From: Streptomyces sp. NBC_00525
GTDB taxonomy: Bacteria > Actinomycetota > Actinomycetes > Streptomycetales > Streptomycetaceae
NCBI RefSeq assembly: GCF_036346595.1
Contig: NZ_CP107834.1
Coordinates: forward strand, 868,001-932,000
DNA length: 64,000 nucleotides
Reading direction: 5' to 3'
The position numbers and the translations under genes were made by a program. Positions within the stretch are counted from its first letter, which is position 1. The number at the start of each line of letters is the position of its first letter. Below, in pieces: positions 1 through 64,000 of the stretch. A model generated the notes under the pieces. That model saw only the letters and a program-made list of their open reading frames with translations. It had not been told where the DNA came from and did not search any database.

Positions 1-38
1 AGGCCGCCGAAGCGGGCCATGGGAGCGAGGTCGTGCAC
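1..38 (-). CDS. Possible 5' end of an unknown gene, running off the left edge
   Basis: A GTG at 38 opens a frame reading Val/Met-His-Asp-Leu-Ala-Pro-Met-Ala-Arg-Phe-Gly-Gly to the window edge. The only support is its promoter geometry: the reverse strand has TACACT (46-51) seven bases before the GTG, the leaderless pattern used by many genes here. An ATG at 20 in the same frame is the alternative start. With only 12 codons visible no function can be given. Confidence 0.35.
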   Translation of the reverse strand, partial: MHDLAPMARFGG

Positions 39-112
39 GTCCGCGAGTGTAGGACGGCACGGGGTGACCCGCGCCGGGGGCGGGTGACCTCAGCACGCTG
101 CGCAAACGCGTT

Positions 113-141
113 TTTGTACTGGCCCCGGAATCCGCTAGAGT
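113..141 (+). promoter_or_regulatory. Promoter of the tRNA cluster
   Basis: A T-rich block (TTTGTA at 113-118 or TTGTAC at 114-119) lies 17 or 16 bases upstream of a TAGAGT -10 hexamer at 136-141. Transcription would start near 148, about 35 bases before the first mature tRNA, which fits a processed tRNA precursor. The -35 is imperfect, so the assignment is an inference. Confidence 0.55.
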
Positions 142-183
142 TCAACACGTCACCGGGACGCGCAAGCGAACCGGGAATGACAA

Positions 184-256
184 GCGGACGTAGCTCAGTT
201 GGTAGAGCGCAACCTTGCCAAGGTTGAGGTCGCCAGTTCGAACCTGGTCGTCCGCT
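184..256 (+). tRNA. tRNA-Gly (GCC)
   Basis: A 73-base cloverleaf: acceptor arms GCGGACG (184-190) and CGTCCGC (249-255), a D-arm with GCTCAGTTGGTAGAGC, anticodon GCC in an AACCTTGCCAAGGTT arm, and a GGTTCGAACC-type T-arm reading CCAGTTCGAACCTGG. CCA is not encoded. It decodes GGC, the commonest glycine codon in this GC-rich genome. Confidence 0.97.
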
Positions 257-295
257 CGCAGAAGGTGGGGGATCTTTCCCGGACTCCTCACCCCT

Positions 296-369
296 GGTGG
301 AGTGGCCGAGAGGCGAGGCAACGGCCTGCAAAGCCGTCTACACGGGTTCAAATCCCGTCTCCACCTCCA
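296..369 (+). tRNA. tRNA-Cys (GCA)
   Basis: Acceptor arms GGTGGAG (296-302) and CTCCACC (359-365), anticodon GCA at 328-330, T-arm CGGGTTCAAATCCCG. Discriminator T366 is followed by an encoded CCA (367-369), unlike the neighbouring tRNAs. It lies 39 bases after tRNA-Gly and one base before the first tRNA-Val, so the cluster is likely one transcript. Confidence 0.97.
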
Positions 370-370
370 A

Positions 371-442
371 GGACGATTAGCTCAGCGGGAGAGCGCTTCC
401 CTGACACGGAAGAGGTCACTGGTTCAATCCCAGTATCGTCCA
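371..442 (+). tRNA. tRNA-Val (GAC), copy 1
   Basis: A 72-base tRNA with acceptor arms GGACGAT (371-377) and ATCGTCC (435-441), discriminator A442 and anticodon GAC at 403-405 in a CTTCC/GGAAG stem. CCA is not encoded. Its body is identical to the two downstream copies except for acceptor base pairs 2:71 and 3:70. Confidence 0.97.
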
Positions 443-479
443 CTGGTCCGCGAGGACCGCTGGTCCTGATGGATCGCCC

Positions 480-551
480 GCGCGATTAGCTCAGCGGGAG
501 AGCGCTTCCCTGACACGGAAGAGGTCACTGGTTCAATCCCAGTATCGCGCA
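480..551 (+). tRNA. tRNA-Val (GAC), copy 2
   Basis: A 72-base tRNA with acceptor arms GCGCGAT (480-486) and ATCGCGC (544-550), discriminator A551 and anticodon GAC. It has the same body as copy 1; the two acceptor pairs that differ are changed on both strands, so pairing is kept. CCA is not encoded. Confidence 0.97.
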
Positions 552-574
552 CGTAGTACACACAGGTTCGCCCT

Positions 575-646
575 GCGCGATTAGCTCAGCGGGAGAGCGC
601 TTCCCTGACACGGAAGAGGTCACTGGTTCAATCCCAGTATCGCGCA
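575..646 (+). tRNA. tRNA-Val (GAC), copy 3
   Basis: Identical in sequence to copy 2: arms GCGCGAT (575-581) and ATCGCGC (639-645), discriminator A646, anticodon GAC. It is the last gene of the cluster and is followed at once by a strong hairpin. Three GAC valine genes in tandem match the heavy use of GTC codons in high-GC genomes. Confidence 0.97.
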
Positions 647-651
647 CTGTC

Positions 652-687
652 ACGAAGCCCCGGTCGTCTCGGCGACCGGGGCTTCGT
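652..687 (+). terminator. Terminator of the tRNA cluster
   Basis: A perfect 15-bp inverted repeat (652-666 with 673-687, core CGAAGCCCCGGTCG) closes on a 6-base loop six bases after the last tRNA. There is no clear U-tract, as is usual for Streptomyces terminators. Confidence 0.85.
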
Positions 688-750
688 CGTGCTCGCGCAC
701 GGGCTGCGGGGCGGGCCGCCGGCTCGGGAGCCGGGGCCCGCCGGTCGCAC

Positions 751-1026
751 TCAGGAGGAGAAGAGCATGCGGCCGAAGCTCTTCTGCCGGTAGTGGCCGT
801 GGTGGCCGCCGTGGTGCGGGGCGCCCCAGGCCGGGGCGGGGGCGGCGGGGTACGCCTGCGGCGGGGCGGGCGGCGGGGCCTGCTGCGACCACTGCGCTTC
901 GAGGCGGGTCAGCGTCTCCAGCTCGCCGTAGTCGAGGAATATCCCCCGGCAGCCGCTGCACTGCTCGATCTGGACGCCGTTGCGGTTGTACGTGTGCATC
1001 TGCGCGTGGCACTTGGGACACTGCAT
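751..1026 (-). CDS. Small zinc-ribbon protein (TFIIB-type zf domain)
   Basis: A 91-residue protein. Residues 1-45 hold two Cys-x-x-Cys knuckles (CPKC at 3-6 and CSGC at 23-26) followed by GIFLDYGELETL, the pattern of the zf-TFIIB family of small zinc-ribbon proteins. Residues 48-85 are a Pro/Ala/His-rich, disordered-looking tail ending in RQKSFGRMLFSS. The ATG at 1026 is chosen because it begins exactly at the first zinc knuckle and has GAGGAG about 12 bases upstream; longer frames add only low-complexity residues. Family members probably bind nucleic acid or act as metal-binding adaptors, but no specific role is known to me. It stands alone, ending about 60 bases after the tRNA terminator. 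Confidence 0.85.
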   Translation of the reverse strand: MQCPKCHAQMHTYNRNGVQIEQCSGCRGIFLDYGELETLTRLEAQWSQQAPPPAPPQAYPAAPAPAWGAPHHGGHHGHYRQKSFGRMLFSS

Positions 1027-1096
1027 GTGCGGGCTCACTCTCCTCGCCGTCGGTTCGCCGCCGCCGGAATGCGTGCCCGGCGGCGGTCGGTTCACC

Positions 1097-2116
1097 CTAC
1101 GACGTGTATTCGCCCGCCAACTCGGGCGGGAGCGCGGCAATTCGGGCACATGCGTCGATCATGATCTGTTCCACCTCATCCGGAGCCCGGCCCTCCGCCG
1201 CCGACTTCGCCCGGGCGAGCGCGGCGGTCTGTACGGTCAGCGCGCGGGCGGGCACGTCCAGGGCGGGCCAGGGGTCGCCGTCCGGCGGTACGGCGGGGCC
1301 GCCGCCGCTCCGGTAGGCGTCCAGGAACCGCAGCCAGACCTCCGGGGGCAGCAGTCCGGCCGCGTACCAGGCGGCGGGCCGGGCGAGGTCCCACGCGGGG
1401 TCGCCGCAGCCGGTGTCGTCCACGTCGATGAGCAGCCAGGGGCCGTCCGGAGCGGGATGACGGACGAGCTGGCCGAGGTGCAGGTCGCCGTGGCAGAGGA
1501 AGCCGCCCCGCTCCGCCGGAGGGGCCGCCTCGCCCCGCGCCCAGCCGGGCAGCCCGCGCCAGGCGGCGAGCACGGGCGCGACGGCCGGATCGGCCGGGTC
1601 GCCGGGGTGGGCGGCGCGCATCCGGGCCACGGCGAGCGCCGCCTTGACGGGACCGCGCATGGCGGGCAGCCGGGGTCCGCGGAGGCCGGGCGGGGGCGGT
1701 GCGGTGCGGTGCAGTCGGGCCAGGAGCGCGCCGGCCTCTTCCCAGGGCGCCGCGTCCGGGTCGGCCGGATCGACGGGCTCGCCGTACGGCCACAGGGTGA
1801 CGGGGCGGCCGTGCAGTTCGGTGAGAGGGACGCCGTGGGCCGCCGGGTCGGCGCCGGGCGGGGCGGGCAACGACAGGGGGGCCAGCAGGACGCCCTCCTG
1901 CGCCGGGTCGGCGGCGAGGCGCAGGCGGGCGGCCAGGGCGGCGGTGTCGGTCCCGGCGGCGTGCGCCTTGGCGACGACGGGCCCGCTGCGGACGACGGTG
2001 CCGTCGGCCCGGTCGGCGAGCACGGCGGGCGCCGGGCAGGGGCAGCCGTCCCCGGTGTCGGGGTGGGCGGCCCGGTGCGCGAGATCGCCGAGCGCGCGTA
2101 CGAGTGCGGTGTTCAC
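1097..2116 (-). CDS. Aminoglycoside phosphotransferase (APH) family protein
   Basis: A 339-residue protein kinase-fold phosphotransferase. The catalytic loop is FLCHGDLHLGQL and the metal-binding segment is LIDVDDTGCGDPAWDLARP, both diagnostic of the APH/choline kinase family. Substrate cannot be inferred; many members phosphorylate small metabolites and not antibiotics. The GTG at 2116 is preferred because GGGGGA lies about five bases upstream; an in-frame ATG at 2296 would add 60 residues of Pro/Arg-rich sequence with no family similarity. Only about 70 bases separate its end from the zinc-ribbon gene, so co-transcription is possible. Confidence 0.85.
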   Translation of the reverse strand: MNTALVRALGDLAHRAAHPDTGDGCPCPAPAVLADRADGTVVRSGPVVAKAHAAGTDTAALAARLRLAADPAQEGVLLAPLSLPAPPGADPAAHGVPLTELHGRPVTLWPYGEPVDPADPDAAPWEEAGALLARLHRTAPPPPGLRGPRLPAMRGPVKAALAVARMRAAHPGDPADPAVAPVLAAWRGLPGWARGEAAPPAERGGFLCHGDLHLGQLVRHPAPDGPWLLIDVDDTGCGDPAWDLARPAAWYAAGLLPPEVWLRFLDAYRSGGGPAVPPDGDPWPALDVPARALTVQTAALARAKSAAEGRAPDEVEQIMIDACARIAALPPELAGEYTS

Positions 2117-2349
2117 GGTCTCCCCCGATGAGACGGGCGTCCTCCGGGCGACGGAGACGTCCTTCCGGCGGGCGGCCCGAAGCGGCGGCGGCGCCCCGCG
2201 CAGAGCGTACGCGGCGGGTGGGGCGGGTGGGGAGCCGGCCCGCTCGCGGGTTCCGGGCAGCGCGATGTCCGGCCAGCTCCCCAGCTGACCGGACAAACGC
2301 TGCCGTCCGCCGCACCCCCGTCCCCACGGGGTTGTTGGCCGGATGTCCC

Positions 2350-2372
2350 GGTCCGGACCGCTCTTCCGGACC
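2350..2372 (-). terminator. Hairpin, likely terminator of the small membrane protein gene
   Basis: GGTCCGG (2350-2356) pairs with CCGGACC (2366-2372) over a 9-base loop, 12 bases past the stop at 2384. The rest of the 2117-2383 gap is GC-rich sequence in which I see no gene. Confidence 0.5.
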
Positions 2373-2383
2373 CGGGGCGCCGC

Positions 2384-2593
2384 TCAGCGCCCCAGCATCA
2401 CGCCCACGGACGACGCCTGTGTGACCACCGCTTCCCAGCCGCCGAAGACGACTGCGAGCAGGGCCGCCAGGGGAAGGACCATGGCCGTCGCCACCAAGGG
2501 GTGACGTCGGCCGGACGACGGGCGGCTGCCGAACGCGGCGTACGCCCTGCGTCCCCGCGTGCGGACGATCGTCCGCGCTGCCGTGTCCGCCAT
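2384..2593 (-). CDS. Small single-pass membrane protein, unknown function
   Basis: A 69-residue protein. Residues 1-30 are basic and Ala/Arg-rich (TIVRTRGRRAYAAFGSRPS); residues 34-62 form one hydrophobic helix (VATAMVLPLAALLAVVFGG) ending in a short VMLGR tail. The positive-inside rule puts the basic N-terminus in the cytoplasm. The ATG at 2593 has CAGGAGAGG 5-10 bases upstream. It is transcribed on its own: the reverse strand has TAATGT at 2672-2677 and a hairpin follows the stop. I do not recognise a named family. Confidence 0.8.
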   Translation of the reverse strand: MADTAARTIVRTRGRRAYAAFGSRPSSGRRHPLVATAMVLPLAALLAVVFGGWEAVVTQASSVGVMLGR

Positions 2594-2671
2594 GGTTCCT
2601 CTCCTGGTCCGATGTGGGGCGGCGGGCGTGTGACCTCGGGGGACGAGTGCAACGCCCGCCGCTTGGACTCA

Positions 2672-2677
2672 ACATTA
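2672..2677 (-). promoter_or_regulatory. -10 element for the small membrane protein gene
   Basis: The reverse strand reads TAATGT, a good match to TANNNT, about 80 bases upstream of the ATG at 2593. No convincing -35 is visible 17-18 bases upstream. Confidence 0.4.
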
Positions 2678-2779
2678 GGGATTCGGGGGGCGGGCGACGT
2701 CATGCCCGCGTACCGAATTCCGGGCCTCCCGGAGGATGAGCCGTGCACGCTTCACGTACTCCCCTGGGTGGAGACGGGA

Positions 2780-3040
2780 CTACGCGGTGTTGGGGTCTTC
2801 CCGGAGGGGACGCTCGGAGACGTCCTCACGGGGCACCGGTTGTTCGACCAGGGCGAGCACCCTGGACGCCATGAAGCGGGCCGTGCGCACCACGGCCCCG
2901 TTCCTGGTGACTTCACTCACTTCGACCACGCCCCGGCGGACCGCCGTCTCCACCCTGCGCCCGGCCCTGGAGGCCACCACCTCGTAGGTCCGGGTGCTGT
3001 CCCCGGCGTCCACGACTATCTCGACTCGATCGCCCTTCAC
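2780..3040 (-). CDS. Small conserved-looking protein of unknown function
   Basis: An 86-residue protein starting at GTG 3040, chosen because AGAAGGGGGA lies about nine bases upstream. It is soluble, beta-rich by inspection, with a charged pattern (VKGDRVEIVVDAG at the start, RGVVEVSEVTRNGAVVRTARF at residues 36-56, longer quotation avoided) and no cysteines or membrane helix. A longer frame to 3247 exists but its N-terminus is Arg/Ser-rich noise. It is divergent from the Ser/Thr kinase gene, with a 205-base shared upstream region. Function unknown. Confidence 0.7.
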   Translation of the reverse strand: MKGDRVEIVVDAGDSTRTYEVVASRAGRRVETAVRRGVVEVSEVTRNGAVVRTARFMASRVLALVEQPVPREDVSERPLREDPNTA

Positions 3041-3245
3041 TGATCCAATCCCCCTTCTGCGACTGACCCTTGAGATCTCGCACGGGCCGGAGTGCCTGGA
3101 TCTGCGGCTCCCTGACCACTCCTCAAGTTTCCCACCCGGCACTGACAATCGAATCTCCCGCGAGGGCGCGGCCTCTGAGCGCCCCGGGCGACGGGTACGT
3201 AAGCTGTGCCTCGTCAGGCGTACCAGGCAGCGGGGATGGGCAGAC

Positions 3246-4541
3246 ATGGCGATGATGCGGCTCCGGCGCGAGGACCCGCGTGTCGTCGGCTCGTTCAGGC
3301 TGCACCGGCGGCTGGGGGCCGGCGGTATGGGCGTCGTCTATCTGGGTTCGGACCGGCGCGGCCAGCGGGTCGCGCTCAAGGTGATCCGCCCGGACCTGGC
3401 GGAGGATCAGGAGTTCCGTTCGCGGTTCGCGCGCGAGGTGTCCGCCGCCCGGCGCATCCGGGGCGGGTGCACGGCCCGGCTGGTGGCGGCGGACCTGGAG
3501 GCGGACCGCCCCTGGTTCGCCACGCAGTATGTGCCGGGCCCGTCGCTGCACGACAAGGTGGCCGAGGAGGGCCCGCTGTCGGCGGCCGAGGTGGCCTCGA
3601 TCGGGGCGGCGCTCTCCGAGGGCCTGGTCGCGGTGCACGAGGCGGGGGTGGTCCACCGGGACCTGAAGCCGTCGAACATCCTGCTCTCCCCCAAGGGCCC
3701 GCGGATCATCGACTTCGGCATCGCCTGGGCGACCGGCGCGTCCACGCTGACGCACGTCGGTACGGCGGTGGGCTCGCCCGGCTTCCTCGCGCCCGAGCAG
3801 GTGCGGGGCGCGGCGGTGACTCCGGCGACGGACGTGTTCTCGCTCGGCGCGACGCTGGCGTACGCGGCGATGGCGGACTCCCCGTTCGGGCACGGCAGTT
3901 CCGAGGTCATGCTCTACCGGGTGGTGCACGAGGAGCCGCAGCTGTTCGATGTGCACGACGCGCTGGCGCCGCTGGTGAGCGCCTGCCTGGCGAAGGACCC
4001 GGAGGAGCGCCCGAGCACGCTGCAGCTGTCGATGCGGCTCAAGGAGATCGCGGCGCGCGAGGCCAAGGGGCTGCACGAGAGCCGGCCGCCGCTCCAGCGT
4101 TCGCCCCACGAGGCGGACCGGCCGACCGGCCGGCTGGACGGTCCGTACACGGAGCAGCAGACGCGCCGTGCGGCCGGTCCCGCGCCGGGTGCCCGCCCGC
4201 AGAACCGTCCCTCCGGTGCCCGTCCCGCCCCCGTCCGTACGGGCGGCGGCCGTCCGGCGCAGCAGCCGCCGCGCGGGACCCGTCCGAACCGCCGTCCCCA
4301 GGGCACCAACGGGACGAACGGCAGGCCGGGCACCCGTCCGGGGACCAGGACCACGTCGACGGGCCGTCGTCCCGCCAATCCGAAGCTGCTGCGCCAGCGC
4401 CTCGTCGTCTTCGTGGTGGTCACGCTGCTGGTGGCGCTCGGCATCGCGGCGGCCCAGGGCTGTCAGGGACCGGCCCGGGGGCTGGGTGTGGACCTCGGCC
4501 ACGCGCAGGGGCAGAGCAGCCAGGACCGGGCTCCGCGCTAG
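3246..4541 (+). CDS. Membrane-anchored Ser/Thr protein kinase (Hanks type)
   Basis: A 431-residue kinase. The catalytic domain spans about residues 15-275: glycine loop GAGGMG (25-30), VALKVI with the ATP lysine (K45), catalytic loop HRDLKPSN (137-144), IIDFG (154-158) and SPGFLAPEQ. Residues 280-380 are a long Pro/Arg/Gly linker, and about 385-403 is a single transmembrane helix (RLVVFVVVTLLVALGIAA) with a short outer tail. There are no PASTA repeats, so the outside sensor is minimal. The ATG at 3246 fits the usual distance to the glycine loop; GGGGATGGG upstream is a plausible ribosome site. It probably phosphorylates cytoplasmic targets; substrate unknown. Confidence 0.93.
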   Translation: MAMMRLRREDPRVVGSFRLHRRLGAGGMGVVYLGSDRRGQRVALKVIRPDLAEDQEFRSRFAREVSAARRIRGGCTARLVAADLEADRPWFATQYVPGPSLHDKVAEEGPLSAAEVASIGAALSEGLVAVHEAGVVHRDLKPSNILLSPKGPRIIDFGIAWATGASTLTHVGTAVGSPGFLAPEQVRGAAVTPATDVFSLGATLAYAAMADSPFGHGSSEVMLYRVVHEEPQLFDVHDALAPLVSACLAKDPEERPSTLQLSMRLKEIAAREAKGLHESRPPLQRSPHEADRPTGRLDGPYTEQQTRRAAGPAPGARPQNRPSGARPAPVRTGGGRPAQQPPRGTRPNRRPQGTNGTNGRPGTRPGTRTTSTGRRPANPKLLRQRLVVFVVVTLLVALGIAAAQGCQGPARGLGVDLGHAQGQSSQDRAPR

Positions 4542-4570
4542 GCGGCTCCGGTCAGGCCCGTACGGTCGCG

Positions 4571-5392
4571 TCAGGCGGTTCGGGGGCGGGTGGCGTAGAA
4601 GGCCACCGCCGAGGCCGCTGCCACGTTGAGGGAGTCGACTCCCGCGTCCATCGGGATGCGGACGTGTTCGTCGGCCGCAGCGAGGGTCGCGGGGGCGAGG
4701 CCGTCGCCTTCCGTGCCGAAGACGAGGGCGAGTTTTTCGTCGTCGCGGGCGGCGAGTTCGTCGAGGGTGATGGCGCGGTCGCTGAGGCAGAGCGCGGCGA
4801 GCGTGAATCCGGCGGCGCGCAGGACTTCGGTGTCCTGCGGCCAGTCGGTGAGCCTGGTCCACGGCACCTGGAAGACGGCGCCCATCGAGACCTTGACGGC
4901 CCTGCGGTAGAAGGCGTCGGCGCAGCGGGGGGTGAGCAGGACCGCGTCCACGCCGAGTGCGGCGGCGTTCCTGAAGGCCGCGCCCAGGTTGGCGTGGTCC
5001 ACGATGTCCTCGAACACGGCGACGCGCCGGATCGCGTCGTCGCGCGTGAGGAGGTCGGCGGGGGCCGGGAGCGGTTTGCGCTCCATGGAGGCGAGGGCGC
5101 CCCGGTGCACGTGGTAGCCGGTGACGCGTTGGGCGAGTTCCGGGCTGACCGCGTAGACGGGGGCTTCGGTGTCCTCGATGACGTCGCCCATGACGTCGAG
5201 CCACTTCGCGGAGAGCAGCATGGAGCGCATGGCGTACCCGGCCTGGAGGGCGCGGCGGATGACCTTCTCGCCCTCGGCGATGAAGAGGCCCTCGGCGGGT
5301 TCCTTCCTGCGCCGGAGTTCGACGTCGGTGAGGTCGGTGTAGTCGCTCAGCCGGGGGTCGTCGGGGTCCTCGACGGTGATGGGTTCTGCCAC
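4571..5392 (-). CDS. SpoU/TrmH family RNA 2'-O-methyltransferase
   Basis: A 273-residue SPOUT methylase. Residues 1-100 form the substrate-binding domain (RRRKEPAEGLFIAEGEKVI); the C-terminal half carries the trefoil-knot motifs: FEDIVDHANLGAAFRNAAAL, LVFGTEGDGL, and the final IPM...SLNVAAASAVAFY that binds S-adenosylmethionine. These are typical of rRNA or tRNA ribose methylases; the modified nucleotide cannot be read from sequence. The GTG at 5392 starts VAEPITVEDPDDPRL; the upstream AAGGCAG is a weak ribosome site. It lies 59 bases downstream of the corrin/siroheme methyltransferase gene and may be read with it. Confidence 0.9.
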   Translation of the reverse strand: MAEPITVEDPDDPRLSDYTDLTDVELRRRKEPAEGLFIAEGEKVIRRALQAGYAMRSMLLSAKWLDVMGDVIEDTEAPVYAVSPELAQRVTGYHVHRGALASMERKPLPAPADLLTRDDAIRRVAVFEDIVDHANLGAAFRNAAALGVDAVLLTPRCADAFYRRAVKVSMGAVFQVPWTRLTDWPQDTEVLRAAGFTLAALCLSDRAITLDELAARDDEKLALVFGTEGDGLAPATLAAADEHVRIPMDAGVDSLNVAAASAVAFYATRPRTA

Positions 5393-5451
5393 GGTTCGCT
5401 GCTGCCTTGTCGGTGGGTGGTGCCGGTGGTCCGGGGGTGTGGTGCCGTCGT

Positions 5452-6699
5452 TTACGCGGCGCCCGGTGCGGTGGGGCCGACCTCGACCACGTCGCCGATG
5501 ACGATGACGGCGGGCGGGCGGACCTCTTCGGCGACCACGCGTTCGGCCACCGTCGCGAGGGTCGCGTCGACGCGGCGCTGGGCGGCGGTGGTGCCTTCCT
5601 GGACGAGGGCGACCGGGGTCTCGGGCGACCGGCCGTGTTCGACGAGCGTACGGGCGATGGCGCCGATCTTGTCGACGGCCATCAGGAGCACCAGGGTGCC
5701 GCGCAGCCGGGCCAGCGCGGCCCAGTCGACCAGCGAGCGCTCGTCGTCGGGGGCGACATGGCCGCTGACCACGGTGAACTCGTGGGCGACGCCCCGGTGG
5801 GTGACGGGGATTCCGGCGGCGCCGGGGACCGAGATGGAGCTGGAGATGCCGGGCACGACGGTGCACGGGATGCCTTCGGCGGCGAGCGCCTGCGCCTCCT
5901 CCATGCCCCGGCCGAAGACGAACGGGTCGCCGCCCTTGAGCCGGACGACGGCCTTGCCGGCCTTGGCGTGCTCGATCAGCGCGTTGTTGATGGCCTCCTG
6001 GGCCATGTAGCGGCCGTACGGGATCTTCGCGGCGTCGATCACCTCGACGTGCGGCGGGAGTTCGTCGAGCAGGTCGCGCGGGCCGAGCCGGTCGGCGATG
6101 ACGACGTCCGCCTCGGCGAGGAGGCGGCGGCCGCGGACGGTGATGAGGTCCGGGTCGCCGGGGCCGCCACCGACGAGGGCGACGCCCGCGGTCCGGGTGC
6201 GGTGGTGCGGGGCGGCGATGCTGCCGGTGCGCAGGCCCTCGACGATCGCGTCGCGGACGGCGGCGGAGTGGCGCGGGTCGCGGCCCTGGGCGCCGGCCGT
6301 GAGCACGGCCACGGTGACGCCGGCGCTGCGGCCGGTGGCCGGGGTCCAGGCGGTGGCCGCCTCGGCGTCGTCGCTGCGGACGCACCAGGTGCGGGTGCGT
6401 TCGGCTTCGGCGGACGCGGCGTCGTTGGCCGCCGGGTCGTCGGTCGCGATCAGCGCGTACCAGGTGTCGGCCAGGTCCCCGTCGGCGTACCGGCGGCGCT
6501 CCCAGCGGATCTCGCCGGCGTCCGCCATCGCCTCGACGGAGGCGGTGACGGAGGGCGATACGAGGGTGATGTCGGCGCCGGCCGCGATGAGGGCGGGGAG
6601 GCGGCGCTGCGCCACCTGGCCGCCGCCCACGACGACTACGCGGCGCCCGCTGAGGCGCAGTCCGACGGGGTAGGCGGGGCGATCGGCGTGGTCGGCCAT
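5452..6699 (-). CDS. cobA: Siroheme-synthase-like uroporphyrinogen-III C-methyltransferase
   Basis: A 415-residue two-domain enzyme resembling CysG. Residues 10-160 have an NAD-binding fold (VVVVGGGQVAQRRL) like the precorrin-2 dehydrogenase/ferrochelatase half. Residues 170-410 are the SUMT half: VALVGGGPGDPDLITVRG, ADVVIADRL, VVRLKGGDPFVFGRG and PCTVVPGISS. SUMT moves two methyl groups from S-adenosylmethionine to uroporphyrinogen III, giving precorrin-2 for siroheme and cobalamin. The ATG at 6699 is preceded by GAGGAG. cobT and cobL lie upstream on the same strand, so this is part of a corrin gene group. Whether the N-terminal half is catalytic was not tested. Confidence 0.93.
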   Translation of the reverse strand: MADHADRPAYPVGLRLSGRRVVVVGGGQVAQRRLPALIAAGADITLVSPSVTASVEAMADAGEIRWERRRYADGDLADTWYALIATDDPAANDAASAEAERTRTWCVRSDDAEAATAWTPATGRSAGVTVAVLTAGAQGRDPRHSAAVRDAIVEGLRTGSIAAPHHRTRTAGVALVGGGPGDPDLITVRGRRLLAEADVVIADRLGPRDLLDELPPHVEVIDAAKIPYGRYMAQEAINNALIEHAKAGKAVVRLKGGDPFVFGRGMEEAQALAAEGIPCTVVPGISSSISVPGAAGIPVTHRGVAHEFTVVSGHVAPDDERSLVDWAALARLRGTLVLLMAVDKIGAIARTLVEHGRSPETPVALVQEGTTAAQRRVDATLATVAERVVAEEVRPPAVIVIGDVVEVGPTAPGAA

Positions 6700-6865
6700 G
6701 GTGGTGCGGGCTCCTCGTGCGGTGCGGGGTGCGCGGCCGCTGCGGCGGTGGAGCGGCTGGGGTGGGTGGGGTTCACGATACCGGGGTGGCCTTGTGGCCG
6801 CGGTGTTCGGTGGGCGGGGCGGGAGGGGGCGGGGTGCGCCTGCGGCGAGCCTTGTCCCCTCCCCG

Positions 6866-6928
6866 CCCCTTCCCGAACCGGGGCTCCGCCCCGGACCCCG
6901 CGCCTCGAACGCCGGCGGGGCTGAAATC
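6866..6928. repeat. Streptomyces-type interspersed palindromic repeat
   Basis: Between cobT and cobA the sequence CCGGGGC-TCC-GCCCCGG (6878-6894) forms a tight hairpin, flanked by CCTTCCCGAA on one side and CCCCGCGCCTCGAACGCC, then GGCGGGGCTGAAATC on the other. I recognise this arrangement as one of the common short intergenic repeats in Streptomyces genomes. It begins only four bases after the cobT stop and may act as its terminator. The rest of 6700-6865 shows no gene. Confidence 0.6.
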
Positions 6929-6931
6929 GGA

Positions 6932-9900
6932 CTACTTCTCCGTCACGCCCGCCGAGTCGAAGGTGGCCACCTCGTGCATCGCGCGGGCGGCGCTCTGCAC
7001 GATCGGGAGTGCCAGGAGTGCGCCCGTGCCCTCGCCGAGGCGGAGGTCGAGGTCGACCAGCGGGCGCAGGCCCAGCTTGTTGAGCGCGGCGACGTGGCCG
7101 GGCTCGGCGCTGCGGTGGCCGGCGATGCAGGCCGCCAGGGCCTCCGGGGCGATCGCGCGGGCCACCAGGGCGGCCGCCCCCGCGCTCACTCCGTCCAGGA
7201 TCACCGGTGTACGGAGCGAGGCCCCGCCCAGCAGGAAGCCGGCCATCGCCGCGTGCTCCAGGCCGCCCACGGCCGCCAGCACGCCGATCGGGTCGGCCGG
7301 GTCCGGCTGGTGGAGTTCGAGGGCCCGGCGTACCACGTCGATCTTGCGGGCGTGCATCTCGTCGTTGATGCCGGTGCCCCGGCCCGTCACCTCGGCCGGG
7401 TCCATCCCCGTGTACACGCAGATCAGGGCGGCCGAAGCCGTGGTGTTGGCGATGCCCATCTCGCCCGTCAGCAGGCCCTTGTTGCCCGCCGCCACCAGGT
7501 CGCGGGCCGTCTCGATGCCCACCTCGATGGCCGCATGGACCTCTTCGCGGGTGAGCGCGGGGCCGGTCGTGAAGTCCCCCGTGCCCGCCCGTACCTTCCG
7601 GGGCAGCAGGCCCGGCGTCGCGGGCAGTTCCGCGACCGCGCCCACGTCGACCACGCACACCTCGGCGCCCACCTGCGAGGCGAACGCGTTGCAGACCGCG
7701 CCCCCGCTCAGCATGTTGGCGATCATCTGGCCCGTGACCTCCTGCGGCCACGCCGTGACGCCCTGCGCGTGCACCCCGTGGTCACCGGCGAAGACCGCGA
7801 CCGCCGCGGGCTCCGGGATAGGCGGCGGGCACATCCGGGACAGCCCGGACAGCTGCGCCGAGATGATCTCCAGCATGCCCAGCGCACCGGCGGGCTTCGT
7901 CATCCGCTTCTGGCGTTCCCACGCCTCGCCGAGCGCCTTGGCGTCCAGCGGGCGGATGTTGGAGATCGTCTCCTGGAGCAGGTCGTGCGGCGCCTCGCCG
8001 GGCAGGGCGCGGCGGCCGTACGTCTCCTCGTGGACGACCCAGGACAGCGGGCGGCGCTTCGACCAGCCCGCCTGCATCAGCTCCGGGTCCTCCGGGAACT
8101 CGTCCACGTACCCGACGCACAGGTACGCCACGATCTCCAGGTGCTCCGGCAGCCCCAGCGCGCGTACCATCTCGCGCTCGTCGAAGAAGCTGACCCAGCC
8201 CACGCCGAGGCCCTCCGCGCGGGCCGCCAGCCACAGGTTCTCCACGGCCAGCGCCGAGGAGTAGGGGGCCATCTGCGGCTGCGTGTGCCGGCCGAGCGTG
8301 TGGCGGCCGCCGCGGGTCGGGTCGGCCGTCACCACGATGTTGACCGGCGTGTCGAGGATCGCCTCGATCTTCAGTTCCTTGAACTGCTTCGCCCGTGCCT
8401 TCGGCAGCGACTTGGCGTACGCCTCGCGCTGCTGCTGCGCCAGCTCGTGCATCGAGCGGCGCGTCTCGGCGGACCGGATGACCACGAAGTCCCACGGCTG
8501 CGAGTGCCCGACGCTGGGCGCCGTGTGCGCGGCCTCCAGGACGCGGAGCAGCACCTCGTGCGGGATGGGGTCGCTGCGGAAGCCGTTGCGGATGTCGCGG
8601 CGCTCCCGCATCACCCGCAGGACCGCCTCCCGCTCGGCGTCGTCGTAGCCGGGCGCGGGGGGCGTCTCGTCGCCCGGGTCCGGGGTCTCGATGACCTCGG
8701 GCCCGGCCTCGGGCTGTATCGACCGACCGGGGTCGGGGGCCGCCTCGGCGGCGGGGGCGGCCTGCGCCGCCGGTACGGGCTCGGCCTCGGCGGCCGGGGC
8801 GGGGTCCGCAGCCTGGGGGGCCGGGGCCTCCGGGGCGGGGGCGGCCTCGGCAGGCTCCTCCGCTGCGGCGGGTTCGGCGGCCTGGGCGGCGGGCTCGGGC
8901 TGCGCGGTCTCCGCCGCCGGGGCCGCCTCGGCGGCACGGTCGGCGTCGGCGGCCGGTACGGGCTCGGCCACGGCCGGCTCGGGTTCGGCGGCCGGGGGTA
9001 CGTCTGCGGCCTCGGCGGCAGGAGCGGCGGGAGTCGCAGCGGCCTCCGGGGCCTGGGCGGGCTCCCCCGCCACGGCGGGCTCGGCCTCGGCGGCCTGGGC
9101 GGCTTCAGCAACCGGGGCGGGCTCAGCGGCCGGGGTGGCCTCAGCGGCTGCGGCGGGCTCCTCGGCTGCGGAGGGCTCGCTGGGCTCGGCGGCCGGGACA
9201 GCGGCTTCTGCGGCGGGGTCCGCGACCTGGGTCGCCTCCGCTGCCGGGGCCGCCTCTGTCACCGGAGTCGCCTCTGCCGCCTGGGCGGGGTCGGCAACCG
9301 GAGCAGGTTCCTCCGTCACGGCGGGCTGCGCCTCGACGGCCTGGGCGGGCTCAGCGACGGGCGCGGGGTCGGCAGCCTGGGCGAGGTCCGTCGCCTGAAC
9401 GGGGTCCGTCGCCTGCGCGGCGTCGGCGGCCGGGGTGGCCTCCGGGGCCGGAGTGGTCTCAGCGACATCTGCAGTCGGCGCGGGGTCCGCGCTCGCAGCG
9501 GGCTCCTCCGTCACGACGACCTCGGCGGCCTCGACGGCCTCGACGGCTTCCGCGGCCTCAGCGACAGGAACGGCCTCAGCGGCCTGGGCGGGCTCTGCGG
9601 CCGGAACCGGCTCTGCGGTTGCGGCCGGGGCCGCCTCCGGTGCGGTGGCCGGGGTGACGGCTTGGACCTGTGCCGCCTCGGCGGCCGGCGTCGGCTCCGC
9701 CACCACGGCAGCGTCCGCATCCGGTACGGGCTCGACCACGGCCGCCTGGGCGGCCTCCGCAGCCGGGGCCTCCTCCGCCACCGCAACGGTCTCGACGACC
9801 GGCGCGGGCTCCACGACCGCGACCGCCTCGGGGGCGACCACGGCGGGGGCGGGTTCCACGGCCGCGACCGCCTCGGGGGCGACCACGGCGGCGGACGGCT

Positions 9901-10717
9901 CCGCCGGTGCCACGGGCTCCACGACAGCGGTGGCGGCAGCCGCCACCGGCTCCACGACCGGGGCCGGCTGCGCGACCGGCTCGGCCACCACGGCCGGCTC
10001 CGACACTGCCTCGGGCGCCGCCGGGGGCACCGGCGCTGCCGGAGCGACCGTTTCTGCTGCCGGCGGCGGGGTCGGCGCCGGGGCGGTCCACGCGTGGGCG
10101 TTCTGGGGCGGGATCGCGCCGAGCTGCGGGCCCGGAAGCGGCTCGGGCTGCGGCTCGAAGTACTCCGGTTCCGCAGGCGGCGGGCCCGCGTGGCGGGCGG
10201 TCGTCTGGGTCTGGGCCGGGCCGCGGTCGGCCAGCGAGCGGACCACGCCGGCCCCCGACGTACCGCCGTAGGTCGGCTCGGGCGAGGCCGGGCCCCGGTG
10301 CAGCGGGCGGCGCGCGGCGGCCTGCGGCTGCGGGGCGGGCGAGGGGATGCGGACGGCCCCGACGTCCACGGCGCCGGAATCGCGGCCTCCGGACTCGTGG
10401 CTGCCGGACTCGTGGCTGCCGGGCAGCGGCTCGGCGTGCTGCGCCGCGTACGCCGGAGGCTGCTCCTGGAGCTGGACGGGACCCTGGGCGTGCGCCGGGT
10501 CCGCCGGCGGGTACGCGCCGTGCGCGCCGGTGTTGTCGGTGTAGTGGTGAGGGGCCTGGACCGGCTGGGGTTCGCCCCAGGCGCCCTGTGCGCTCGGCAT
10601 CAGCAGGAGATCGTCGTCCTCGGGGGTGTAGGAGTCCGGCGCGGGGACACCCGGCTGCTCCACCGTGCCCCCGTTCTCCGGCAGTCCCTCGGCCGGGATC
10701 TGGCCGGTGTCACTCAT
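6932..10717 (-). CDS. cobT: BluB-CobT fusion with a very long Ala/Pro/Glu-rich N-terminus
   Basis: A 1261-residue fusion. Residues about 1-680 are low-complexity, made of imperfect repeats of Ala, Pro, Glu and Val (AAEPAPVAEAAQAAEAEP style). Residues about 690-905 are a BluB-like flavin destructase of the nitroreductase fold (RRDIRNGF, APSVGHSQPWDFVVI, GVGWVSFFDER), which makes dimethylbenzimidazole from FMN. Residues about 915-1261 are CobT (AGDHGVHAQGVTAWPQEVTG; catalytic-Glu motif RLGEGTGALLALP), which makes alpha-ribazole phosphate. One chain therefore makes and activates the lower ligand of cobalamin. CobT alone is about 350 residues. The ATG at 10717 has GAGGGG nine bases upstream. The domains are firm; the role of the N-terminus is unknown. 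Confidence 0.93.
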   Translation of the reverse strand: MSDTGQIPAEGLPENGGTVEQPGVPAPDSYTPEDDDLLLMPSAQGAWGEPQPVQAPHHYTDNTGAHGAYPPADPAHAQGPVQLQEQPPAYAAQHAEPLPGSHESGSHESGGRDSGAVDVGAVRIPSPAPQPQAAARRPLHRGPASPEPTYGGTSGAGVVRSLADRGPAQTQTTARHAGPPPAEPEYFEPQPEPLPGPQLGAIPPQNAHAWTAPAPTPPPAAETVAPAAPVPPAAPEAVSEPAVVAEPVAQPAPVVEPVAAAATAVVEPVAPAEPSAAVVAPEAVAAVEPAPAVVAPEAVAVVEPAPVVETVAVAEEAPAAEAAQAAVVEPVPDADAAVVAEPTPAAEAAQVQAVTPATAPEAAPAATAEPVPAAEPAQAAEAVPVAEAAEAVEAVEAAEVVVTEEPAASADPAPTADVAETTPAPEATPAADAAQATDPVQATDLAQAADPAPVAEPAQAVEAQPAVTEEPAPVADPAQAAEATPVTEAAPAAEATQVADPAAEAAVPAAEPSEPSAAEEPAAAAEATPAAEPAPVAEAAQAAEAEPAVAGEPAQAPEAAATPAAPAAEAADVPPAAEPEPAVAEPVPAADADRAAEAAPAAETAQPEPAAQAAEPAAAEEPAEAAPAPEAPAPQAADPAPAAEAEPVPAAQAAPAAEAAPDPGRSIQPEAGPEVIETPDPGDETPPAPGYDDAEREAVLRVMRERRDIRNGFRSDPIPHEVLLRVLEAAHTAPSVGHSQPWDFVVIRSAETRRSMHELAQQQREAYAKSLPKARAKQFKELKIEAILDTPVNIVVTADPTRGGRHTLGRHTQPQMAPYSSALAVENLWLAARAEGLGVGWVSFFDEREMVRALGLPEHLEIVAYLCVGYVDEFPEDPELMQAGWSKRRPLSWVVHEETYGRRALPGEAPHDLLQETISNIRPLDAKALGEAWERQKRMTKPAGALGMLEIISAQLSGLSRMCPPPIPEPAAVAVFAGDHGVHAQGVTAWPQEVTGQMIANMLSGGAVCNAFASQVGAEVCVVDVGAVAELPATPGLLPRKVRAGTGDFTTGPALTREEVHAAIEVGIETARDLVAAGNKGLLTGEMGIANTTASAALICVYTGMDPAEVTGRGTGINDEMHARKIDVVRRALELHQPDPADPIGVLAAVGGLEHAAMAGFLLGGASLRTPVILDGVSAGAAALVARAIAPEALAACIAGHRSAEPGHVAALNKLGLRPLVDLDLRLGEGTGALLALPIVQSAARAMHEVATFDSAGVTEK

Positions 10718-11049
10718 GCGTTCCCCTCGCCCATCGTCAGTGCTCCTTCGGCCCGTCGCCCTGGCACGCCCGGACACGGCACGCGGTGCTCGTCCGGTGG
10801 AACGAGCGGGCGCGCCGCGCGGCACGAATCGGTCGCGGACATCCTGCATTCTCGCGGTCGTTCGCCGCCGCGGCAGGTCATTTCGCCACGGCTCGCTGTG
10901 GACTGCGCCACGTTGCGCGTTCCAGGGTGTTGCCGTACCACAGCCAGGGCCAAAACGGTCCCCTTTTCCGGACATTGACGAACGAAGCGACGAACGTCCG
11001 GGAGCGGTGCGACGATCGGCCAGCCTACCTCGCACCGCATGCGGACGGG
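10718..11049. other. Intergenic region between cobL and cobT
   Basis: This 332-base stretch precedes cobT on its coding strand. I looked for a cobalamin riboswitch (B12 box GCCACTG and its stem) and do not see one on either strand. A 108-codon frame covers most of it and ends in a TGA overlapping the cobT ATG, but its composition is Arg/Pro-rich noise without a ribosome site. No confident promoter either. Confidence 0.4.
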
Positions 11050-12285
11050 TCAGGGGGCAAGGTCCGAACGCAGTGCGGAAAGGAGAAAGACGACCGTGCG
11101 TTCGCGCTCCGACCAGGCGGTCGTGTCGAGTTCGACGGACTGGAGGAGCGAGCAGGCGACCGTGTAGCCGTTGCCGGCCAGGGCGGCGCCCAGCGCCTCC
11201 GCCTCGTCGCGGGTGGAGGCATGGGTGACGATGCGTTCCGGGCGGCGGTCGGCGACGGCGGTGACGACGGGGACGCCGCCGCCCCCGATGCGTACGACGT
11301 CGGGTTCGGGCAGGCGTTCCAGTACGTGCGGGGCGCGGCCCTCGACGACCTGGAGCTGGACGCCGAAGGCGCGGGCGGCGGCCGCGGTGCGGGCGCAGGC
11401 GGCCGGGTCGCTGTCCACGGCGAGGACCGCCGCGCCGAAGCGGGCCGCCTCCGCGGCGAGCGCGCCACCACCGGAGCCGATGTCCCAGACGAGGTCGCCG
11501 GTGCGGGGGCCGAGGTGGGCGAGTTGGGCGGCGCGCAGCACGGGGCCCTCGCCCTCGCCGCCGTCGCCGGAGGGGCGGGCGCCGGGGTCGGGGTAGGCGG
11601 TGGCGGGCAGGGCCCAGCCGCGTACGCCCTGGGGCTGGGCGGGGTGGCGGCCCGCGATCCAGGCGGCCTCCTGCCGTTCGGGGCCGCCGCCGATGACGAT
11701 GACGACGTTGGGGTCGCGCCAGACGTGGTCGGCCGCGGTGTCGGAGGTGACGACGGTGACCTGTTCGCGGTCGGTGCCCAGTTCCTCGCAGATGACGAAG
11801 GTGCGGTGGACGCCTTCGAGGAGCAGGGCGAGTTCGGCGGGGCCCGCGCCGGGCGAGGTGAGGACGGCGACCTTGTGGTGGGCGCGGCAGACGTTGACCG
11901 CGCGGCGCAGGGTGCGGGGGTGGGCGACGACCGTCTGGGCGTCCTCCCAGGGCATGCCGGCGCGGGCGAAGGCGGTGGCGACGGAGGAGACGGCCGGGAC
12001 GACCTCGACCTCCAGGCCGTGTGCGGGGGCGCGCAGGGTGCGGACGACGCCGAAGAAGCCGGGGTCGCCGTCGGCGAGGACGACGGCGCTGCCGCGGTGG
12101 CCGGCGATGCGGCGGGCGGCGAGGTCCACGGAGCCGAGGCGGATGCGTTCGGCGCTCCCGGGCACTTCGGGCAGTGCCAGGTGGTGGGGGGCGCCGGCGA
12201 CCAGGGTCGCGGCCGAGAGCGCGGCGGTGGCCGCTCTGGTCAGGGGTGAACCGTCCCAGCCGATCACTGTGACCCGGTCGGCCAT
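11050..12285 (-). CDS. cobL: Precorrin-6Y C5,15-methyltransferase (CbiE-CbiT fusion)
   Basis: A 411-residue two-domain enzyme. Residues 1-215 are the CbiE tetrapyrrole-methylase half (VTVIGWDGSPL, VVLADGDPGFFG, VVPAVSSVATAFARAG). Residues 235-405 are the CbiT half, a Rossmann methylase with VWDIGSGGGALAAEAARFG and AVLAVDSDP. CobL methylates precorrin-6B at C5 and C15 and decarboxylates the acetate side chain in aerobic cobalamin synthesis. Length and domain order match the family. The ATG at 12285 has AGGAG about nine bases upstream. It is upstream of and co-directional with the BluB-CobT gene, 332 bases away. Confidence 0.94.
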   Translation of the reverse strand: MADRVTVIGWDGSPLTRAATAALSAATLVAGAPHHLALPEVPGSAERIRLGSVDLAARRIAGHRGSAVVLADGDPGFFGVVRTLRAPAHGLEVEVVPAVSSVATAFARAGMPWEDAQTVVAHPRTLRRAVNVCRAHHKVAVLTSPGAGPAELALLLEGVHRTFVICEELGTDREQVTVVTSDTAADHVWRDPNVVIVIGGGPERQEAAWIAGRHPAQPQGVRGWALPATAYPDPGARPSGDGGEGEGPVLRAAQLAHLGPRTGDLVWDIGSGGGALAAEAARFGAAVLAVDSDPAACARTAAAARAFGVQLQVVEGRAPHVLERLPEPDVVRIGGGGVPVVTAVADRRPERIVTHASTRDEAEALGAALAGNGYTVACSLLQSVELDTTAWSERERTVVFLLSALRSDLAP

Positions 12286-12394
12286 CTTGGTGTCAGTCTC
12301 CTGGAGTCGTCGCAGGCGGGGGCGGTTTTCCCGGGGGCGGGCAGGGTGAGGTTACCCGGTCCTCCCGGCTGCGGGGCGCCGGGACCCGGCCGGG

Positions 12395-13042
12395 TCAGTT
12401 CCAGTCGTTGTAGGTGCCGTATCCGCCGGCGTCGGCGAGCTGTTCGGCAACGCCTTCGAGGTCTTCGGGGAGCAGGCCCCAGACGATGAGGTCGGTGCGG
12501 ATGTCGGTCCAGCCGCCGTCCGTGCCGTTCTCGGTCCTGGTACGCGCTATGCGGGCGTTGCGCAGGACGCCCTCGCTGATGCAGCCGAGCTTCTGGGCGA
12601 CCTGCTGGGAGGCGGTGTTGTCGGCGGCGGTGCGCAGTTCGATGCGTTCGAAGCCCTGGTCGCGGAAGAGCCACTGGGCGACGGCGAGCACGGCCTCGGT
12701 GGCGTATCCCTCGCCGCGGGCCCAGGGGGCGGTGATGTAGGCGGCCTCGGTGGACAGGGTGCGCCAGTCGGTGTTGCGCAGCCGTACCGAGCCGACCAGG
12801 CGCTGGGTGAGGAATTCGGTGACGGCGAGGGCGATCCCGTCGCCCTTGGTGCGGTGGCCGGGGGCGATGCGGCGGACCCAGCGTTCGGCGTCGACCCGGG
12901 TGTAGGGGTGGGGCGCGTGGGTCCAGGCGGTGACGAGTTCGTCGTTCATCATCTCGATGTACGCGGGGATGTCCGCCATGTCGAATGGGCGCAGCACCAG
13001 CCGGTCCGTGCTGATGGAGATGTCCGGGAAGGTGGAAGTCAT
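12395..13042 (-). CDS. GNAT family N-acetyltransferase (RimJ/RimL type)
   Basis: A 215-residue acetyltransferase of the RimJ-like type: TDRLVLRPFDMADIPAYIEM at residues 9-28, RLVGSVRLRN, and the acetyl-CoA loop PWARGEGYATEAVLAVAQW, followed by IELRTAADNTASQQVAQKLG. RimJ/RimL relatives acetylate ribosomal protein N-termini or small amines; the substrate here is not predictable. The ATG at 13042 has GGAG six bases upstream; a longer in-frame ATG at 13054 or 13135 would add Cys/Arg-rich residues. Transcribed alone, downstream of the metQ terminator. Confidence 0.88.
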   Translation of the reverse strand: MTSTFPDISISTDRLVLRPFDMADIPAYIEMMNDELVTAWTHAPHPYTRVDAERWVRRIAPGHRTKGDGIALAVTEFLTQRLVGSVRLRNTDWRTLSTEAAYITAPWARGEGYATEAVLAVAQWLFRDQGFERIELRTAADNTASQQVAQKLGCISEGVLRNARIARTRTENGTDGGWTDIRTDLIVWGLLPEDLEGVAEQLADAGGYGTYNDWN

Positions 13043-13125
13043 GCGCCGCTCCATGCCGAAGACCGTGTAAATGCACAGCATGCAGCATCGCGGGGGCGGC
13101 GCGCATGGCCGGGTCCGCACGGCGG

Positions 13126-13160
13126 AGCCCCGCACCCCCCTGGGTGGGGTGTGCGGGGCT
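13126..13160 (-). terminator. Terminator of metNIQ
   Basis: AGCCCCGCACCCCCC (from 13126) pairs with GGGGTGTGCGGGGCT (to 13160), arms AGCCCCGCAC/GTGCGGGGCT, 25 bases past the metQ stop. Confidence 0.75.
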
Positions 13161-13184
13161 CGTGGGGCAAGTGCCTTGCGGGGG

Positions 13185-14042
13185 TCAGGACTTGGCGTTG
13201 CCGAAGGCCGGGATGACGGAGCCCTGGTAGGTGTCCTCGATGTACTTCTTGACCTCGTCGGAGTGCAGGAGCTTCACGAGCTTCTGGACGCGGGGGTCGT
13301 TCTCGTCGCCCTTCTTGACGGCGACGATGTTGGCGTACGGGTTGCCGTCCGCCTTCTCCAGGACGAGGGCGTCCTTCGCGGGGCTGAGCTTGGCCTCGAT
13401 GGCGTAGTTGCCGTTGATGACGGCGGCGTCGACGTCGTTCAGGGCGCGCGGGACCGTGGCGGCCTCCAGCTCCTTGAACTCCAGGCCCTTCTTGTCGGTG
13501 ATGTCGCTCAGCTTGGCGTCGGAGCCGACGCCGTCCTTGAGGGTGATGAGGTCGTTCTCGGCGAGCAGCTGGAGCGCGCGGCCCTCGTTGGTGGTGTCGT
13601 TGGGAACGGCGATGGTCTGGCCGGGCTTGATGCCGTCGAGGCCCTTGACCTTCTGGGAGTAGAGGCCGAGGGGTTCCAGGTGGACGGTGCCGACGGAAAC
13701 CAGGTGGGTCTTCTTCTTGGCGTTGAAGTCGTCCAGGTAGGGCTGGTGCTGGAAGAAGTTGGCGTCGACCTGGCCGCTCTCGGTGGCGGTGTTCGGCAGG
13801 ACGTAGTCCGTGAACTCCTTGACCTCCAGCTTGAGGCCGGCCTTGTCGGCGAGGTTCTTCTTGACGAAGCCGAGGATGTCGGCGTGCGGCGTCGGGGACG
13901 CGGCGACGACGAGCGCCTTGGAGGTGTCGGCGTCGCCGCCGCTCTTGCCCGCCGGGTCGGAGTCCGTGCCGCAGGCGGTGAGGCCCAGGGCGATGGCGGC
14001 GGTGGCTGCGGCAGCGGCGGTGTACTTGATGGTGGTACGCAC
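13185..14042 (-). CDS. metQ: Methionine ABC transporter substrate-binding lipoprotein
   Basis: A 285-residue MetQ/NlpA lipoprotein. Residues 1-24 are a lipoprotein signal peptide with lipobox LTAC (lipidated Cys24). The mature part shows family motifs TPHADILGFV, NTATESGQVDANFFQHQPYL, PNDTTNEGRALQLL and VDAAVINGNYAIEA. It captures D- or L-methionine outside the membrane and hands it to MetI-MetN. The start is GTG at 14042 with an AGAGG upstream. It is the last gene of metN-metI-metQ, followed by a hairpin terminator. Confidence 0.95.
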   Translation of the reverse strand: MRTTIKYTAAAAATAAIALGLTACGTDSDPAGKSGGDADTSKALVVAASPTPHADILGFVKKNLADKAGLKLEVKEFTDYVLPNTATESGQVDANFFQHQPYLDDFNAKKKTHLVSVGTVHLEPLGLYSQKVKGLDGIKPGQTIAVPNDTTNEGRALQLLAENDLITLKDGVGSDAKLSDITDKKGLEFKELEAATVPRALNDVDAAVINGNYAIEAKLSPAKDALVLEKADGNPYANIVAVKKGDENDPRVQKLVKLLHSDEVKKYIEDTYQGSVIPAFGNAKS

Positions 14043-14112
14043 GAAGAGTGCCTCTTTCAGGTGGTGGTGGTGCGCCCGGACAAGGAGTGCGGGCTCGGTG
14101 GGGAGGGAAGTC

Positions 14113-14781
14113 TCAGGTGGTGCGGCCGCGGCGGGCCAGCAGCCGGACGGCGAGGTCGCCGATCAGCTGGACGAGGGTCACGATGACGATCAGCAGCGCG
14201 ACGGTGACGAGCATGAAGCGGTTGTCGAAGCGCTGGAATCCGTAGGTGACGGCCTTGGAGCCGAGCCCTTCGCCGCCGACCGCGCCGGCCATCGCGGAGT
14301 AGCCGATGAGCACGATGACGGTGGTGGTGATGCCGGAGACGAGGGACGGCAGGGCCTGCGGGAGGAGGACCTTGCGGACGATCGTCGGGATGGAGCCGCC
14401 CATGGACTGGACGGCCTCGACGAGTCCGTGGTCGACCTCGCGGACGGCCGTCTCGACGAGCCGGGCGAAGAAGGGGATGGCGCCGACCGCGAGCGGCACG
14501 ATCATGGCGGTGGGGCCGATGAAGGTGCCGACGACCCAGGTGGTGAAGGGGATCAGGGCGATCAGCAGGATGATGAACGGCAGCGAGCGGCCGATGTTCA
14601 CGATCACGCCGACGATCTTGTTCACCGGGGTGTTCTGGAGCAGTCCGCCCTTGTCGGTGAGGACCAGCAGGACGCCCAGCGGCAGTCCGCCCAGGACGGT
14701 GACGACGGTGGACCACAGCACCATGTAGAGGGTGTCGACGGTGCCCTGGGACAGCAGCGGCTGCATTTCGGACCAGGTCAC
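14113..14781 (-). CDS. metI: Methionine ABC transporter permease
   Basis: A 222-residue permease with five predicted membrane helices. It has the MetI-type sequence SLPFIILLIALIPFT and the EAA loop near EAVQSMGGSIPTIVRKVLLP that docks on the ATPase. It forms the membrane channel of the methionine importer. Its ATG at 14781 overlaps the metN stop by four bases (ATGA), so translation is coupled to metN. Confidence 0.95.
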   Translation of the reverse strand: MTWSEMQPLLSQGTVDTLYMVLWSTVVTVLGGLPLGVLLVLTDKGGLLQNTPVNKIVGVIVNIGRSLPFIILLIALIPFTTWVVGTFIGPTAMIVPLAVGAIPFFARLVETAVREVDHGLVEAVQSMGGSIPTIVRKVLLPQALPSLVSGITTTVIVLIGYSAMAGAVGGEGLGSKAVTYGFQRFDNRFMLVTVALLIVIVTLVQLIGDLAVRLLARRGRTT

Positions 14782-15854
14782 TTCGCCCCCTCCTTGATGA
14801 GCGGTGCGGTTGCGGGGGCGGTCGTGGTGACGGGTTCGGCGTCCACGATCTCGGCCTGGAGGCCCTGTTCGCGCAGGAAGCCGATCGGGACGACGTTCTC
14901 CTCGAACCGGCCGGGCAGCTCGATGCGCATGCGGCCGATCTGCCGGCCGCCGACGGTGTCCATCGCCGCGCCCAGGATCGAGATGTCGATGTTGTAGGTG
15001 CGCGAGAGCTGGGAGATCACCGGGCGGGCGGTGGCCTCGCCGTGGAAGGTGATGTCCACGACGGTGCGGTCGGCCGCGGAGGGGGTGCCGCCGACGGGGA
15101 ACAGTTCGTGGGCGAGTTCGGAGCCGGGGGTGGCGAGCAGTTCGCCGACGGTGCCGGACTCGACGACGCGGCCGCCCCGCATGAGTGCGGCGGAGTCGCA
15201 GATCGTCTTGACGACGTCCATCTCGTGCGTGATGAGCAGGACGGTGAGGCCGAGCTGCTGGTTGAGGTCGCGCAGGAGCTGGAGGATGGAGCGGGTGGTC
15301 TCGGGGTCCAGGGCCGAGGTGGCCTCGTCGGAGAGGAGCACCTTGGGGTCGCCGGCCAGGGCGCGGGCGATGCCGACGCGCTGCTTCTGGCCGCCGGAGA
15401 GCTGGGCCGGGTAGGCGGTGGCCTTGTCGGCGAGGCCGACCAGGTCGAGGAGTTCGAGGGCCTTGCGGGAGCGCTCGCGGCCGGTGACGCCGAGGATCTC
15501 CAGCGGGAGTTCGACGTTGCGCTGCACCGTGCGCGAGGCCAGCAGGTTGAAGTGCTGGAAGACCATGCCGATGCGGCTGCGTGCCTCGCGCAGTTCGCGG
15601 CCGGCGCGGTGGCCGCGGCCGGCGAGGGCGGTGAGGTCCCGGCCGTCCACGGTCACGGTGCCGGAGGTGGGGCGTTCCAGGAGGTTGACGCAGCGGATCA
15701 GGGAGGACTTGCCGGCGCCGCTGCGGCCGATGACGCCGTAGACCTCGCCCTCGCGGACGTGGAGGTCGACGCCGTCCAGGGCGGTGACCTCACGGTCGCG
15801 CGACCGGTAGACCTTCGTCAGGCCCGTCGTGGTGATCACAGGGGTTTCCGTCAC
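14778..15854 (-). CDS. metN: Methionine ABC transporter ATP-binding protein
   Basis: A protein of about 358 residues. Walker A is GRSGAGKSS, the signature is LSGGQKQRVGIARALAGDP, Walker B is VLLSDEATSALD, and the C-terminal 80 residues form the NIL regulatory domain (ATARPVISQLSRTYNIDISI) that senses methionine in the E. coli homologue. It drives uptake through MetI. The start is uncertain: GTG 15854 gives VTETPVITTTGLTKVY, while GTG 15839 or ATG 15887 are possible; none has a strong ribosome site. A short leader frame with Cys and Met codons lies about 210 bases upstream. Confidence 0.93.
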   Translation of the reverse strand: MTETPVITTTGLTKVYRSRDREVTALDGVDLHVREGEVYGVIGRSGAGKSSLIRCVNLLERPTSGTVTVDGRDLTALAGRGHRAGRELREARSRIGMVFQHFNLLASRTVQRNVELPLEILGVTGRERSRKALELLDLVGLADKATAYPAQLSGGQKQRVGIARALAGDPKVLLSDEATSALDPETTRSILQLLRDLNQQLGLTVLLITHEMDVVKTICDSAALMRGGRVVESGTVGELLATPGSELAHELFPVGGTPSAADRTVVDITFHGEATARPVISQLSRTYNIDISILGAAMDTVGGRQIGRMRIELPGRFEENVVPIGFLREQGLQAEIVDAEPVTTTAPATAPLIKEGAK

Positions 15855-16064
15855 TGTCGAGTGCGCGGCGCGGTGTCCGCCGGGCACGGGGCATGCGTCC
15901 AGGGGGTGATCCGGACGTTTTCGATCGGACGTTCCGAGCGGTTCCGGGGCGGCCGGGCGCGGCGTTCACCGCGGGCCGGGGCCCGTGCGGGCTCGTGCCG
16001 CTGGGTGCGGACGGCCGGGAGGAAGGGTGTTTCGCTTCGGGGCGCGAGGCTCGGTCGTGGGCCC

Positions 16065-16151
16065 TCAGAAGGCGCGCATTCGACACATACAACGAGCACC
16101 GGGCGTCGTGTTCGCCTCGGTCGCAAGGGTGCGGCTGCTCGTCGTGGTCAT
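16065..16151 (-). CDS. Putative leaderless leader peptide of metNIQ
   Basis: A 28-codon frame, ATG at 16151 to TGA at 16065, ending in Arg-Cys-Met-Cys-Arg-Met-Arg-Ala-Phe. It lies on the metN strand, about 210 bases before metN. There is no ribosome site; the ATG sits seven bases after a -10 element (see 16159-16187), so the mRNA would begin at the AUG. Two Cys and two internal Met codons lie in the last nine positions, in front of a structured region, as expected for a leader that measures sulfur amino acid supply by ribosome stalling. Existence and role are inferred from position, promoter and codon content, not from homology. Confidence 0.55.
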   Translation of the reverse strand: MTTTSSRTLATEANTTPGARCMCRMRAF

Positions 16152-16158
16152 GGGCACA

Positions 16159-16187
16159 AGTAAAACAGACCCGGACTGACGGTCGAA
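16159..16187 (-). promoter_or_regulatory. Promoter of the metNIQ leader
   Basis: Reverse strand: -35 TTCGAC (16182-16187), 17-base spacer, -10 TTTACT (16159-16164), then seven bases to the ATG at 16151. The spacing would place the transcription start on the A of the AUG. The rest of the 15855-16441 gap contains no other gene I can support, and I see no S-box riboswitch. Confidence 0.55.
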
Positions 16188-16441
16188 CCGTTTGTCCGAA
16201 TAGCGGACACTCACGGACAGGGCCGCACCCCGACCCCGCACCCGGCGGCGAATTCCAGCCATACCGCTCTGACCTGCGACGATAGCGGCGGCGGCTGGCC
16301 GGTTCCGGCTGCTGCGGCGTGGCGGGGGTGGGCGCCCGCTGTGGTCAAGGCCACGGTCACCGGCCCGTCCGCCCGCGACTCCGGGGCCCGGCCCGCAGGG
16401 GCGCACGCGGTCGTCCCGGCGCCCCGTAATACCCTCGGCAC

Positions 16442-16801
16442 ATGCTCGACGCCCTGACGGTCGCGGTCGCCGCGGCCGCCCTCGCCCTCGCCGCCTGGTG
16501 CGGACACGCCGCATACCGGGACCAGCCCACCAAGGACTGGCACTTCATCGGTATGGCCGTCGTCTCGCTGCTGGCGCTGGCGCAGCTGGTGACCGGGATC
16601 GTGCAGCTGGCCCGCGGCGAGCGGCCCGAGCAGGGCATGACCATCTTCATCGCGTATCTGGCCGGGGCGTTCCTCGCCGTTCCGGCGGCGGGGTTCCTGT
16701 CGCTGAGCGAGCGGACCCGCTGGGGTTCGGTGACGGTGGCGGCGGGCGCGGTCGTCCTGGCCGTCCTCGAAGTACGGCTCTACGACATCTGGGGAGGCTG
16801 A
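16442..16801 (+). CDS. Small integral membrane protein, unknown function
   Basis: A 119-residue protein with four predicted membrane helices (about 4-24, 36-57, 67-88, 93-112) joined by short charged loops (AYRDQPTKDWH; LSERTRWG). No catalytic motif is visible. The ATG at 16442 has TAATAC nine bases upstream, the spacing of a leaderless start. Its stop is two bases before the next membrane protein gene, so the two are an operon and the products may form a complex. Unknown family. Confidence 0.82.
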   Translation: MLDALTVAVAAAALALAAWCGHAAYRDQPTKDWHFIGMAVVSLLALAQLVTGIVQLARGERPEQGMTIFIAYLAGAFLAVPAAGFLSLSERTRWGSVTVAAGAVVLAVLEVRLYDIWGG

Positions 16802-16803
16802 CC

Positions 16804-17241
16804 GTGGCCGACACCGACACCACGCCGGCGACGGCCGCCGACGAGAAGCGGCCGTTCGACCTGAGCCGCGGCCCCGGCCGGGTCCTGGTCTGGTTCTACG
16901 GGGTGTTCACCGTGGCGGCGGCGTCCCGCTCGATCGTCCAGATGATCCTGGACTTCGACCGCGCGCCCCTGGCCTATGTGCTGTCGGCCGTGGCCGCGGC
17001 GGTCTACGGCTTCATCACGTACTCGCTGGTGCGCGGGGGCGAGCGGGCCCGCCGGACGGCGCTGGTGTGCTGCGCGGCCGAACTGGCCGGAGTGCTGGTG
17101 GTGGGGGCGTGGACGCTGGTGGAGCCGTCCGCGTTCGCCGATGCCACGGTGTGGTCGTACTGCGGCCGGGACTACCTGTTCATCCCGGTGATCCTGCCGG
17201 TCACCGGGATGATGTGGCTGCGCCGCGCCCGTACCGCGTAG
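16804..17241 (+). CDS. Small integral membrane protein, unknown function
   Basis: A 145-residue protein starting at GTG 16804, two bases after the preceding gene and therefore translated from the same mRNA. Residues 1-25 are hydrophilic (ADTDTTPATAADEKRPFDLS); four membrane helices follow (VLVWFYGVFTVAAASRS and similar). The YCGRDYLFIPVILP stretch lies in the last helix hairpin. No enzymatic motif. Similar four-helix topology in both proteins suggests a paired membrane complex; this is inference. Confidence 0.82.
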   Translation: MADTDTTPATAADEKRPFDLSRGPGRVLVWFYGVFTVAAASRSIVQMILDFDRAPLAYVLSAVAAAVYGFITYSLVRGGERARRTALVCCAAELAGVLVVGAWTLVEPSAFADATVWSYCGRDYLFIPVILPVTGMMWLRRARTA

Positions 17242-17305
17242 CGGCCGGAACGCGGCGCCCGCCTCGTTCGCACGAAGGCGCCGGACGCCCGTTCGTACGT
17301 AAGCG

Positions 17306-17812
17306 CTAGGCGCTGGCGACGTACGCGCCGGGGGCCCGGGCGTCCTTCTCCAGCAGGATCATCATGACGCCGTCGCTGCCGGTGGCGTTGCCCACGGTGG
17401 CGTATCCCGCGCGCCGGTAGAGGCGCAGGTTGCCCTCGCTGCGGTGGCCGGTGTGCAGCCGGAAGCGGGTGGCGGCGCGCTCCTCGGCGAGGCCCGCCTC
17501 CGCCGCGCGCAGCAGCCGGGCGCCGAGGCCGTGGCCGCGCAGCCGGGGGTGGACGCAGAGCTTGCCGATCCGGCCGGTGCCCTCCTCGTCGGTCGAGCCC
17601 CGCACGGAGCCGACGATCTCGTCGCCGAGGCGGGCCACGTACACCAGGTTCTCGGTGATCTCGGCGCGGACCGAGTCGAGGGTCTGGACGAGCGGGTCGA
17701 TGCGGTAATTGCCGTACAGCTCCGCCTCGCTCTGGAAACAGAGGTACTGAAGCTTCAGAATCTCTTCGGCGTCCTGTGCGCCCGCCGCCGAGATGGTCAC
17801 GCTCATGCCCAT
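17306..17812 (-). CDS. GNAT family N-acetyltransferase
   Basis: A 168-residue acetyltransferase. The core runs DEIVGSVRGSTDEEGTGRIG, then KLCVHPRLRGHGLGARLL with the acetyl-CoA binding R-x-x-G-x-G, then RLYRRAGYATVG. Substrate unknown. Three nearby ATGs are possible; 17812 (MGMSVTIS) is chosen because GGGAGG lies nine bases upstream, while 17806 would be 15 bases away and 17820 abuts the site. A hairpin-forming sequence at 17846-17883 (TTGTC..GCTCCT with AGGAGC GACAA) lies in its upstream region. Confidence 0.87.
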   Translation of the reverse strand: MGMSVTISAAGAQDAEEILKLQYLCFQSEAELYGNYRIDPLVQTLDSVRAEITENLVYVARLGDEIVGSVRGSTDEEGTGRIGKLCVHPRLRGHGLGARLLRAAEAGLAEERAATRFRLHTGHRSEGNLRLYRRAGYATVGNATGSDGVMMILLEKDARAPGAYVASA

Positions 17813-18015
17813 GTGCGCATGCCTCCCGCTCACCTGATCCGCCGGTTGTCTTCCGCTCCTTTCCCGAAGATCAGGAGCGACAACCTCCGCCGGGGAGCAT
17901 TCTGCGCAGACATCCAAGGCGACGGGAACGGATGGGGCCCAAACTCCGCTGTGACATACCCAACTCCCCTGCGATGTGACGGGAACGGGTGTGCAGGGGA
18001 GCCGGGCCCCCCGTC

Positions 18016-19173
18016 CTAGCGCCGTGCCGCGAAGTCCGCCGCGGCGAGCAGCGCGGTGTCCGGGTTGTCGGAGAAGACGCCGTCGATCCCGGTCGCGAAG
18101 TACGCGGCGAACGCGCCGAACGCGTCCCCGTACGCGTTGGGGTCGGTGCCGCGCCGGAAGTCGGCGGGCAGGAAGGCGTTCTCGTTGCGCATGGTGTACG
18201 GGTGCAGGACGAGGCCACGGGCGTGGGCGTCGCGCACCAGAGTGGTGGGCTCGGTGAGCCGGCCGGAGGCGTCCTTGGGGATGATCAGGTCGAGGGTGGG
18301 GCCGATGCCCTGGGCGAAGGAGGCCAGCCACTTCAGGCCCTTCGGCGTGATCAGGTCGTCCGTGGTGCGCGGGTCGCCGGACACCTGGAAGTCCCACGGA
18401 CGGCTGCCGGCGCCGGAGAGGAGCACGATGCGCGGGGTGGCGACCAGCTTCGCCAGGCGCTGGACGCTGCTCGGCTCGAAGGACTGGAGGATCACCGGGG
18501 ACTGGGCGCGGTGGCGTCCGTAGCGGCGCAGGAGCTTGGCGAGCGGCTCCTCCAGGCCGAGGCCCAGGCCGCGGAAGTAGGTGGGGTGCTTGGTCTCGAC
18601 GTACAGCCAGACGGGCTTGGAGCGGCGGCGGCCCTCGCGGTCGGCCCAGCGCAGGACCTCCTCGAAGGTGGGGACCTCCCAGCGGTCGTCGTAGAGGGTG
18701 TTCTTCTGGCGGTTGGCCGGAATGCGCTCCTTGGCGCGCAGCGTCTTCAGTTCGGCGAGGGTGAAGTCCTCGGTGAACCAGCCGGTGAGGCGGACGCCGT
18801 CGACGGTCTTGGTGGTGCGCCTGTTCGCGAACTCGGGGTGCTCGGAGACGTCCGTGGTGGCGGTGATGTCGTTCTCGTGGCGGCAGACGAGGTGGCCGTC
18901 GCGGGTCGGGACGAGGTCCTGTTCGATGATGTGCGCGCCCAGGTCCAGGGCGAGCTGGTAGGAGCCCAGGGTGTGTTCGGGGCGGTAGCCGCTGGCGCCC
19001 CGGTGGCCGATGACCGTGGGGACCGGCAGGTCGAGGCGGTGGCCGCCGTGACCGCCGTGCCGCCCGGCCGCCTGCGCCGTTGTGGTGACGCCCAGGGCGG
19101 CGGTTCCCAGGACCGCCGCTCCCGCCCCGATGAGGGTCCGTCGTCCCGGCGCGGCCTGCGCACGCTCTGTCAT
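18016..19173 (-). CDS. Secreted glycerophosphodiester phosphodiesterase (Tat substrate)
   Basis: A 385-residue enzyme. Residues 1-36 are a twin-arginine-type signal peptide (GRRTLIGAGAAVLGTAALGV ending TTTAQA). The catalytic domain has the GDPD hallmarks: VIGHRGASGYRPEHTLGSY with the catalytic His, then IEQDLVPTRDGHLVCRHE with the metal-binding Glu/Asp, and YVETKHP. It cleaves glycerophosphodiesters into glycerol-3-phosphate and an alcohol, releasing phosphate and lipid head groups outside the cell. The ATG at 19173 has GAGGAG nine bases upstream. It is divergent from plsC, a lipid-synthesis gene; a shared theme of glycerolipid turnover is plausible. Confidence 0.93.
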   Translation of the reverse strand: MTERAQAAPGRRTLIGAGAAVLGTAALGVTTTAQAAGRHGGHGGHRLDLPVPTVIGHRGASGYRPEHTLGSYQLALDLGAHIIEQDLVPTRDGHLVCRHENDITATTDVSEHPEFANRRTTKTVDGVRLTGWFTEDFTLAELKTLRAKERIPANRQKNTLYDDRWEVPTFEEVLRWADREGRRRSKPVWLYVETKHPTYFRGLGLGLEEPLAKLLRRYGRHRAQSPVILQSFEPSSVQRLAKLVATPRIVLLSGAGSRPWDFQVSGDPRTTDDLITPKGLKWLASFAQGIGPTLDLIIPKDASGRLTEPTTLVRDAHARGLVLHPYTMRNENAFLPADFRRGTDPNAYGDAFGAFAAYFATGIDGVFSDNPDTALLAAADFAARR

Positions 19174-19404
19174 GAATGCTCCTCGCATGTGATGTACGGC
19201 ACCTGTCGGGCGAGGACCGAGCGTAGGCAGGGGCGGGGTCGCGGGGGCGGCACCTGGACGAACACGGCGCGAATGCGTGTCGACGCGGTGTATCCGGTGT
19301 GTGAACCCGATGTGCGCGGGGCCGGTACCCGCGAGTATCGTCCTCACCTGCATGGACCCCCACCACCGTCGCCCGGCCGCCCGGCCACTACACCGGAGGA
19401 AGCG

Positions 19405-20076
19405 TTGTCCCGACTCGCACTCATCAAGGCAGTGCTCGGACCGATCCTGCGTCTGATGTTCCGTCCGCAGGTGGACGGCATCGAGAACATTCCGGGGACC
19501 GGACCGGTGATCCTCGCGGGCAACCACCTGACGTTCATCGACTCGATGATCATGCCGATCTGCTGCGAGCGGCCGGTGTACTTCATCGGCAAGGACGAGT
19601 ACGTGACGGGCAAGGGCCTCAAGGGCCGGCTGATGGCCTGGTTCTTCACCGGCGTGGGCATGATCCCGGTGGACCGTGACGGCGGGCGCGGCGGTGTCGC
19701 GGCGCTGATGACGGGCCGGCGGGTGCTGGAGGAGGGCAAGGCCTTCGCGATCTACCCGGAGGGCACCCGCTCCCCCGACGGCCGGCTCTACCGGGGCCGT
19801 ACGGGCATCGCCCGGCTGACGCTGATGACGGGCGCGCCGGTGGTGCCGTTCGCGATGATCGGCACGGACAAGCTCCAGCCGGGCGGCGCGGGGCTGCCCC
19901 GGCCGGGCAAGGTCAGGGTGCGTTTCGGCGCGCCGATGGAGTTCTCGCGCTACGAGGGCATGGACCGCGACCGCTATGTGCTGCGGGCGGTGACGGACTC
20001 CGTGATGGCCGAGGTGATGCGGTTGTCCGGCCAGGAGTACGTGGACATGTACGCGACCAAGGCGAAGGCGGCCTGA
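19405..20076 (+). CDS. plsC: 1-acyl-sn-glycerol-3-phosphate acyltransferase family protein
   Basis: A 223-residue PlsC-type acyltransferase. It has the His-x4-Asp catalytic motif NHLTFID near residue 38 and the glycerol-phosphate binding motif YPEGTRSPDG near 118, plus TGAPVVPFAMIG. It would acylate lysophosphatidic acid at the membrane for phospholipid synthesis. The start is TTG at 19405, set by GGAGGA five bases upstream; the frame upstream is Arg/Pro-rich noise. The 230-base divergent region with the diesterase gene holds no other gene. Confidence 0.92.
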   Translation: MSRLALIKAVLGPILRLMFRPQVDGIENIPGTGPVILAGNHLTFIDSMIMPICCERPVYFIGKDEYVTGKGLKGRLMAWFFTGVGMIPVDRDGGRGGVAALMTGRRVLEEGKAFAIYPEGTRSPDGRLYRGRTGIARLTLMTGAPVVPFAMIGTDKLQPGGAGLPRPGKVRVRFGAPMEFSRYEGMDRDRYVLRAVTDSVMAEVMRLSGQEYVDMYATKAKAA

Positions 20077-20092
20077 TCCGCCGGCGTTCCGT

Positions 20093-20128
20093 GTGAGGGC
20101 CCGCTCCCGGCCGGGGGCGGGCCCTCAC
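20093..20128. terminator. Bidirectional terminator between plsC and the MFS gene
   Basis: GTGAGGGCCCGC (20093-20104) pairs perfectly with GCGGGCCCTCAC (20117-20128), placed between two convergent stops 65 bases apart. Confidence 0.85.
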
Positions 20129-20140
20129 GCGTATGCCGGG

Positions 20141-21685
20141 CTACTCGTGCACGATGCCTTCCTCCAGTTCCTGGCCGCGCAGCAGGAACCAGGCGGCGAC
20201 CGCGGTCGCCACGAGGACGACGGCGCCGACGACCGAGGCGAGGTGCAGCCCGTCCACGAACGCGTCCTGGGCGGCGGAGACCAGTTCGGCGGCCTCGTGG
20301 GCCGGCAGCAGGTGCGAGGACTCCACGGCGCCGCCGAGTGATTCGTGCGCGGCGGACGAGACGGCGGCCGGGGTGTGCTCGGGGGCCGTGAAGCTCTGGT
20401 ACGAGTGGGTGACGATGGAGCCGAGCAGCGCGATGCCGAGGGCGGCGCCGAGTTCGTACGCCGTCTCGGAGACCGCGGAGGCGGAGCCCGCGTGCTCCTT
20501 GGGGACGCTGGAGAGGATGACGTCGGAGGTCACCGTGAACGCGAAGCCCGCGCCGACGCCGACGACCAGGAGCAGCGCGCCGATCAGCGGGTAGGCCGTG
20601 TCGCGGTGGACGGCGGCGACCGTGGCCAGGGCCAGGCCGATCGCGGCGAGCCCGCCGGAGACCACCACCCGTACGGTGTACCGCCGGGCGACGACGCCCG
20701 CCAGCAGGCCCGCGGTGACCGCGCCCGCGGCGGCGGGCAGTTCGGCCAGCCCGGCCTCCAGCGGTCCGCGTCCCTGGACCAGCTGGAGGAACTGGGAGAG
20801 GAAGAAGACCAGTCCGGACAGGCCCAGGATGGTCAGCAGATCGGCCAGCACGGCGCCGGAGAAGCCCCGGTGGTGGAAGAGGCGCATGTCGAGCAGGGGC
20901 GCGGGGAGCCGGAACTGACGGCGTACGAACCAGGTCAGCGCCAGCAGTCCGGCGACGCCCACCACGGCCGGGGTCCAGCCCGCGCCGTGGGCGGCCAGCT
21001 CCTTGATGGCGTAGACGACGCCGATCATCCCGACCAGCGAGAGACCCACGCTCGGCAGGTCCCAGGGGCCGGGCGCCGGGTTCTTCGACTCGGGGATGAG
21101 CTTGATGCCGACCGCCACGAGCACGGCCATCACGGGCAGGTTGATCAGGAAGACCGAGCCCCACCAGAAGTGTTCGAGCAGGAATCCGCCGACGACCGGT
21201 CCCACGGCGGCCCCGGCCGAGGCCATGGCGCCCCAGATGCCGATGGCGAGGCTGCGCTCGCGGGGGTCGTGGAAGAGGTTGCGGATCAGGGCCAGGGTGG
21301 ACGGCATCAGGGTGGCGCCGGCGACGCCGAGCAGGGCCCGCGCCACGATCATCATCTCGGGGGTGTGCGCGTAGGCGTTGAGCACCGAGACCGCGCCGAA
21401 GGCGGTGGCGCCGCACAGCAGCAGCTTCTTGCGGCCGATGCGGTCGCCGAGGCTGCCCATGGAGACCAGGAGTCCGGCGATGACGAAGGAGTAGACGTCA
21501 CCGATCCACAGCAGCTGGGTGCCGGTCGGCTCCAGGTCCTCGCTGAGGAACGGGGTGGCCAGGCCGAGCACGGTGGCGTCCACGGCCACCAGCAGCACCG
21601 CGAGGACGAGGACGGCCAGCGCGATCCACCGGCCGGGCCGGTACGGCTCCACGGGGGGTTCCGGCTGCTCTGCGACGCTGCTCAT
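20141..21685 (-). CDS. MFS drug exporter, DHA2 family (14 helices)
   Basis: A 514-residue transporter with 14 predicted helices. Motif A is GSLGDRIGRKKLLL (about residue 80) and motif C is GAAVGPVVGGFLLEHFWWG, both typical of DHA2 drug:H+ antiporters such as QacA. It likely exports a hydrophobic or cationic toxic compound; substrate unknown. The ATG at 21685 overlaps the TetR stop by four bases (ATGA), so regulator and pump form one translationally coupled operon behind the palindromic operator at 22246-22277. Confidence 0.93.
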   Translation of the reverse strand: MSSVAEQPEPPVEPYRPGRWIALAVLVLAVLLVAVDATVLGLATPFLSEDLEPTGTQLLWIGDVYSFVIAGLLVSMGSLGDRIGRKKLLLCGATAFGAVSVLNAYAHTPEMMIVARALLGVAGATLMPSTLALIRNLFHDPRERSLAIGIWGAMASAGAAVGPVVGGFLLEHFWWGSVFLINLPVMAVLVAVGIKLIPESKNPAPGPWDLPSVGLSLVGMIGVVYAIKELAAHGAGWTPAVVGVAGLLALTWFVRRQFRLPAPLLDMRLFHHRGFSGAVLADLLTILGLSGLVFFLSQFLQLVQGRGPLEAGLAELPAAAGAVTAGLLAGVVARRYTVRVVVSGGLAAIGLALATVAAVHRDTAYPLIGALLLVVGVGAGFAFTVTSDVILSSVPKEHAGSASAVSETAYELGAALGIALLGSIVTHSYQSFTAPEHTPAAVSSAAHESLGGAVESSHLLPAHEAAELVSAAQDAFVDGLHLASVVGAVVLVATAVAAWFLLRGQELEEGIVHE

Positions 21686-22233
21686 TGCTCCACGCTCCGG
21701 CGTGCGCCGCCGAGCAGCAACTCGACGACCATGTACGGGAAGTCCCGTGCGGCCACCCGGCCCGCCTGAACGGCCCACGCCGCGCTGCCGATGAGCCCGT
21801 ACAGCGCCTCGGTCAGCCAGGCCGGGGTCAGGTCGATGCGGAACTCGCCGCGCTCCTGGCCGCGCAGGAAGAAGGCGGCGACGCGGGCGTCCAGCCGGTC
21901 CCAGCCGGGGTTCTGCTCCTCGCCCTCGAAGAGCTGGTTCTCCGTCACCAGGAAGGAGAGCAGCCCGGCGCTCGGCTCGACGGCGGCGACGAAGCGGCGC
22001 AGCGCCTCCTCGCTCGTGCCCTCGTCCATCGCGGCGGCGTCGAGGGCCGCCCCGAACTCCTGGATGCCCAGTTCCTCCAGCGCCCGTACGAGGGCGTCGC
22101 GACCGGCGAAGTGCCGGTGCAGGGTGGCGCGGCCGATGCCGGCGGCCTTGGCGACCTCGTCCGTGGTGGCAGTGGATTTGCGGGTCAGCAGGGCCGCAGC
22201 GGCGCGCAGCACTTGCTCACGATCAACACTCAT
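21682..22233 (-). CDS. TetR family repressor of the adjacent exporter
   Basis: A 183-residue regulator. The N-terminal helix-turn-helix is TTDEVAKAAGIGRATLHRHF (about residues 23-42); the rest is the helical ligand domain. It should repress its own operon and the MFS gene, and be released by the pump's substrate. The ATG at 22233 has no ribosome site; TAGTGT lies six bases upstream on the reverse strand, so the mRNA is likely leaderless. A 32-base palindrome begins 12 bases before the start codon and would overlap the promoter. Confidence 0.93.
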   Translation of the reverse strand: MSVDREQVLRAAAALLTRKSTATTDEVAKAAGIGRATLHRHFAGRDALVRALEELGIQEFGAALDAAAMDEGTSEEALRRFVAAVEPSAGLLSFLVTENQLFEGEEQNPGWDRLDARVAAFFLRGQERGEFRIDLTPAWLTEALYGLIGSAAWAVQAGRVAARDFPYMVVELLLGGARRSVEQ

Positions 22234-22245
22234 GAGACGACACTA

Positions 22246-22277
22246 ACCCGGATGAGACAATTTTGTCTCATCCGGGT
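22246..22277. promoter_or_regulatory. Palindromic TetR operator over the tetR-MFS promoter
   Basis: Arms ACCCGGATGAGACAA (22246-22260) and TTGTCTCATCCGGGT (22263-22277) are perfectly complementary over 15 bases with a TT centre. The core TGAGACAA..TTGTCTCA resembles operators of TetR repressors of exporters. The inferred -10 (TAGTGT, 22240-22245) abuts it. It could also serve as a terminator for the sigma gene upstream. Confidence 0.8.
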
Positions 22278-22306
22278 GGATGGCGTCCCGCCGGCGCGCG
22301 GGCCGG

Positions 22307-23188
22307 TCAGTGGTCCAGCAGGACCAGGTCCAGGCCGGGCAGCCGCGCCGGGTCGCTGATCGCGTACATCTCCACGATCCGCCCGTTCTCGACGGTGAAC
22401 CGCATGACCGAGAACGGCACCCCGGGCGCCGCCGAGACGACCGCGGGCCGGCCGTCGAGCAGGGCGGGCCGCCCCTCCGTGGCCAGCCGCGCGAACATGA
22501 TCGCCTGCCGGGCCACCTGGGCGGCCCCGGCCACGGGCACGGGCACCCCGCTGTCGCCCGAGCGGACCACCACGTCCGGGTCGAGGACGGTGAGCAGCGC
22601 CTCGAAGTCGCCGCCCCGGGCGGCGGTCAGGAACGCCTCGACCACCTCGCGCCGCCGGCCGGCGTCCGGGTCGGGTACGGGATCGGCGCCCCGCACCCGG
22701 CGGCGGGCCCGGCTGGCGAGCTGGCGGGCGGCGGCCGGGGTGCGGTCGACGATCGGGGCGATCTCGTCGAACGGCACGGCGAACATGTCGTGCAGCACGA
22801 AGGCGAGGCGTTCGGCCGGGTCGAGCGTTTCGAGCACCACGAGCAGCGCCAGGCCCACGGAGTCGGCGACGAGTGCCTGCTCCTCCGGATCGCCGGAGCG
22901 GGCGGGGCCGGGGCCGGGCGGCACGGGGGCGTCCGCGCCGGTCTCCAGGGGCTCCTCGCGCCGGGCGCGGCGGGAGCGCAGCATGTCCAGGCAGACCCGT
23001 CCCACGACGGTCGTCAGCCAGCCGCCGAGGTTGCCGATGCCGGTGCCGTCGGTGCGGCCGAGCTTGATCCACGCCTCCTGGACCGCGTCCTGCGCCTCGG
23101 CGGTGGAGCCCAGCATGCGGTGGGCGACCGCCTCCAGACGGCCCCGGTGCTCCTCGAAACGTGCCGCCAGGTACTCGTGGTCGTTCAA
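22307..23188 (-). CDS. ECF41-type RNA polymerase sigma factor with SnoaL-like C-terminus
   Basis: A 293-residue sigma factor. Region 2 is about residues 8-75 (AVAHRMLGSTAEAQDAVQEA), region 4 about 110-165 (LDPAERLAFVLHDMFAVPFD), and residues 180-290 form a SnoaL/NTF2-like domain ending NGRIVEMYAISDPARL, the layout of group ECF41, where this domain replaces a separate anti-sigma. The start is TTG 23188 with GGGAGG six bases upstream. Its upstream region carries the ECF41 promoter motif, so it probably activates itself. ECF41 genes usually sit next to a small oxidoreductase; here the upstream neighbour is an aldo/keto reductase. Confidence 0.92.
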   Translation of the reverse strand: MNDHEYLAARFEEHRGRLEAVAHRMLGSTAEAQDAVQEAWIKLGRTDGTGIGNLGGWLTTVVGRVCLDMLRSRRARREEPLETGADAPVPPGPGPARSGDPEEQALVADSVGLALLVVLETLDPAERLAFVLHDMFAVPFDEIAPIVDRTPAAARQLASRARRRVRGADPVPDPDAGRRREVVEAFLTAARGGDFEALLTVLDPDVVVRSGDSGVPVPVAGAAQVARQAIMFARLATEGRPALLDGRPAVVSAAPGVPFSVMRFTVENGRIVEMYAISDPARLPGLDLVLLDH

Positions 23189-23223
23189 CTTCGCCCTCCC
23201 GCGCCGGATGCCGTCACCACACT

Positions 23224-23250
23224 GACGTGCGGGACGGCCGCGATGTGACG
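23224..23250 (-). promoter_or_regulatory. ECF41-type autoregulatory promoter
   Basis: Reverse strand CGTCACA (23244-23250), 16 bases, CGTC (23224-23227). The published ECF41 consensus is TGTCACA-N16-CGTC, so only one base differs. It lies 36 bases before the TTG start. Confidence 0.7.
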
Positions 23251-23278
23251 GGCGGCCGGGCGGTGCCGTGTGCCGGGG

Positions 23279-24250
23279 TCAGTTCCAGGGCAGCGATGCG
23301 CGGTGGCGCCAGTACGCCTCCGGCTCCTCGACCAGGGCGTCCAGCCGGGCGCGCCGCTCCTCGTCGAGGACGGGCACGGTCGCGTGGAGGTTGCCGAAGA
23401 GCTGGGCGGGGGTGGCCGCGCCGGAGAGCACGACCCCGGCCCAGGGCTGGTGGAGCACCAGGGCGAGGGCGACCGCGTCGCTGCCCAGGCCCTCCTCCCC
23501 CGCGATCTCCCGCACGACGGCGGGCGCCTGGTCGCCGGCGAGCCTGCCGTTGGCCATGGCCTCCTTGACGATGACGGTGAGCCCGGCGGCGTGCGCCTCG
23601 GCGAGTGCGGGTCCGGCCGAGGTCTCCAGCGCGTTGTAGGTGGCCTGGACGGTACGGAAGAGGGGGGCGCCGTCCACCGTGATCGCGAGGGCGGCCCGGA
23701 TCGCCTCCGCCTGGCCGGGTCCGCTGGTGGACAGGCCGACGCTGACGCCCCCGTCCGCGAGGCGGGCGAGGCGGGTGTGGAGGTCCTTGTCGGTGAGCGC
23801 CGGGCTGTCCGGGGTGACGGAGTGGATCTGGTAGAGGTCGAGCCGGTCGCCGAGGAGGGCGGCGGTCTCGGCGCGCTGGCGCTCGTAGGCGGCGGCGCTG
23901 TGGTCCTTGACCTCGTGGGTCTCGGCGTCGGGGCGCCAGTCGGCGGTGTAGGTGTAGCCCCACTTGCTGCCGACGACGACGTCGTCCGCCTCGGGGTGCG
24001 CGGCGAGCCAGCCGGCCAGGAACTCCTCGGCGCGCCCGTAGGAGCGGGCGGTGTCGATGTAGCGGACGCCCTGCGCGTAGGCGGCGTCGAGGAGTTCGTG
24101 CGTACGGTCGCGCAGGGCGTCGGGCGAGCGGTCACCAGGCAGGTCGCGGTCGCGGTGCGGGGTGAGGTAGCCGGGCCTGCCGATGGCGGCCAAGCCGAGC
24201 CCGATGTGGGCGGTGGGGGTGGTCGCGGCGGAAAGTCGGGCGAACGGCAT
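23279..24250 (-). CDS. Aldo/keto reductase
   Basis: A 323-residue TIM-barrel oxidoreductase. Family features: IGLGLAAIGRPGYLT at the first strand, GVRYIDTARSYGRAEEFL with the catalytic Asp/Tyr, VGSKWGYTY for the lysine, and DLYQIHSV for the His. NADPH would reduce an aldehyde or ketone; the substrate is unknown. The ATG at 24250 has GAGGAG about eight bases upstream. It lies between argH and the ECF41 sigma gene on the same strand; the ECF41 promoter starts a new transcript after it. Confidence 0.92.
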   Translation of the reverse strand: MPFARLSAATTPTAHIGLGLAAIGRPGYLTPHRDRDLPGDRSPDALRDRTHELLDAAYAQGVRYIDTARSYGRAEEFLAGWLAAHPEADDVVVGSKWGYTYTADWRPDAETHEVKDHSAAAYERQRAETAALLGDRLDLYQIHSVTPDSPALTDKDLHTRLARLADGGVSVGLSTSGPGQAEAIRAALAITVDGAPLFRTVQATYNALETSAGPALAEAHAAGLTVIVKEAMANGRLAGDQAPAVVREIAGEEGLGSDAVALALVLHQPWAGVVLSGAATPAQLFGNLHATVPVLDEERRARLDALVEEPEAYWRHRASLPWN

Positions 24251-24315
24251 CGCGGGCTCCTCGTCGTCGGGCAGGACGCGCCTACCCCTCAACGTAGCCC
24301 GCGATGCCTTTCCGG

Positions 24316-25803
<1,488 letters not shown>

Positions 25804-25834
25804 TCACGGTGCGGCCGTCGCCACGATCACTGAC

Positions 25835-25870
25835 AGGCATAACTATGCAATCGACTGCATGGTTTGTCAA
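25835..25870 (-). promoter_or_regulatory. argH promoter with ARG box
   Basis: Reverse strand: -35 TTGACA (25865-25870), then ACCATGCAGTCGATTGCATA and GTTATGCC. The repeated TGCAN..TGCATA half-sites are an ARG box-like pair, overlapping a -10 of CATAGT at 17-base spacing. The similar pattern before argC supports ArgR control. Confidence 0.7.
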
Positions 25871-25940
25871 AGAGGGTGTCGGCGCACCGTGACCCGCCGA
25901 ACCCGTGTGCGGGGCACGACGGCGGCCTAGAGTCCGTTCC

Positions 25941-26648
25941 ATGCGAAGACTCATCACCACCGCCGCCGTTCTGCTGGCCCTCGGCACCGTGGTCGGGGCC
26001 GGGCGGCCGCCGCTGGTCACCGCCCCGCTGCCGATGCGGCTCGCCGACACCGGGGGCGGCACCCAGTTGATCACCGCCATGGCGGACGGCACCTCGTCCA
26101 CGTCGGGCACGCTCACCTGGTGGGACCTGAAGGACGGAAGGTGGGTGGCCGCAGGGAAGGCCACCGCGCGGTTCGGCTCGAAGGGCCTCACCGAGGGCAG
26201 CACCCGCAAGCAGAGCACGTACACGACGCCGACCGGGCTGTACGACCTGCCGTACGCGTTCGGGGTCGATGCGGCGCCGGTCGGCATCCGCTATCCGTAC
26301 CGGCGGGCCACCACCAAGTCCTGGTGGTGCGAGGACAACGAGGCGCGCGACTACAACCGCTGGGTGGAGCCGCTGCCCTCGGACTGCCGGGCCTCGGAGT
26401 CGGAGCAGATCACCGCGTACCCCACGCAGTACGCCCACGCGCTCGTCATCGGCTTCAACTACGACGAGCCGGTGCGCGGCCGGGGCGCCGGGATCTTCCT
26501 GCACGTCAACGGGTCCGGCGCGACCGCCGGTTGCGTCTCCGTACCGGCGGACGCGATGGACCGCATCCTGGCCTGGGCCGACCCGGCCCGTAAGCCGCAC
26601 ATCGCGATCGGCACCTACGGCGGCGCCACCGCGATCACCAACTACTGA
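25941..26648 (+). CDS. Secreted L,D-transpeptidase (YkuD domain)
   Basis: A 235-residue exported enzyme. Residues 1-20 are a signal peptide (MRRLITTAAVLLALGTVVGA). The YkuD catalytic motif HVNGSGATAGCVSVP lies near residues 189-203, with the nucleophilic Cys. Such enzymes make 3-3 cross-links in peptidoglycan or attach proteins. The TPTGLYDLPYAFG segment is also family-like. The ATG at 25941 has TAGAGT seven bases upstream and no ribosome site, so it is probably leaderless. It lies between argH and argR on the opposite strand. Confidence 0.92.
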   Translation: MRRLITTAAVLLALGTVVGAGRPPLVTAPLPMRLADTGGGTQLITAMADGTSSTSGTLTWWDLKDGRWVAAGKATARFGSKGLTEGSTRKQSTYTTPTGLYDLPYAFGVDAAPVGIRYPYRRATTKSWWCEDNEARDYNRWVEPLPSDCRASESEQITAYPTQYAHALVIGFNYDEPVRGRGAGIFLHVNGSGATAGCVSVPADAMDRILAWADPARKPHIAIGTYGGATAITNY

Positions 26649-26696
26649 GCGCGCGCCGCACGGTCGCCGCCGCACCGGCGCTCCGTCAGCGCTCCG

Positions 26697-27233
26697 TCAG
26701 CGCTCGTTCTGTGCGAGCCGCAGCAGATGGTCGGCGAGTGCCTGCCCGCCGGCCGGATCGCGGCTGATCAGCATGAGCGTGTCGTCGCCCGCGATGGTGC
26801 CGAGGATGTCGTGCAGTTCGGCCTGGTCGATGGCCGAGGCGAGGAACTGCGCGGCGCCCGGCGGCGTACGCAGTACCACCAGGTTGGCCGAGGCCTCCGC
26901 CGAGATGAGCAGCTCGGCGGAGAGCCTGCGCATCCGCTCCTCCTTGGCGGAGCCGCCCAACGGCGCCTGCGGGGTGCGGAATCCGCCCTCGCTCGGCACC
27001 GCGTAGATCAGCTCGCCGCCGGTGTTGCGGATCTTCACCGCGCCCAGCTCGTCCAGGTCGCGGGAGAGCGTCGCCTGGGTGACGCTCAGTCCGTCGTCCG
27101 CGAGGAGCCTGGCCAGCTGGCTCTGCGAGCGCACCGGCTGCCGGTTGAGGATGTCCACGATCCTGCGGTGGCGCGCCGTGCGGGTCTGCGGCACCGAAGG
27201 CCCGCCGAACTCGGATTCCTGCGCCTCGGTCAT
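26697..27233 (-). CDS. argR: Arginine repressor
   Basis: A 178-residue ArgR. The N-terminal winged helix (residues 18-90) has [20 protein letters not shown] and [20 protein letters not shown]. The C-terminal oligomerisation and arginine-binding domain has [20 protein letters not shown] with the conserved GT-AGDDT. With arginine bound it represses the arg operons and activates catabolism. The ATG at 27233 is 25 bases after argD's stop and is preceded by GAGG. It is the last gene of argCJBDR. Just past its stop is an 11-bp tandem repeat (CGCTCCGTCAG). Confidence 0.97.
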
Positions 27234-27257
27234 CGTCGTCGCCTCATTCTCCGGAGG

Positions 27258-28454
27258 TCACTTTCCGGATCGTCCGTCCCCGTATGCCGCGTCGAGGGCA
27301 CCCGGCAGCGCCTGGAGGAACGTGTCCACCTCCGCGTCACCGATGGTCAGCGGCGGCATCAGCCGCACCACGTCGGGCGCGGGCGCGTTCACCAGGAGAC
27401 CGGCCCCCTGAGCCGCCTGCTGCACCTGGGGCGCAAGGGGCTCGGTGAGCACGATACCCAGCAGCAGTCCGGAGCCCCGGACGTGGGAGACCAACGGGTG
27501 GCCCAGCGCCTCCACGCCGTCCCGCAGCCGTTCCCCGACCCGCTTCACCTCGTCCAGCGCGCCGTCGGCGGCGAGGGTGTCCAGGACCGCGAGCCCGGCG
27601 GCGCAGGCGACCGGGTTGCCGCCGAACGTCGTCCCGTGCTGGCCGGGCGCGAGCAGCTCCGCCGCCGCGCCGAAGGCGACCGTCGCGCCGATCGGGAGTC
27701 CGCCGCCGAGCGCCTTGGCGAGGGTGACGATGTCGGGCTCGACGCTCTGGTGGGCCTGGTGCTCGAACCAGGTGCCGCACCGGCCGATGCCGGTCTGGAC
27801 CTCGTCGAGGACGAGCAGGGTGCCGGTGGCGCGGGTGATCTCGCGGGCGGCCTCCAGGTAGCCGGCGGGCGGGACGACCACACCGTTCTCGCCCTGGATG
27901 GGCTCGATGATCACCAGCGCGGTCTCGGTGGTGACGGCGGCCCGCAGCGCCTCGGCGTCCCCGTACGGGACGTGCGTGACGTCGCCGGGCAGCGGGACGA
28001 ACGGGTCGCGCTTCTTGGGCTGGCCGGTGAGGGCGAGGGCGCCCATGGTCCGGCCGTGGAAGCCGCCGTCGGTGGCGACCATGTGGGTACGCCCGGTCAG
28101 CCGGCCGATCTTGAACGCGGCCTCGTTGGCCTCGGCGCCCGAGTTGCAGAAGTAGACCTTGCCGGTGCGGCCGAAGAGCGAGAGGAGCCGCTCGGCGAGC
28201 GCGATGGGCGGTTCGGCGATGAAGAGGTTGGAGACGTGGGCGAGGGTGGCGATCTGGTCGGAGACCGCCCGGACGACGGCCGGGTGGGCGTGGCCGAGGT
28301 CGTTGACCGCGATACCGCCGACGAAGTCGAGGTACTCGGTGCCGTCCGCGTCCCACACCTTCGCGCCCTCGCCGCGCACCAGGGACAGCTTCGGAGTGCC
28401 GTAGTTGTCCATCAGCGCGTGCTGCCACCGCTGCGAGAGTTCGGCGTTGCTCAT
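27258..28454 (-). CDS. argD: Acetylornithine aminotransferase
   Basis: A 398-residue class-III PLP aminotransferase. Motifs: [19 protein letters not shown], the substrate region [30 protein letters not shown] and the PLP lysine in [16 protein letters not shown]. It converts N-acetylglutamate semialdehyde to N-acetylornithine. Length matches family. Its ATG at 28454 overlaps the argB stop by four bases. Confidence 0.97.
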
Positions 28455-29349
28455 GATTCCCCCTGCGCGTCGGGCACGACCATCGTGCCGATTCCTTCGT
28501 CGGTGAAGATCTCCAGCAGGATCGAGTGCTGGACCCGGCCGTCGATGACGCGGGCCGTCTCGACCCCGTTGCGTACGGCGTGCAGACAGCCCTGCATCTT
28601 GGGCACCATGCCGCTGGACAGTTCCGGCAGCAGCTTCTCCAGCTCGGTCGCGGTGAGCCGGCTGATCACGTCGTCGCTGTTGGGCCAGTCCTCGTACAGG
28701 CCCTCGACATCGGTGAGGACCATGAGCGTCGCGGCGTTCAGCGCGGCGGCGAGCGCGGCGGCCGCGGTGTCGGCGTTGACGTTGTAGACGTGGTTGTCGT
28801 CGGCGGAGCGGGCGATGGACGAGACGACCGGGATGCGGCCGTCGTCGAGCAGTGCCTGGATGGCGCCGATGTCGATGGCGGTGATCTCGCCGACCCGGCC
28901 GATGTCCACCGGCTCGCCGTCGATGACGGGGCGGTGCTGTATCGCGGTGATGGTGTGGGCGTCCTCGCCGGTCAGTCCGACGGCGAGCGGCCCGTGCTGG
29001 TTGAGCAGGCCGACCAGCTCGCGCTGGACCTGTCCGGCGAGCACCATGCGCACGACGTCCATCGCCTCCGGCGTGGTGACGCGCAGACCGGCCTTGAACT
29101 CGCTGACCAGGCCCTGCTTGTCGAGCTGGGCGCTGATCTGGGGGCCGCCGCCGTGCACGACGACGGGCTTGAGGCCGGCGTGCCGCAGGAAGACGACGTC
29201 CTGGGCGAAGGCCGCCTTCAGCTCGTCGTCGATCATGGCGTTGCCGCCGAACTTGATGACGACGGTCCTGCCGTTGTGCCGGGTCAGCCAGGGCAGCGCT
29301 TCGATGAGGATCTGCGCCTTCGGGAGTGCGGTGTGCTTCCGCGCCGCGG

Positions 29350-29353
<4 letters not shown>
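28451..29353 (-). CDS. argB: Acetylglutamate kinase
   Basis: A 300-residue amino acid kinase. Motifs: [13 protein letters not shown] for the phosphate, [11 protein letters not shown], and [20 protein letters not shown], followed by [11 protein letters not shown]. It phosphorylates N-acetylglutamate, the controlling step of the pathway. The N-terminal helix ([19 protein letters not shown]) is of the type that allows hexamer formation and arginine inhibition. The ATG at 29353 overlaps the argJ stop by four bases. Confidence 0.97.
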
Positions 29354-31616
<2,263 letters not shown>

Positions 31617-31629
31617 CTAGGGTGGCCCC

Positions 31630-32064
31630 ATGGCGGCGATCAAGCATTTCCAGGTGACCTTCGACTGCGCGGACCCCGAGCGAGTGGGGCGCTTCTGGTG
31701 CGCGGTGCTGGGGTACGTCCCGCCGGAGCCGCCGGAGGGGTTCGACTCCTGGGACGCGTACAACGCCACGCTGCCGGACGGGGAGCGGAACACCTGGTTC
31801 GCGGCCTCCGACCCGACCGGGGCCGGTCCGCGGATGTACTTCCAGAAGGTCCCCGAGGGCAAGACCGCCAAGAACCGGGTGCACCTCGATGTCCGGGTGG
31901 CCACCGGGCTCAAGGGCGAGGAGCGGCTGGCGGCGCTTGAGGCCGAGTGCGCCCGGCTGCTCCCGCTCGGCGCGGTGCGCGGCAGGCTGCTGCTCGCCGA
32001 CGAGGAGAACGAGTCCTGCCTCAATATGCAGGACGTCGAGGGCAACGAATTCTGCCTCGACTGA
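31630..32064 (+). CDS. VOC (glyoxalase-like) family protein
   Basis: A 144-residue protein of the vicinal-oxygen-chelate fold: HFQVTFDCADPERVGRFWCA at residues 6-25, then MYFQKVPEGKTAKNRVHLDV, and the end DVEGNEFCLD where the metal-binding Glu sits. Members include dioxygenases, glyoxalases and resistance binding proteins; this one is unassigned. The ATG at 31630 is preceded by TAGGGT six bases upstream, the leaderless pattern. Its stop overlaps the next gene's ATG by one base. Confidence 0.88.
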   Translation: MAAIKHFQVTFDCADPERVGRFWCAVLGYVPPEPPEGFDSWDAYNATLPDGERNTWFAASDPTGAGPRMYFQKVPEGKTAKNRVHLDVRVATGLKGEERLAALEAECARLLPLGAVRGRLLLADEENESCLNMQDVEGNEFCLD

Positions 32065-32822
32065 TGTCCGGCACCCCCCGGCCCGACCCGGCCGTCCTGT
32101 ACCCCGAGGTCGCCGCGCACGGCAGCCTCGTCGCCGCTCTCAGGGCCGCGGCGGGCGGCGGCCTGGACGCGGTACCCCTGCATGCCTCCGACATCGAGCC
32201 CTTGTTCCACGCCGGCGCCGCCTCGGCGGTGCCGTACCGCGAACCCCTGAAAATCGAGGCGTGGCGGCACGAACGGCGGTGGCACATCAGAGGTGAGGAC
32301 TCCTTCCAGTTCGGGGCCCTCCTGAAGGGCGAGACGGACGACCTGGCCCAACTGGCGCGGGCGGTCCGGGGCTGGCACGACGGGGAGTCGCCGGAGGAGA
32401 TCCGCCGGGCGGCACCCTTCGCCCGGCCCACCGGCCGGTTCGAGGTGCCCGATCGCGACCCGGGGCGCCTGACCGAGTCCGAGTGGCGGTGCCTGCTGTG
32501 GGAGGCGGCCGGGCTGGAGTACCCGTGGGCCCCGGCGTACCTTTCCCTGATCGAGGCGGCGTACGCCCAGCCCGCGCTGCGGGCGCTCTACCCGTTCACG
32601 AGCCACTGGGCGCTCCGGTTCTCCACCGCCACGCGTCCGTACATGAGCGTGGTGGGCCCGTCCCTGGTCGCGCTCGGGCCCGGAGAGTTCGGACTGGGCA
32701 GCGGAGTCGTCGCCTGCGACCTGGGTGAGTTCGCCTCCGCCGGGGAGGCCGTCGCCGCAGCGCTCGCCCGCCTGCCGCCCGGCCTGGGCCCCGTCGTGCT
32801 CGGCACCACGCCGACGCGGTGA
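32064..32822 (+). CDS. DUF6193-like protein, unknown function
   Basis: A 252-residue soluble protein. The N-terminus PDPAVLYPEVAAHGSLVAAL and middle AWRHERRWHIRGEDSFQFGA, followed by LARAVRGWHDG, resemble what I recall as the DUF6193 family in actinomycetes, whose function is unknown. No catalytic motif or membrane helix. The ATG at 32064 overlaps the VOC stop (TGATG), so the two genes are translationally coupled. Family name from memory, moderately sure. Confidence 0.7.
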   Translation: MSGTPRPDPAVLYPEVAAHGSLVAALRAAAGGGLDAVPLHASDIEPLFHAGAASAVPYREPLKIEAWRHERRWHIRGEDSFQFGALLKGETDDLAQLARAVRGWHDGESPEEIRRAAPFARPTGRFEVPDRDPGRLTESEWRCLLWEAAGLEYPWAPAYLSLIEAAYAQPALRALYPFTSHWALRFSTATRPYMSVVGPSLVALGPGEFGLGSGVVACDLGEFASAGEAVAAALARLPPGLGPVVLGTTPTR

Positions 32823-32870
32823 GCGCCGGGCGGCGGGACCGTGCCCGCCCGGCCGCGTACGCTCGCGCCC

Positions 32871-33839
32871 ATGCCGGCCCCCGAACCCGCCTCCCGTCCG
32901 CACCGTGTCGCCGTGCTCGTGCTCGAAGGGGCGAAGCCGCTCGACGTCGGGATTCCGGCGCAGGTGTTCACGACGCGGGCCAGCATGCCGTACGAGGTCC
33001 GGGTGTGCGGGGCCGCGCCGGGGCTGGTGACCGGCGGGGACGGGCTGGCGTACCACGTCACCCACGGGCTCTCCGCGCTGACCTGGGCCGACATCGTCTT
33101 CGTACCCGGCTACCGGCGGCCGGACCGGGAGGACCCGCCGCGTGCCGTGATCGACGCCCTGGTCGCCGCGCACGTGCGCGGGGCGCGGCTCGCCGCCATC
33201 TCGACCGGGGCGTTCGCGCTCGCCGCGACCGGGCTGCTCGACGGCCGCCGGGCCACCACGCACTGGCACTACACACGGGCGCTCGCCGCGAAGTACCCGC
33301 TCGTCCGGGTGGACGAGAACGTGCTGTTCGTCGACGAGGGCAGTGTGCTCACCTCGGCCGGCGCCGCCTCCGGGATCGACCTGTGCCTGCACATCCTGCG
33401 CGGCGACCTCGGCGTCGCCGCGTCCAACTACGCGGCCCGGCGGCTCGTCGCCGCCCCGTACCGCAGCGGCGGGCAGGCGCAGTACGTGCCGCGCAGCGTG
33501 CCCGAGCCGCTGGGCGAGCGGTTCGCGGCCACCCGTGAATGGGCGCTGCACCGGCTCGGCGAGCCGCTCACCCTGGACGCGCTGGCCCGGCACGCGGCGG
33601 TCTCGCCGCGGACGTTCTCGCGCCGGTTCGTCGAGGACACCGGCTACACGCCGATGCAGTGGGTGATGCGCGCCCGCATCGACCTGGCCCGCGAACTCCT
33701 GGAGCGCTCGGAGCGGGCGGTGGAGCAGATCGCCGCCGACGTCGGGCTCGGCACGGGCGCGAATCTGCGGCTGCACTTCCAGCGCATCCTGGGCACCACA
33801 CCGAGCGAGTACCGGCGCACCTTCACCCGGGGCGAGTAG
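32871..33839 (+). CDS. GlxA-type AraC family transcriptional regulator
   Basis: A 322-residue regulator. Residues 10-190 are a DJ-1/PfpI-like domain (VAVLVLEGAKPLDVGIPAQV; GARLAAISTGAFALAATGLL, where the nucleophile position is Ser-Thr-Gly, not Cys, so it is probably a binding domain). Residues 215-320 hold two AraC helix-turn-helix motifs (LTLDALARHAAVSPRTFSRR and IAADVGLGTGANLRLHF). Start ATG 32871 is preferred to GTG 32841 because TACGCT is seven bases upstream (leaderless). Its targets are not evident; GAPDH lies downstream. Confidence 0.9.
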   Translation: MPAPEPASRPHRVAVLVLEGAKPLDVGIPAQVFTTRASMPYEVRVCGAAPGLVTGGDGLAYHVTHGLSALTWADIVFVPGYRRPDREDPPRAVIDALVAAHVRGARLAAISTGAFALAATGLLDGRRATTHWHYTRALAAKYPLVRVDENVLFVDEGSVLTSAGAASGIDLCLHILRGDLGVAASNYAARRLVAAPYRSGGQAQYVPRSVPEPLGERFAATREWALHRLGEPLTLDALARHAAVSPRTFSRRFVEDTGYTPMQWVMRARIDLARELLERSERAVEQIAADVGLGTGANLRLHFQRILGTTPSEYRRTFTRGE

Positions 33840-33956
33840 GGCGCTCCGGCGACCGCTCCGGCTGGCGGGATACTTGCGGACCGTGGCGATCACGCCGCTG
33901 TTCGGGGCGGGCGGCGCCCGCGATCGTGGAGAGGGAAGAGAGAAGGGACACCTCAC

Positions 33957-34955
33957 ATGACTCGCATCGCCATCAACGGATTCGGCCGCATCGGACGCAA
34001 CGTGCTGCGCGCGCTGCTCGAACGCGACACCGACCTCGACCTGGTCGCCGTCAACGACCTCGCGGACCCGGCGACCCTCGCCCGGCTGCTGGCGTTCGAC
34101 ACCACGGCCGGCCGGCTGGGCCGTCCGGTCACCGTGGACGGGGACACCCTCGTGGTCGACGGCCGGCGCATCAAGGTGCTCGCCGAGCGGGAGCCCGCGC
34201 GGCTGCCCTGGGCCGAGCTGGGCGTGGACATCGCCGTGGAGGCGACCGGCCGCTTCACCTCGGCGAAGGCCGCCCGCGCCCACATCGACGCCGGTGCGAA
34301 GCGCGTCCTGGTCGCCGCGCCCTCGGACGGCGCCGATGTGACCCTGGCGTACGGCGTGAACAGCGACGCGTACGACCCCGAGCTGCACACGGTCGTCTCG
34401 AACGCCTCCTGCACCACCAACGCGCTCGCGCCGCTGGCCGCCGTCCTCGACGACCTCGCGGGCATCGAGCACGGCTTCATGACGACCGTGCACGCCTACA
34501 CGCAGGAGCAGAACCTCCAGGACGGGCCGCACCGCGACGCGCGCCGCGCCCGCGCCGCCGGGGTGAACATCGTGCCGACCACGACCGGTGCCGCCAAGGC
34601 GATCGGCCTGGTGCTCCCCCGGCTGGACGGCAAGCTGTCCGGTGACTCCATCCGGGTGCCGGTGCCGGTGGGCTCGATCGTGGAGCTGAACACCACCGTG
34701 GCCCGCGATGTGACGCGCGATCAGGTGCTGGAGGCGTACCGGGCGGCGGCCGCGGGCCCGCTGGCGGGCGTGCTGGAGTACTCCGATGACCCGCTGGTGT
34801 CGGCCGACATCACCGGCAACCCGGCCTCCTCCATCTTCGACTCGGAGCTGACCCGCGTGGACGGCCGCCACATCAAGGTGTCCGCCTGGTACGACAACGA
34901 GTGGGGCTTCTCCAACCGGGTGATCGACACCCTGACCCTGCTGGCCGGCCGCTAG
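33957..34955 (+). CDS. gap: Glyceraldehyde-3-phosphate dehydrogenase, type I
   Basis: A 332-residue GAPDH. NAD-binding INGFGRIGRNVLRAL starts at residue 6, the catalytic Cys lies in VVSNASCTTNALAPL, and the C-terminus WYDNEWGFSNRVIDT is conserved. It oxidises glyceraldehyde-3-phosphate in glycolysis. Streptomyces usually has more than one gap; being alone and not next to pgk-tpi it is likely a secondary copy. The ATG at 33957 has GAAGGGA upstream. There is no obvious terminator before the next gene. Confidence 0.95.
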   Translation: MTRIAINGFGRIGRNVLRALLERDTDLDLVAVNDLADPATLARLLAFDTTAGRLGRPVTVDGDTLVVDGRRIKVLAEREPARLPWAELGVDIAVEATGRFTSAKAARAHIDAGAKRVLVAAPSDGADVTLAYGVNSDAYDPELHTVVSNASCTTNALAPLAAVLDDLAGIEHGFMTTVHAYTQEQNLQDGPHRDARRARAAGVNIVPTTTGAAKAIGLVLPRLDGKLSGDSIRVPVPVGSIVELNTTVARDVTRDQVLEAYRAAAAGPLAGVLEYSDDPLVSADITGNPASSIFDSELTRVDGRHIKVSAWYDNEWGFSNRVIDTLTLLAGR

Positions 34956-35139
34956 GACGAGCGCGGGGGCGGCCGAGGGGGCGGGCGCCCACCCGTCCCC
35001 GCCGGCCCCGACTCCCGTGTCCACACGCCGAGTTCACCTTCCGTTCGCGGTGCAACCTTCTTCCCGTCGCACGTGTCTCCTATGCGAGCCCTCACACCTC
35101 GTACGCCATGGCTCCACGTACGCGATCAAGGAGAATTTT

Positions 35140-36636
35140 GTGGGCATCCGCACCATGCTGGCCGTGGCCGTGTGTGCCGCCACGGCGCTGTCCGGCGGCA
35201 CGGCCGTCGCGGCGCCGGGCAACGCACCCGCGGACACGGCCGGGAGCACGGCGGGCACCACCACCGTGCGGGAGGACTTCAACGGGGACGGCTATCAGGA
35301 CGTGGTCGTCGGTGCCACCGCGGCGGCGGTGAACGGTCAGCCGTACGCCGGTTACCTCACCATCGCGTACGGCTCCGCCGACGGTCTGGGCACGGCGCGC
35401 ACGACGACCATCGACCAGACCACGCCGGGTGTGCCGGGCGACCCGGCCGAAGGCAGTCTCTTCGGTTTCCGTCTCGTCCCCGCCGACCTCGACCACGACG
35501 GTCTGACGGACCTCGCGGTGTACACGAACGAATCGCTCCCGGAGTTGAACAACTGGGGTTCCGTCGTCGTGCTGTGGGGCCGCACCGGCGGCATCACGGG
35601 CGAGGGCGCGGTACGCATCCCCGGTCCGGAGTCCGGCGACATGGGGAACAACCTCATCGCTGGTGACTTCAACGGCGACGGCGACACCGACCTGATGATG
35701 GCGCACGGCTGGGGCGACGGCAGCCTCGAACAACGCAGTGTGCTGTACGGACCGTTCAACCGGGCCGGGGAGCCGGCCCGCGAGCAGCGGGTGACCATGT
35801 TCTCCTCGGACAACTTCATGTCCGATCCGGCCGTGGGCGACTTCAACGGCGACGGCATCGACGACCTGTGCACCTTCTACTCCTGGGAGGAGCACTCCGA
35901 GGGCGGCCAGGTGTGGCTGGGCACCCCGGACGGCCTGTCCACCACCTCCACCTCGCTGCCCTCCGGCGCATCCCCCACGGTCGGCGACTTCGACCGGGAC
36001 GGCAAGGACGACCTCGCCGTACGGGTGGTGCCGAACGGTATCTACGAGGACTTCCCCACGGACCCCGGCACGGTGAAGATCTACTACGGCACGGCGTCCG
36101 GCCTGGGCACGAAGCGGACCGCGACGATCACCCAGGACACCGCGGGCGTTCCGGGTGTCAGCGAGAAGGGTGACCAGTTCGGGGCCCGGCTATCCGCGGG
36201 CGACGTCACCGGCGACGGCTACGACGACCTGGCGGTGGGCGTGCCGTTCGAGGCGCTGGGGTCCAAGGCGGGCGCGGGAGCGGTGGTGCTGCTGAAGGGC
36301 GGCCCCGGCGGCCTCACCGGCACCGGCGCGAAGTCGTTCCACCAGGACACCACGGGCGTACCGGGTGTGGCCGAGACCGGTGACCACTTCGGCGGCTCGG
36401 TGCGGCTGCTGGACATCGACGGGGACGGCAGGGCGGACCTGACGGCCGGCGCCCCCGACGAGAACCTGGAGGCGATCGCGGACGGCGGCGCGGTGTGGTC
36501 GCTGCGCGGCACCGCGTCCGGGCTGACCGCGACCGGCGCGTATGCGTTCAACCCGGTGGACCTGGGCGCGCTCGTGAAGAAGGCCCGGTTCGGCCTGAAC
36601 CTGGGCGGCGACAACGGGGCGGGGCTGTACAGCTGA
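35140..36636 (+). CDS. Secreted FG-GAP (VCBS) repeat beta-propeller protein
   Basis: A 498-residue exported protein. Residues 1-25 are a signal peptide (VGIRTMLAVAVCAATALSGG, cleavage near VAA). It has about seven FG-GAP-like repeats, each with a DxDxDG calcium motif: DFNGDGYQD, DLDHDGLTD, DFNGDGDTD, DFNGDGID, DFDRDGKDD, DVTGDGYDD, DIDGDGRAD. This is the integrin-alpha type seven-bladed propeller. No catalytic residue is visible, so it may bind ligands or calcium. GTG 35140 is set by AAGGAG six bases upstream. A strong terminator follows. Confidence 0.9.
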   Translation: MGIRTMLAVAVCAATALSGGTAVAAPGNAPADTAGSTAGTTTVREDFNGDGYQDVVVGATAAAVNGQPYAGYLTIAYGSADGLGTARTTTIDQTTPGVPGDPAEGSLFGFRLVPADLDHDGLTDLAVYTNESLPELNNWGSVVVLWGRTGGITGEGAVRIPGPESGDMGNNLIAGDFNGDGDTDLMMAHGWGDGSLEQRSVLYGPFNRAGEPAREQRVTMFSSDNFMSDPAVGDFNGDGIDDLCTFYSWEEHSEGGQVWLGTPDGLSTTSTSLPSGASPTVGDFDRDGKDDLAVRVVPNGIYEDFPTDPGTVKIYYGTASGLGTKRTATITQDTAGVPGVSEKGDQFGARLSAGDVTGDGYDDLAVGVPFEALGSKAGAGAVVLLKGGPGGLTGTGAKSFHQDTTGVPGVAETGDHFGGSVRLLDIDGDGRADLTAGAPDENLEAIADGGAVWSLRGTASGLTATGAYAFNPVDLGALVKKARFGLNLGGDNGAGLYS

Positions 36637-36663
36637 GCCGTAGCGGGTGTGCGACAACGCCCT

Positions 36664-36695
36664 GGGGCCCGTTCCGCCGTCGCGGAACGGGCCCC
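36664..36695. terminator. Bidirectional terminator
   Basis: GGGGCCCGTTCCGC (36664-36677) pairs fully with GCGGAACGGGCCCC (36682-36695), loop of four, between convergent genes. Confidence 0.85.
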
Positions 36696-36715
36696 TCACG
36701 CAGGGTCGCGGGTGC

Positions 36716-37120
36716 TCAGGAGTGGGCGTCGCGCGCCTTGGCCTCGCGCTCGGCGTTGCGCTCCTTGATGCGGATGTTCTCCTTGCGGACGTCCGCCTGG
36801 GTGGCGCGCTCCTTGCGGAGCCACTCGGGGTTGTCCTCCTTGAGCGCGTCGATCTGCTCGGTGGTCAGGGGCTCGGTGATCCCGCCCCGGGCCAGGCCGG
36901 AGATGGAGACGCCCAGCTTGGAGGCGACGACCGGGCGCGGGTGCGGGCCGTTGTTCCGCAGGTCGCGCAGCCACGGGGGCGGGTCGGCCTGGAGGGCGGC
37001 CAGCTCGGCGCGCGAGACGGCACTCTCCCGGAACTCCTCGGGGGTGGCGTCGAGGTACACGCCCAGCTTCTTCGCCGCGGTCGCGGGCTTCATCGTCTGG
37101 GCGCTCTGGTGGGACTTCAT
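36716..37120 (-). CDS. DUF5997-like small basic protein
   Basis: A 134-residue protein. The N-terminal half (MKPATAAKKLGVYLDATPEE; SRAELAALQADPPPWLRDLR) and RPVVASKLGVSISGLARGG resemble a helix-turn-helix-like module of a family I recall as DUF5997. The C-terminal 35 residues are charged and probably coiled coil (KERATQADVRKENIRIKERN). The ATG at 37120 is seven bases after TACCCT on the reverse strand, consistent with a leaderless mRNA. It is divergent, 58 bases apart, from a LysR-like effector-domain gene; a regulatory pair is possible. Confidence 0.8.
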   Translation of the reverse strand: MKSHQSAQTMKPATAAKKLGVYLDATPEEFRESAVSRAELAALQADPPPWLRDLRNNGPHPRPVVASKLGVSISGLARGGITEPLTTEQIDALKEDNPEWLRKERATQADVRKENIRIKERNAEREAKARDAHS

Positions 37121-37178
37121 GAGGTCAAGGGTATCCAGCGCGTGCGGCGCCCTCGACCACGGCCGGTAATCTGGCGGG

Positions 37179-37940
37179 GTGACAGGCCCGGAAGCAACCC
37201 CTTCGTTCCGGCTGGCGTACGTCCCCGGAGTGACCCCCACCAAGTGGGTGCGGATCTGGAACGAGCGCCTGCCCGGCATTCCCCTGACCCTCGTCCAGGT
37301 AACGGCCGCCGAGGCCCAGGACCTGCTGCGCGCGGGCGAGGCCGACGCGGGGTTCCTCCGGCTGCCGGTCGCGGGCACCGATCTCAGCGCGATCCCGCTG
37401 TACACGGAGACGACGGTCGTCGTGGTGCCCAAGGACCATGTGATCGCGGCGGTGGACGAGCTGTCCGTCGCCGAGCTGGCCGACGAGATCGTGCTGCACC
37501 CGCTGGACGACTCGCTGGTCTGGGAGCGGCTGCCCGGCCGTCCCGCGGTCGAGCGGCCGGCCACCACGGCGGACGCCGTCGAGCTGGTCGCGGCGGGCAT
37601 CGGGGTGCTCGTCGTCCCGCAGTCGCTGGCCCGGCTGCACCACCGCAAGGACCTCACGTACCGGCCGCTGACGGACGCGCCCGAGTCGCGCGTGGCGCTG
37701 TCGTGGCCGCAGGAGAAGACCACCGACCAGGTGGAGGACTTCATCGGCATCGTCCGGGGCCGGACGGTGAACAGCTCGCGCGGCCGCGCGGGGACGCCCC
37801 CGGCCCAGCCGAAGACCAAGTCCAAGGACAAGGCCAAGGACAAGGCCAAGGGCTCGGGCCGTTCCGGCGGGGCCAAGGGGACGCGCGGCGCCAAGGGCGG
37901 CGCGGCCCCGAAGCGCGGCAGGCCGCGACGCAGGCCATGA
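37179..37940 (+). CDS. LysR substrate-binding domain protein without HTH, with basic AT-hook-like tail
   Basis: A 253-residue protein. Residues 10-195 match the LysR substrate-binding fold (FRLAYVPGVTPTKWVRIWNE; AGEADAGFLRLP; VVVVPKDHVIAAVDELSVAE; LVAAGIGVLVVPQSLARL). The LysR helix-turn-helix is absent; the start lies at the domain edge. Residues 210-253 are Lys/Gly/Arg-rich (SKDKAKDKAKGSG repeats) and end in KRGRPRRRP, an AT-hook-like core. The GTG at 37179 has TAATCT six bases upstream, so the short form is not a missed start. It may bind DNA by its tail or regulate the neighbour; not shown. Confidence 0.85.
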   Translation: MTGPEATPSFRLAYVPGVTPTKWVRIWNERLPGIPLTLVQVTAAEAQDLLRAGEADAGFLRLPVAGTDLSAIPLYTETTVVVVPKDHVIAAVDELSVAELADEIVLHPLDDSLVWERLPGRPAVERPATTADAVELVAAGIGVLVVPQSLARLHHRKDLTYRPLTDAPESRVALSWPQEKTTDQVEDFIGIVRGRTVNSSRGRAGTPPAQPKTKSKDKAKDKAKGSGRSGGAKGTRGAKGGAAPKRGRPRRRP

Positions 37941-37969
37941 GGACGCGGGCCGGGCGCACGGCGCGGTGA

Positions 37970-38053
37970 CCGGCGAGGCACGGTGCCGCAGGCCGGCGGG
38001 GCACGGGGCGGTACGCCGGCGAGGCACGGGCCGGGGCGGTACGCCGGCGGGCG
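37970..38053 (+). repeat. Imperfect GC-rich tandem repeats
   Basis: Three copies of GCCGGCGRGGCACGG, at about 37970, 37992 and 38015, the last two followed by CGGGGCGGTAC, then a partial fourth. Between two convergently unrelated genes; no coding support. Confidence 0.55.
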
Positions 38054-38096
38054 GCCGGAGCGCGGTTGTCGCAGGCTCCTGGCAGCATCGGTGACC

Positions 38097-38609
38097 ATGA
38101 CACACACCGAACGCCCCATGCCGCCCCTCGACGCCGACGAACGCACCGGCCTGGAGAGCTGGCTCGACTTCTACCGGGCCACGGTCGCCCTGAAATGCGA
38201 GGGCCTCACCGACGAGCAGGCGCGCAGCGCCTCCGTACCGCCGTCGTCGCTGACGCTGATGGGGCTGGTGCAGCATCTCGCCGAGGTCGAGCGGAACTGG
38301 TTCCGCCGGGTCCTGACCGGCGAGGACGTCCCGCCGGTGCACGGCGGGCCGGATCGCCCCGAAGGCCACGACGGGGGCTTCGAGCTCGCCCCGGACGCCG
38401 GGTTCGCCGGGGCGCGGGCCGCCTGGCAGGAGGAGATCGCGGTGTCCCGCGCGGTGTGCGCCGAGCGGTCGCTGGAGGACTCGGCGCCGTTCATGGGCGG
38501 TGAGGTGAACCTCCGCTGGATCTACCACCACATGATCGGCGAGTACGCCCGGCACAGCGGTCACGCCGATCTGCTCCGGGAGCGGATCGACGGCGTCACC
38601 GGCGTCTGA
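38097..38609 (+). CDS. DinB superfamily protein (DUF664-like)
   Basis: A 170-residue four-helix protein of the DinB/YfiT type used by mycothiol-dependent enzymes in actinomycetes. Family features: FYRATVALKCEGLTDEQARS, the metal-binding His in LVQHLAEVERNWFR and the C-terminal HHMIGEYARHSGHADLLRE with two more His. It may be a thiol-dependent transferase; substrate unknown. ATG 38097 begins MTHTERPMPPLDADERTGLE. There is no clear ribosome site, and CAGCAT lies eight bases upstream. Confidence 0.87.
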   Translation: MTHTERPMPPLDADERTGLESWLDFYRATVALKCEGLTDEQARSASVPPSSLTLMGLVQHLAEVERNWFRRVLTGEDVPPVHGGPDRPEGHDGGFELAPDAGFAGARAAWQEEIAVSRAVCAERSLEDSAPFMGGEVNLRWIYHHMIGEYARHSGHADLLRERIDGVTGV

Positions 38610-38696
38610 GCCGCCGGGGCGCCAGGTGCCGGAAGGGACCGGGCCGAGGAAGGGGTGGGCGTCGGGGAACATCCGTGCGGATGTCAGGATGGTTGT

Positions 38697-39194
38697 ATGA
38701 CGAGCCAGGTTTACTTCGACATCACCATCAACGACGAGCCCGCCGGGCGGATCGTCTTCGATCTGTTCGACGACATCGTTCCCAAGACCGCCGAGAACTT
38801 CCGCCAGCTGGCGACCGGCCAGAACGGCTTCGGTTACAAGGGTTCCTCCTTCCACCGGGTCATCCCCGAGTTCATGCTCCAGGGCGGCGACTTCACCCGC
38901 GGTGACGGCACCGGCGGCAAGAGCATCTACGGCGAGAAGTTCGCCGACGAGAACTTCCAGCTGAAGCACACCAAGCCCGGCCAGCTCTCCATGGCCAACG
39001 CCGGCCGGAACACGAATGGGTCGCAGTTCTTCATCACGACCATCGTGACCTCGTGGCTGGACGGCAAGCACGTCGTCTTCGGCGAGGTCGCCGACGAGAC
39101 GAGCATGGCCCTGGTGAAGCGGATCGAGTCCTTCGGCTCGCAGAGCGGCCGCACCTCGGCGAAGATCACCATCGCCGACTCCGGGGTCCTCTGA
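38697..39194 (+). CDS. Cyclophilin-type peptidyl-prolyl cis-trans isomerase
   Basis: A 165-residue cytosolic cyclophilin without signal peptide. Active-site motifs [18 protein letters not shown] and [13 protein letters not shown], plus NGSQFFITT, are the eukaryote-like full-length form. It speeds prolyl isomerisation in protein folding. ATG 38697 has AGGATGG five bases upstream. Followed by a strong terminator. Confidence 0.96.
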
Positions 39195-39230
39195 TTCCGA
39201 GCCCCCGTCCGCCAGTTCCCGGCTGACCGG

Positions 39231-39265
39231 AAGCGCCGCCCGACACCTCGCGTCGGGCGGCGCTT
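39231..39265 (+). terminator. Terminator of the cyclophilin gene
   Basis: AAGCGCCGCCCGAC (39231-39244) pairs fully with GTCGGGCGGCGCTT (39252-39265), then TTCGTCG. Confidence 0.85.
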
Positions 39266-39317
39266 TCGTCGTTCCCGGGGGCGCACGGGAGGTGCGGAAC
39301 GGCGCGCGACCCACCGA

Positions 39318-39366
39318 GTGTCAACTTTCAGTTGACACCTCGCGACTGTCAACTTACGGTTGACAC
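39318..39366 (+). promoter_or_regulatory. Promoter with two palindromic operators
   Basis: GTGTCAAC-TTTCA-GTTGACAC (39318-39338) and TGTCAAC-TTACG-GTTGACA (39347-39365), centres 28 bases apart. The first supplies a perfect -35 TTGACA (39332-39337), then a 17-base spacer and -10 TACGGT (39355-39360) inside the second. The ATG at 39367 is six bases later, so the mRNA is leaderless. Confidence 0.85.
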
Positions 39367-40122
39367 ATGACGAATCCCGTAGTTCCCACGACACCCGTGC
39401 GTCTCGACGACCTGATCGCGGCCATCAAGAAGGTGCACACCGACGCCCTGGACCAGCTCCAGGACGCCGTCATCGCCGCCGACCACCTCGGCGACGTCGC
39501 CGACCACCTGATCGGCCACTTCGTCGACCAGGCGCGCCGCTCCGGCGCCTCCTGGACCGACATCGGCAGGAGCATGGGCGTGACCCGCCAGGCGGCCCAG
39601 AAGCGCTTCGTCGCCAAGGACCCCGGCGACGGCACCGCGCTCGACCCCAGCCAGGGCTTCGGGCGCTTCACCCAGCGCGCCAAGAACGTGGTGATGGCGG
39701 CGCAGAACGAGGCGCGGGCGGCCGGCAACACCGAGATCGGCACCGAGCACCTGGTCCTGGGCCTGCTCAGCGAGCCCGAGGCACTGGCGGCGGCCTTCAT
39801 CAAGGCGCAGGGCGTGGTCCTGGACGCCGTCCGGCAGGCGGCGACCCAGGCGCTGCCCCCGGCATCGGACGGCGAGATCCCCGAGCTGATCCCGTACAAC
39901 GCCGACGCACGCAAGGCGCTGGAGCTGACCTTCCGCGAGGCCCTGCGCATGGGGCACAACTACATCGGCACCGAGCACATCCTGCTGGCCCTCATGGAGC
40001 ACGAGGACGGCTCGGGCGTCCTCAGCGGCCTCGGCCTCGACAAGGCGGCCGCCGAGCAGGCCATCGCCGAGGCGCTGTCCGTCCTCACGGCAGGCAGGGA
40101 GAACCCCGAGAACAAGGGCTGA
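39367..40122 (+). CDS. HTH-ClpN protein, probable autoregulator
   Basis: A 251-residue protein. Residues 1-58 are helical, 60-82 look like a helix-turn-helix (ASWTDIGRSMGVTRQAAQKR), and residues 100-245 hold two repeats of the Clp N domain (FTQRAKNVVMAAQNEARAAG; TEIGTEHLVLGLL; NYIGTEHILLALM). No ATPase domain follows. In ClpC that domain binds substrates and adaptors. This gene may couple a Clp-like sensor to DNA binding. Two near-identical palindromes sit on its own promoter, which suggests autoregulation by the helix-turn-helix; a different repressor is possible. Confidence 0.9.
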   Translation: MTNPVVPTTPVRLDDLIAAIKKVHTDALDQLQDAVIAADHLGDVADHLIGHFVDQARRSGASWTDIGRSMGVTRQAAQKRFVAKDPGDGTALDPSQGFGRFTQRAKNVVMAAQNEARAAGNTEIGTEHLVLGLLSEPEALAAAFIKAQGVVLDAVRQAATQALPPASDGEIPELIPYNADARKALELTFREALRMGHNYIGTEHILLALMEHEDGSGVLSGLGLDKAAAEQAIAEALSVLTAGRENPENKG

Positions 40123-40141
40123 CCGGCTCCCGCCTCGCCGC

Positions 40142-40717
40142 TCAGCGCGTCCCGGTCTCCAGGCGCAGACTCCAGCGGCGCGGCAGCCCGGTCAGGGTGA
40201 CGGTGGACAGCGGGCCGACGTCCACGTTCCAGTACGAGGACGGCGGAGCCTTCAGCGCGTAGACGAGGGCGGCCCGGACGACGGCCGGTTCCGCGACGGC
40301 GACGATGGAGCCGTCGCAGGCCGGCCGGGTGTCCAGCCAGCCGCCGATCCGGGCGATGAAGGCGAGCAGCGGTTCGCCGCCGTGCGGGGCCGCGCGCGGG
40401 TCGGCCAGCCAGGCGTCCACGGCGGCCGGTTCGCGGGCGGTGACATCGGCGAGGGTGCGGCCGCGCCAGCGGCCCATGTCGCAGTCGCGGAGGGCCGGCT
40501 GGACCAGCGGATGGAAGCCGAGCGCCTCGCCGGTGGCGCGGCTGCGCGGGGTCGGCGAGCAGTAGCGCAGTTCCGCTGCGCCCAGGGACATCAGGGCCGG
40601 GTCCGCGAACCGGAGGGCGTAGCGGCCCGCCTCGTCGAGCGGCCGGTCGTCGTCGAAGCGCTCGGCGAGCAGGGACGAGCTGCGGGCCGCGGCGACGAGC
40701 GAGACGCGAACACTCAT
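40142..40717 (-). CDS. Histidine-phosphatase-fold protein lacking catalytic histidines
   Basis: A 191-residue protein of the phosphoglycerate mutase-like fold (ALRDCDMGRWRGRTL, GGEPLLAFIARIGGWLD). The catalytic Arg-His-Gly at the N-terminus is replaced by VAAARSSSLLAERFDDDRP, and the second catalytic His (normally V-x-H-G-G) by VAVAEPAVVRAAL. It is thus probably a non-phosphatase. I recall such degenerate forms near actinobacterial cobalt transport genes, none of which are seen here. The ATG 40717 begins MSVRVSLVAAARSSS; 13 upstream residues would be added by ATG 40753. Confidence 0.85.
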   Translation of the reverse strand: MSVRVSLVAAARSSSLLAERFDDDRPLDEAGRYALRFADPALMSLGAAELRYCSPTPRSRATGEALGFHPLVQPALRDCDMGRWRGRTLADVTAREPAAVDAWLADPRAAPHGGEPLLAFIARIGGWLDTRPACDGSIVAVAEPAVVRAALVYALKAPPSSYWNVDVGPLSTVTLTGLPRRWSLRLETGTR

Positions 40718-40789
40718 GGGCGCGATCGTGCGACCGATCGCCGCCCCGGTCAAGAGTGCTGTCGCACACCCGTACGGTTCGGTGGGCCG

Positions 40790-42259
40790 TCAGTCGCCGG
40801 GCGGTACGGCGGCCGGGGTCTCCCGCCAGGCCGTACGCAGCCGGCGTACGCCCTCCGCGAGCTCGGCCGGTCCGGCGACGGAGGCGAAACTCAGCCGGAT
40901 GTGCGGGGCCGGGGGCTCGGCGCCGAAGTACGGCCGGCCCGGTGCGACGGCGACTCCGGCGCGCAGGGCCGCCTGGACCATGGCGGACTCGTCCGTCCGG
41001 CCGGCCTCGGAGCCGGGCAGGCTCAGCCAGAGGTAGCCGCCGCCCGCCGGGATGTGCGGCAGTCCCAGGCCGGGCAGGGCCTCGCGCAGCGCCGCCGTCA
41101 TCGCCGTGCACCGGGCCCCGAGTTCGGCGGCCACCGACCGCAGATGCCGGCCCCAGGCGGGCGAGCCGACCAGTTCGAGCGCGGTCTCCTGGAGCGGCCG
41201 GGGTACGAAGAAGCTGTCCACGAGCTGGATGGCCCGCAGCCGTTCCATGGCCGGGCCCCGGGCCGCGAGGGCGCCGACGCGCAGGCTGGGCGAGGCGGCC
41301 TTGGTGAGCGAGCGGGTGTGCACGACGACGCCGTCCGGGTCGTCGGCGGCCAGCGGCCGGGGCAGCGGGCCGGCGTCGTCGTGGGCGAGGAAGCGGGCGA
41401 AGTCGTCCTCGACGACGAAGGCGCCGGCCTGCCGGGCGATCCGGACGACCTCGGGGCGCCGGGCCGCGGACAGCACGGTGCCGGTGGGGTTCTGGAAGAG
41501 CGGCTGGCAGACGAGGACGCGGGCTCCGGTGGCGTCGAAGGCGGCGGTGAGCAGGTCGGGGCGGACGCCCTCGTGGTCCATGGGGACGGGCACGGGCCGC
41601 AGTCCGGTGGCGCGCGCGGCCGCCAGCATGCCCGGGTAGGTGGGCGACTCGACGAGCACCGGGGCGCCGGGCGGGGCGAGCGCCCGCAGCGCGGTGGCCA
41701 GGGCGCTCTGCCCGCCCGCGGTGATCAGCACGTCGGCGGCGCCGTGCGCGGGGCCGATGCCCCGCGCGAACCAGGCGCGCAGTTCGGTGAGCCCGTCCAG
41801 GGGCGGCCGGCTCCAGGCGCCGGGGCGGCGGCCGGCCCGGCCCAGCGCGGCGGCCAGGGCCCGTTCGGGCTGGAGCGAGGCGTGCAGATAGCCCCCGTTG
41901 AATTCGATGACCCCGGTGGGCGGGGCGGCGAGGCTGGCCAGCAGGCCGGAGGCGTCCACGCTGCGGGGCACCTCCGTGGACGCGCCGTCGCCGCTGAGCG
42001 AGACCTCCTGCCAGGAGGTGTCCCCGGCCGGGGGCGCCGTCCGCGGGGCCGGGCTCGCGCGGAAGGCGCCGGCGCCGGGGCGGGTGACGACGAGCCCTTC
42101 GGCGGCGAGCTGGGCGACGGCCCGCGACACGGTGACGGGGCTGGCCCGGAAGCGCTCGACGAGGGCCCGGCTGGACGGCAGCTTCTCGCCCGGCGAGTAG
42201 CGGTCTACCTCGGCGCGCAGAGCTGCGGCCAACTCCCCCACACTGCTACGCTCATTCAT
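40790..42259 (-). CDS. MocR/PdxR-type GntR regulator with aminotransferase domain
   Basis: A 489-residue fusion. The GntR winged helix covers residues 5-70 (GEKLPSSRALVERFRASPVT; VSRAVAQLAAEGLVVTRPG); residues 110-480 are a fold-type I aminotransferase with the PLP lysine region THTRSLTKAASPSLRVG-like (VVVHTRSLTKAASPSLRVG). It probably senses PLP or an amino acid. It is divergent from the EamA exporter with overlapping start codons, so it likely controls that gene. The ATG 42259 has TATCCT eight bases upstream on its strand. Confidence 0.92.
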   Translation of the reverse strand: MNERSSVGELAAALRAEVDRYSPGEKLPSSRALVERFRASPVTVSRAVAQLAAEGLVVTRPGAGAFRASPAPRTAPPAGDTSWQEVSLSGDGASTEVPRSVDASGLLASLAAPPTGVIEFNGGYLHASLQPERALAAALGRAGRRPGAWSRPPLDGLTELRAWFARGIGPAHGAADVLITAGGQSALATALRALAPPGAPVLVESPTYPGMLAAARATGLRPVPVPMDHEGVRPDLLTAAFDATGARVLVCQPLFQNPTGTVLSAARRPEVVRIARQAGAFVVEDDFARFLAHDDAGPLPRPLAADDPDGVVVHTRSLTKAASPSLRVGALAARGPAMERLRAIQLVDSFFVPRPLQETALELVGSPAWGRHLRSVAAELGARCTAMTAALREALPGLGLPHIPAGGGYLWLSLPGSEAGRTDESAMVQAALRAGVAVAPGRPYFGAEPPAPHIRLSFASVAGPAELAEGVRRLRTAWRETPAAVPPGD

Positions 42260-42299
42260 GAGAGCAGAGGATAGCGCTACTACTGCGCGCACGATAGCG
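42247..42299. promoter_or_regulatory. Divergent overlapping start region of mocR and eamA
   Basis: CATG at 42257-42260 holds both start codons: the reverse ATG (42259-42257) and the forward ATG (42258-42260). Forward -10 TACGCT is at 42247-42252; reverse -10 TATCCT is at 42268-42273. GATAGCG occurs as a direct repeat at 42270 and 42293, a possible MocR binding site inside the eamA frame. Confidence 0.6.
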
Positions 42300-43226
42300 G
42301 TCGAGCCCGTCGGCACCGGCGCGCGGCGCCCCGCCCCGGACACGTTCCCGGCCCGTCCGGCGGCCCGGCGGGGCACCCTGCTCGCGCTGCTGGGCGTGGT
42401 GACCTTCTCGCTCACCTTCCCGTCCACGGTGTGGGGGCTGGAGAGCTTCGGCCCCTGGTCGCTGGTGGCGCTGCGCAGCCTGCTGGCGGCGGTGATCGCG
42501 GGCGGATTCCTGCTGGCGGGCCGGGTGCGGGTGCCGGCGCGTGAGCACTGGGCGGGGCTCGCGGTGGTGGCGGGCGGTGTGGTGGTCGGCTTCCCGCTGC
42601 TGACGACGCTGGCGCTGCGGACCTCGACGACCGCGCACGCCGCGGTGGTCGTCGGGCTGCTCCCGCTGACCACGGCCGTGCTGTCCTCGCTGCGGACCGG
42701 GGCGCGCCCGCCCCGTGCCTTCTGGGCGGCGGCGGTGGCCGGGGCGGCCGTGGTGATCGCGTTCACCCTGGCGCGCGGCGGCGGGGCGTTGTCCGGCGGG
42801 GACCTGTTCCTGTTCGGGGCGCTGCTGGCGTGCGCGGCCGGGTACACTGAGGGCGGCCGGCTGGCGAAGGTCATGCCGGGCTGGCAGGTGACCGGCTGGG
42901 CGCTGCTGCTGACCGTGCCGCTGATGTCGGCGGGGGCGGCCGTGGCGCTGGCGTACGAGCCGGTCCGGCCGACCGTGCACGGGATCGTGGGGCTGGTGTG
43001 GGTGGCGGCCGTGTCGACCTTCCTGGGTCTCTACGTCTGGTACCGGGGGATGGCCGAGATCGGGGTGCCCCGCGCCAGCCAGCTCCAGCTCGCGCAGCCG
43101 CTGCTGACCCTGTTCTGGTCGTACTTCCTGCTGGGCGAGCGGGTCGCGGCGGCGGCCCCGGTGGCGGCGGTCGCGGTACTGGTCTGCATCGCGCTCACCC
43201 AGCGCGCCGGCCGTACCCGGTCATAG
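42258..43226 (+). CDS. EamA/DMT family transporter
   Basis: A 322-residue protein with ten predicted membrane helices in two EamA repeats. Helix 1 is about residues 38-58 (TLLALLGVVTFSLTFPSTVWG); ARTTSTTAHAAVVVGLLPL-like conserved text (LRTSTTAHAAVVVGLLPL) marks repeat 1 and VSTFLGLYVWYRGMAEIGVP repeat 2. It likely exports an amino acid or related metabolite. Start ATG 42258 overlaps the mocR start. If this start is wrong, GTG codons downstream (at IAVEPVG) remain. Confidence 0.9.
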   Translation: MRAEDSATTARTIAVEPVGTGARRPAPDTFPARPAARRGTLLALLGVVTFSLTFPSTVWGLESFGPWSLVALRSLLAAVIAGGFLLAGRVRVPAREHWAGLAVVAGGVVVGFPLLTTLALRTSTTAHAAVVVGLLPLTTAVLSSLRTGARPPRAFWAAAVAGAAVVIAFTLARGGGALSGGDLFLFGALLACAAGYTEGGRLAKVMPGWQVTGWALLLTVPLMSAGAAVALAYEPVRPTVHGIVGLVWVAAVSTFLGLYVWYRGMAEIGVPRASQLQLAQPLLTLFWSYFLLGERVAAAAPVAAVAVLVCIALTQRAGRTRS

Positions 43227-43276
43227 ACTGGTGCCACGGCACGGCACCGCACGCCACCCGGAGGAGGTCACTCCCG

Positions 43277-43492
43277 ATGGAGGCACACACGGGCGACCGG
43301 CTGCTGACGCACGGCAGGACCGTGGGTCAGCACGACCGGGTCGCGGAGATCGTCGAAGTGCTCGGGGAACGGGGCGCTCCCCCGTACCGCGTCCGTTTCG
43401 AGGACGGACACGAACATCTGCTCGCACCGGGTCCGGACACCGTCGTCGAGCACACGGGCTGCGCGTCCGGCAAGGACCCGGACATCACCTGA
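43277..43492 (+). CDS. DUF1918 domain protein
   Basis: A 71-residue protein of the DUF1918 type: GDRLLTHGRTVGQHDRVAEI, VLGERGAPPYRVRFEDGHEH, LLAPGPDTVVEH. The fold is a small beta-barrel; role unknown. ATG 43277 has GGAGG about nine bases upstream. Its stop lies inside the 3' end of the convergent glycoside hydrolase gene (8-base overlap). Confidence 0.88.
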   Translation: MEAHTGDRLLTHGRTVGQHDRVAEIVEVLGERGAPPYRVRFEDGHEHLLAPGPDTVVEHTGCASGKDPDIT

Positions 43493-44774
43493 CGCCGCCC
43501 GGCGGCCTGGCACGCGACCGGTAGTGGTCGGCGACCAGCCGGTCCATGGCGCCGATCCGGTCCGCGGCCACGCTCTTCGCGGAGAAGTACACGTGGCCGC
43601 GGACCTGGTCGTACCGGGCCGCGAAGTCGAGGTGCCGGGAGAGTTCGGCCGGGTCCTGCCAGGCTTCCGGCTGGGCCGGGTCGCCGCACTTGTACAGGGC
43701 CTCGCCGATGAACAGGTCGACGCCCGTGCCGCGCACGGTCTCGGACCACCAGGGCACGAGCGCGGCGTAGTCGGCGGCCGGGTTGCCGATGTGCCAGTAC
43801 AGCTGCGGGACGACGTAGTCGATCCAGCCGTTCCTGATCCACCCTCGGGTGTCGGCGTACAGGTCGTCGTACGTCTGCACCCCGGCCCTGGTCGGTGAGC
43901 CCGCCGGGTCCGTGGCGGCGTTGCGCCAGACGCCGAAGGGGCTGATGCCGAACCGGACGCCGGGTTTCAGCGCGGTGAGCCGTTCGGCCGTCTCGCGCAC
44001 CAGCCGGTCCGTGTTGTCGCGGCGCCAGGCGGCCCGGTCGGGGAAGTCCGCGCCGTACTCCGTGTAGGCGGCGTCGTCCGCGAAATCCTGCCCGGCCACC
44101 GGGTACGGATAGAAGTAGTCGTCCCAGTGCACGGCGTCGACGTCGTACCGGCGGACCGCGTCGAACATCGCGTCCTGGACGAAGGAGCGGACCTCGGGCA
44201 GTCCGGGGTTGTAGTAGAGCCGCCCGCCGTAGGGCACCACCCAGCCGGGGTTCCGGCGGGCCGGGTGGGAGGCGGCCAGCCGGGCGGGGTCGGTGTGGTT
44301 GGCGACCCGGTACGGGTTGAACCAGGCGTGCAGTTCGAGGCCCCGGTCGTGCGCCTCGCGGACGGCGGTGCCCAGCGGGTCCCAGCCGGGGTCCTTGCCC
44401 TGGGTGCCGGTCAGGCACGCGGCCCACGGCTCGTACGGCGAGGGCCACAGCGCGTCGGCGGACGGGCGGACCTGGAGGAACACCGCGTTAAGCCGCCGGT
44501 CCACGGCCTCGTCCAGCCGGGCGGCCAGCTCGTCGCGCTGCGCGGCGGCGGACAGGCCGGGCCGCGAGGGCCAGTCCGTGTTGGCGACGGTCGCCAGCCA
44601 CATGCCGCGCAGCTCGCGGCGCACCATGTCCCGCTCACCGGCCGGGCCGGGCAGGGCCGCCCGCCCCCGGCCCGGCCGCGCGGCGGCGTCACCGGCCACC
44701 GAGGCCGCTCCCACCACCCCGGCGACCGTCCCGGCCGCACCGGTCACGAACCCTCTTCGGGCCACTCCTCGCAT
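43485..44774 (-). CDS. Secreted GH10-like hydrolase (GHL10/DUF187)
   Basis: A 429-residue protein. Residues 1-32 form a twin-arginine-type signal peptide (ARRGFVTGAAGTVAGVVGAA). The domain is a TIM-barrel like GHL10: RRELRGMWLATVANTDWPS, LNAVFLQVRPSADALWPS, GLELHAWFNPYRVANH, YDVDAVHWDDYFYPYP with likely acid residues. These enzymes are thought to act on glycans in the cell wall. ATG 44774 is chosen for the signal peptide; the ribosome site is weak. Its 3' end overlaps the convergent DUF1918 gene. Confidence 0.9.
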   Translation of the reverse strand: MRGVARRGFVTGAAGTVAGVVGAASVAGDAAARPGRGRAALPGPAGERDMVRRELRGMWLATVANTDWPSRPGLSAAAQRDELAARLDEAVDRRLNAVFLQVRPSADALWPSPYEPWAACLTGTQGKDPGWDPLGTAVREAHDRGLELHAWFNPYRVANHTDPARLAASHPARRNPGWVVPYGGRLYYNPGLPEVRSFVQDAMFDAVRRYDVDAVHWDDYFYPYPVAGQDFADDAAYTEYGADFPDRAAWRRDNTDRLVRETAERLTALKPGVRFGISPFGVWRNAATDPAGSPTRAGVQTYDDLYADTRGWIRNGWIDYVVPQLYWHIGNPAADYAALVPWWSETVRGTGVDLFIGEALYKCGDPAQPEAWQDPAELSRHLDFAARYDQVRGHVYFSAKSVAADRIGAMDRLVADHYRSRARPPGGVR

Positions 44775-44973
44775 CGCGTCGCACCCGCTCTCTCTCCACG
44801 CACGTCCCCCCGCCCCGTATCTTCGTAGTACTGCCGGGCACGGAGGATGTCCTGTGCCGAGCATGCACGCCCCGGCCTGCCGTTCCCGGTAGGGCGCGGA
44901 GTAACGTCGGGGAGTCGTGGTGGAGCCCGGAACCAGACGGAAGCCGCCGAACGGGAACAGCGAAAGGCACGAG

Positions 44974-45846
44974 GTGACGGACTCTATGGCCGACATTGCA
45001 CGCGTCGGAGTGGTGGGCTGCGGCCAGATGGGCGCGGGCATCGCGGAGGTGTGCGCCCGCAGCGGCCTCGACGTCAAGGTGGCCGAGACGACCGGCGAGG
45101 CGCTGGAGATCGGCCGCACCCGGCTCCACAACTCTTTGTCCAAGGCCGCCCAGCGGGGCAAGATCACCGCCGAGGAGCGGGACGAGACCCTGGGCCGGCT
45201 GAGCTTCACGACGGACCTCGGCGAGTTCGCCGACCGTGACCTCGTCATCGAGGCCGTCGTGGAGAACGAGCAGGTCAAGACCGAGATCTTCCAGGTGCTC
45301 GACCAGGTGGTGACCCGCCCGGACGCGATCCTGGCGTCCAACACCTCCTCGATCCCGCTGGTGAAGCTGGCCGTCGCGACCTCCCGCCCGGACCAGGTCA
45401 TCGGCATCCACTTCTTCAACCCGGCGCCGGTGCAGAAGCTCGTCGAGCTGATCCCCGCGCTGACCACGTCGGACGAGACGGTCAAGCGCTCGGAGGCCGT
45501 GGTCCAGGACATACTGGGCAAGCACCCGATCCGCGCCCAGGACCGCTCGGGCTTCGTCGTCAACGCCCTGCTGATCCCGTACCTGCTCTCCGCGATCCGG
45601 ATGTTCGAGTCGGGCATCGCCAGCCGCGAGGACATCGACAACGGCATGGAGATGGGCTGCGCCCACCCGATGGGCCCGCTCAAGCTGGCGGACCTCATCG
45701 GCCTGGACACCGTCGCCTCGGTCGCCGACTCGATGTACGCCGAGTACAAGGAGCCGCTGTACGCCGCTCCCCCGCTGCTCCAGCGCATGGTGGACGCGGG
45801 CCGGCTCGGCCGCAAGACGGGCTCGGGCTTCTACCCGTACGCCTGA
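44974..45846 (+). CDS. 3-hydroxybutyryl-CoA dehydrogenase
   Basis: A 290-residue enzyme. The NAD motif is VGVVGCGQMGAGIAEVCARS (about 11-30) and IHFFNPAPVQKLVELIPAL is the catalytic His region; the C-terminal domain (MEMGCAHPMGPLKLADLIG) binds CoA. It interconverts acetoacetyl-CoA and 3-hydroxybutyryl-CoA for fatty acid, polyhydroxybutyrate or ethylmalonyl-CoA routes. GTG 44974 is chosen with AAAGG upstream; ATG 44986 is an alternative. Terminated by a strong hairpin. Confidence 0.95.
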   Translation: MTDSMADIARVGVVGCGQMGAGIAEVCARSGLDVKVAETTGEALEIGRTRLHNSLSKAAQRGKITAEERDETLGRLSFTTDLGEFADRDLVIEAVVENEQVKTEIFQVLDQVVTRPDAILASNTSSIPLVKLAVATSRPDQVIGIHFFNPAPVQKLVELIPALTTSDETVKRSEAVVQDILGKHPIRAQDRSGFVVNALLIPYLLSAIRMFESGIASREDIDNGMEMGCAHPMGPLKLADLIGLDTVASVADSMYAEYKEPLYAAPPLLQRMVDAGRLGRKTGSGFYPYA

Positions 45847-45855
45847 CGGCCTGCC

Positions 45856-45895
45856 GCCGGTACGTGCGGGGGCCGCGGTCCCCGCACGTACCGGC
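45856..45895. terminator. Bidirectional terminator
   Basis: GCCGGTACGTGCGGGG (from 45856) pairs over 16 bases with CCCCGCACGTACCGGC (to 45895) between two convergent genes. Confidence 0.87.
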
Positions 45896-45900
45896 GCGGC

Positions 45901-46431
45901 TCAGCCGAGCCGTAAGTGGTGCAGCATCATCAGTCCGGCCGCCATGCCCGCGGCCGGGACCTCGCCGCGGCCGATCAGGTCCGGGACCAGTTTCAGCGGT
46001 ATCCACGCGCGGCGCGAGGACTCGAAGGCGTCGCACGGCTCGCCCGTCCACTCCGCCTCCTCGCCCCAGTAGAAGTGGTGCCGGGCGTCGCTGAGGCCGT
46101 TGGACGGCTCCACGGTCAGCAGCGGGCGCAGCGGGCCGGGCCGCCAGCCGGTCTCCTCCTCCATCTCGCGCGCCGCCGCCCGCACCGGCGGTTCGCCGTC
46201 CTCCACGACGCCGGCCGCCAGTTCCCAGCCCCAGCTTCCGGTGATGAAGCGGTGCCGCCACAGCAGCAGCGCCTCATTGGCCTCGTTGACGACGGTGGCC
46301 GCCGCCACCGGGCGCTGCCGGATGACGTAGTGGTCGAGCCGGGCGCCGTCCGGCAGCTCGACATCGGCCAGATTGACCCGGAACCAGCGGTTCTCATACA
46401 CGGGTTGCTCATTCAGGTTCGTCCACTGCAC
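45901..46431 (-). CDS. NUDIX hydrolase
   Basis: A 176-residue ADP-ribose-pyrophosphatase-like hydrolase. The NUDIX box is GVVEDGEPPVRAAAREMEEE (with ETGW), with the metal-binding REMEEE. The start GTG 46431 (VQWTNLNEQPVYENRWFRVN) has AAGGTGG eight bases upstream. It may be read from the NsdA-like regulator gene 49 bases upstream. Substrate unassigned. Confidence 0.92.
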   Translation of the reverse strand: MQWTNLNEQPVYENRWFRVNLADVELPDGARLDHYVIRQRPVAAATVVNEANEALLLWRHRFITGSWGWELAAGVVEDGEPPVRAAAREMEEETGWRPGPLRPLLTVEPSNGLSDARHHFYWGEEAEWTGEPCDAFESSRRAWIPLKLVPDLIGRGEVPAAGMAAGLMMLHHLRLG

Positions 46432-46480
46432 GGTTCTGCCACCTTCTGTTCGTAGGTGGCGGTATCGCAGCAGATGGCGC

Positions 46481-47830
46481 TCACAGCGGTACGCGCAGGG
46501 CCTCCGCCACGCGTTCGGCGGCCCGCTCCGCCTCGGCGCTCCCGCTGGCCAGCAGCTCGGCACGGACCGCCCGCAGCCGGTCGCGCAGCCGCCGCGACTC
46601 CATGCCCAGGGCCCGGTCCGCCATCTCCGTCGCGGTGGCCGCCGCCCGGTCCGCCTCGCCCCGGCGCAGCTCGACCGCGGTGAGGACGGCCAGCCGGTGG
46701 ACCCGGCCCCGGTCGTGCGCGGGCGTGCGCACCGCCGCCACCGCGTGCCTGCGGGCGGCCGGCAGGTCCCCGAGGTTCAGCAGCGCTTCCGCCACCTGGA
46801 CGTCCACCAGGCCCGGCTGGACGTAACCCGTCTCGTCCGGCTCGCGGCCCGGCCGGATGCGCGCGGCCTCCGACTCGGCGCGGCCGATGCAGTCCAGCGC
46901 GCTCGCCCGGTCCCCGAGCCGGGCGTACGCCTTGGCCTGCATCGCGTGCAGATCGGCGGCGAGCGCGGGGGTGATCTCGTGCCCGGCCGTCCGCAGGGCC
47001 GCCTGTGCGAAGGCGACGGACTGGCGGTACTCGGCGAGGAACAGCGACTGGTTGACCAGGAGCGCGATCACATAGCCGCCGAACCCGCGGTCACCGCTGG
47101 CCTTGGCCAGGCGCAGCGCCTGGTGGAAGTAGCGCTGGGCCAGGCCGTGCGCGTCGGAGTCGTAGGCGCAGATGCCCGCCACGGCCACCAGCGCGCCCGT
47201 CGTGCGGTGCAGTTGACGGCCCGTCGCATCGCTGTAGCCGCCGCGCAGCAGCGGGGCCGCGCCGGTGTTGAGGAAGCCGACGACGCGGGGGCGGGTCGCG
47301 ATCCCGCCCGTCCTGCGGTACATCAGTTCGTAATGGTCGCGGGCGGCCCGCAGAGTTGACATGTCGGCGGCGCCGACGCGGGCCGGGCCGCCGCGCGACA
47401 CATCGCCGTCCTCCGGCGGGTTCTCCCATTCCCAGACCGGCATCACGGCCGTGGTCCCGGTGACGGCCGGGGCGGCGACGACATACGGGCGCTGCCGGGC
47501 GTCCGAGCGCCATACGGCGGTGGCCCGCTCGACGAAGTGGGTGAGCGAGGAGTCCCCGGCGGGCGCGTGGGCGTCGGGCAGCGCCATCCCGATGTCGTCC
47601 AGGGAGACCGTCCGGCGCAGTCTGGCGCCGAGCACCTCGCAGATCAGGTCCGGCACCTGGCCGCGCGGCCGCTGGCCCTTCAACCAGCGGGCGACGGCGG
47701 TGTGTTCGTAGCGCAGGGACAGCCCGCGCGCCCGGCCGGCCCGGTTCACCCGGCCGGCCAGTCCGGCTCGGGAGACGCCCGCCTCCTCGATCAGGGCCTC
47801 CAGCGCGGTGTTGGGCTCCCTTGCCGCCAT
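46481..47830 (-). CDS. NsdA-like transcriptional regulator with TPR-like repeats
   Basis: A 449-residue regulator. An XRE-like region covers about residues 10-75 (EEAGVSRAGLAGRVNRAGRA; YEHTAVARWLKGQRP). The rest is alpha-helical with TPR-like repeats (AQRYFHQALRLAKASGDRGF; MQAKAYARLGDRASALDCIG). Such proteins act as developmental and antibiotic regulators in Streptomyces, for example NsdA. Target genes are unknown. ATG 47830 has GGAGGGG upstream. A palindrome lies about 53 bases upstream. Confidence 0.85.
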   Translation of the reverse strand: MAAREPNTALEALIEEAGVSRAGLAGRVNRAGRARGLSLRYEHTAVARWLKGQRPRGQVPDLICEVLGARLRRTVSLDDIGMALPDAHAPAGDSSLTHFVERATAVWRSDARQRPYVVAAPAVTGTTAVMPVWEWENPPEDGDVSRGGPARVGAADMSTLRAARDHYELMYRRTGGIATRPRVVGFLNTGAAPLLRGGYSDATGRQLHRTTGALVAVAGICAYDSDAHGLAQRYFHQALRLAKASGDRGFGGYVIALLVNQSLFLAEYRQSVAFAQAALRTAGHEITPALAADLHAMQAKAYARLGDRASALDCIGRAESEAARIRPGREPDETGYVQPGLVDVQVAEALLNLGDLPAARRHAVAAVRTPAHDRGRVHRLAVLTAVELRRGEADRAAATATEMADRALGMESRRLRDRLRAVRAELLASGSAEAERAAERVAEALRVPL

Positions 47831-47882
47831 GTCCCCTCCGGTGGTTCGGCACGCCTGGACGTGTCGCCCCAGTGGAGCACGA

Positions 47883-47899
47883 TTCACACGGGGTGTGAA
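47883..47899. promoter_or_regulatory. Palindrome upstream of the NsdA-like gene
   Basis: TTCACAC-GGG-GTGTGAA, 7-bp perfect arms, 53 bases before the ATG of the regulator. Likely operator; protein unknown. Confidence 0.5.
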
Positions 47900-48085
47900 C
47901 GCAATGCCCGAACCGTCCCGTCGCGCACGCTGCCGGACGGGCCGGGGGCTCGCTTGAATGGATGCCTCGCCGGACGCGGACGGGTCGTCCGCTCCCCCTC
48001 GTACAGCGGGGTGGCCCGTATCCGCGCGATCCTCCCCGCCGGCCTGCCCGACACTCCACGGCGGGGGCGGACGGGGCGAGCACAC

Positions 48086-48122
48086 AGGAGGGGCGTATCC
48101 GGTGGCCGGATACGCCCCTCCT
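48086..48122. terminator. Terminator of pheST
   Basis: AGGAGGGGCGTATCCGG (48086-48102), loop TGG, then CCGGATACGCCCCTCCT (48106-48122); a 17-bp perfect stem 16 bases after the pheT stop. The remaining 47831-48085 has no gene. Confidence 0.9.
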
Positions 48123-48137
48123 TCACGCGATGCGGGA

Positions 48138-50687
48138 CTACGCCCCGCGCAGGACCGCGCCCGTACGCTCGGCGGCCAGGGCCACCGCCGCGTCACGGGC
48201 GGCGCTCGCCTCGTCCACCGTCAGCGTGCGGTCGGCGGCGCGGAAGCGCAGCGCGTACGCCAGGGACTTGCTGCCCTCGCCGATCTGCTCGCCGGTGAAG
48301 ACGTCGAACAGCCGCAGCGACTCCAGGAGTTCGCCCGCGCCCTCGCGCAGCGCCCGCTCCACGTCGGCGGCGGGCACGTCCTGGCCGACGACCAGGGCGA
48401 CGTCCTGGGTGGCGACCGGGAAGGCGGAGATCCGCGGGGCCCGCAGGACGCCGTCCGCGGCCTGCTCCAGGATGTCGAGGTCAACCTCCATGGCGCAGGT
48501 GCGCTCGGGCAGGTGCAGCTCCTTGACGACGCGCGGGTGCAGCTCGCCCGCGTGTCCGAACAGGGTCTCCTCGCCGTCGACCGTCACGAACAGCGCGGCG
48601 CAGCGGCCGGGGTGCCACGGCGCGTGCCGGTCGGCCCGCACCGTCACCTCGACGCCCGCCTCGCGGGCGATGGTACGCGCCGCCTCGACGGAGTCCGCCC
48701 AGTCGGCGGGGCGGCCCTTGCCCCACCAGCCGGCCTGCTCGCGGGCGCCGGCGAGGACGACGGCGGCGCGGCGCGGCTGGCGCGGCAGTGCGGCGTCGAG
48801 CGAGGCGATCTCCTCGTCCGAGGGGCGCCGGTCGACGGGCAGCCGGAAGGGCTTGGTCTCCTGGCCGGTGAGTGGGGTCTCCCCTGCTCGAACGGAGTTG
48901 AGAGCTTGGGGAAGGAAGACGAGGCCGGTTTCGAAGAGGGCGAGGTCGTGGCTGCCGCGTCCGTCGTTGCGCCGCAGTGCGCCGAGGAGGCCCGGCAGCA
49001 GCGTGGTGCGCAGCGAGGGCTCCTCGTCGGAGAGCGGGTTGACGAGCTTCACCGTGCGGCGGCGGGCGTCGTCCGCGTCCAGGCCGAGCTGGTCGAGGAC
49101 GGTTTCGCCGATGAACGGGTAGCTCAGCGCCTCGACGTAGCCCGCGCCCGCGAGGGCCCGGCCGACGCGGCGGTGCAGCCGCTGGCGGTCGGTGAGGCCG
49201 CGGCCGGAGGGCGGGGTCGGCAGCGTGGAGGGCAGGTTCTCGTAGCCCTCCAGGCGGATGACCTCTTCGGCCAGGTCGTTGGGCTCGGTGAGGTCGGGGC
49301 GCCAGGACGGCGTGGTGACCAGGAGCTCGTCCTGCCCGTAGACGTCGCAGCCGACCTCCTGGAGGCGGCGGACGACGGTCTCGCGGCCGTAGGAGACACC
49401 GGCGACCTTGTCGGGGTGGTCGGCCGGCATCGTGATGGTGCGGGGCGCGGAGGGGGCGGTGACCTCGGTGACGCCCGCCTCGGCGGTGCCGCCGGCGAGC
49501 AGGACCAGCAGGTCCACGGTGCGCTGGGCGGCCGCGGCGGCGGCCTGCGGGTCCACGCCGCGCTCGAAGCGCTTGGACGCCTCGGAGGGCAGCTTGTGGC
49601 GGCGGGCGGTGCGGGCGATCGAGATCGCGTCGAAGTGCGCGGCCTCGATGACGACCTCGGAGGTGTGCGCACCCTCGGCCGCGTCGGCGATCTCCGTGTC
49701 GGCGCCGCCCATGACGCCCGCGAGGCCGATGGGGCCGCGGTTGTCGGTGATGACGAGGTCGCCGGAGTCCAGGACGCGCACGGCGCCGTCGAGCGTGGTG
49801 AGCTTCTCGCCCCTCTCGGCGCGGCGCACCCCGATCGGGCCGTCGATGCGGGTCCGGTCGTAGGCGTGCAGCGGCTGGCCGAGTTCGAGCATCACGTAGT
49901 TGGTGACGTCGACGGCGAGCGAGATGGGCCGCATGCCCGCCTTCTGGAGCCGGCGCTGCATCCAGATCGGGGTACGGGCCTCGGGCTGGAGCCCGACGAC
50001 CGTGCGCGCGGTGAAGCGGGAGCAGCCGATCGGGTCGGCGACCTCGACCGGGTAGCCGTACGCGTTGGGCGCGGGCACGTCCAGCAGGGCCGGGTCGCGC
50101 AGCGGCAGGCCGTAGGCGGTGGCGGCCTCGCGGGCGACGCCGCGCATCGACAGGCAGTAGCCGCGGTCGGGCGTGACGGCGATGTCCAGGACCTCGTCGA
50201 CGAGTTCAAGCAGCTCGATGGCGTCGGTGCCGACCTCGTGCTCCGGGGGGAGCACGATGATGCCGTGCGTGCCGTCGTCGCCCATGCCCAGCTCGTCGGA
50301 CGAGCAGATCATGCCGTGCGAGGTCTTGCCGTACGTCTTGCGGGCGGCGATCGCGAAGTCGCCGGGGAGCACGGCGCCGGGCAGGACCACGACGACCTTG
50401 TCGCCCACGGAGAAGTTGCGGGCGCCGCAGACGATCTCCTGCGGCTCGCCGGTGCCGTTGGCGGTGCCGACGTCGACGGTGCAGAAGCGGATCGGCTTCT
50501 TGAAGCCCTCCAGCTCCTCGATGGTCAGCACCTGTCCGACGACCAGGGGGCCGGTGAGGCCGGCGCCGGTCCGCTCGACCGTCTCGACCTCCAGGCCCAC
50601 GGCGACGAGCTTGGCCTGCACGTCGCGGCCGGTCTCGGTGGCCGGCAGGTCGACGTATTCCCGCAGCCAGGAAAGCGGGACGCGCAT
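48138..50687 (-). CDS. pheT: Phenylalanyl-tRNA synthetase beta chain
   Basis: An 849-residue beta chain. Residues 40-150 form the tRNA-binding OB domain ([34 protein letters not shown]), the middle holds B3/B4 editing domain and B5, and the C-terminus (about 755-849) the FDX-ACB anticodon-binding domain ([20 protein letters not shown]). It pairs with PheS to charge tRNA-Phe and edits Tyr. The ATG 50687 overlaps the pheS stop by one base. An interspersed repeat is read in frame at about residues 591-606, adding [16 protein letters not shown]. Confidence 0.97.
48868..48916. repeat. Interspersed palindromic repeat inside pheT
   Basis: On the coding strand, CTTCCCCAAGCTCTC, then AACTCCGTTCGAGC, AGGGGAGACCCCACT. 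CCCC..GCTC pairs with GAGC..GGGG. I recognise it as a common Streptomyces intergenic element. It keeps the frame open and uses atypical codons (CTT, GCT, GTT, CGA, GCA). Confidence 0.7.
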
Positions 50688-51814
50688 CAGATCTCCATCC
50701 CGAAGGGCCGGGTGAACCGGACGTCACCTTCGACCATGTCTCGCATGTCTTCGACGTTGTGGCGGAACATCAGCATTCGTTCGATGCCGAACCCGAAGGC
50801 GAATCCGCTGTACTTCCGGGGGTCGACGCCGCAGGCGGTGAGCACCTTGGGGTTGACCATGCCGCAGCCGCCGAGCTCGATCCAGCCCTCGCTGCCGCAG
50901 GTGCGGCAGGGGTGGTCCGGGTTGCCGACGGAGGCGCCGCGGCACACGTAGCAGACCATGTCCATCTCGGCGGACGGCTCGGTGAACGGGAAGAAGTTGG
51001 GCCGCAGCCGGGTCTTCATGTCCGCGCCGAAGAGCGCCTGGACCATGTGGTCGAGGGTGCCCTTGAGGTCGGCCATGGTCAGGCCCTCGTCGACGGCGAG
51101 CAGCTCGATCTGGTGGAAGACCGGGGTGTGCGTGGCGTCCAGCTCGTCGGTGCGGTAGACGCGGCCGGGGCAGACGACGTAGACGGGAGGCTCGCGGTCG
51201 AGCAGGGTTCGGGCCTGGACCGGCGAGGTGTGCGTGCGCAGGACGACACCGGACTCGTCGTTCTTCGCGCCGTCGGCGCCCTCGACGAAGAAGGTGTCCT
51301 GCATCTGCCGGGCCGGGTGGTCCGGCACGAAGTTCAGGGCGTCGAAGTTGAACCACTCCGCCTCGGCCTCGGGGCCCTCGGCGATCTCGTAGCCCATGGC
51401 CACGAAGACGTCGGCGACGCGCTCCATGAAGGTCGTCAGCGGGTGGCGGGCGCCGGCCGGGGTGCGGTCGTAGGGCAGCGTGACGTCCACCGCCTCCTCG
51501 ACCAGCACGCGGGCGTCCCGCTCGGCCTCCAGTTCCGTCTGGCGGGCGGCGAGGGCGCGGCCCACGGCGGCGCGGGCCTGGCCGACGCGCTTGCCGGCCT
51601 CGGCCTTGGCCTGCGGGGGCAGTGCGCCGATCTCGCGGTTGGCCAGCGACAGGGGCGAGGTGCCACCGGTGTGCGCGGTCTTCGCCTGGGCGAGCGCTTC
51701 GAGGTCGCCCGCGGCGGCGAAGGCGGCGAGCGCCTCGTCCCGGATGCGCTCGATCTCTTCCGGTTTCAGTGCCTCGACCTCGACTGGGTCGTACGACTTG
51801 TTCGGTGCCGACAT
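50687..51814 (-). CDS. pheS: Phenylalanyl-tRNA synthetase alpha chain
   Basis: A 375-residue class II synthetase subunit. The N-terminal coiled coil (about 15-95) binds tRNA; motif 2 and 3 regions include [15 protein letters not shown] (VVLRTHTS), [12 protein letters not shown], and [14 protein letters not shown] near the end. [15 protein letters not shown] zinc-like insert (CxxC pairs) is visible near residue 300. It catalyses Phe-AMP formation. ATG 51814 has GGAAG and GGGAAG upstream. A TAGACT -10 lies about 110 bases upstream; no Phe-rich leader or T-box is seen. Confidence 0.97.
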
Positions 51815-51920
51815 CTCTTCCCGTACTTCCGATTGGCTGAGTGCTGCGTTTGCCGGGGGACATTCCCGGACCCCCGTGACCTCGCTCGAAGACCGGAGGA
51901 CGCAAAGGTGCCAAGGATCG

Positions 51921-51926
51921 AGTCTA
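51921..51926 (-). promoter_or_regulatory. -10 element of pheST
   Basis: Reverse strand TAGACT about 107 bases before the pheS ATG. No clear -35. The leader has one hairpin, CGGGGG/CCCCCG (51854-51859 with 51871-51876). Confidence 0.4.
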
Positions 51927-51968
51927 AGGGTCGCGGGGCGGGTGGGGCGCCCGTGGGCCGCTCGGGCC

Positions 51969-53108
51969 TCAGCTGAGATAGGCCGGCGTGCTCACGGGCA
52001 GCATAAATCGGAACTCCGCGCCGCCTCCGGGGCCGCGCCCGACCGTGATGGTGCCGCCGTGGGCCTCGACGATGCCCTTGACGATGTAGAGGCCCAGGCC
52101 CGTGCCGCCGCGCTTGCTGCCCCGCCAGAAACGGGTGAAGACGCGGCCCATCGACTCCTCGGGGATGCCGGGTCCTTCGTCGCTCACGGTGACGGCCGCT
52201 CCCCTCTCGTCGCTCTTCGCCGGTGCGGGTGCCACATCGATGGTGACAGTTCCCTCACCGTGCCGCACCGCGTTTTCCAGCAGGTTGCCCAGGACCTGGT
52301 CGACCTTGTCCGGGTCGGCCCAGACGGCGGGCAGCGGCTGGCAGGTGCGGAGGAGGAAGCGGCCGGGGTCCTGGCCCGCGGCGGTGTGCGCCTGGACGTG
52401 GCGTTCGACGGCGGCGGACAGGTCCACGGGCTGGCGGCGCAGCTCCAGGCGTCCGGAGTCGATCCGGGAGATGTCCAGGAGTTCGGTGATGAGGCGGGTG
52501 ACCCGGTTGGAGTCCGCGTACACCGTCTCCAGCATGAGGCGCTTCTGGTCGTCGGTGAACCGCTCCCACTTGGCGAGCAGCGTCGCCGTGAAGCCCTTGA
52601 CCGAGGTCAGCGGGGAGCGCAGTTCGTGGGCGACGGTCGCGATCAGTTCGGCGTGGCTGCGCTCGGAGCGGCGGCGGGCCTCGGTGCCGCGCAGGCTGAT
52701 CACCAGTCGGCGGAGCGGTCCGGTGGGCGTCTCGCGGACGTAGCGGGCGGAGACCAGGACCTCGCGGACGCCGGGCAGCAGCAGGTTGCGCTCGGGCTGG
52801 GCGACGCGGGTCGCGAGGCCGCCGTAGGGGTCGGTCAGCTCCCACCAGCGGCGGCCCTTGAGGTCCTCCAGCGGCAGTACCTGTTCCACGGGGCGGCCGA
52901 GGGCGTCGGCGGCGGCGACGCCGGTGATCCGGACGGCGGCGGCGTTGAAGCAGATGACCCGGCCCGACTCGTCCGCGACGACGAGCCCGTCGGGCAGGTC
53001 GTCCGGGTGCAGCCCGAGGCCGTCCGCGACGGCGAGGCCGTCCGGTTCGCCGGTGGCGCGCACGACGGCGGCGTGCGCCGCGCGCGGCCCGCTCATGCCG
53101 ACTACCAT
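51969..53108 (-). CDS. Orphan PAS-domain sensor histidine kinase
   Basis: A 379-residue cytoplasmic-looking kinase. A PAS domain covers about residues 30-140 ([20 protein letters not shown]). HisKA has the phospho-acceptor His in [20 protein letters not shown]; the ATPase domain has the N box [26 protein letters not shown] and [11 protein letters not shown]. No membrane helix is clear. No response regulator is adjacent. ATG 53108 is chosen with AGAGGTGG upstream; TTG 53132 is an alternative. It sits between trmH and pheS. Confidence 0.92.
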
Positions 53109-53232
53109 TCCGGACCCCACCTCTCGAACCAATGCAGTGGGCCTGCCCCCGAGTTGGCCACCCTACTAGTCGCCGGTGACGCAGCGACACCCTACGGGGG
53201 CTCTCCGTCGAAGCGGGAGCGCGCGGACGGGG

Positions 53233-54075
53233 TCAGCCGGTGGCGCGGCGGGGGCGCTGGGCGCGCGCGGAGGCGTACAGGCAGACCGCGGCGGCGGTCG
53301 CCAGGTTGAGGCTCTCCGCCTTGCCGTGGATCGGCACCCGGACCACGGCGTCGGCCAGGGCGCGGGTCTCCTCGGGCAGGCCCCACGCCTCGTTGCCGAA
53401 GACCCAGGCGGTGGGCCCGCCCATGGTGCCGGCGTCGAGTTCGTCGTCGAGGTCGTCGCTGCCCGCGCCGTCGGCGGCCAGGATGCGCACGCCCGCCTCG
53501 CGCAGCCCGCGCACGGCCTGCTCGACGGGGACGCCCACGGCGACCGGCAGGTGGAAGAGCGAGCCGACCGAGGCGCGTACCGACTTGGGGTTGTACAGGT
53601 CCACGGAGGCGTCGGTGAGGACGACCGCGTCGGCGCCCGCCGCGTCGGCGCAGCGCAGGACGGTGCCGGCGTTGCCGGGGTCGCGGACGTGGGCGAGGAC
53701 GGCGACCAGCCGGGGCCGGGCGGCGAGGATCGACTCGAAGGGCGAGTCGAGGAAGCGGCAGACCCCGATGAGGCCCTGCGGGGTGACGGTCTGGGAGACG
53801 TCGGCCAGGACGTCGGCGCCGGCGAGGTGGACCCGGGCGCCGGCCGCGAGGGCGGCGTCGACGATCGGCGCGTAGCGCTCGGCTGCCTCGGCGGTGGCGA
53901 AGAGTTCGAGGAGGGTCGGTTCGCCGTCCGCGCCCCGGTGCCCGGCGGCCTCGCGCACGGCCTGCGGCCCCTCGGCGATGAACCTGCGCTCCTTGCCGCG
54001 GAAGTTGCGCCTGGCCAGCCGCCGGGCGGCGGCGACCCGCGGCGAACGCGGGGAGATCAGTTCGGGGGTGCCCAT
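53233..54075 (-). CDS. TrmH family RNA 2'-O-methyltransferase
   Basis: A 280-residue SPOUT methylase. N-terminal substrate binding (ARRNFRGKERRFIAEGPQAV), then LAHVRDPGNAGTVLRCADAA, WVFGNEAWGLPEE and IHGKAESLNLATAAAVCLYA. It modifies rRNA or tRNA. It lies in the rplT-rpmI-infC / pheST region, as is conserved in Streptomyces. ATG 54075 is tentative; the ribosome site is weak. It is downstream of a terminator after rplT. Confidence 0.92.
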   Translation of the reverse strand: MGTPELISPRSPRVAAARRLARRNFRGKERRFIAEGPQAVREAAGHRGADGEPTLLELFATAEAAERYAPIVDAALAAGARVHLAGADVLADVSQTVTPQGLIGVCRFLDSPFESILAARPRLVAVLAHVRDPGNAGTVLRCADAAGADAVVLTDASVDLYNPKSVRASVGSLFHLPVAVGVPVEQAVRGLREAGVRILAADGAGSDDLDDELDAGTMGGPTAWVFGNEAWGLPEETRALADAVVRVPIHGKAESLNLATAAAVCLYASARAQRPRRATG

Positions 54076-54170
54076 GTCGGCGAGGAGCCTCTCTGCGTGA
54101 CGAAGGTCCGGTGTCGTGCCGCGCCCCGGCGGTGGCACGCCGGACCGGCCCGGCGAGGGGGCGCAACGCA

Positions 54171-54205
54171 CCGGACCCGCAGACGGCGGGCGCCTGCGGG
54201 TCCGG
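54171..54205 (-). terminator. Terminator of infC-rpmI-rplT
   Basis: CCGGACCCGCAG (54171-54182) pairs with CTGCGGGTCCGG (54194-54205), a 12-bp stem downstream of rplT. Confidence 0.85.
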
Positions 54206-54232
54206 CGGGAATGCCTGGAAGAGCGGCCTGGG

Positions 54233-54616
54233 TCAGGCGGCCTTCGGGGCGTTGACGTCGCTCGGGAGGGCCTTCTGAGCGGCCTCGACGAGGGCGGCGA
54301 ACGCGTTGGCGTCGTTGACCGCGAGCTCGGCCAGGATCTTGCGGTCCACCTCGATGTTGGCGGCCTTGAGACCCTGGATGAGGCGGTTGTACGTCATGCC
54401 GTTCTGGCGGGCGGCCGCGTTGATGCGCTGGATCCAGAGCTGACGGAAGTCGCCCTTGCGCTTCTTGCGGTCGTTGTAGTTGTAGACCAGGGAGTGGGTG
54501 ACCTGCTCCTTGGCCTTGCGGTACAGGCGCGAACGCTGACCGCGGTAGCCGCTGGCCTGCTCGAGGATCGCCCGGCGCTTCTTGTGGGCGTTGACTGCCC
54601 GCTTGACGCGTGCCAC
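54233..54616 (-). CDS. rplT: 50S ribosomal protein L20
   Basis: A 127-residue L20 ([40 protein letters not shown]). It binds 23S rRNA early in assembly and, in other bacteria, represses its own operon through a leader structure. GTG 54616 has AAGGAG seven to eight bases upstream. Last gene of infC-rpmI-rplT. Confidence 0.98.
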
Positions 54617-54723
54617 TTGTTAACTCCTTGTAGCGGGGCCGTGGTCGTACTCACACGGCCCGGAAACGATTGGGTCCCGGTCGGATGGAGGGCGTGTCCC
54701 CGGACTCACCGGGGACCGCGGCC

Positions 54724-54918
54724 TCACTTGCCGAGAAGCTTCTTGACCTTCTTGGCGTCGGCCGGAGCCGCGACGACCGTACCGGTCAGCGAACGCGTCT
54801 TCTTGGACGACTTGTGCTCGAGCAGGTGGCGCTTGCCGGCCCTCTCGCGCAGCACCTTGCCGGAGCCGGTGATCTTGAAGCGCTTGCTGGCACCGCTGTG
54901 CGTCTTGTTCTTCGGCAT
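54724..54918 (-). CDS. rpmI: 50S ribosomal protein L35
   Basis: A 64-residue L35 ([34 protein letters not shown]). A small basic protein of the large subunit, always between infC and rplT. ATG 54918 has GAGGAGAG about nine bases upstream. The 120-base gap to infC holds a weak hairpin (GGGGGTGCC with GGCATCCCCC) at 55010-55033. Confidence 0.98.
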
Positions 54919-55038
54919 CGCGCCGTTCTCTCCTCGTCAGTGGCGCCCCTCTCGGTGCGGGCACCGGAACGCAGGGGCGTCAGATCTTCATGGGCTTCCG
55001 GGGGGTTCCGGGGGTGCCTGGATGGCATCCCCCGGAGG

Positions 55039-55695
55039 TCACGCCTCGGAAGGGGTCTCGGCCTCGGCCTCGGGCGCCGCCTCGGGCGCCTTCGCCGCGG
55101 GCTCGGCGTCGGGGGTGTTGTTCCCCTGGCGCTCCGCCTTGCGGGCGGCCTGGGCCTCGCGGGCCTCGGCCATGGCTTCGGTCTTCTTCTTGTGCGGGCC
55201 CAGAACCATGATCATGTTCCGGCCGTCCTGCTTCGGGTTGGACTCGATGAAGCCGAGTTCCTCCACGTCCGAAGCGAGCCGCTGGAGCAGCCGGAAGCCC
55301 AGCTCGGGGCGGGACTGCTCACGACCGCGGAACATGATCGTGATCTTGACCTTGTCGCCCTGCTTGAGGAACCGGACGACGTGACCCTTCTTGGTGTCAT
55401 AGTCGTGCGGGTCGATCTTCGGCCGGAGCTTCATCTCCTTGATGACCGTGTGCGCCTGGTTCTTGCGCGCCTCACGGGCCTTCATGGCCGACTCGTACTT
55501 GAACTTCCCGTAGTCCATGAGCTTGCACACGGGCGGACGGGCGGTAGCCGCCACCTCGACCAGGTCGAGGTCGTACTCCTGTGCGAGTTCCAGGGCCTTG
55601 GCAAGCGGCACGATCCCGACCTGCTCGCCACTGGGACCGACAAGTCGTACCTCGGGCACGCGAATCCGGTCGTTGATGCGGGGCTCGGCGCTGAT
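55039..55695 (-). CDS. infC: Translation initiation factor IF-3, AUC start
   Basis: A 218-residue IF-3. The N-terminal domain must include [20 protein letters not shown], which starts at ATC 55695; that codon follows GAGGAGG by five bases and no ATG or GTG is available in frame between the ribosome site and it. A GTG at 55659 would delete RINDRIR. The C-terminal domain has [22 protein letters not shown]-3 binds the 30S subunit and rejects non-AUG starts, including its own, giving autoregulation. The tail of about 40 residues is Ala/Glu-rich. A leader attenuator lies upstream. Confidence 0.93.
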
Positions 55696-55776
55696 GGATC
55701 CTCCTCGGTAGCACCACGCGACCGCCTGGCGGACAGCCGCGTAACGTCTGTTTCAGACAGACCAACCGTGCCGGGA

Positions 55777-55811
55777 CAACAAAAATGCCCCGGACGGGAC
55801 ACAGGCGGGGC
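55777..55811 (-). terminator. Attenuator-like terminator in the infC leader
   Basis: Sense strand: GCCCCG, 13-base loop, CGGGGC, then ATTTTTGTTG. A U-rich intrinsic terminator of this kind is unusual here. It lies about 80 bases before the infC start, inside its 5' leader. A second hairpin, GTCTGT-CTGAA-ACAGAC (55746-55762), follows. Confidence 0.65.
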
Positions 55812-55990
55812 TCCTGAAAAACCGGAACACCGCCACGGCGTACCGCGGGGCGCATCGGGCGGCTCCATCGTCCGTACGGAACGATGGGCACCACCTGACC
55901 GGTGACCCGCCGTCCCCAGGACGGCCAGGTGGGAGAACGGAGCCTCCACTTGTGGGCCGGGCACATAGCTGCCCAGCCGGTCGTTACACA

Positions 55991-56020
55991 AGGTTAGCAG
56001 CTCGGCCGGGCGGGCACCAA
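55991..56020 (-). promoter_or_regulatory. infC operon promoter
   Basis: Reverse strand: -35 TTGGTG (56015-56020), spacer 18, -10 TAACCT (55991-55996). It gives a leader of about 290 bases, the 55696-56081 gap holding no gene of its own on this strand. Confidence 0.6.
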
Positions 56021-56081
56021 CCCGGTGGCGCGGCCGCTCCCGCGCACGGAGGGCCGCTTCCGTGGGCCTATCGTAAGACGC

Positions 56082-56444
56082 ATGAGTGACGCGACCCCCA
56101 GCAGTACTTCCCCCGGCTTCGACGAGATGGCCCGCGACATCGCGGAGGTGCCCGCCGTCGAGGTGATCGTGACGGTCGCCGTCAACCTGATGAGCGCCGC
56201 CGCCGTCAAGCTCGGCCTGACCGAGGACGGCGACGACCACAAGGACCTGGACGAGGCCCGCAAGCTGGTCCACGCGCTGGCCGGCCTGCTGGACGCGAGC
56301 ACCACGGAGATCAGCTCGTTCCACGCCGCCCCGCTGCGCGACGGCCTCAAGTCCCTCCAGCTGGCCTTCCGCGAGGCCTCGCTCGTCCCGGACGAGCCGG
56401 GCCACGGTCCGGGCGAGAAGTACACCGGCCCGGTCTTCGGCTGA
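56082..56444 (+). CDS. DUF1844 family protein
   Basis: A 120-residue protein of the DUF1844 type (EVIVTVAVNLMSAAAVKLGL; DEARKLVHALAGLLD). Mainly helical; function unknown. It is divergent from infC, as is common in actinomycetes. ATG 56082 has TATCGT seven bases upstream and no ribosome site, so it is probably leaderless. Confidence 0.9.
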   Translation: MSDATPSSTSPGFDEMARDIAEVPAVEVIVTVAVNLMSAAAVKLGLTEDGDDHKDLDEARKLVHALAGLLDASTTEISSFHAAPLRDGLKSLQLAFREASLVPDEPGHGPGEKYTGPVFG

Positions 56445-56513
56445 AACCCGGCCCTCGGCTGAGGCCCGCCTCCCCCACCGCCCTCGCCGCCCCCGGCGGG
56501 CCCCCGTCCGCGC

Positions 56514-57242
56514 TCAGCGCGTGAACAGCGGCTCGCCGGGGGCGGCCGCGTCCGCGGGCAGCAGCGCGAGGTCCAGGCCGCGGACCAGCCGGGCGCGCAG
56601 CACCTCGTGGGCGGCCAGCGACCGGGCGACGCGGCCGACCGCCGCCGCCGGGTCGGCGTCCGCCGCCAGGACCAGGGCCAGGGTGCCGTCGGCGCTGCCG
56701 GGGCCGAGATGGGCGCGGAGCACGGCGGGCTCGGCGGCGACCGCCTCGCGCACCGCCGCGGTGACGGCCGGGTCGTCGAGCGGGTCCGCGCTGGTACGGC
56801 CCTCGGCGAGGGCGCGCAGGGCGGCCCCGGTCAGCTCGAAGGCCACCGGTCCGGCGAGGTCCAGTACGACGGTGTCGGCCTTCTCGTGCGCGGCGGCCTG
56901 CAGCGCCTGGTGCAGCGGTACGGCGACGGGGCGGGCCTGCGGGTCCCAGCGGGCCAGTGATGCGGTGGAGGTGAAGGCGGGCAGCGCGCACCGGTCGCCG
57001 GCCCGGAGGGTGGGCACCGCCATGTCGCTGGTCTTCTCGCGGCGCAGCCCGTTCTCGTCCTCCTCCACCTCGCCGAGCACGGCGACCACGGGCACCAGGA
57101 GCCGGGCGCCGCTGAGGGCTTCGAGGACCGGTGCGACCGCGCTGCGGTCCGCGGACCAGGCGGCGAGCGCCGAGGCCAGGGCGGGGTCGGCGGTGCCGTC
57201 GTCGTCGGAGTAACCGGGGTCCGGGATGTTCTTCTGCGCCAC
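56514..57242 (-). CDS. SseB family protein
   Basis: A 242-residue protein. Residues about 20-130 resemble the SseB N-terminal domain (ALSGARLLVPVVAVLGEVEE, CALPAFTSTASLARW) with no catalytic motif. Role unknown; often near translation genes in Streptomyces. GTG 57242 has TAGGCT six bases upstream (leaderless). The C-terminal region (residues 150-235) looks like an SseB C-domain. Confidence 0.88.
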   Translation of the reverse strand: MAQKNIPDPGYSDDDGTADPALASALAAWSADRSAVAPVLEALSGARLLVPVVAVLGEVEEDENGLRREKTSDMAVPTLRAGDRCALPAFTSTASLARWDPQARPVAVPLHQALQAAAHEKADTVVLDLAGPVAFELTGAALRALAEGRTSADPLDDPAVTAAVREAVAAEPAVLRAHLGPGSADGTLALVLAADADPAAAVGRVARSLAAHEVLRARLVRGLDLALLPADAAAPGEPLFTR

Positions 57243-57277
57243 GGGTCGAGCCTAGTGCCCCCGCGCTCGCGTCCGGC

Positions 57278-58474
57278 TCAGCGGGTCCGGCCCCGCAGCG
57301 GGCGGCCGTCGCGGGTGCGCCAGAGCAGCGCGCCCGCCGCGAGCAGCAGTACCCCGAGGCCGACGGCCGCCGGGGCGAGCCGGCCGGCCGGGCCGTCGTC
57401 GCCGGGTTCGGGCGTGGGACCGGTGCCGAAGTACCGCTTGCGGTAGCCGGCCGGGGCGGAGTCGCCGGGCGCGTCGGCGGCGCGCAGCCGGCCGCCCGCC
57501 TCGATGGCCGCGGCCGGGTCCACGATCCCGTAGCCGCGCGCGTCGTCGCGGCCGCCGGCCGGGGCGTCGCGGGCGGTGTCGGTGAGGAGCTTCTTGATCT
57601 GCGCGGGCGAGAGGCCGGGGTGCGCGGACCTGACGAGGGCGACCGCGCCGGAGACGAACGCGGCGGCGGCCGAGGTGCCCCACTCCACGTAGTACTTGCG
57701 GTCGGGCGCCGGGACGACGATGTCGTCGCCGGGGGCGCTGACGGTGGCGTACCAGCGTCGGGTGGAGAACGAGGCGTGGGTGCCGTACCGGTCGACGGCC
57801 GTGGCGGCGATCACCCCCGGATAGGCGGCGGGGTACGAGATGTGGTCGCCCTTCTCGCCCCCGTTGCCGGCCGAGGCGACGACCACGGCGCCCTTGGTCA
57901 GCGCGTACTGGACGGCGGCGTCCTCGCCGGGTTCGGGGTGCGCGGACTCGCTGTCGTCGCCGAGGGAGAGGTTGATGACGTCGGCGCCGTGGTCGGCGGC
58001 CCAGCGGATGCCGTCCGCGAGCGCGGTGCCACGGGTCTTGCGGGCCTTGGCGCGGGCCGGGTCGCTCGCTTCGAGGATGACCCGGACGGGCAGGATCTTG
58101 GCCTCGGGCGCGATGCCGAGCACGCCGTCGGCACGGCCGCTGCCGTGGCCCCGGCCCGCGATGATCCCGGCCATGGCGGTGCCGTGCCGGGCCCACGCCT
58201 TGTCGCCGCGCCCCGCGCCGAAGCCGATGAGGTCCTTGCCGGGCAGGACCTGGCCGGCCAGGTCGGGCAGGCTGCCGTCCACACCGGTGTCCACGACGGC
58301 GACGGTGACGCCCTTGCCGCGCGTGGTCTCCCAGGCCCGGTCGGTGTGCAGGGCGGTCAGGCCCCACTGCTGGGCCCGGATGGTGTCCGCGCCGGCGGGG
58401 CCGGCGGGCAGCAGGGCGAGGGCCGTGGCCGCGCAGAGAGCGCCGAGGAGGCGGTGGCGGGCGCGACGGGTCAT
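57278..58474 (-). CDS. Mycosin-like membrane subtilase (S8)
   Basis: A 398-residue serine protease. Signal peptide residues 1-29, catalytic Asp62 in VAVVDTGVD, His97 in RHGTAMAG, Ser268 in WGTSAAAAFVSG, and a C-terminal membrane helix (RLAPAAVGLGVLLLAAGALL). This is the layout of mycosins from type VII secretion loci. No ESX genes are present in the window. Its ATG 58474 overlaps the stop of a Pro-rich membrane protein gene by four bases, so the two are coupled. Confidence 0.92.
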   Translation of the reverse strand: MTRRARHRLLGALCAATALALLPAGPAGADTIRAQQWGLTALHTDRAWETTRGKGVTVAVVDTGVDGSLPDLAGQVLPGKDLIGFGAGRGDKAWARHGTAMAGIIAGRGHGSGRADGVLGIAPEAKILPVRVILEASDPARAKARKTRGTALADGIRWAADHGADVINLSLGDDSESAHPEPGEDAAVQYALTKGAVVVASAGNGGEKGDHISYPAAYPGVIAATAVDRYGTHASFSTRRWYATVSAPGDDIVVPAPDRKYYVEWGTSAAAAFVSGAVALVRSAHPGLSPAQIKKLLTDTARDAPAGGRDDARGYGIVDPAAAIEAGGRLRAADAPGDSAPAGYRKRYFGTGPTPEPGDDGPAGRLAPAAVGLGVLLLAAGALLWRTRDGRPLRGRTR

Positions 58475-59406
58475 TGCGGCTGCTCCGTGAGGTCGGCGAT
58501 CCGGGTGCGCAGCCCGCGCTCGACGCGGTCGGCCAGGCCCTTGGCCTCGTGGCCGAGCCCGGCCTGCGCGGCGGCGGTCGTGGCGCCTTCGGCCACGGCC
58601 TGTTCGGCGGGCTGGGGCGGGGTGCTCGCGCGGCCGTCCGCGAAGCCGGAGACGGCGAAGGCGACGACGGGCAGTCCGGTCAGCACCCGCACGGTCCAGC
58701 TGGCGCGCTGCCGGGCGCCGAACGCGGCCGCCGGGCTGTCGGGGACCGGGTAGGCGCGGGGCAGCAGATCGGTGCGGCGGTCGAGGCGCTCGCCGGCGAA
58801 CCGGGTGCTCAGGGCGCGCATCGCCTCGGCGTCGGCCTCGGTGAACACGAGGCCCACGGTGGTGACGCTGCTGGCCGTGGCGTCGGTGTAGGTGGCGCGC
58901 AGGACGCGGGCGCAGCCGACCGTGCGCAGGGTCTTGGCGAGCAGCGGGTCGAGCGCGGTGGCGCAGCCGCTGTCCGGGGCGACGGCGAGCCGCGTCCAGA
59001 CCCGGTCGGCGCCGCCGGGTCCGGCGCCGTCGCCGTCGAGGGTGCGGGGGAAGAGGCTGTCCACGGGGATGCTGTGCCAGGCCTCCCGGCCCACGGTGTA
59101 CGCGCTGCGGGCAGCGGGTTCGTCCGCGCCGCCGGTGAGCCAGCTGCCGGTGGCGGCCCCGCCGATCAGCCCGAGGCCGAGGACCGCGCAGATTCCGGCG
59201 GCGGCGGCCCGGTACGCCCGCCGGTCCCGGAACGGGGCGGGGCCCGCGCCGGGGCGGGGCGGGGCGACGGGCGGTGGCCAGCCCGCCTGCGGGGGCGGGG
59301 GCGGTGGGCCGGCGTCGTGCGGGTGCGGCGGGGGTGGCGGCTGGGAGGGGCGCGGCGGGGTGGTCGGGCGGGGCGGCAGAGGGGCGCGCTGCGCTTCGGT
59401 ACTCAT
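58471..59406 (-). CDS. Proline-rich single-pass membrane protein
   Basis: A 311-residue protein. Residues 1-60 are Pro-rich (RPTTPPRPSQPPPPPHPHD), one membrane helix is near 68-88 (AAAAGICAVLGLGLIGGAAT) and the outer part of about 220 residues has two Cys (near SGCATALDP and VGCARVLRA) likely to form a disulfide. It precedes and is translationally coupled to the mycosin-like protease. It may be its partner or substrate; unshown. ATG 59406 has AGGGGGA upstream. Confidence 0.85.
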   Translation of the reverse strand: MSTEAQRAPLPPRPTTPPRPSQPPPPPHPHDAGPPPPPPQAGWPPPVAPPRPGAGPAPFRDRRAYRAAAAGICAVLGLGLIGGAATGSWLTGGADEPAARSAYTVGREAWHSIPVDSLFPRTLDGDGAGPGGADRVWTRLAVAPDSGCATALDPLLAKTLRTVGCARVLRATYTDATASSVTTVGLVFTEADAEAMRALSTRFAGERLDRRTDLLPRAYPVPDSPAAAFGARQRASWTVRVLTGLPVVAFAVSGFADGRASTPPQPAEQAVAEGATTAAAQAGLGHEAKGLADRVERGLRTRIADLTEQPQ

Positions 59407-59570
59407 GCGTCCCCCTGATCCGTTCCGTACCGCGCGCGGTCCCCGCTCGCCGCGTGCGCGCCACTCTACGGGCTGCGGTGCTCCGGGTGGGAGCGGGCCG
59501 CCGGGGCACCGGCGGATCTGCACGGATCTTCCCCCTACCCATCAGTACGGCCGTCTGGCAAGCTGCGGCC

Positions 59571-60773
59571 ATGACTGCCCGTGCCGCCGACCGGGCCCGT
59601 TACGACCGGGCCACCGCGCATCTCGACGCCCCCGTCGCCGTCGTCGATCTGGAGGCGTTCGACGCCAACGCCGACGATCTCGTACGCCGGGCCGCGGGCA
59701 AGCCGATCCGGGTGGCGAGCAAGTCGGTGCGGTGCCGGGCGCTGCTGGAGCGGGTGCTGGGGCGGCCGGGCTTCGCCGGGATCATGTCGTTCACGCTGGC
59801 GGAGTCGCTGTGGCTGGCCCGCGCCGGTTTCGAGGACGTCCTGCTGGCCTATCCGTCCGCCGACCGGTCGGCCTACGCGGAGCTGGCCGCCGATCCGAAG
59901 CTCGCCGCCGCCGTGACCGTGATGGTGGACGACGCCTCCCAGCTGGAGCTGATCGACGCGGCGCGGGCGGGCGGCGCCCAGGAGATCCGGGTCTGCCTGG
60001 AGCTGGACACCTCGCTGCGGCTGCTCGGCGGCCGGGTCCGGATCGGCGCCCTGCGCTCGCCGCTGCGCTCCCCCGCCGAGCTGGCCGAGCTGGCCAGGTC
60101 CGTGGTCCGGCGGCCCGGTTTCCGGCTGGTCGGCCTGATGGCGTACGAGGGGCACATCGCGGGTGTCGGGGACGCGGTGGCGGGTCGTCCGCTGCGGTCG
60201 CGGGCGATCCGGCTGATGCAGGCGACGGCCCGCAGGGAGCTGGCGGTGCGGCGGGCCGAGGTGGTGCGGGCGGTACGGGCGGTGGCGCCGGACCTGGAGT
60301 TCGTGAACGGCGGCGGCACCGGCAGCGTGCAGCACACGGCGGCCGAGGACGCGGTGACGGAGGTCGCCGCCGGTTCGGGGCTTTACGTGCCGCGGCTGTT
60401 CGACAACTACACCTCGTTCACCGCGCGCCCGGCCGCCCTGTTCGCGCAGCCCGTGGTGCGCCGGCCGGGCGTGGGCGTGGTGACGGTGCTCGGGGGCGGT
60501 TACCCGGCGTCGGGCCCGGCCGGGGCGGACCGGCTGCCGGTCCCGTACCTCCCGGAAGGGCTGCGCTACGACGCGCAGGAGGGGCCGGGCGAGGTGCAGA
60601 CCCCGTTGCTGGGCGCCCCGGCCGACGATCTGCTGATCGGCGACAAGGTGTGGTTCCGGCATGCGAAGGCCGGTGAGCTGTGCGAGCGGTTCGACGCGCT
60701 GCACCTGATCGAGGGCGACCGCGTCACCGCGACCGTGCCGACGTACCGGGGCGAGGGCCGCACGTTCCTCTAG
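59571..60773 (+). CDS. PLP-dependent amino acid deaminase/aldolase-like protein
   Basis: A 400-residue protein of the alanine-racemase-like fold III family (D-threonine aldolase/D-serine dehydratase type). Lys in PIRVASKSVRC is the likely PLP site; VCLELDTSLRLLGGRVRIG, LMAYEGHIAGVG and EFVNGGGTGS are conserved. Reaction unknown. ATG 59571 has CAAGCT six bases upstream and no ribosome site. The stop TAG shares CTAG with the convergent neighbour. Confidence 0.88.
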   Translation: MTARAADRARYDRATAHLDAPVAVVDLEAFDANADDLVRRAAGKPIRVASKSVRCRALLERVLGRPGFAGIMSFTLAESLWLARAGFEDVLLAYPSADRSAYAELAADPKLAAAVTVMVDDASQLELIDAARAGGAQEIRVCLELDTSLRLLGGRVRIGALRSPLRSPAELAELARSVVRRPGFRLVGLMAYEGHIAGVGDAVAGRPLRSRAIRLMQATARRELAVRRAEVVRAVRAVAPDLEFVNGGGTGSVQHTAAEDAVTEVAAGSGLYVPRLFDNYTSFTARPAALFAQPVVRRPGVGVVTVLGGGYPASGPAGADRLPVPYLPEGLRYDAQEGPGEVQTPLLGAPADDLLIGDKVWFRHAKAGELCERFDALHLIEGDRVTATVPTYRGEGRTFL

Positions 60774-61747
60774 CGGGTGTGCTCGATGGCGCTGCCGGCG
60801 CCGTCCTGCGCGTCGTCGTCCTGCTTCGCGGAGCCGTCGTCCTTGGTGTCGTCGTCCTTGGTGTCGTCGTCGGTGGAGCGGATGCCGCGGGTGAGCGTGT
60901 CCATGAGGGACAGCGGGGGTCCGTCCGGGCCCGCGTCGAAGGCGTAGCGCACGATGACGGGCGACTGGCTGCCGACCGGTGAGGGGAAGGCGAGCGACTG
61001 CACATAGCCGCCGGGGCCCTTGGCGGTGGTGACCTTCCAGCGCACGAAGTAGCCGCTGCGGCCCGCCACCGTGACCTCACCGGCGGCGATCTGCCGGTGC
61101 GCGGTGATGCCGCCGTGGATGCGCCGGCCGACGAAGTCCTCCTCGTAGGCGCGGTCGGCCGCGTCGGTGATGTCCTCCTCGGCGAGGGCCTCGGGGGTGG
61201 TGGCGTCGGTGCCGCCGGGGGTCCGGGTGGTGACCGTGCCGTGGTAGCAGCGCGCGGTGGACGCGCCGGGGCAGTCGTAGGCGTCCTCGGTGCGCATCGT
61301 GAGGAGTTGCCCCGAGGTGCGCTCGGGGCGCTCCCAGCCATCCGGGATGGGCAGGCTGACGCCGTTGAGCTGGTCGATCAGGAGGGCCGGGTCCCGGTGG
61401 GCCGGTGTGCCGTCCGGCGAGGGGCCGCCGGTGCCGGTGGCGGTGGCGCCGGTCGTGGGGGTCGGGGTGCCGTGGGCCTGCGGGGGTGCCGGGTCGTCGT
61501 TGCCGGTGAGCAGCACGGCCCCGGTGACGGCGGCACCGACGACGACCGCCCCGGCGGCGACGAGGGCGACGGCCCGAGCGCTGCCGCCGCCTCCGCCGCG
61601 CTGCGGGGGCACCGGGTACGGCGGGGCGGGGGCGGGCGCGGCGGCGGGTGCGCGGGTGTGCGCGGTCCAGGCCGTCCCGTCCCACCAGCGCTCGGTGCCG
61701 GGCACGGCGCTGTCCGGGTACCAGCCGGGCGGGGTCGGGTAGCTCAT
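60770..61747 (-). CDS. DUF2510 domain membrane protein
   Basis: A 325-residue protein. An N-terminal DUF2510 motif (PGWYPDSAVPGTERWWDGTA) is followed by Pro-rich linker, one membrane helix near 60-82, then an exposed domain of about 200 residues with CPGASTARC. The tail is Asp-rich (DDDTKDDDTKDDG). Its ATG overlaps the stop of the APH-like gene upstream (ATGA). Function unknown. The stop codon overlaps the convergent gene in CTAG. Confidence 0.88.
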   Translation of the reverse strand: MSYPTPPGWYPDSAVPGTERWWDGTAWTAHTRAPAAAPAPAPPYPVPPQRGGGGGSARAVALVAAGAVVVGAAVTGAVLLTGNDDPAPPQAHGTPTPTTGATATGTGGPSPDGTPAHRDPALLIDQLNGVSLPIPDGWERPERTSGQLLTMRTEDAYDCPGASTARCYHGTVTTRTPGGTDATTPEALAEEDITDAADRAYEEDFVGRRIHGGITAHRQIAAGEVTVAGRSGYFVRWKVTTAKGPGGYVQSLAFPSPVGSQSPVIVRYAFDAGPDGPPLSLMDTLTRGIRSTDDDTKDDDTKDDGSAKQDDDAQDGAGSAIEHTR

Positions 61748-62750
61748 CGCTCCACTTTAGGTCCTGTCCGAAGCCGATACCGGGGCCGCTCGCCGAGCCG
61801 CCGGCGCAGCCAGTCCAGGGCGGCGGCTCCCTGGGCTGCCTGGAAGGCCCGGAGCGTCGGCAGGCCCGGCGGGTCGGGGCGCAGCGCTTGTTCCGTGAAG
61901 TATCCGGCGACGGCGGCGAGCACGGCGGTGACCGCGTCGGGGTCCGCGTCCCGGCCGAGCGGGTGGGCGGTGAACAGGGCCTCGGGGTCCGGGCTGCCCT
62001 CGCCGGAGGCGTAGCCCTGGGCGGCCACGCAGGGCAGCATCACCAGCAGGTCGAACCAGGGCGCGGCGCGTACCGCGTGCGGCCAGTCGACGAAGACGGT
62101 GCGGTCGCCGGTGAGCAGGATGTTGTCGGCGCGCAGGTCGCTGTGGGCGAGGGTGTCGCCGGCGGCTGCCGCGGGCCAGCCGCTCTCCAGGTGCGCGAGG
62201 TCCGCGAGGCGGCGGGCGGCCCAGGGGTCGAGGCGGCCGGTGTCCCCGGCGGCGTGCAGGGTGCGCCAGCCGGTGAACATGTGGGCCTTGCGTTCGGCGA
62301 CGGCCGGTACGCCGGCCGGGGCCGGGGTGAGGTGGCGGGCGAGGTCGCCCACGGCCGTCAGGACCCGGTCCAGTTCTTCCCGGTCCCAGGGCACGGCGGG
62401 CTGGCGGCCGTCGATGTCCTCCAGGACGAGGGCGACGCAGGTTCCGTCGTCGTAGGAGCCGAGCAGCCGGGGTACGGGGGCGTGTGCGGGCAGCAGTGCG
62501 GTGTGCCGGATCTCGGCGCGGTGCAGGTCGGGGCTGCCCGCGTTGATCCGGGCGCTCACCGCCTTGACGAAGGCGCGGCCGCCGCCGGCGAGCCGGACGC
62601 GGGCGGCGACGCCGGGCGAGAAGCGACGTTCTGGGTACGGGCCTCGGTGACCGGTGCGCCGAGGATGTCCTCGACGGCCGCGCGGACGGGGGCGGGCAGG
62701 CCGGCCCAGTCGTGGCGGACGCCGCGTGCGGGCGGGGCGGTGCTCGTCAT
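61744..62750 (-). pseudogene. APH-family phosphotransferase, frameshifted
   Basis: Intact C-terminal part: AHSDLRADNILLTG and TVFVDWPHAVRAAPWFDLLV, catalytic features of the APH fold. The N-terminus (MTSTAPPARGVRHDWAGLPA, then EARTQNV) is in a different frame. The frames meet near 62623, where adding one base would restore QNVGFSPGVAARVRLAG, a typical continuation. Hence a one-base deletion or a sequencing error. Start ATG 62750 overlaps the GNAT stop; the C-terminal frame alone could start at a GTG at 62559. Confidence 0.85.
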
Positions 62751-63217
62751 CGGTCGGCCTTCCAGGTCAGTGGGGTGGGGCCGGTGGGGTCGGCGTAGCC
62801 GATCGAGCGGTAGAGGGCCTCGCCCTCGGGGGACGCGGTGAGGTCGATGCGGGAGCAGCCGGCCGCGACGAGGTGGTCGTGGACGGCCCGGAAGGTCAGG
62901 CGGGCGTAGCCGCGCCGCCGGTGGGCGGGGTCGGTGGCGACGGAGGCGATGTGGCCGACGTAGGGGGCGCGGCCCGGCCGGGGCAGGGAGCGCATGCACT
63001 GGCCGACGGCGCTGGACAGCAGCAGGTCCCCGGCGGCGATCACATAGGCGACGAAGTGCGGGTCGGTGCCGAGCCGTTCGCGGAAGTACGCCTCGCACTG
63101 CGGGGTCCAGCCGGGGTCCGGGTGGACGTCGGCGGAGGCGAGCATGACCAGGCGCAGCCGGGTGAGTTCGGCGGCGTCGGCCGCGCCGGCGCGGCGCAGC
63201 TGGGGCGTGGGGCTCAC
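62747..63217 (-). CDS. GNAT family N-acetyltransferase
   Basis: A 156-residue acetyltransferase. Core: PYVGHIASVATDPAHRRRGY with acetyl-CoA loop RRRGYAR, then CSRIDLTASPEGEALYRSIG. Substrate unknown. GTG 63217 has GAGAGG seven bases upstream. First gene of a coupled set (GNAT, APH-like, DUF2510) with four-base overlaps. Confidence 0.9.
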   Translation of the reverse strand: MSPTPQLRRAGAADAAELTRLRLVMLASADVHPDPGWTPQCEAYFRERLGTDPHFVAYVIAAGDLLLSSAVGQCMRSLPRPGRAPYVGHIASVATDPAHRRRGYARLTFRAVHDHLVAAGCSRIDLTASPEGEALYRSIGYADPTGPTPLTWKADR

Positions 63218-63284
63218 GGGTGGTCCTCTCGGGTCGGGTGCCCTGCAAGGGTGCCGTGGGCCGGCCGGGTGCGTCGCCCGGTTT

Positions 63285-63998
63285 TCAGGCGTCGGGCGTG
63301 CCGGTGCGGGTGAGGGCGAGCAGGTCGCGGGCGGGGCCGGTGGGGCGGTGTCCCGCGGGCCAGACCGCGCGCAGCTGGCGGCGCAGCCGTACTCCGGCGA
63401 CGGGGACCTTGACCAGGCGGCGGGCGGACAGTTCCTCGCCGAGGGCGAGTTCGCTCAGGACGCAGGGCCCTGCGCCGCTCTCGGCCGCGCCCTTGACGGC
63501 GGTGGTCGAGGAGAGTTCCAGGAGGGCGGGGGCCAGGGGTCCGTGGAGGGCGAGCGCGGCGTCCAGGACCTGGCGGGTACCGGAGCCGTGCTCGCGCAGG
63601 ATGAGGGGGGTGGCGGCCAGTTCGTCGGGGGTGAGCGGGGCACGGCGGCGGGCCCAGGGGTGGGTGGGGGCGACCACGACGACGAGGCGGTCGTGGGCGA
63701 TGACCGTGCCGTCGAGCCCTTCCGGGACGGTCAGGCCCTCGACGAAGCCGAGGTCCGCGTCCGCGCCCAGCAGTCGCTGGGCGACCTCGGCGGAGTTGCC
63801 CGCGAGCAGCGAGACGGCGGTGCCGGGGCGGGCGGCGCGCAGGGCGATGAGCCAGCCGGGGAGCAGGTATTCGGCGATGGTCATGGAGGCGACGACCCGC
63901 AGCCGGGAGTCGCGGCGGTCGCGCAGGGCCTGGGCGCCCGCGTCGAATGCCTCGGCGGCCTCCACGATCCGGCGGGCCCAGTCGGTGACGAGGGCGCC
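63285..63998 (-). CDS. LysR family regulator, 5' end beyond the window
   Basis: 238 codons of the LysR substrate-binding domain (LRVVASMTIAEYLLPGWLIA; DADLGFVEGLTVPEG; VVVVAPTHPWARRRAPLTPD). The frame stays open to the window edge (GALVTDWARRIVEAAE), so the helix-turn-helix lies outside. ILREHGSGTRQVLD is the form seen in CysB/CbbR-like members. Target and effector unknown. Confidence 0.9.
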   Translation of the reverse strand, partial: GALVTDWARRIVEAAEAFDAGAQALRDRRDSRLRVVASMTIAEYLLPGWLIALRAARPGTAVSLLAGNSAEVAQRLLGADADLGFVEGLTVPEGLDGTVIAHDRLVVVVAPTHPWARRRAPLTPDELAATPLILREHGSGTRQVLDAALALHGPLAPALLELSSTTAVKGAAESGAGPCVLSELALGEELSARRLVKVPVAGVRLRRQLRAVWPAGHRPTGPARDLLALTRTGTPDA

Positions 63999-64000
63999 CG

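Follow-up and report, generated by a model that had tools for sequence, protein, structure and literature searches.

The closest described counterpart of the locus examined here is ClpC2 of mycobacteria (Rv2667), which, as Taylor et al. report (2023; PMC10030653), binds its operator directly and represses itself, deletion of clpC2 derepressing the promoter. The operator, CGTCAAC-n5-GTTGACG, lies one or two bases before the open reading frame (ORF) in several actinobacteria, is repeated upstream in many actinobacteria, and overlaps the -35 and -10 elements; the clpC2 transcripts are suggested to be leaderless. The same paper describes how cyclomarin A, produced by the genus Streptomyces, binds ClpC2 and weakens operator binding, with ClpC2 affording protection as a sponge; heat also induces ClpC2, by a factor of about two, and the protein slows the breakdown of casein by ClpC1P. 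A later report states that ecumicin and ilamycin bind the C-domain of Mtb ClpC2 without inducing ClpC2 (PMC12913811, 2026).

A second relative is RelI (Rv2664), an 85 aa antitoxin adjoining the RelS toxin, for which DNA binding is not known according to the paper describing it (PMC13284704); the same source has already remarked on its similarity to ClpC2, and describes relatives of this helix-turn-helix (HTH) with DUF3887 and DUF2812 fusions as a family. Work on Streptomyces uses ClpC2 as the name of a Clp ATPase (PMC9765437), hence there is a clash of names.

A ClpC2-type protein in Streptomyces

The window analysed, a 64,000 nt stretch of the Streptomyces sp. NBC_00525 genome, contains a gene whose product, judged by sequence, is orthologous to mycobacterial ClpC2. 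The features of the locus are as follows.

39319..39337, + strand: distal operator palindrome TGTCAACTTTCAGTTGACA; exact match to TGTCAAC-N5-GTTGACA
39332-39337, + strand: -35 TTGACA, in the right arm of the distal palindrome
39347..39365, + strand: proximal operator palindrome TGTCAACTTACGGTTGACA, overlapping the -10; exact match to TGTCAAC-N5-GTTGACA, conserved
39355..39360, + strand: -10 TACGGT, embedded in the proximal operator; conservation of its first two bases
39367..40122, + strand: predicted ClpC2-type HTH-ClpN repressor, 251 aa, leaderless; ORF, Pfam and PDB sequence matches
39394..39615, + strand: residues 10-83, N-terminal dimerisation and HTH domain; matches to 8ada and phrog_686
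39658..40077, + strand: residues 98-237 approximately, double Clp_N domain, putative ligand-binding (sensor) part; Pfam, 8ad9 and 8b9o

Pfam detects Clp_N (PF02861) in two stretches (E 8.8e-29), and no ATPase or AAA+ domain anywhere in the 251 aa protein, whilst residues 26-86 match the phage HTH family phrog_686 (E 8e-8); the original prediction, of an HTH-like segment followed by two ClpC N-domain repeats without an ATPase, is borne out. An identity as a Clp ATPase (ClpC, ClpA or ClpB) was rejected, given the absence of AAA+ modules and the finding of Clp_N alone by Pfam; the NCBIfam models of Clp ATPases score 12-47 bits, against cut-offs of 885-1900. The N-domain of Rv2667 (8ada) aligns to the N-terminal domain (residues 3-72, E 5.1e-32) and the ClpC2 C-domain (8ad9) to the C-terminal part (E 2.6e-41), which matches the C-domain chains 8ad9 and 8b9o by fold as well as by sequence. 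These ClpC2 chains are the top PDB hits by sequence, and together they span the entire protein.

A structural model of the domain (mean pLDDT 79) has helices at residues 63-70 and 74-81, the latter, in the TRQAAQKRF region, being the likely recognition helix; its structural matches are weak, and mostly to HTH proteins (Fis, DeoR and sigma region 4). In the C-terminal domain, the cyclomarin contacts Q94, F96 and E181 of Mtb ClpC2 are kept as Q96, F98 and E186, and F172 corresponds to Y177. A structure of the ClpC1 domain in its F80Y form includes bound cyclomarin (3wde), so a tyrosine at this position need not abolish cyclomarin binding.

ClpN-like stretches, with 44-45% identity, are also present in the mycobacteriophages Phabba (NC_054714, 151763-152110) and Myrna (NC_011273, 152889-153224); a phage-borne ClpN sponge or decoy is conceivable.

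The operator pair and its promoter

Both palindromes are exact matches to the motif, as originally predicted, and the coordinates confirm that one supplies the -35 whilst the other covers the -10, with six bases separating TACGGT from the ATG at 39367-39369. The palindromes lie 28 bp apart, and the -35 and -10 are separated by 17 bp. Scanning the window with up to three mismatches allowed gave three matches, against 0.67 expected from shuffled sequences, of which 3 in 100 also reached three; since the third match has three mismatches, the two exact palindromes constitute the signal. The suggested search for further copies of the motif found no other exact one in the whole 7.1 Mb genome, and with two mismatches there were four additional places, against two for a reversed control pattern.

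A strict sigma-70 consensus scan called no promoter at the clpC2 operators. TACGGT agrees with TATAAT at only three of six bases, hence the assignment of the -10 rests on conservation. This was assessed using operator pairs with a start codon at most 7 nt away, drawn from all the loci collected; the 99 distinct proteins with an HTH plus ClpN that they precede are related sequences rather than independent events. The operators are spaced by 28 bp in 60 of these pairs and 29 bp in 39, leaving 17 or 18 bp between the -35 and -10, and GTTGAC is followed by the start codon after 2 nt in 83 and 3 nt in 16. The -10 begins with two bases that fall within the operator spacer and so outside the search pattern; in the proximal sites these are T in 98/99 and A in 97/99, and at the equivalent positions of the distal site, the figures are 26/99 and 41/99. 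This sequence comparison is good evidence for a -10 that forms part of the proximal operator, and transcription of the HTH-ClpN gene is expected to start at or near the ATG, without a leader.

Pfam identifies the genes on either side: a cyclophilin and a mycothiol-S-transferase-like gene lie upstream on the same strand, and a histidine phosphatase lies downstream on the opposite one. A RelS-RelI toxin-antitoxin identity was rejected, as none of these neighbours is a RelS gene. Between the cyclophilin gene and the operators is a 17 bp hairpin (39228-39268; z -4.77 for a stretch of 86 nt), which lacks the T run required by the terminator scan, but is a possible terminator. As this strong hairpin separates the cyclophilin gene from the operators, the HTH-ClpN gene is probably transcribed alone.

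Distribution of the protein and the operator

The protein is found, at E 1e-40 or better, in 83 of 101 Streptomyces genomes, the other 18 having no match at this threshold. The exact palindrome occurs in 46 of the 101, at 62 sites in total, every one of them 2-76 bp upstream of a clpC2 match, and the reversed control pattern has no occurrences at all. The exact 19-mer is absent from 37 of the 83 genomes with the protein; together with the 18 genomes with no protein match, this implies that the system is dispensable and that the site tolerates change.

When 59 orthologue loci were scored (30 of the 83 genus matches and 29 further matches from a class search, with each site permitted up to two mismatches among its 12 core bases), both sites were present, 28 or 29 bp apart, in 58. 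The single miss, L050, failed the pattern used to recognise the HTH, and has an exact pair on its contig within the stretch fetched. Loss of the palindromes upstream of orthologues, which would have counted against the original proposal, is therefore not what is seen. The class search itself found YGTCAAC-N5-GTTGACR in 110/296 genomes, and a protein match at E 1e-30 in 85/296, a number of those matches being to full-length Clp ATPases. Exact operator pairs are present in 103 of the 251 genomes in the family of G130, including all 21 of the genus g31.

These distributions bear on two alternatives. The repeats might be promoter sequence or chance, with no repressor acting, the right arm TTGACA being a good -35 hexamer by itself; yet conservation across families extends to the left arms and to the second palindrome, at 28 or 29 bp, and the reversed control is found in none of the 101 genomes, making this explanation exceedingly improbable. 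Alternatively, a different regulator might read the palindromes, the HTH-ClpN protein being merely its target: the heat-shock repressor RheA has a similar inverted repeat, TGTCATC-N5-GATGACA. However, mycobacterial ClpC2 binds a near-identical operator and its deletion derepresses the promoter, and the exact motif is found only at clpC2 in all 46 Streptomyces genomes having it, so we regard this as very unlikely. That the protein is an autorepressor acting on the palindromes, as first proposed, is by contrast very likely, by analogy with its mycobacterial orthologue and from the identical operator layout.

Which domain reads the DNA

Residues 1-95 had been proposed to bind the palindromes, which the comparative data favour, but the published assignment is to the C-terminal domain. 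Taylor et al. (PMC10030653) attribute DNA binding to ClpN on the basis of R185 and R189, which lie on a conserved positive surface of that domain; with the double mutation R185A/R189A, DNA binding is weaker in vitro, and clpC2 mRNA rises 2.0-fold in vivo. Both arginines are kept in the Streptomyces protein (R190 and R194), and the mutant result stands against reading by the HTH. An autorepressor whose ClpN domain reads the DNA, with the N-terminal domain serving for dimerisation only, nevertheless seems unlikely to us, and a comparison of sequences leads us to infer that the palindrome is read by the N-terminal HTH instead. The dimer mutant R57A raised clpC2 mRNA more than did R185A/R189A (4.6-fold versus 2.0-fold; PMC10030653), which tells against the published assignment; the same paper used R57A and C-domain-only variants to support the need for a dimer in high-affinity binding, and these results fit either domain as the reader.

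Three comparative arguments favour the HTH over ClpN. The first is that the crystallised N-domain comprised residues 4-72, obtained after proteolysis (PMC10030653), and in our alignment it ends before TRQAAQKRF, hence it lacked the modelled recognition helix.

The second is that HTH proteins without ClpN have the same paired operator. Paralogues of the N-domain, 89-95 aa long and lacking ClpN, are found at L108, L171 (Nocardia abscessus) and L174 (N. terrae), each behind an exact operator pair with 29 bp spacing, its ATG coming 2 nt after the pair; the protein database contains 11 such short N-domain-only homologues. In genome G359, in which a search for ClpC2 found none, two exact sites, spaced by 23 bp, precede an HTH gene that includes a DUF3887-like part. 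Such a part was found in nine HTH genes of the 296 genomes (the DUF3887-like assignment being below the Pfam cut-off in the genes checked), of which three have an exact site, two a site with one mismatch and four no operator site in their 3.5 kb loci. Genome G193 has an HTH-only gene with one exact site and one with two mismatches upstream; another HTH gene there runs off the contig end, and ClpC2 may possibly be present also. On the other side, ClpC2 is present in G588 and may itself read the site of the HTH-only gene, and RelI, a related HTH, is without known DNA binding.

The third is that the length of the spacer, 4 or 5 bp, tracks the recognition helix and not ClpN. The two HTH-only genes collected that have the recognition helix QAVHKKYG, one in the split locus described below and the other in G331, have palindromes with a 4 bp spacer; one arm base deviates in the second site of the split locus and in the first site of G331. 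No ClpN gene follows the HTH-only gene in G331. The 4 bp form was not found in any other of the 206 collected loci, most of which were chosen for the 5 bp form.

The split locus lies outside the window in the same genome (G000:C1:4694317-4695147; L041:1201-2031), and consists of a leaderless HTH-only gene of 69 aa followed by a ClpN-only gene of 191 aa, the two overlapping at TGATG behind a pair of palindromes with 4 bp spacers. Homologues of its HTH protein number 2961 at E 1e-5, those listed being mostly from Streptomyces. The arrangement resembles that of the HTH-ClpN locus in its paired palindromes, leaderless HTH gene and ClpN partner, but differs in having two genes, the shorter spacer and the helix QAVHKKYG.

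Small genes are also found beside the HTH. L085 and L133 have an exact site before a small gene (hydrophobic by eye) with an HTH gene next. In L075 and L078, near position 3000 on the minus strand, the operator pair precedes leaderless genes for small hydrophobic proteins ending GMWLPSRDGADER; an HTH-fusion gene with a C-terminal part of no assigned family comes next, and ClpC2 was not found in either genome.

Other genes behind the operator

Amongst 40 loci with an operator pair in the family of G130, 27 are clpC2, ten encode a flavin monooxygenase, two an EXLDI protein and one is an HTH-only gene. The flavin monooxygenases behind a paired operator are at the following loci.

L073, L074, L092, L095, L096, L100, L103, L104, L107, L109, L111, L113: flavin monooxygenase behind paired operator
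L171-L181, L183, L187, L188: flavin monooxygenase behind paired operator, continued

With L073 and L074 added, the monooxygenase has an operator pair in 11 of the 21 g31 genomes, a count of the pair loci fetched rather than of gene presence, and in G442; the genus g31 includes three Nocardia genomes, and G442 is Antrihabitans. All 14 Nocardia and Antrihabitans loci with a full-length monooxygenase match and readable upstream DNA, four of which are the same contigs as in the g31 and G442 set, have at least one exact operator site, and 13 have a pair with at most one mismatch. These 14 come from a set of 20 monooxygenase loci in named genomes. N. ninae was left out of the 14, its upstream DNA being absent; N. 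neocaledoniensis has only a C-terminal remnant of the monooxygenase, and no operator site. No operator was found at the monooxygenase loci of Amycolatopsis, Streptomyces, Actinoplanes and a Comamonadaceae MAG. Among solved structures, those nearest to the enzyme in sequence are of tetracycline destructases (Tet(51), E 8e-27), and none of the 25 NCBIfam matches listed meets its cut-off. An HTH-only gene is divergent from the monooxygenase in L171 and L174, as are apparent HTH-only remnants in L104 and L113; as an HTH-only gene adjoins the monooxygenase in Nocardia, either or both of ClpC2 and the HTH-only protein may read the site.

On the minus strand of L074 (2577-2999), L172 and L178, likewise divergent from the monooxygenase, the operator is followed by a leaderless gene for a short PEP-utiliser mobile domain (PF00391); the L074 copy starts with an apparent HTH remnant. 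The EXLDI-family proteins lie behind an exact pair in two g31 genomes (L098:1501-2097 and L115), one having been scored (TIGR04342, E 2.4e-23) and the other assigned by likeness. G169 has, in addition to its clpC2 pair, an exact pair ahead of a leaderless methyltransferase gene with a GTG start (L072:1842-2725, minus strand). A set of four related palindromes, of the type TGTCAACAACTTGTTGACG, lies near several genes in G317 (L087:2975-5355), one palindrome being directly before a 75 aa HTH-like protein.

Proposed mechanism and comparison with known systems

Given the sequence and the mycobacterial analogy, we think it highly probable that this ClpC2 orthologue, as a dimer that binds DNA through its HTH, shuts its own leaderless promoter, with ClpN as a ligand sensor and sponge. 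The protein would dimerise through its N-terminal domain and, on the comparative argument above, bind each palindrome through the HTH of that domain, covering the -35 and -10 and so switching the promoter off. ClpN, as a copy of the ClpC1 domain that receives substrates and antibiotics, would act as the sensor: a ClpC1-targeting peptide or an unfolded protein bound there would weaken DNA binding, the protein would be made in quantity, and it would soak up the ligand before this reached ClpC1, as others have demonstrated in mycobacteria. The exact sites in the NBC_00525 genome would serve the protein's own promoter only. Control by Clp ligands, part of the original prediction, thus stands in outline for mycobacterial ClpC2, through cyclomarin A, heat and the effect on casein degradation by ClpC1P, and would extend to Streptomyces by orthology. 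The accompanying claim that such a link between protein damage and transcription was undescribed was wrong: the HTH-ClpN autorepressor switch was published for mycobacteria in 2023 (PMC10030653), and the Streptomyces protein is a new instance of it.

More tentatively, and with rather less confidence than we would need to prefer it, the loci may jointly represent a modular family of actinobacterial repressors: an HTH dimer would recognise the paired GTCAAC/GTTGAC operator within a leaderless promoter, the subtype of recognition helix would set a 4 or 5 bp spacer, and the sensor would be exchanged, being ClpN, a DUF3887-like domain, absent, or a separately encoded ClpN protein; the Nocardia monooxygenase would be under the same switch. 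The shared operator, the link between spacer and helix, and the monooxygenase target were not found in the open-licence PubMed Central literature, outside which most subscription journals lie. Were the loci such a family, a ClpC1-targeting antibiotic would induce in Nocardia both a sponge and an enzyme that might modify the antibiotic. The flavin monooxygenase is a candidate target outside the known ClpC2 response. The orthologue extends the antibiotic-sponge repressor to Streptomyces, the genus that produces cyclomarin as well as other natural products, and in which the cell itself or a neighbour might make the natural ligand; and the comparative data make the question of which domain reads the DNA directly testable.

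Of the known systems, RelI has an HTH segment related to that of the Streptomyces protein (9sdc, E 6e-5), but is an antitoxin beside the RelS toxin, whereas the Streptomyces system has a ClpN sensor and an operator pair. The N-terminal domain of ClpC1 has the same fold as the Streptomyces ClpN part, and most of the cyclomarin-contacting positions in common; however, the Streptomyces protein lacks AAA+ modules and has a fused HTH, which would make it a regulator and sponge rather than an unfoldase. With mycobacterial ClpC2 it has in common the HTH-type N-domain and ClpN C-domain, and two GTCAAC-n5-GTTGAC operators on the -35 and -10 with a leaderless start just downstream; the differences are the outer operator base, which is T/A in Streptomyces and C/G in the mycobacterial consensus, and Y177 in place of the cyclomarin-contacting F172.
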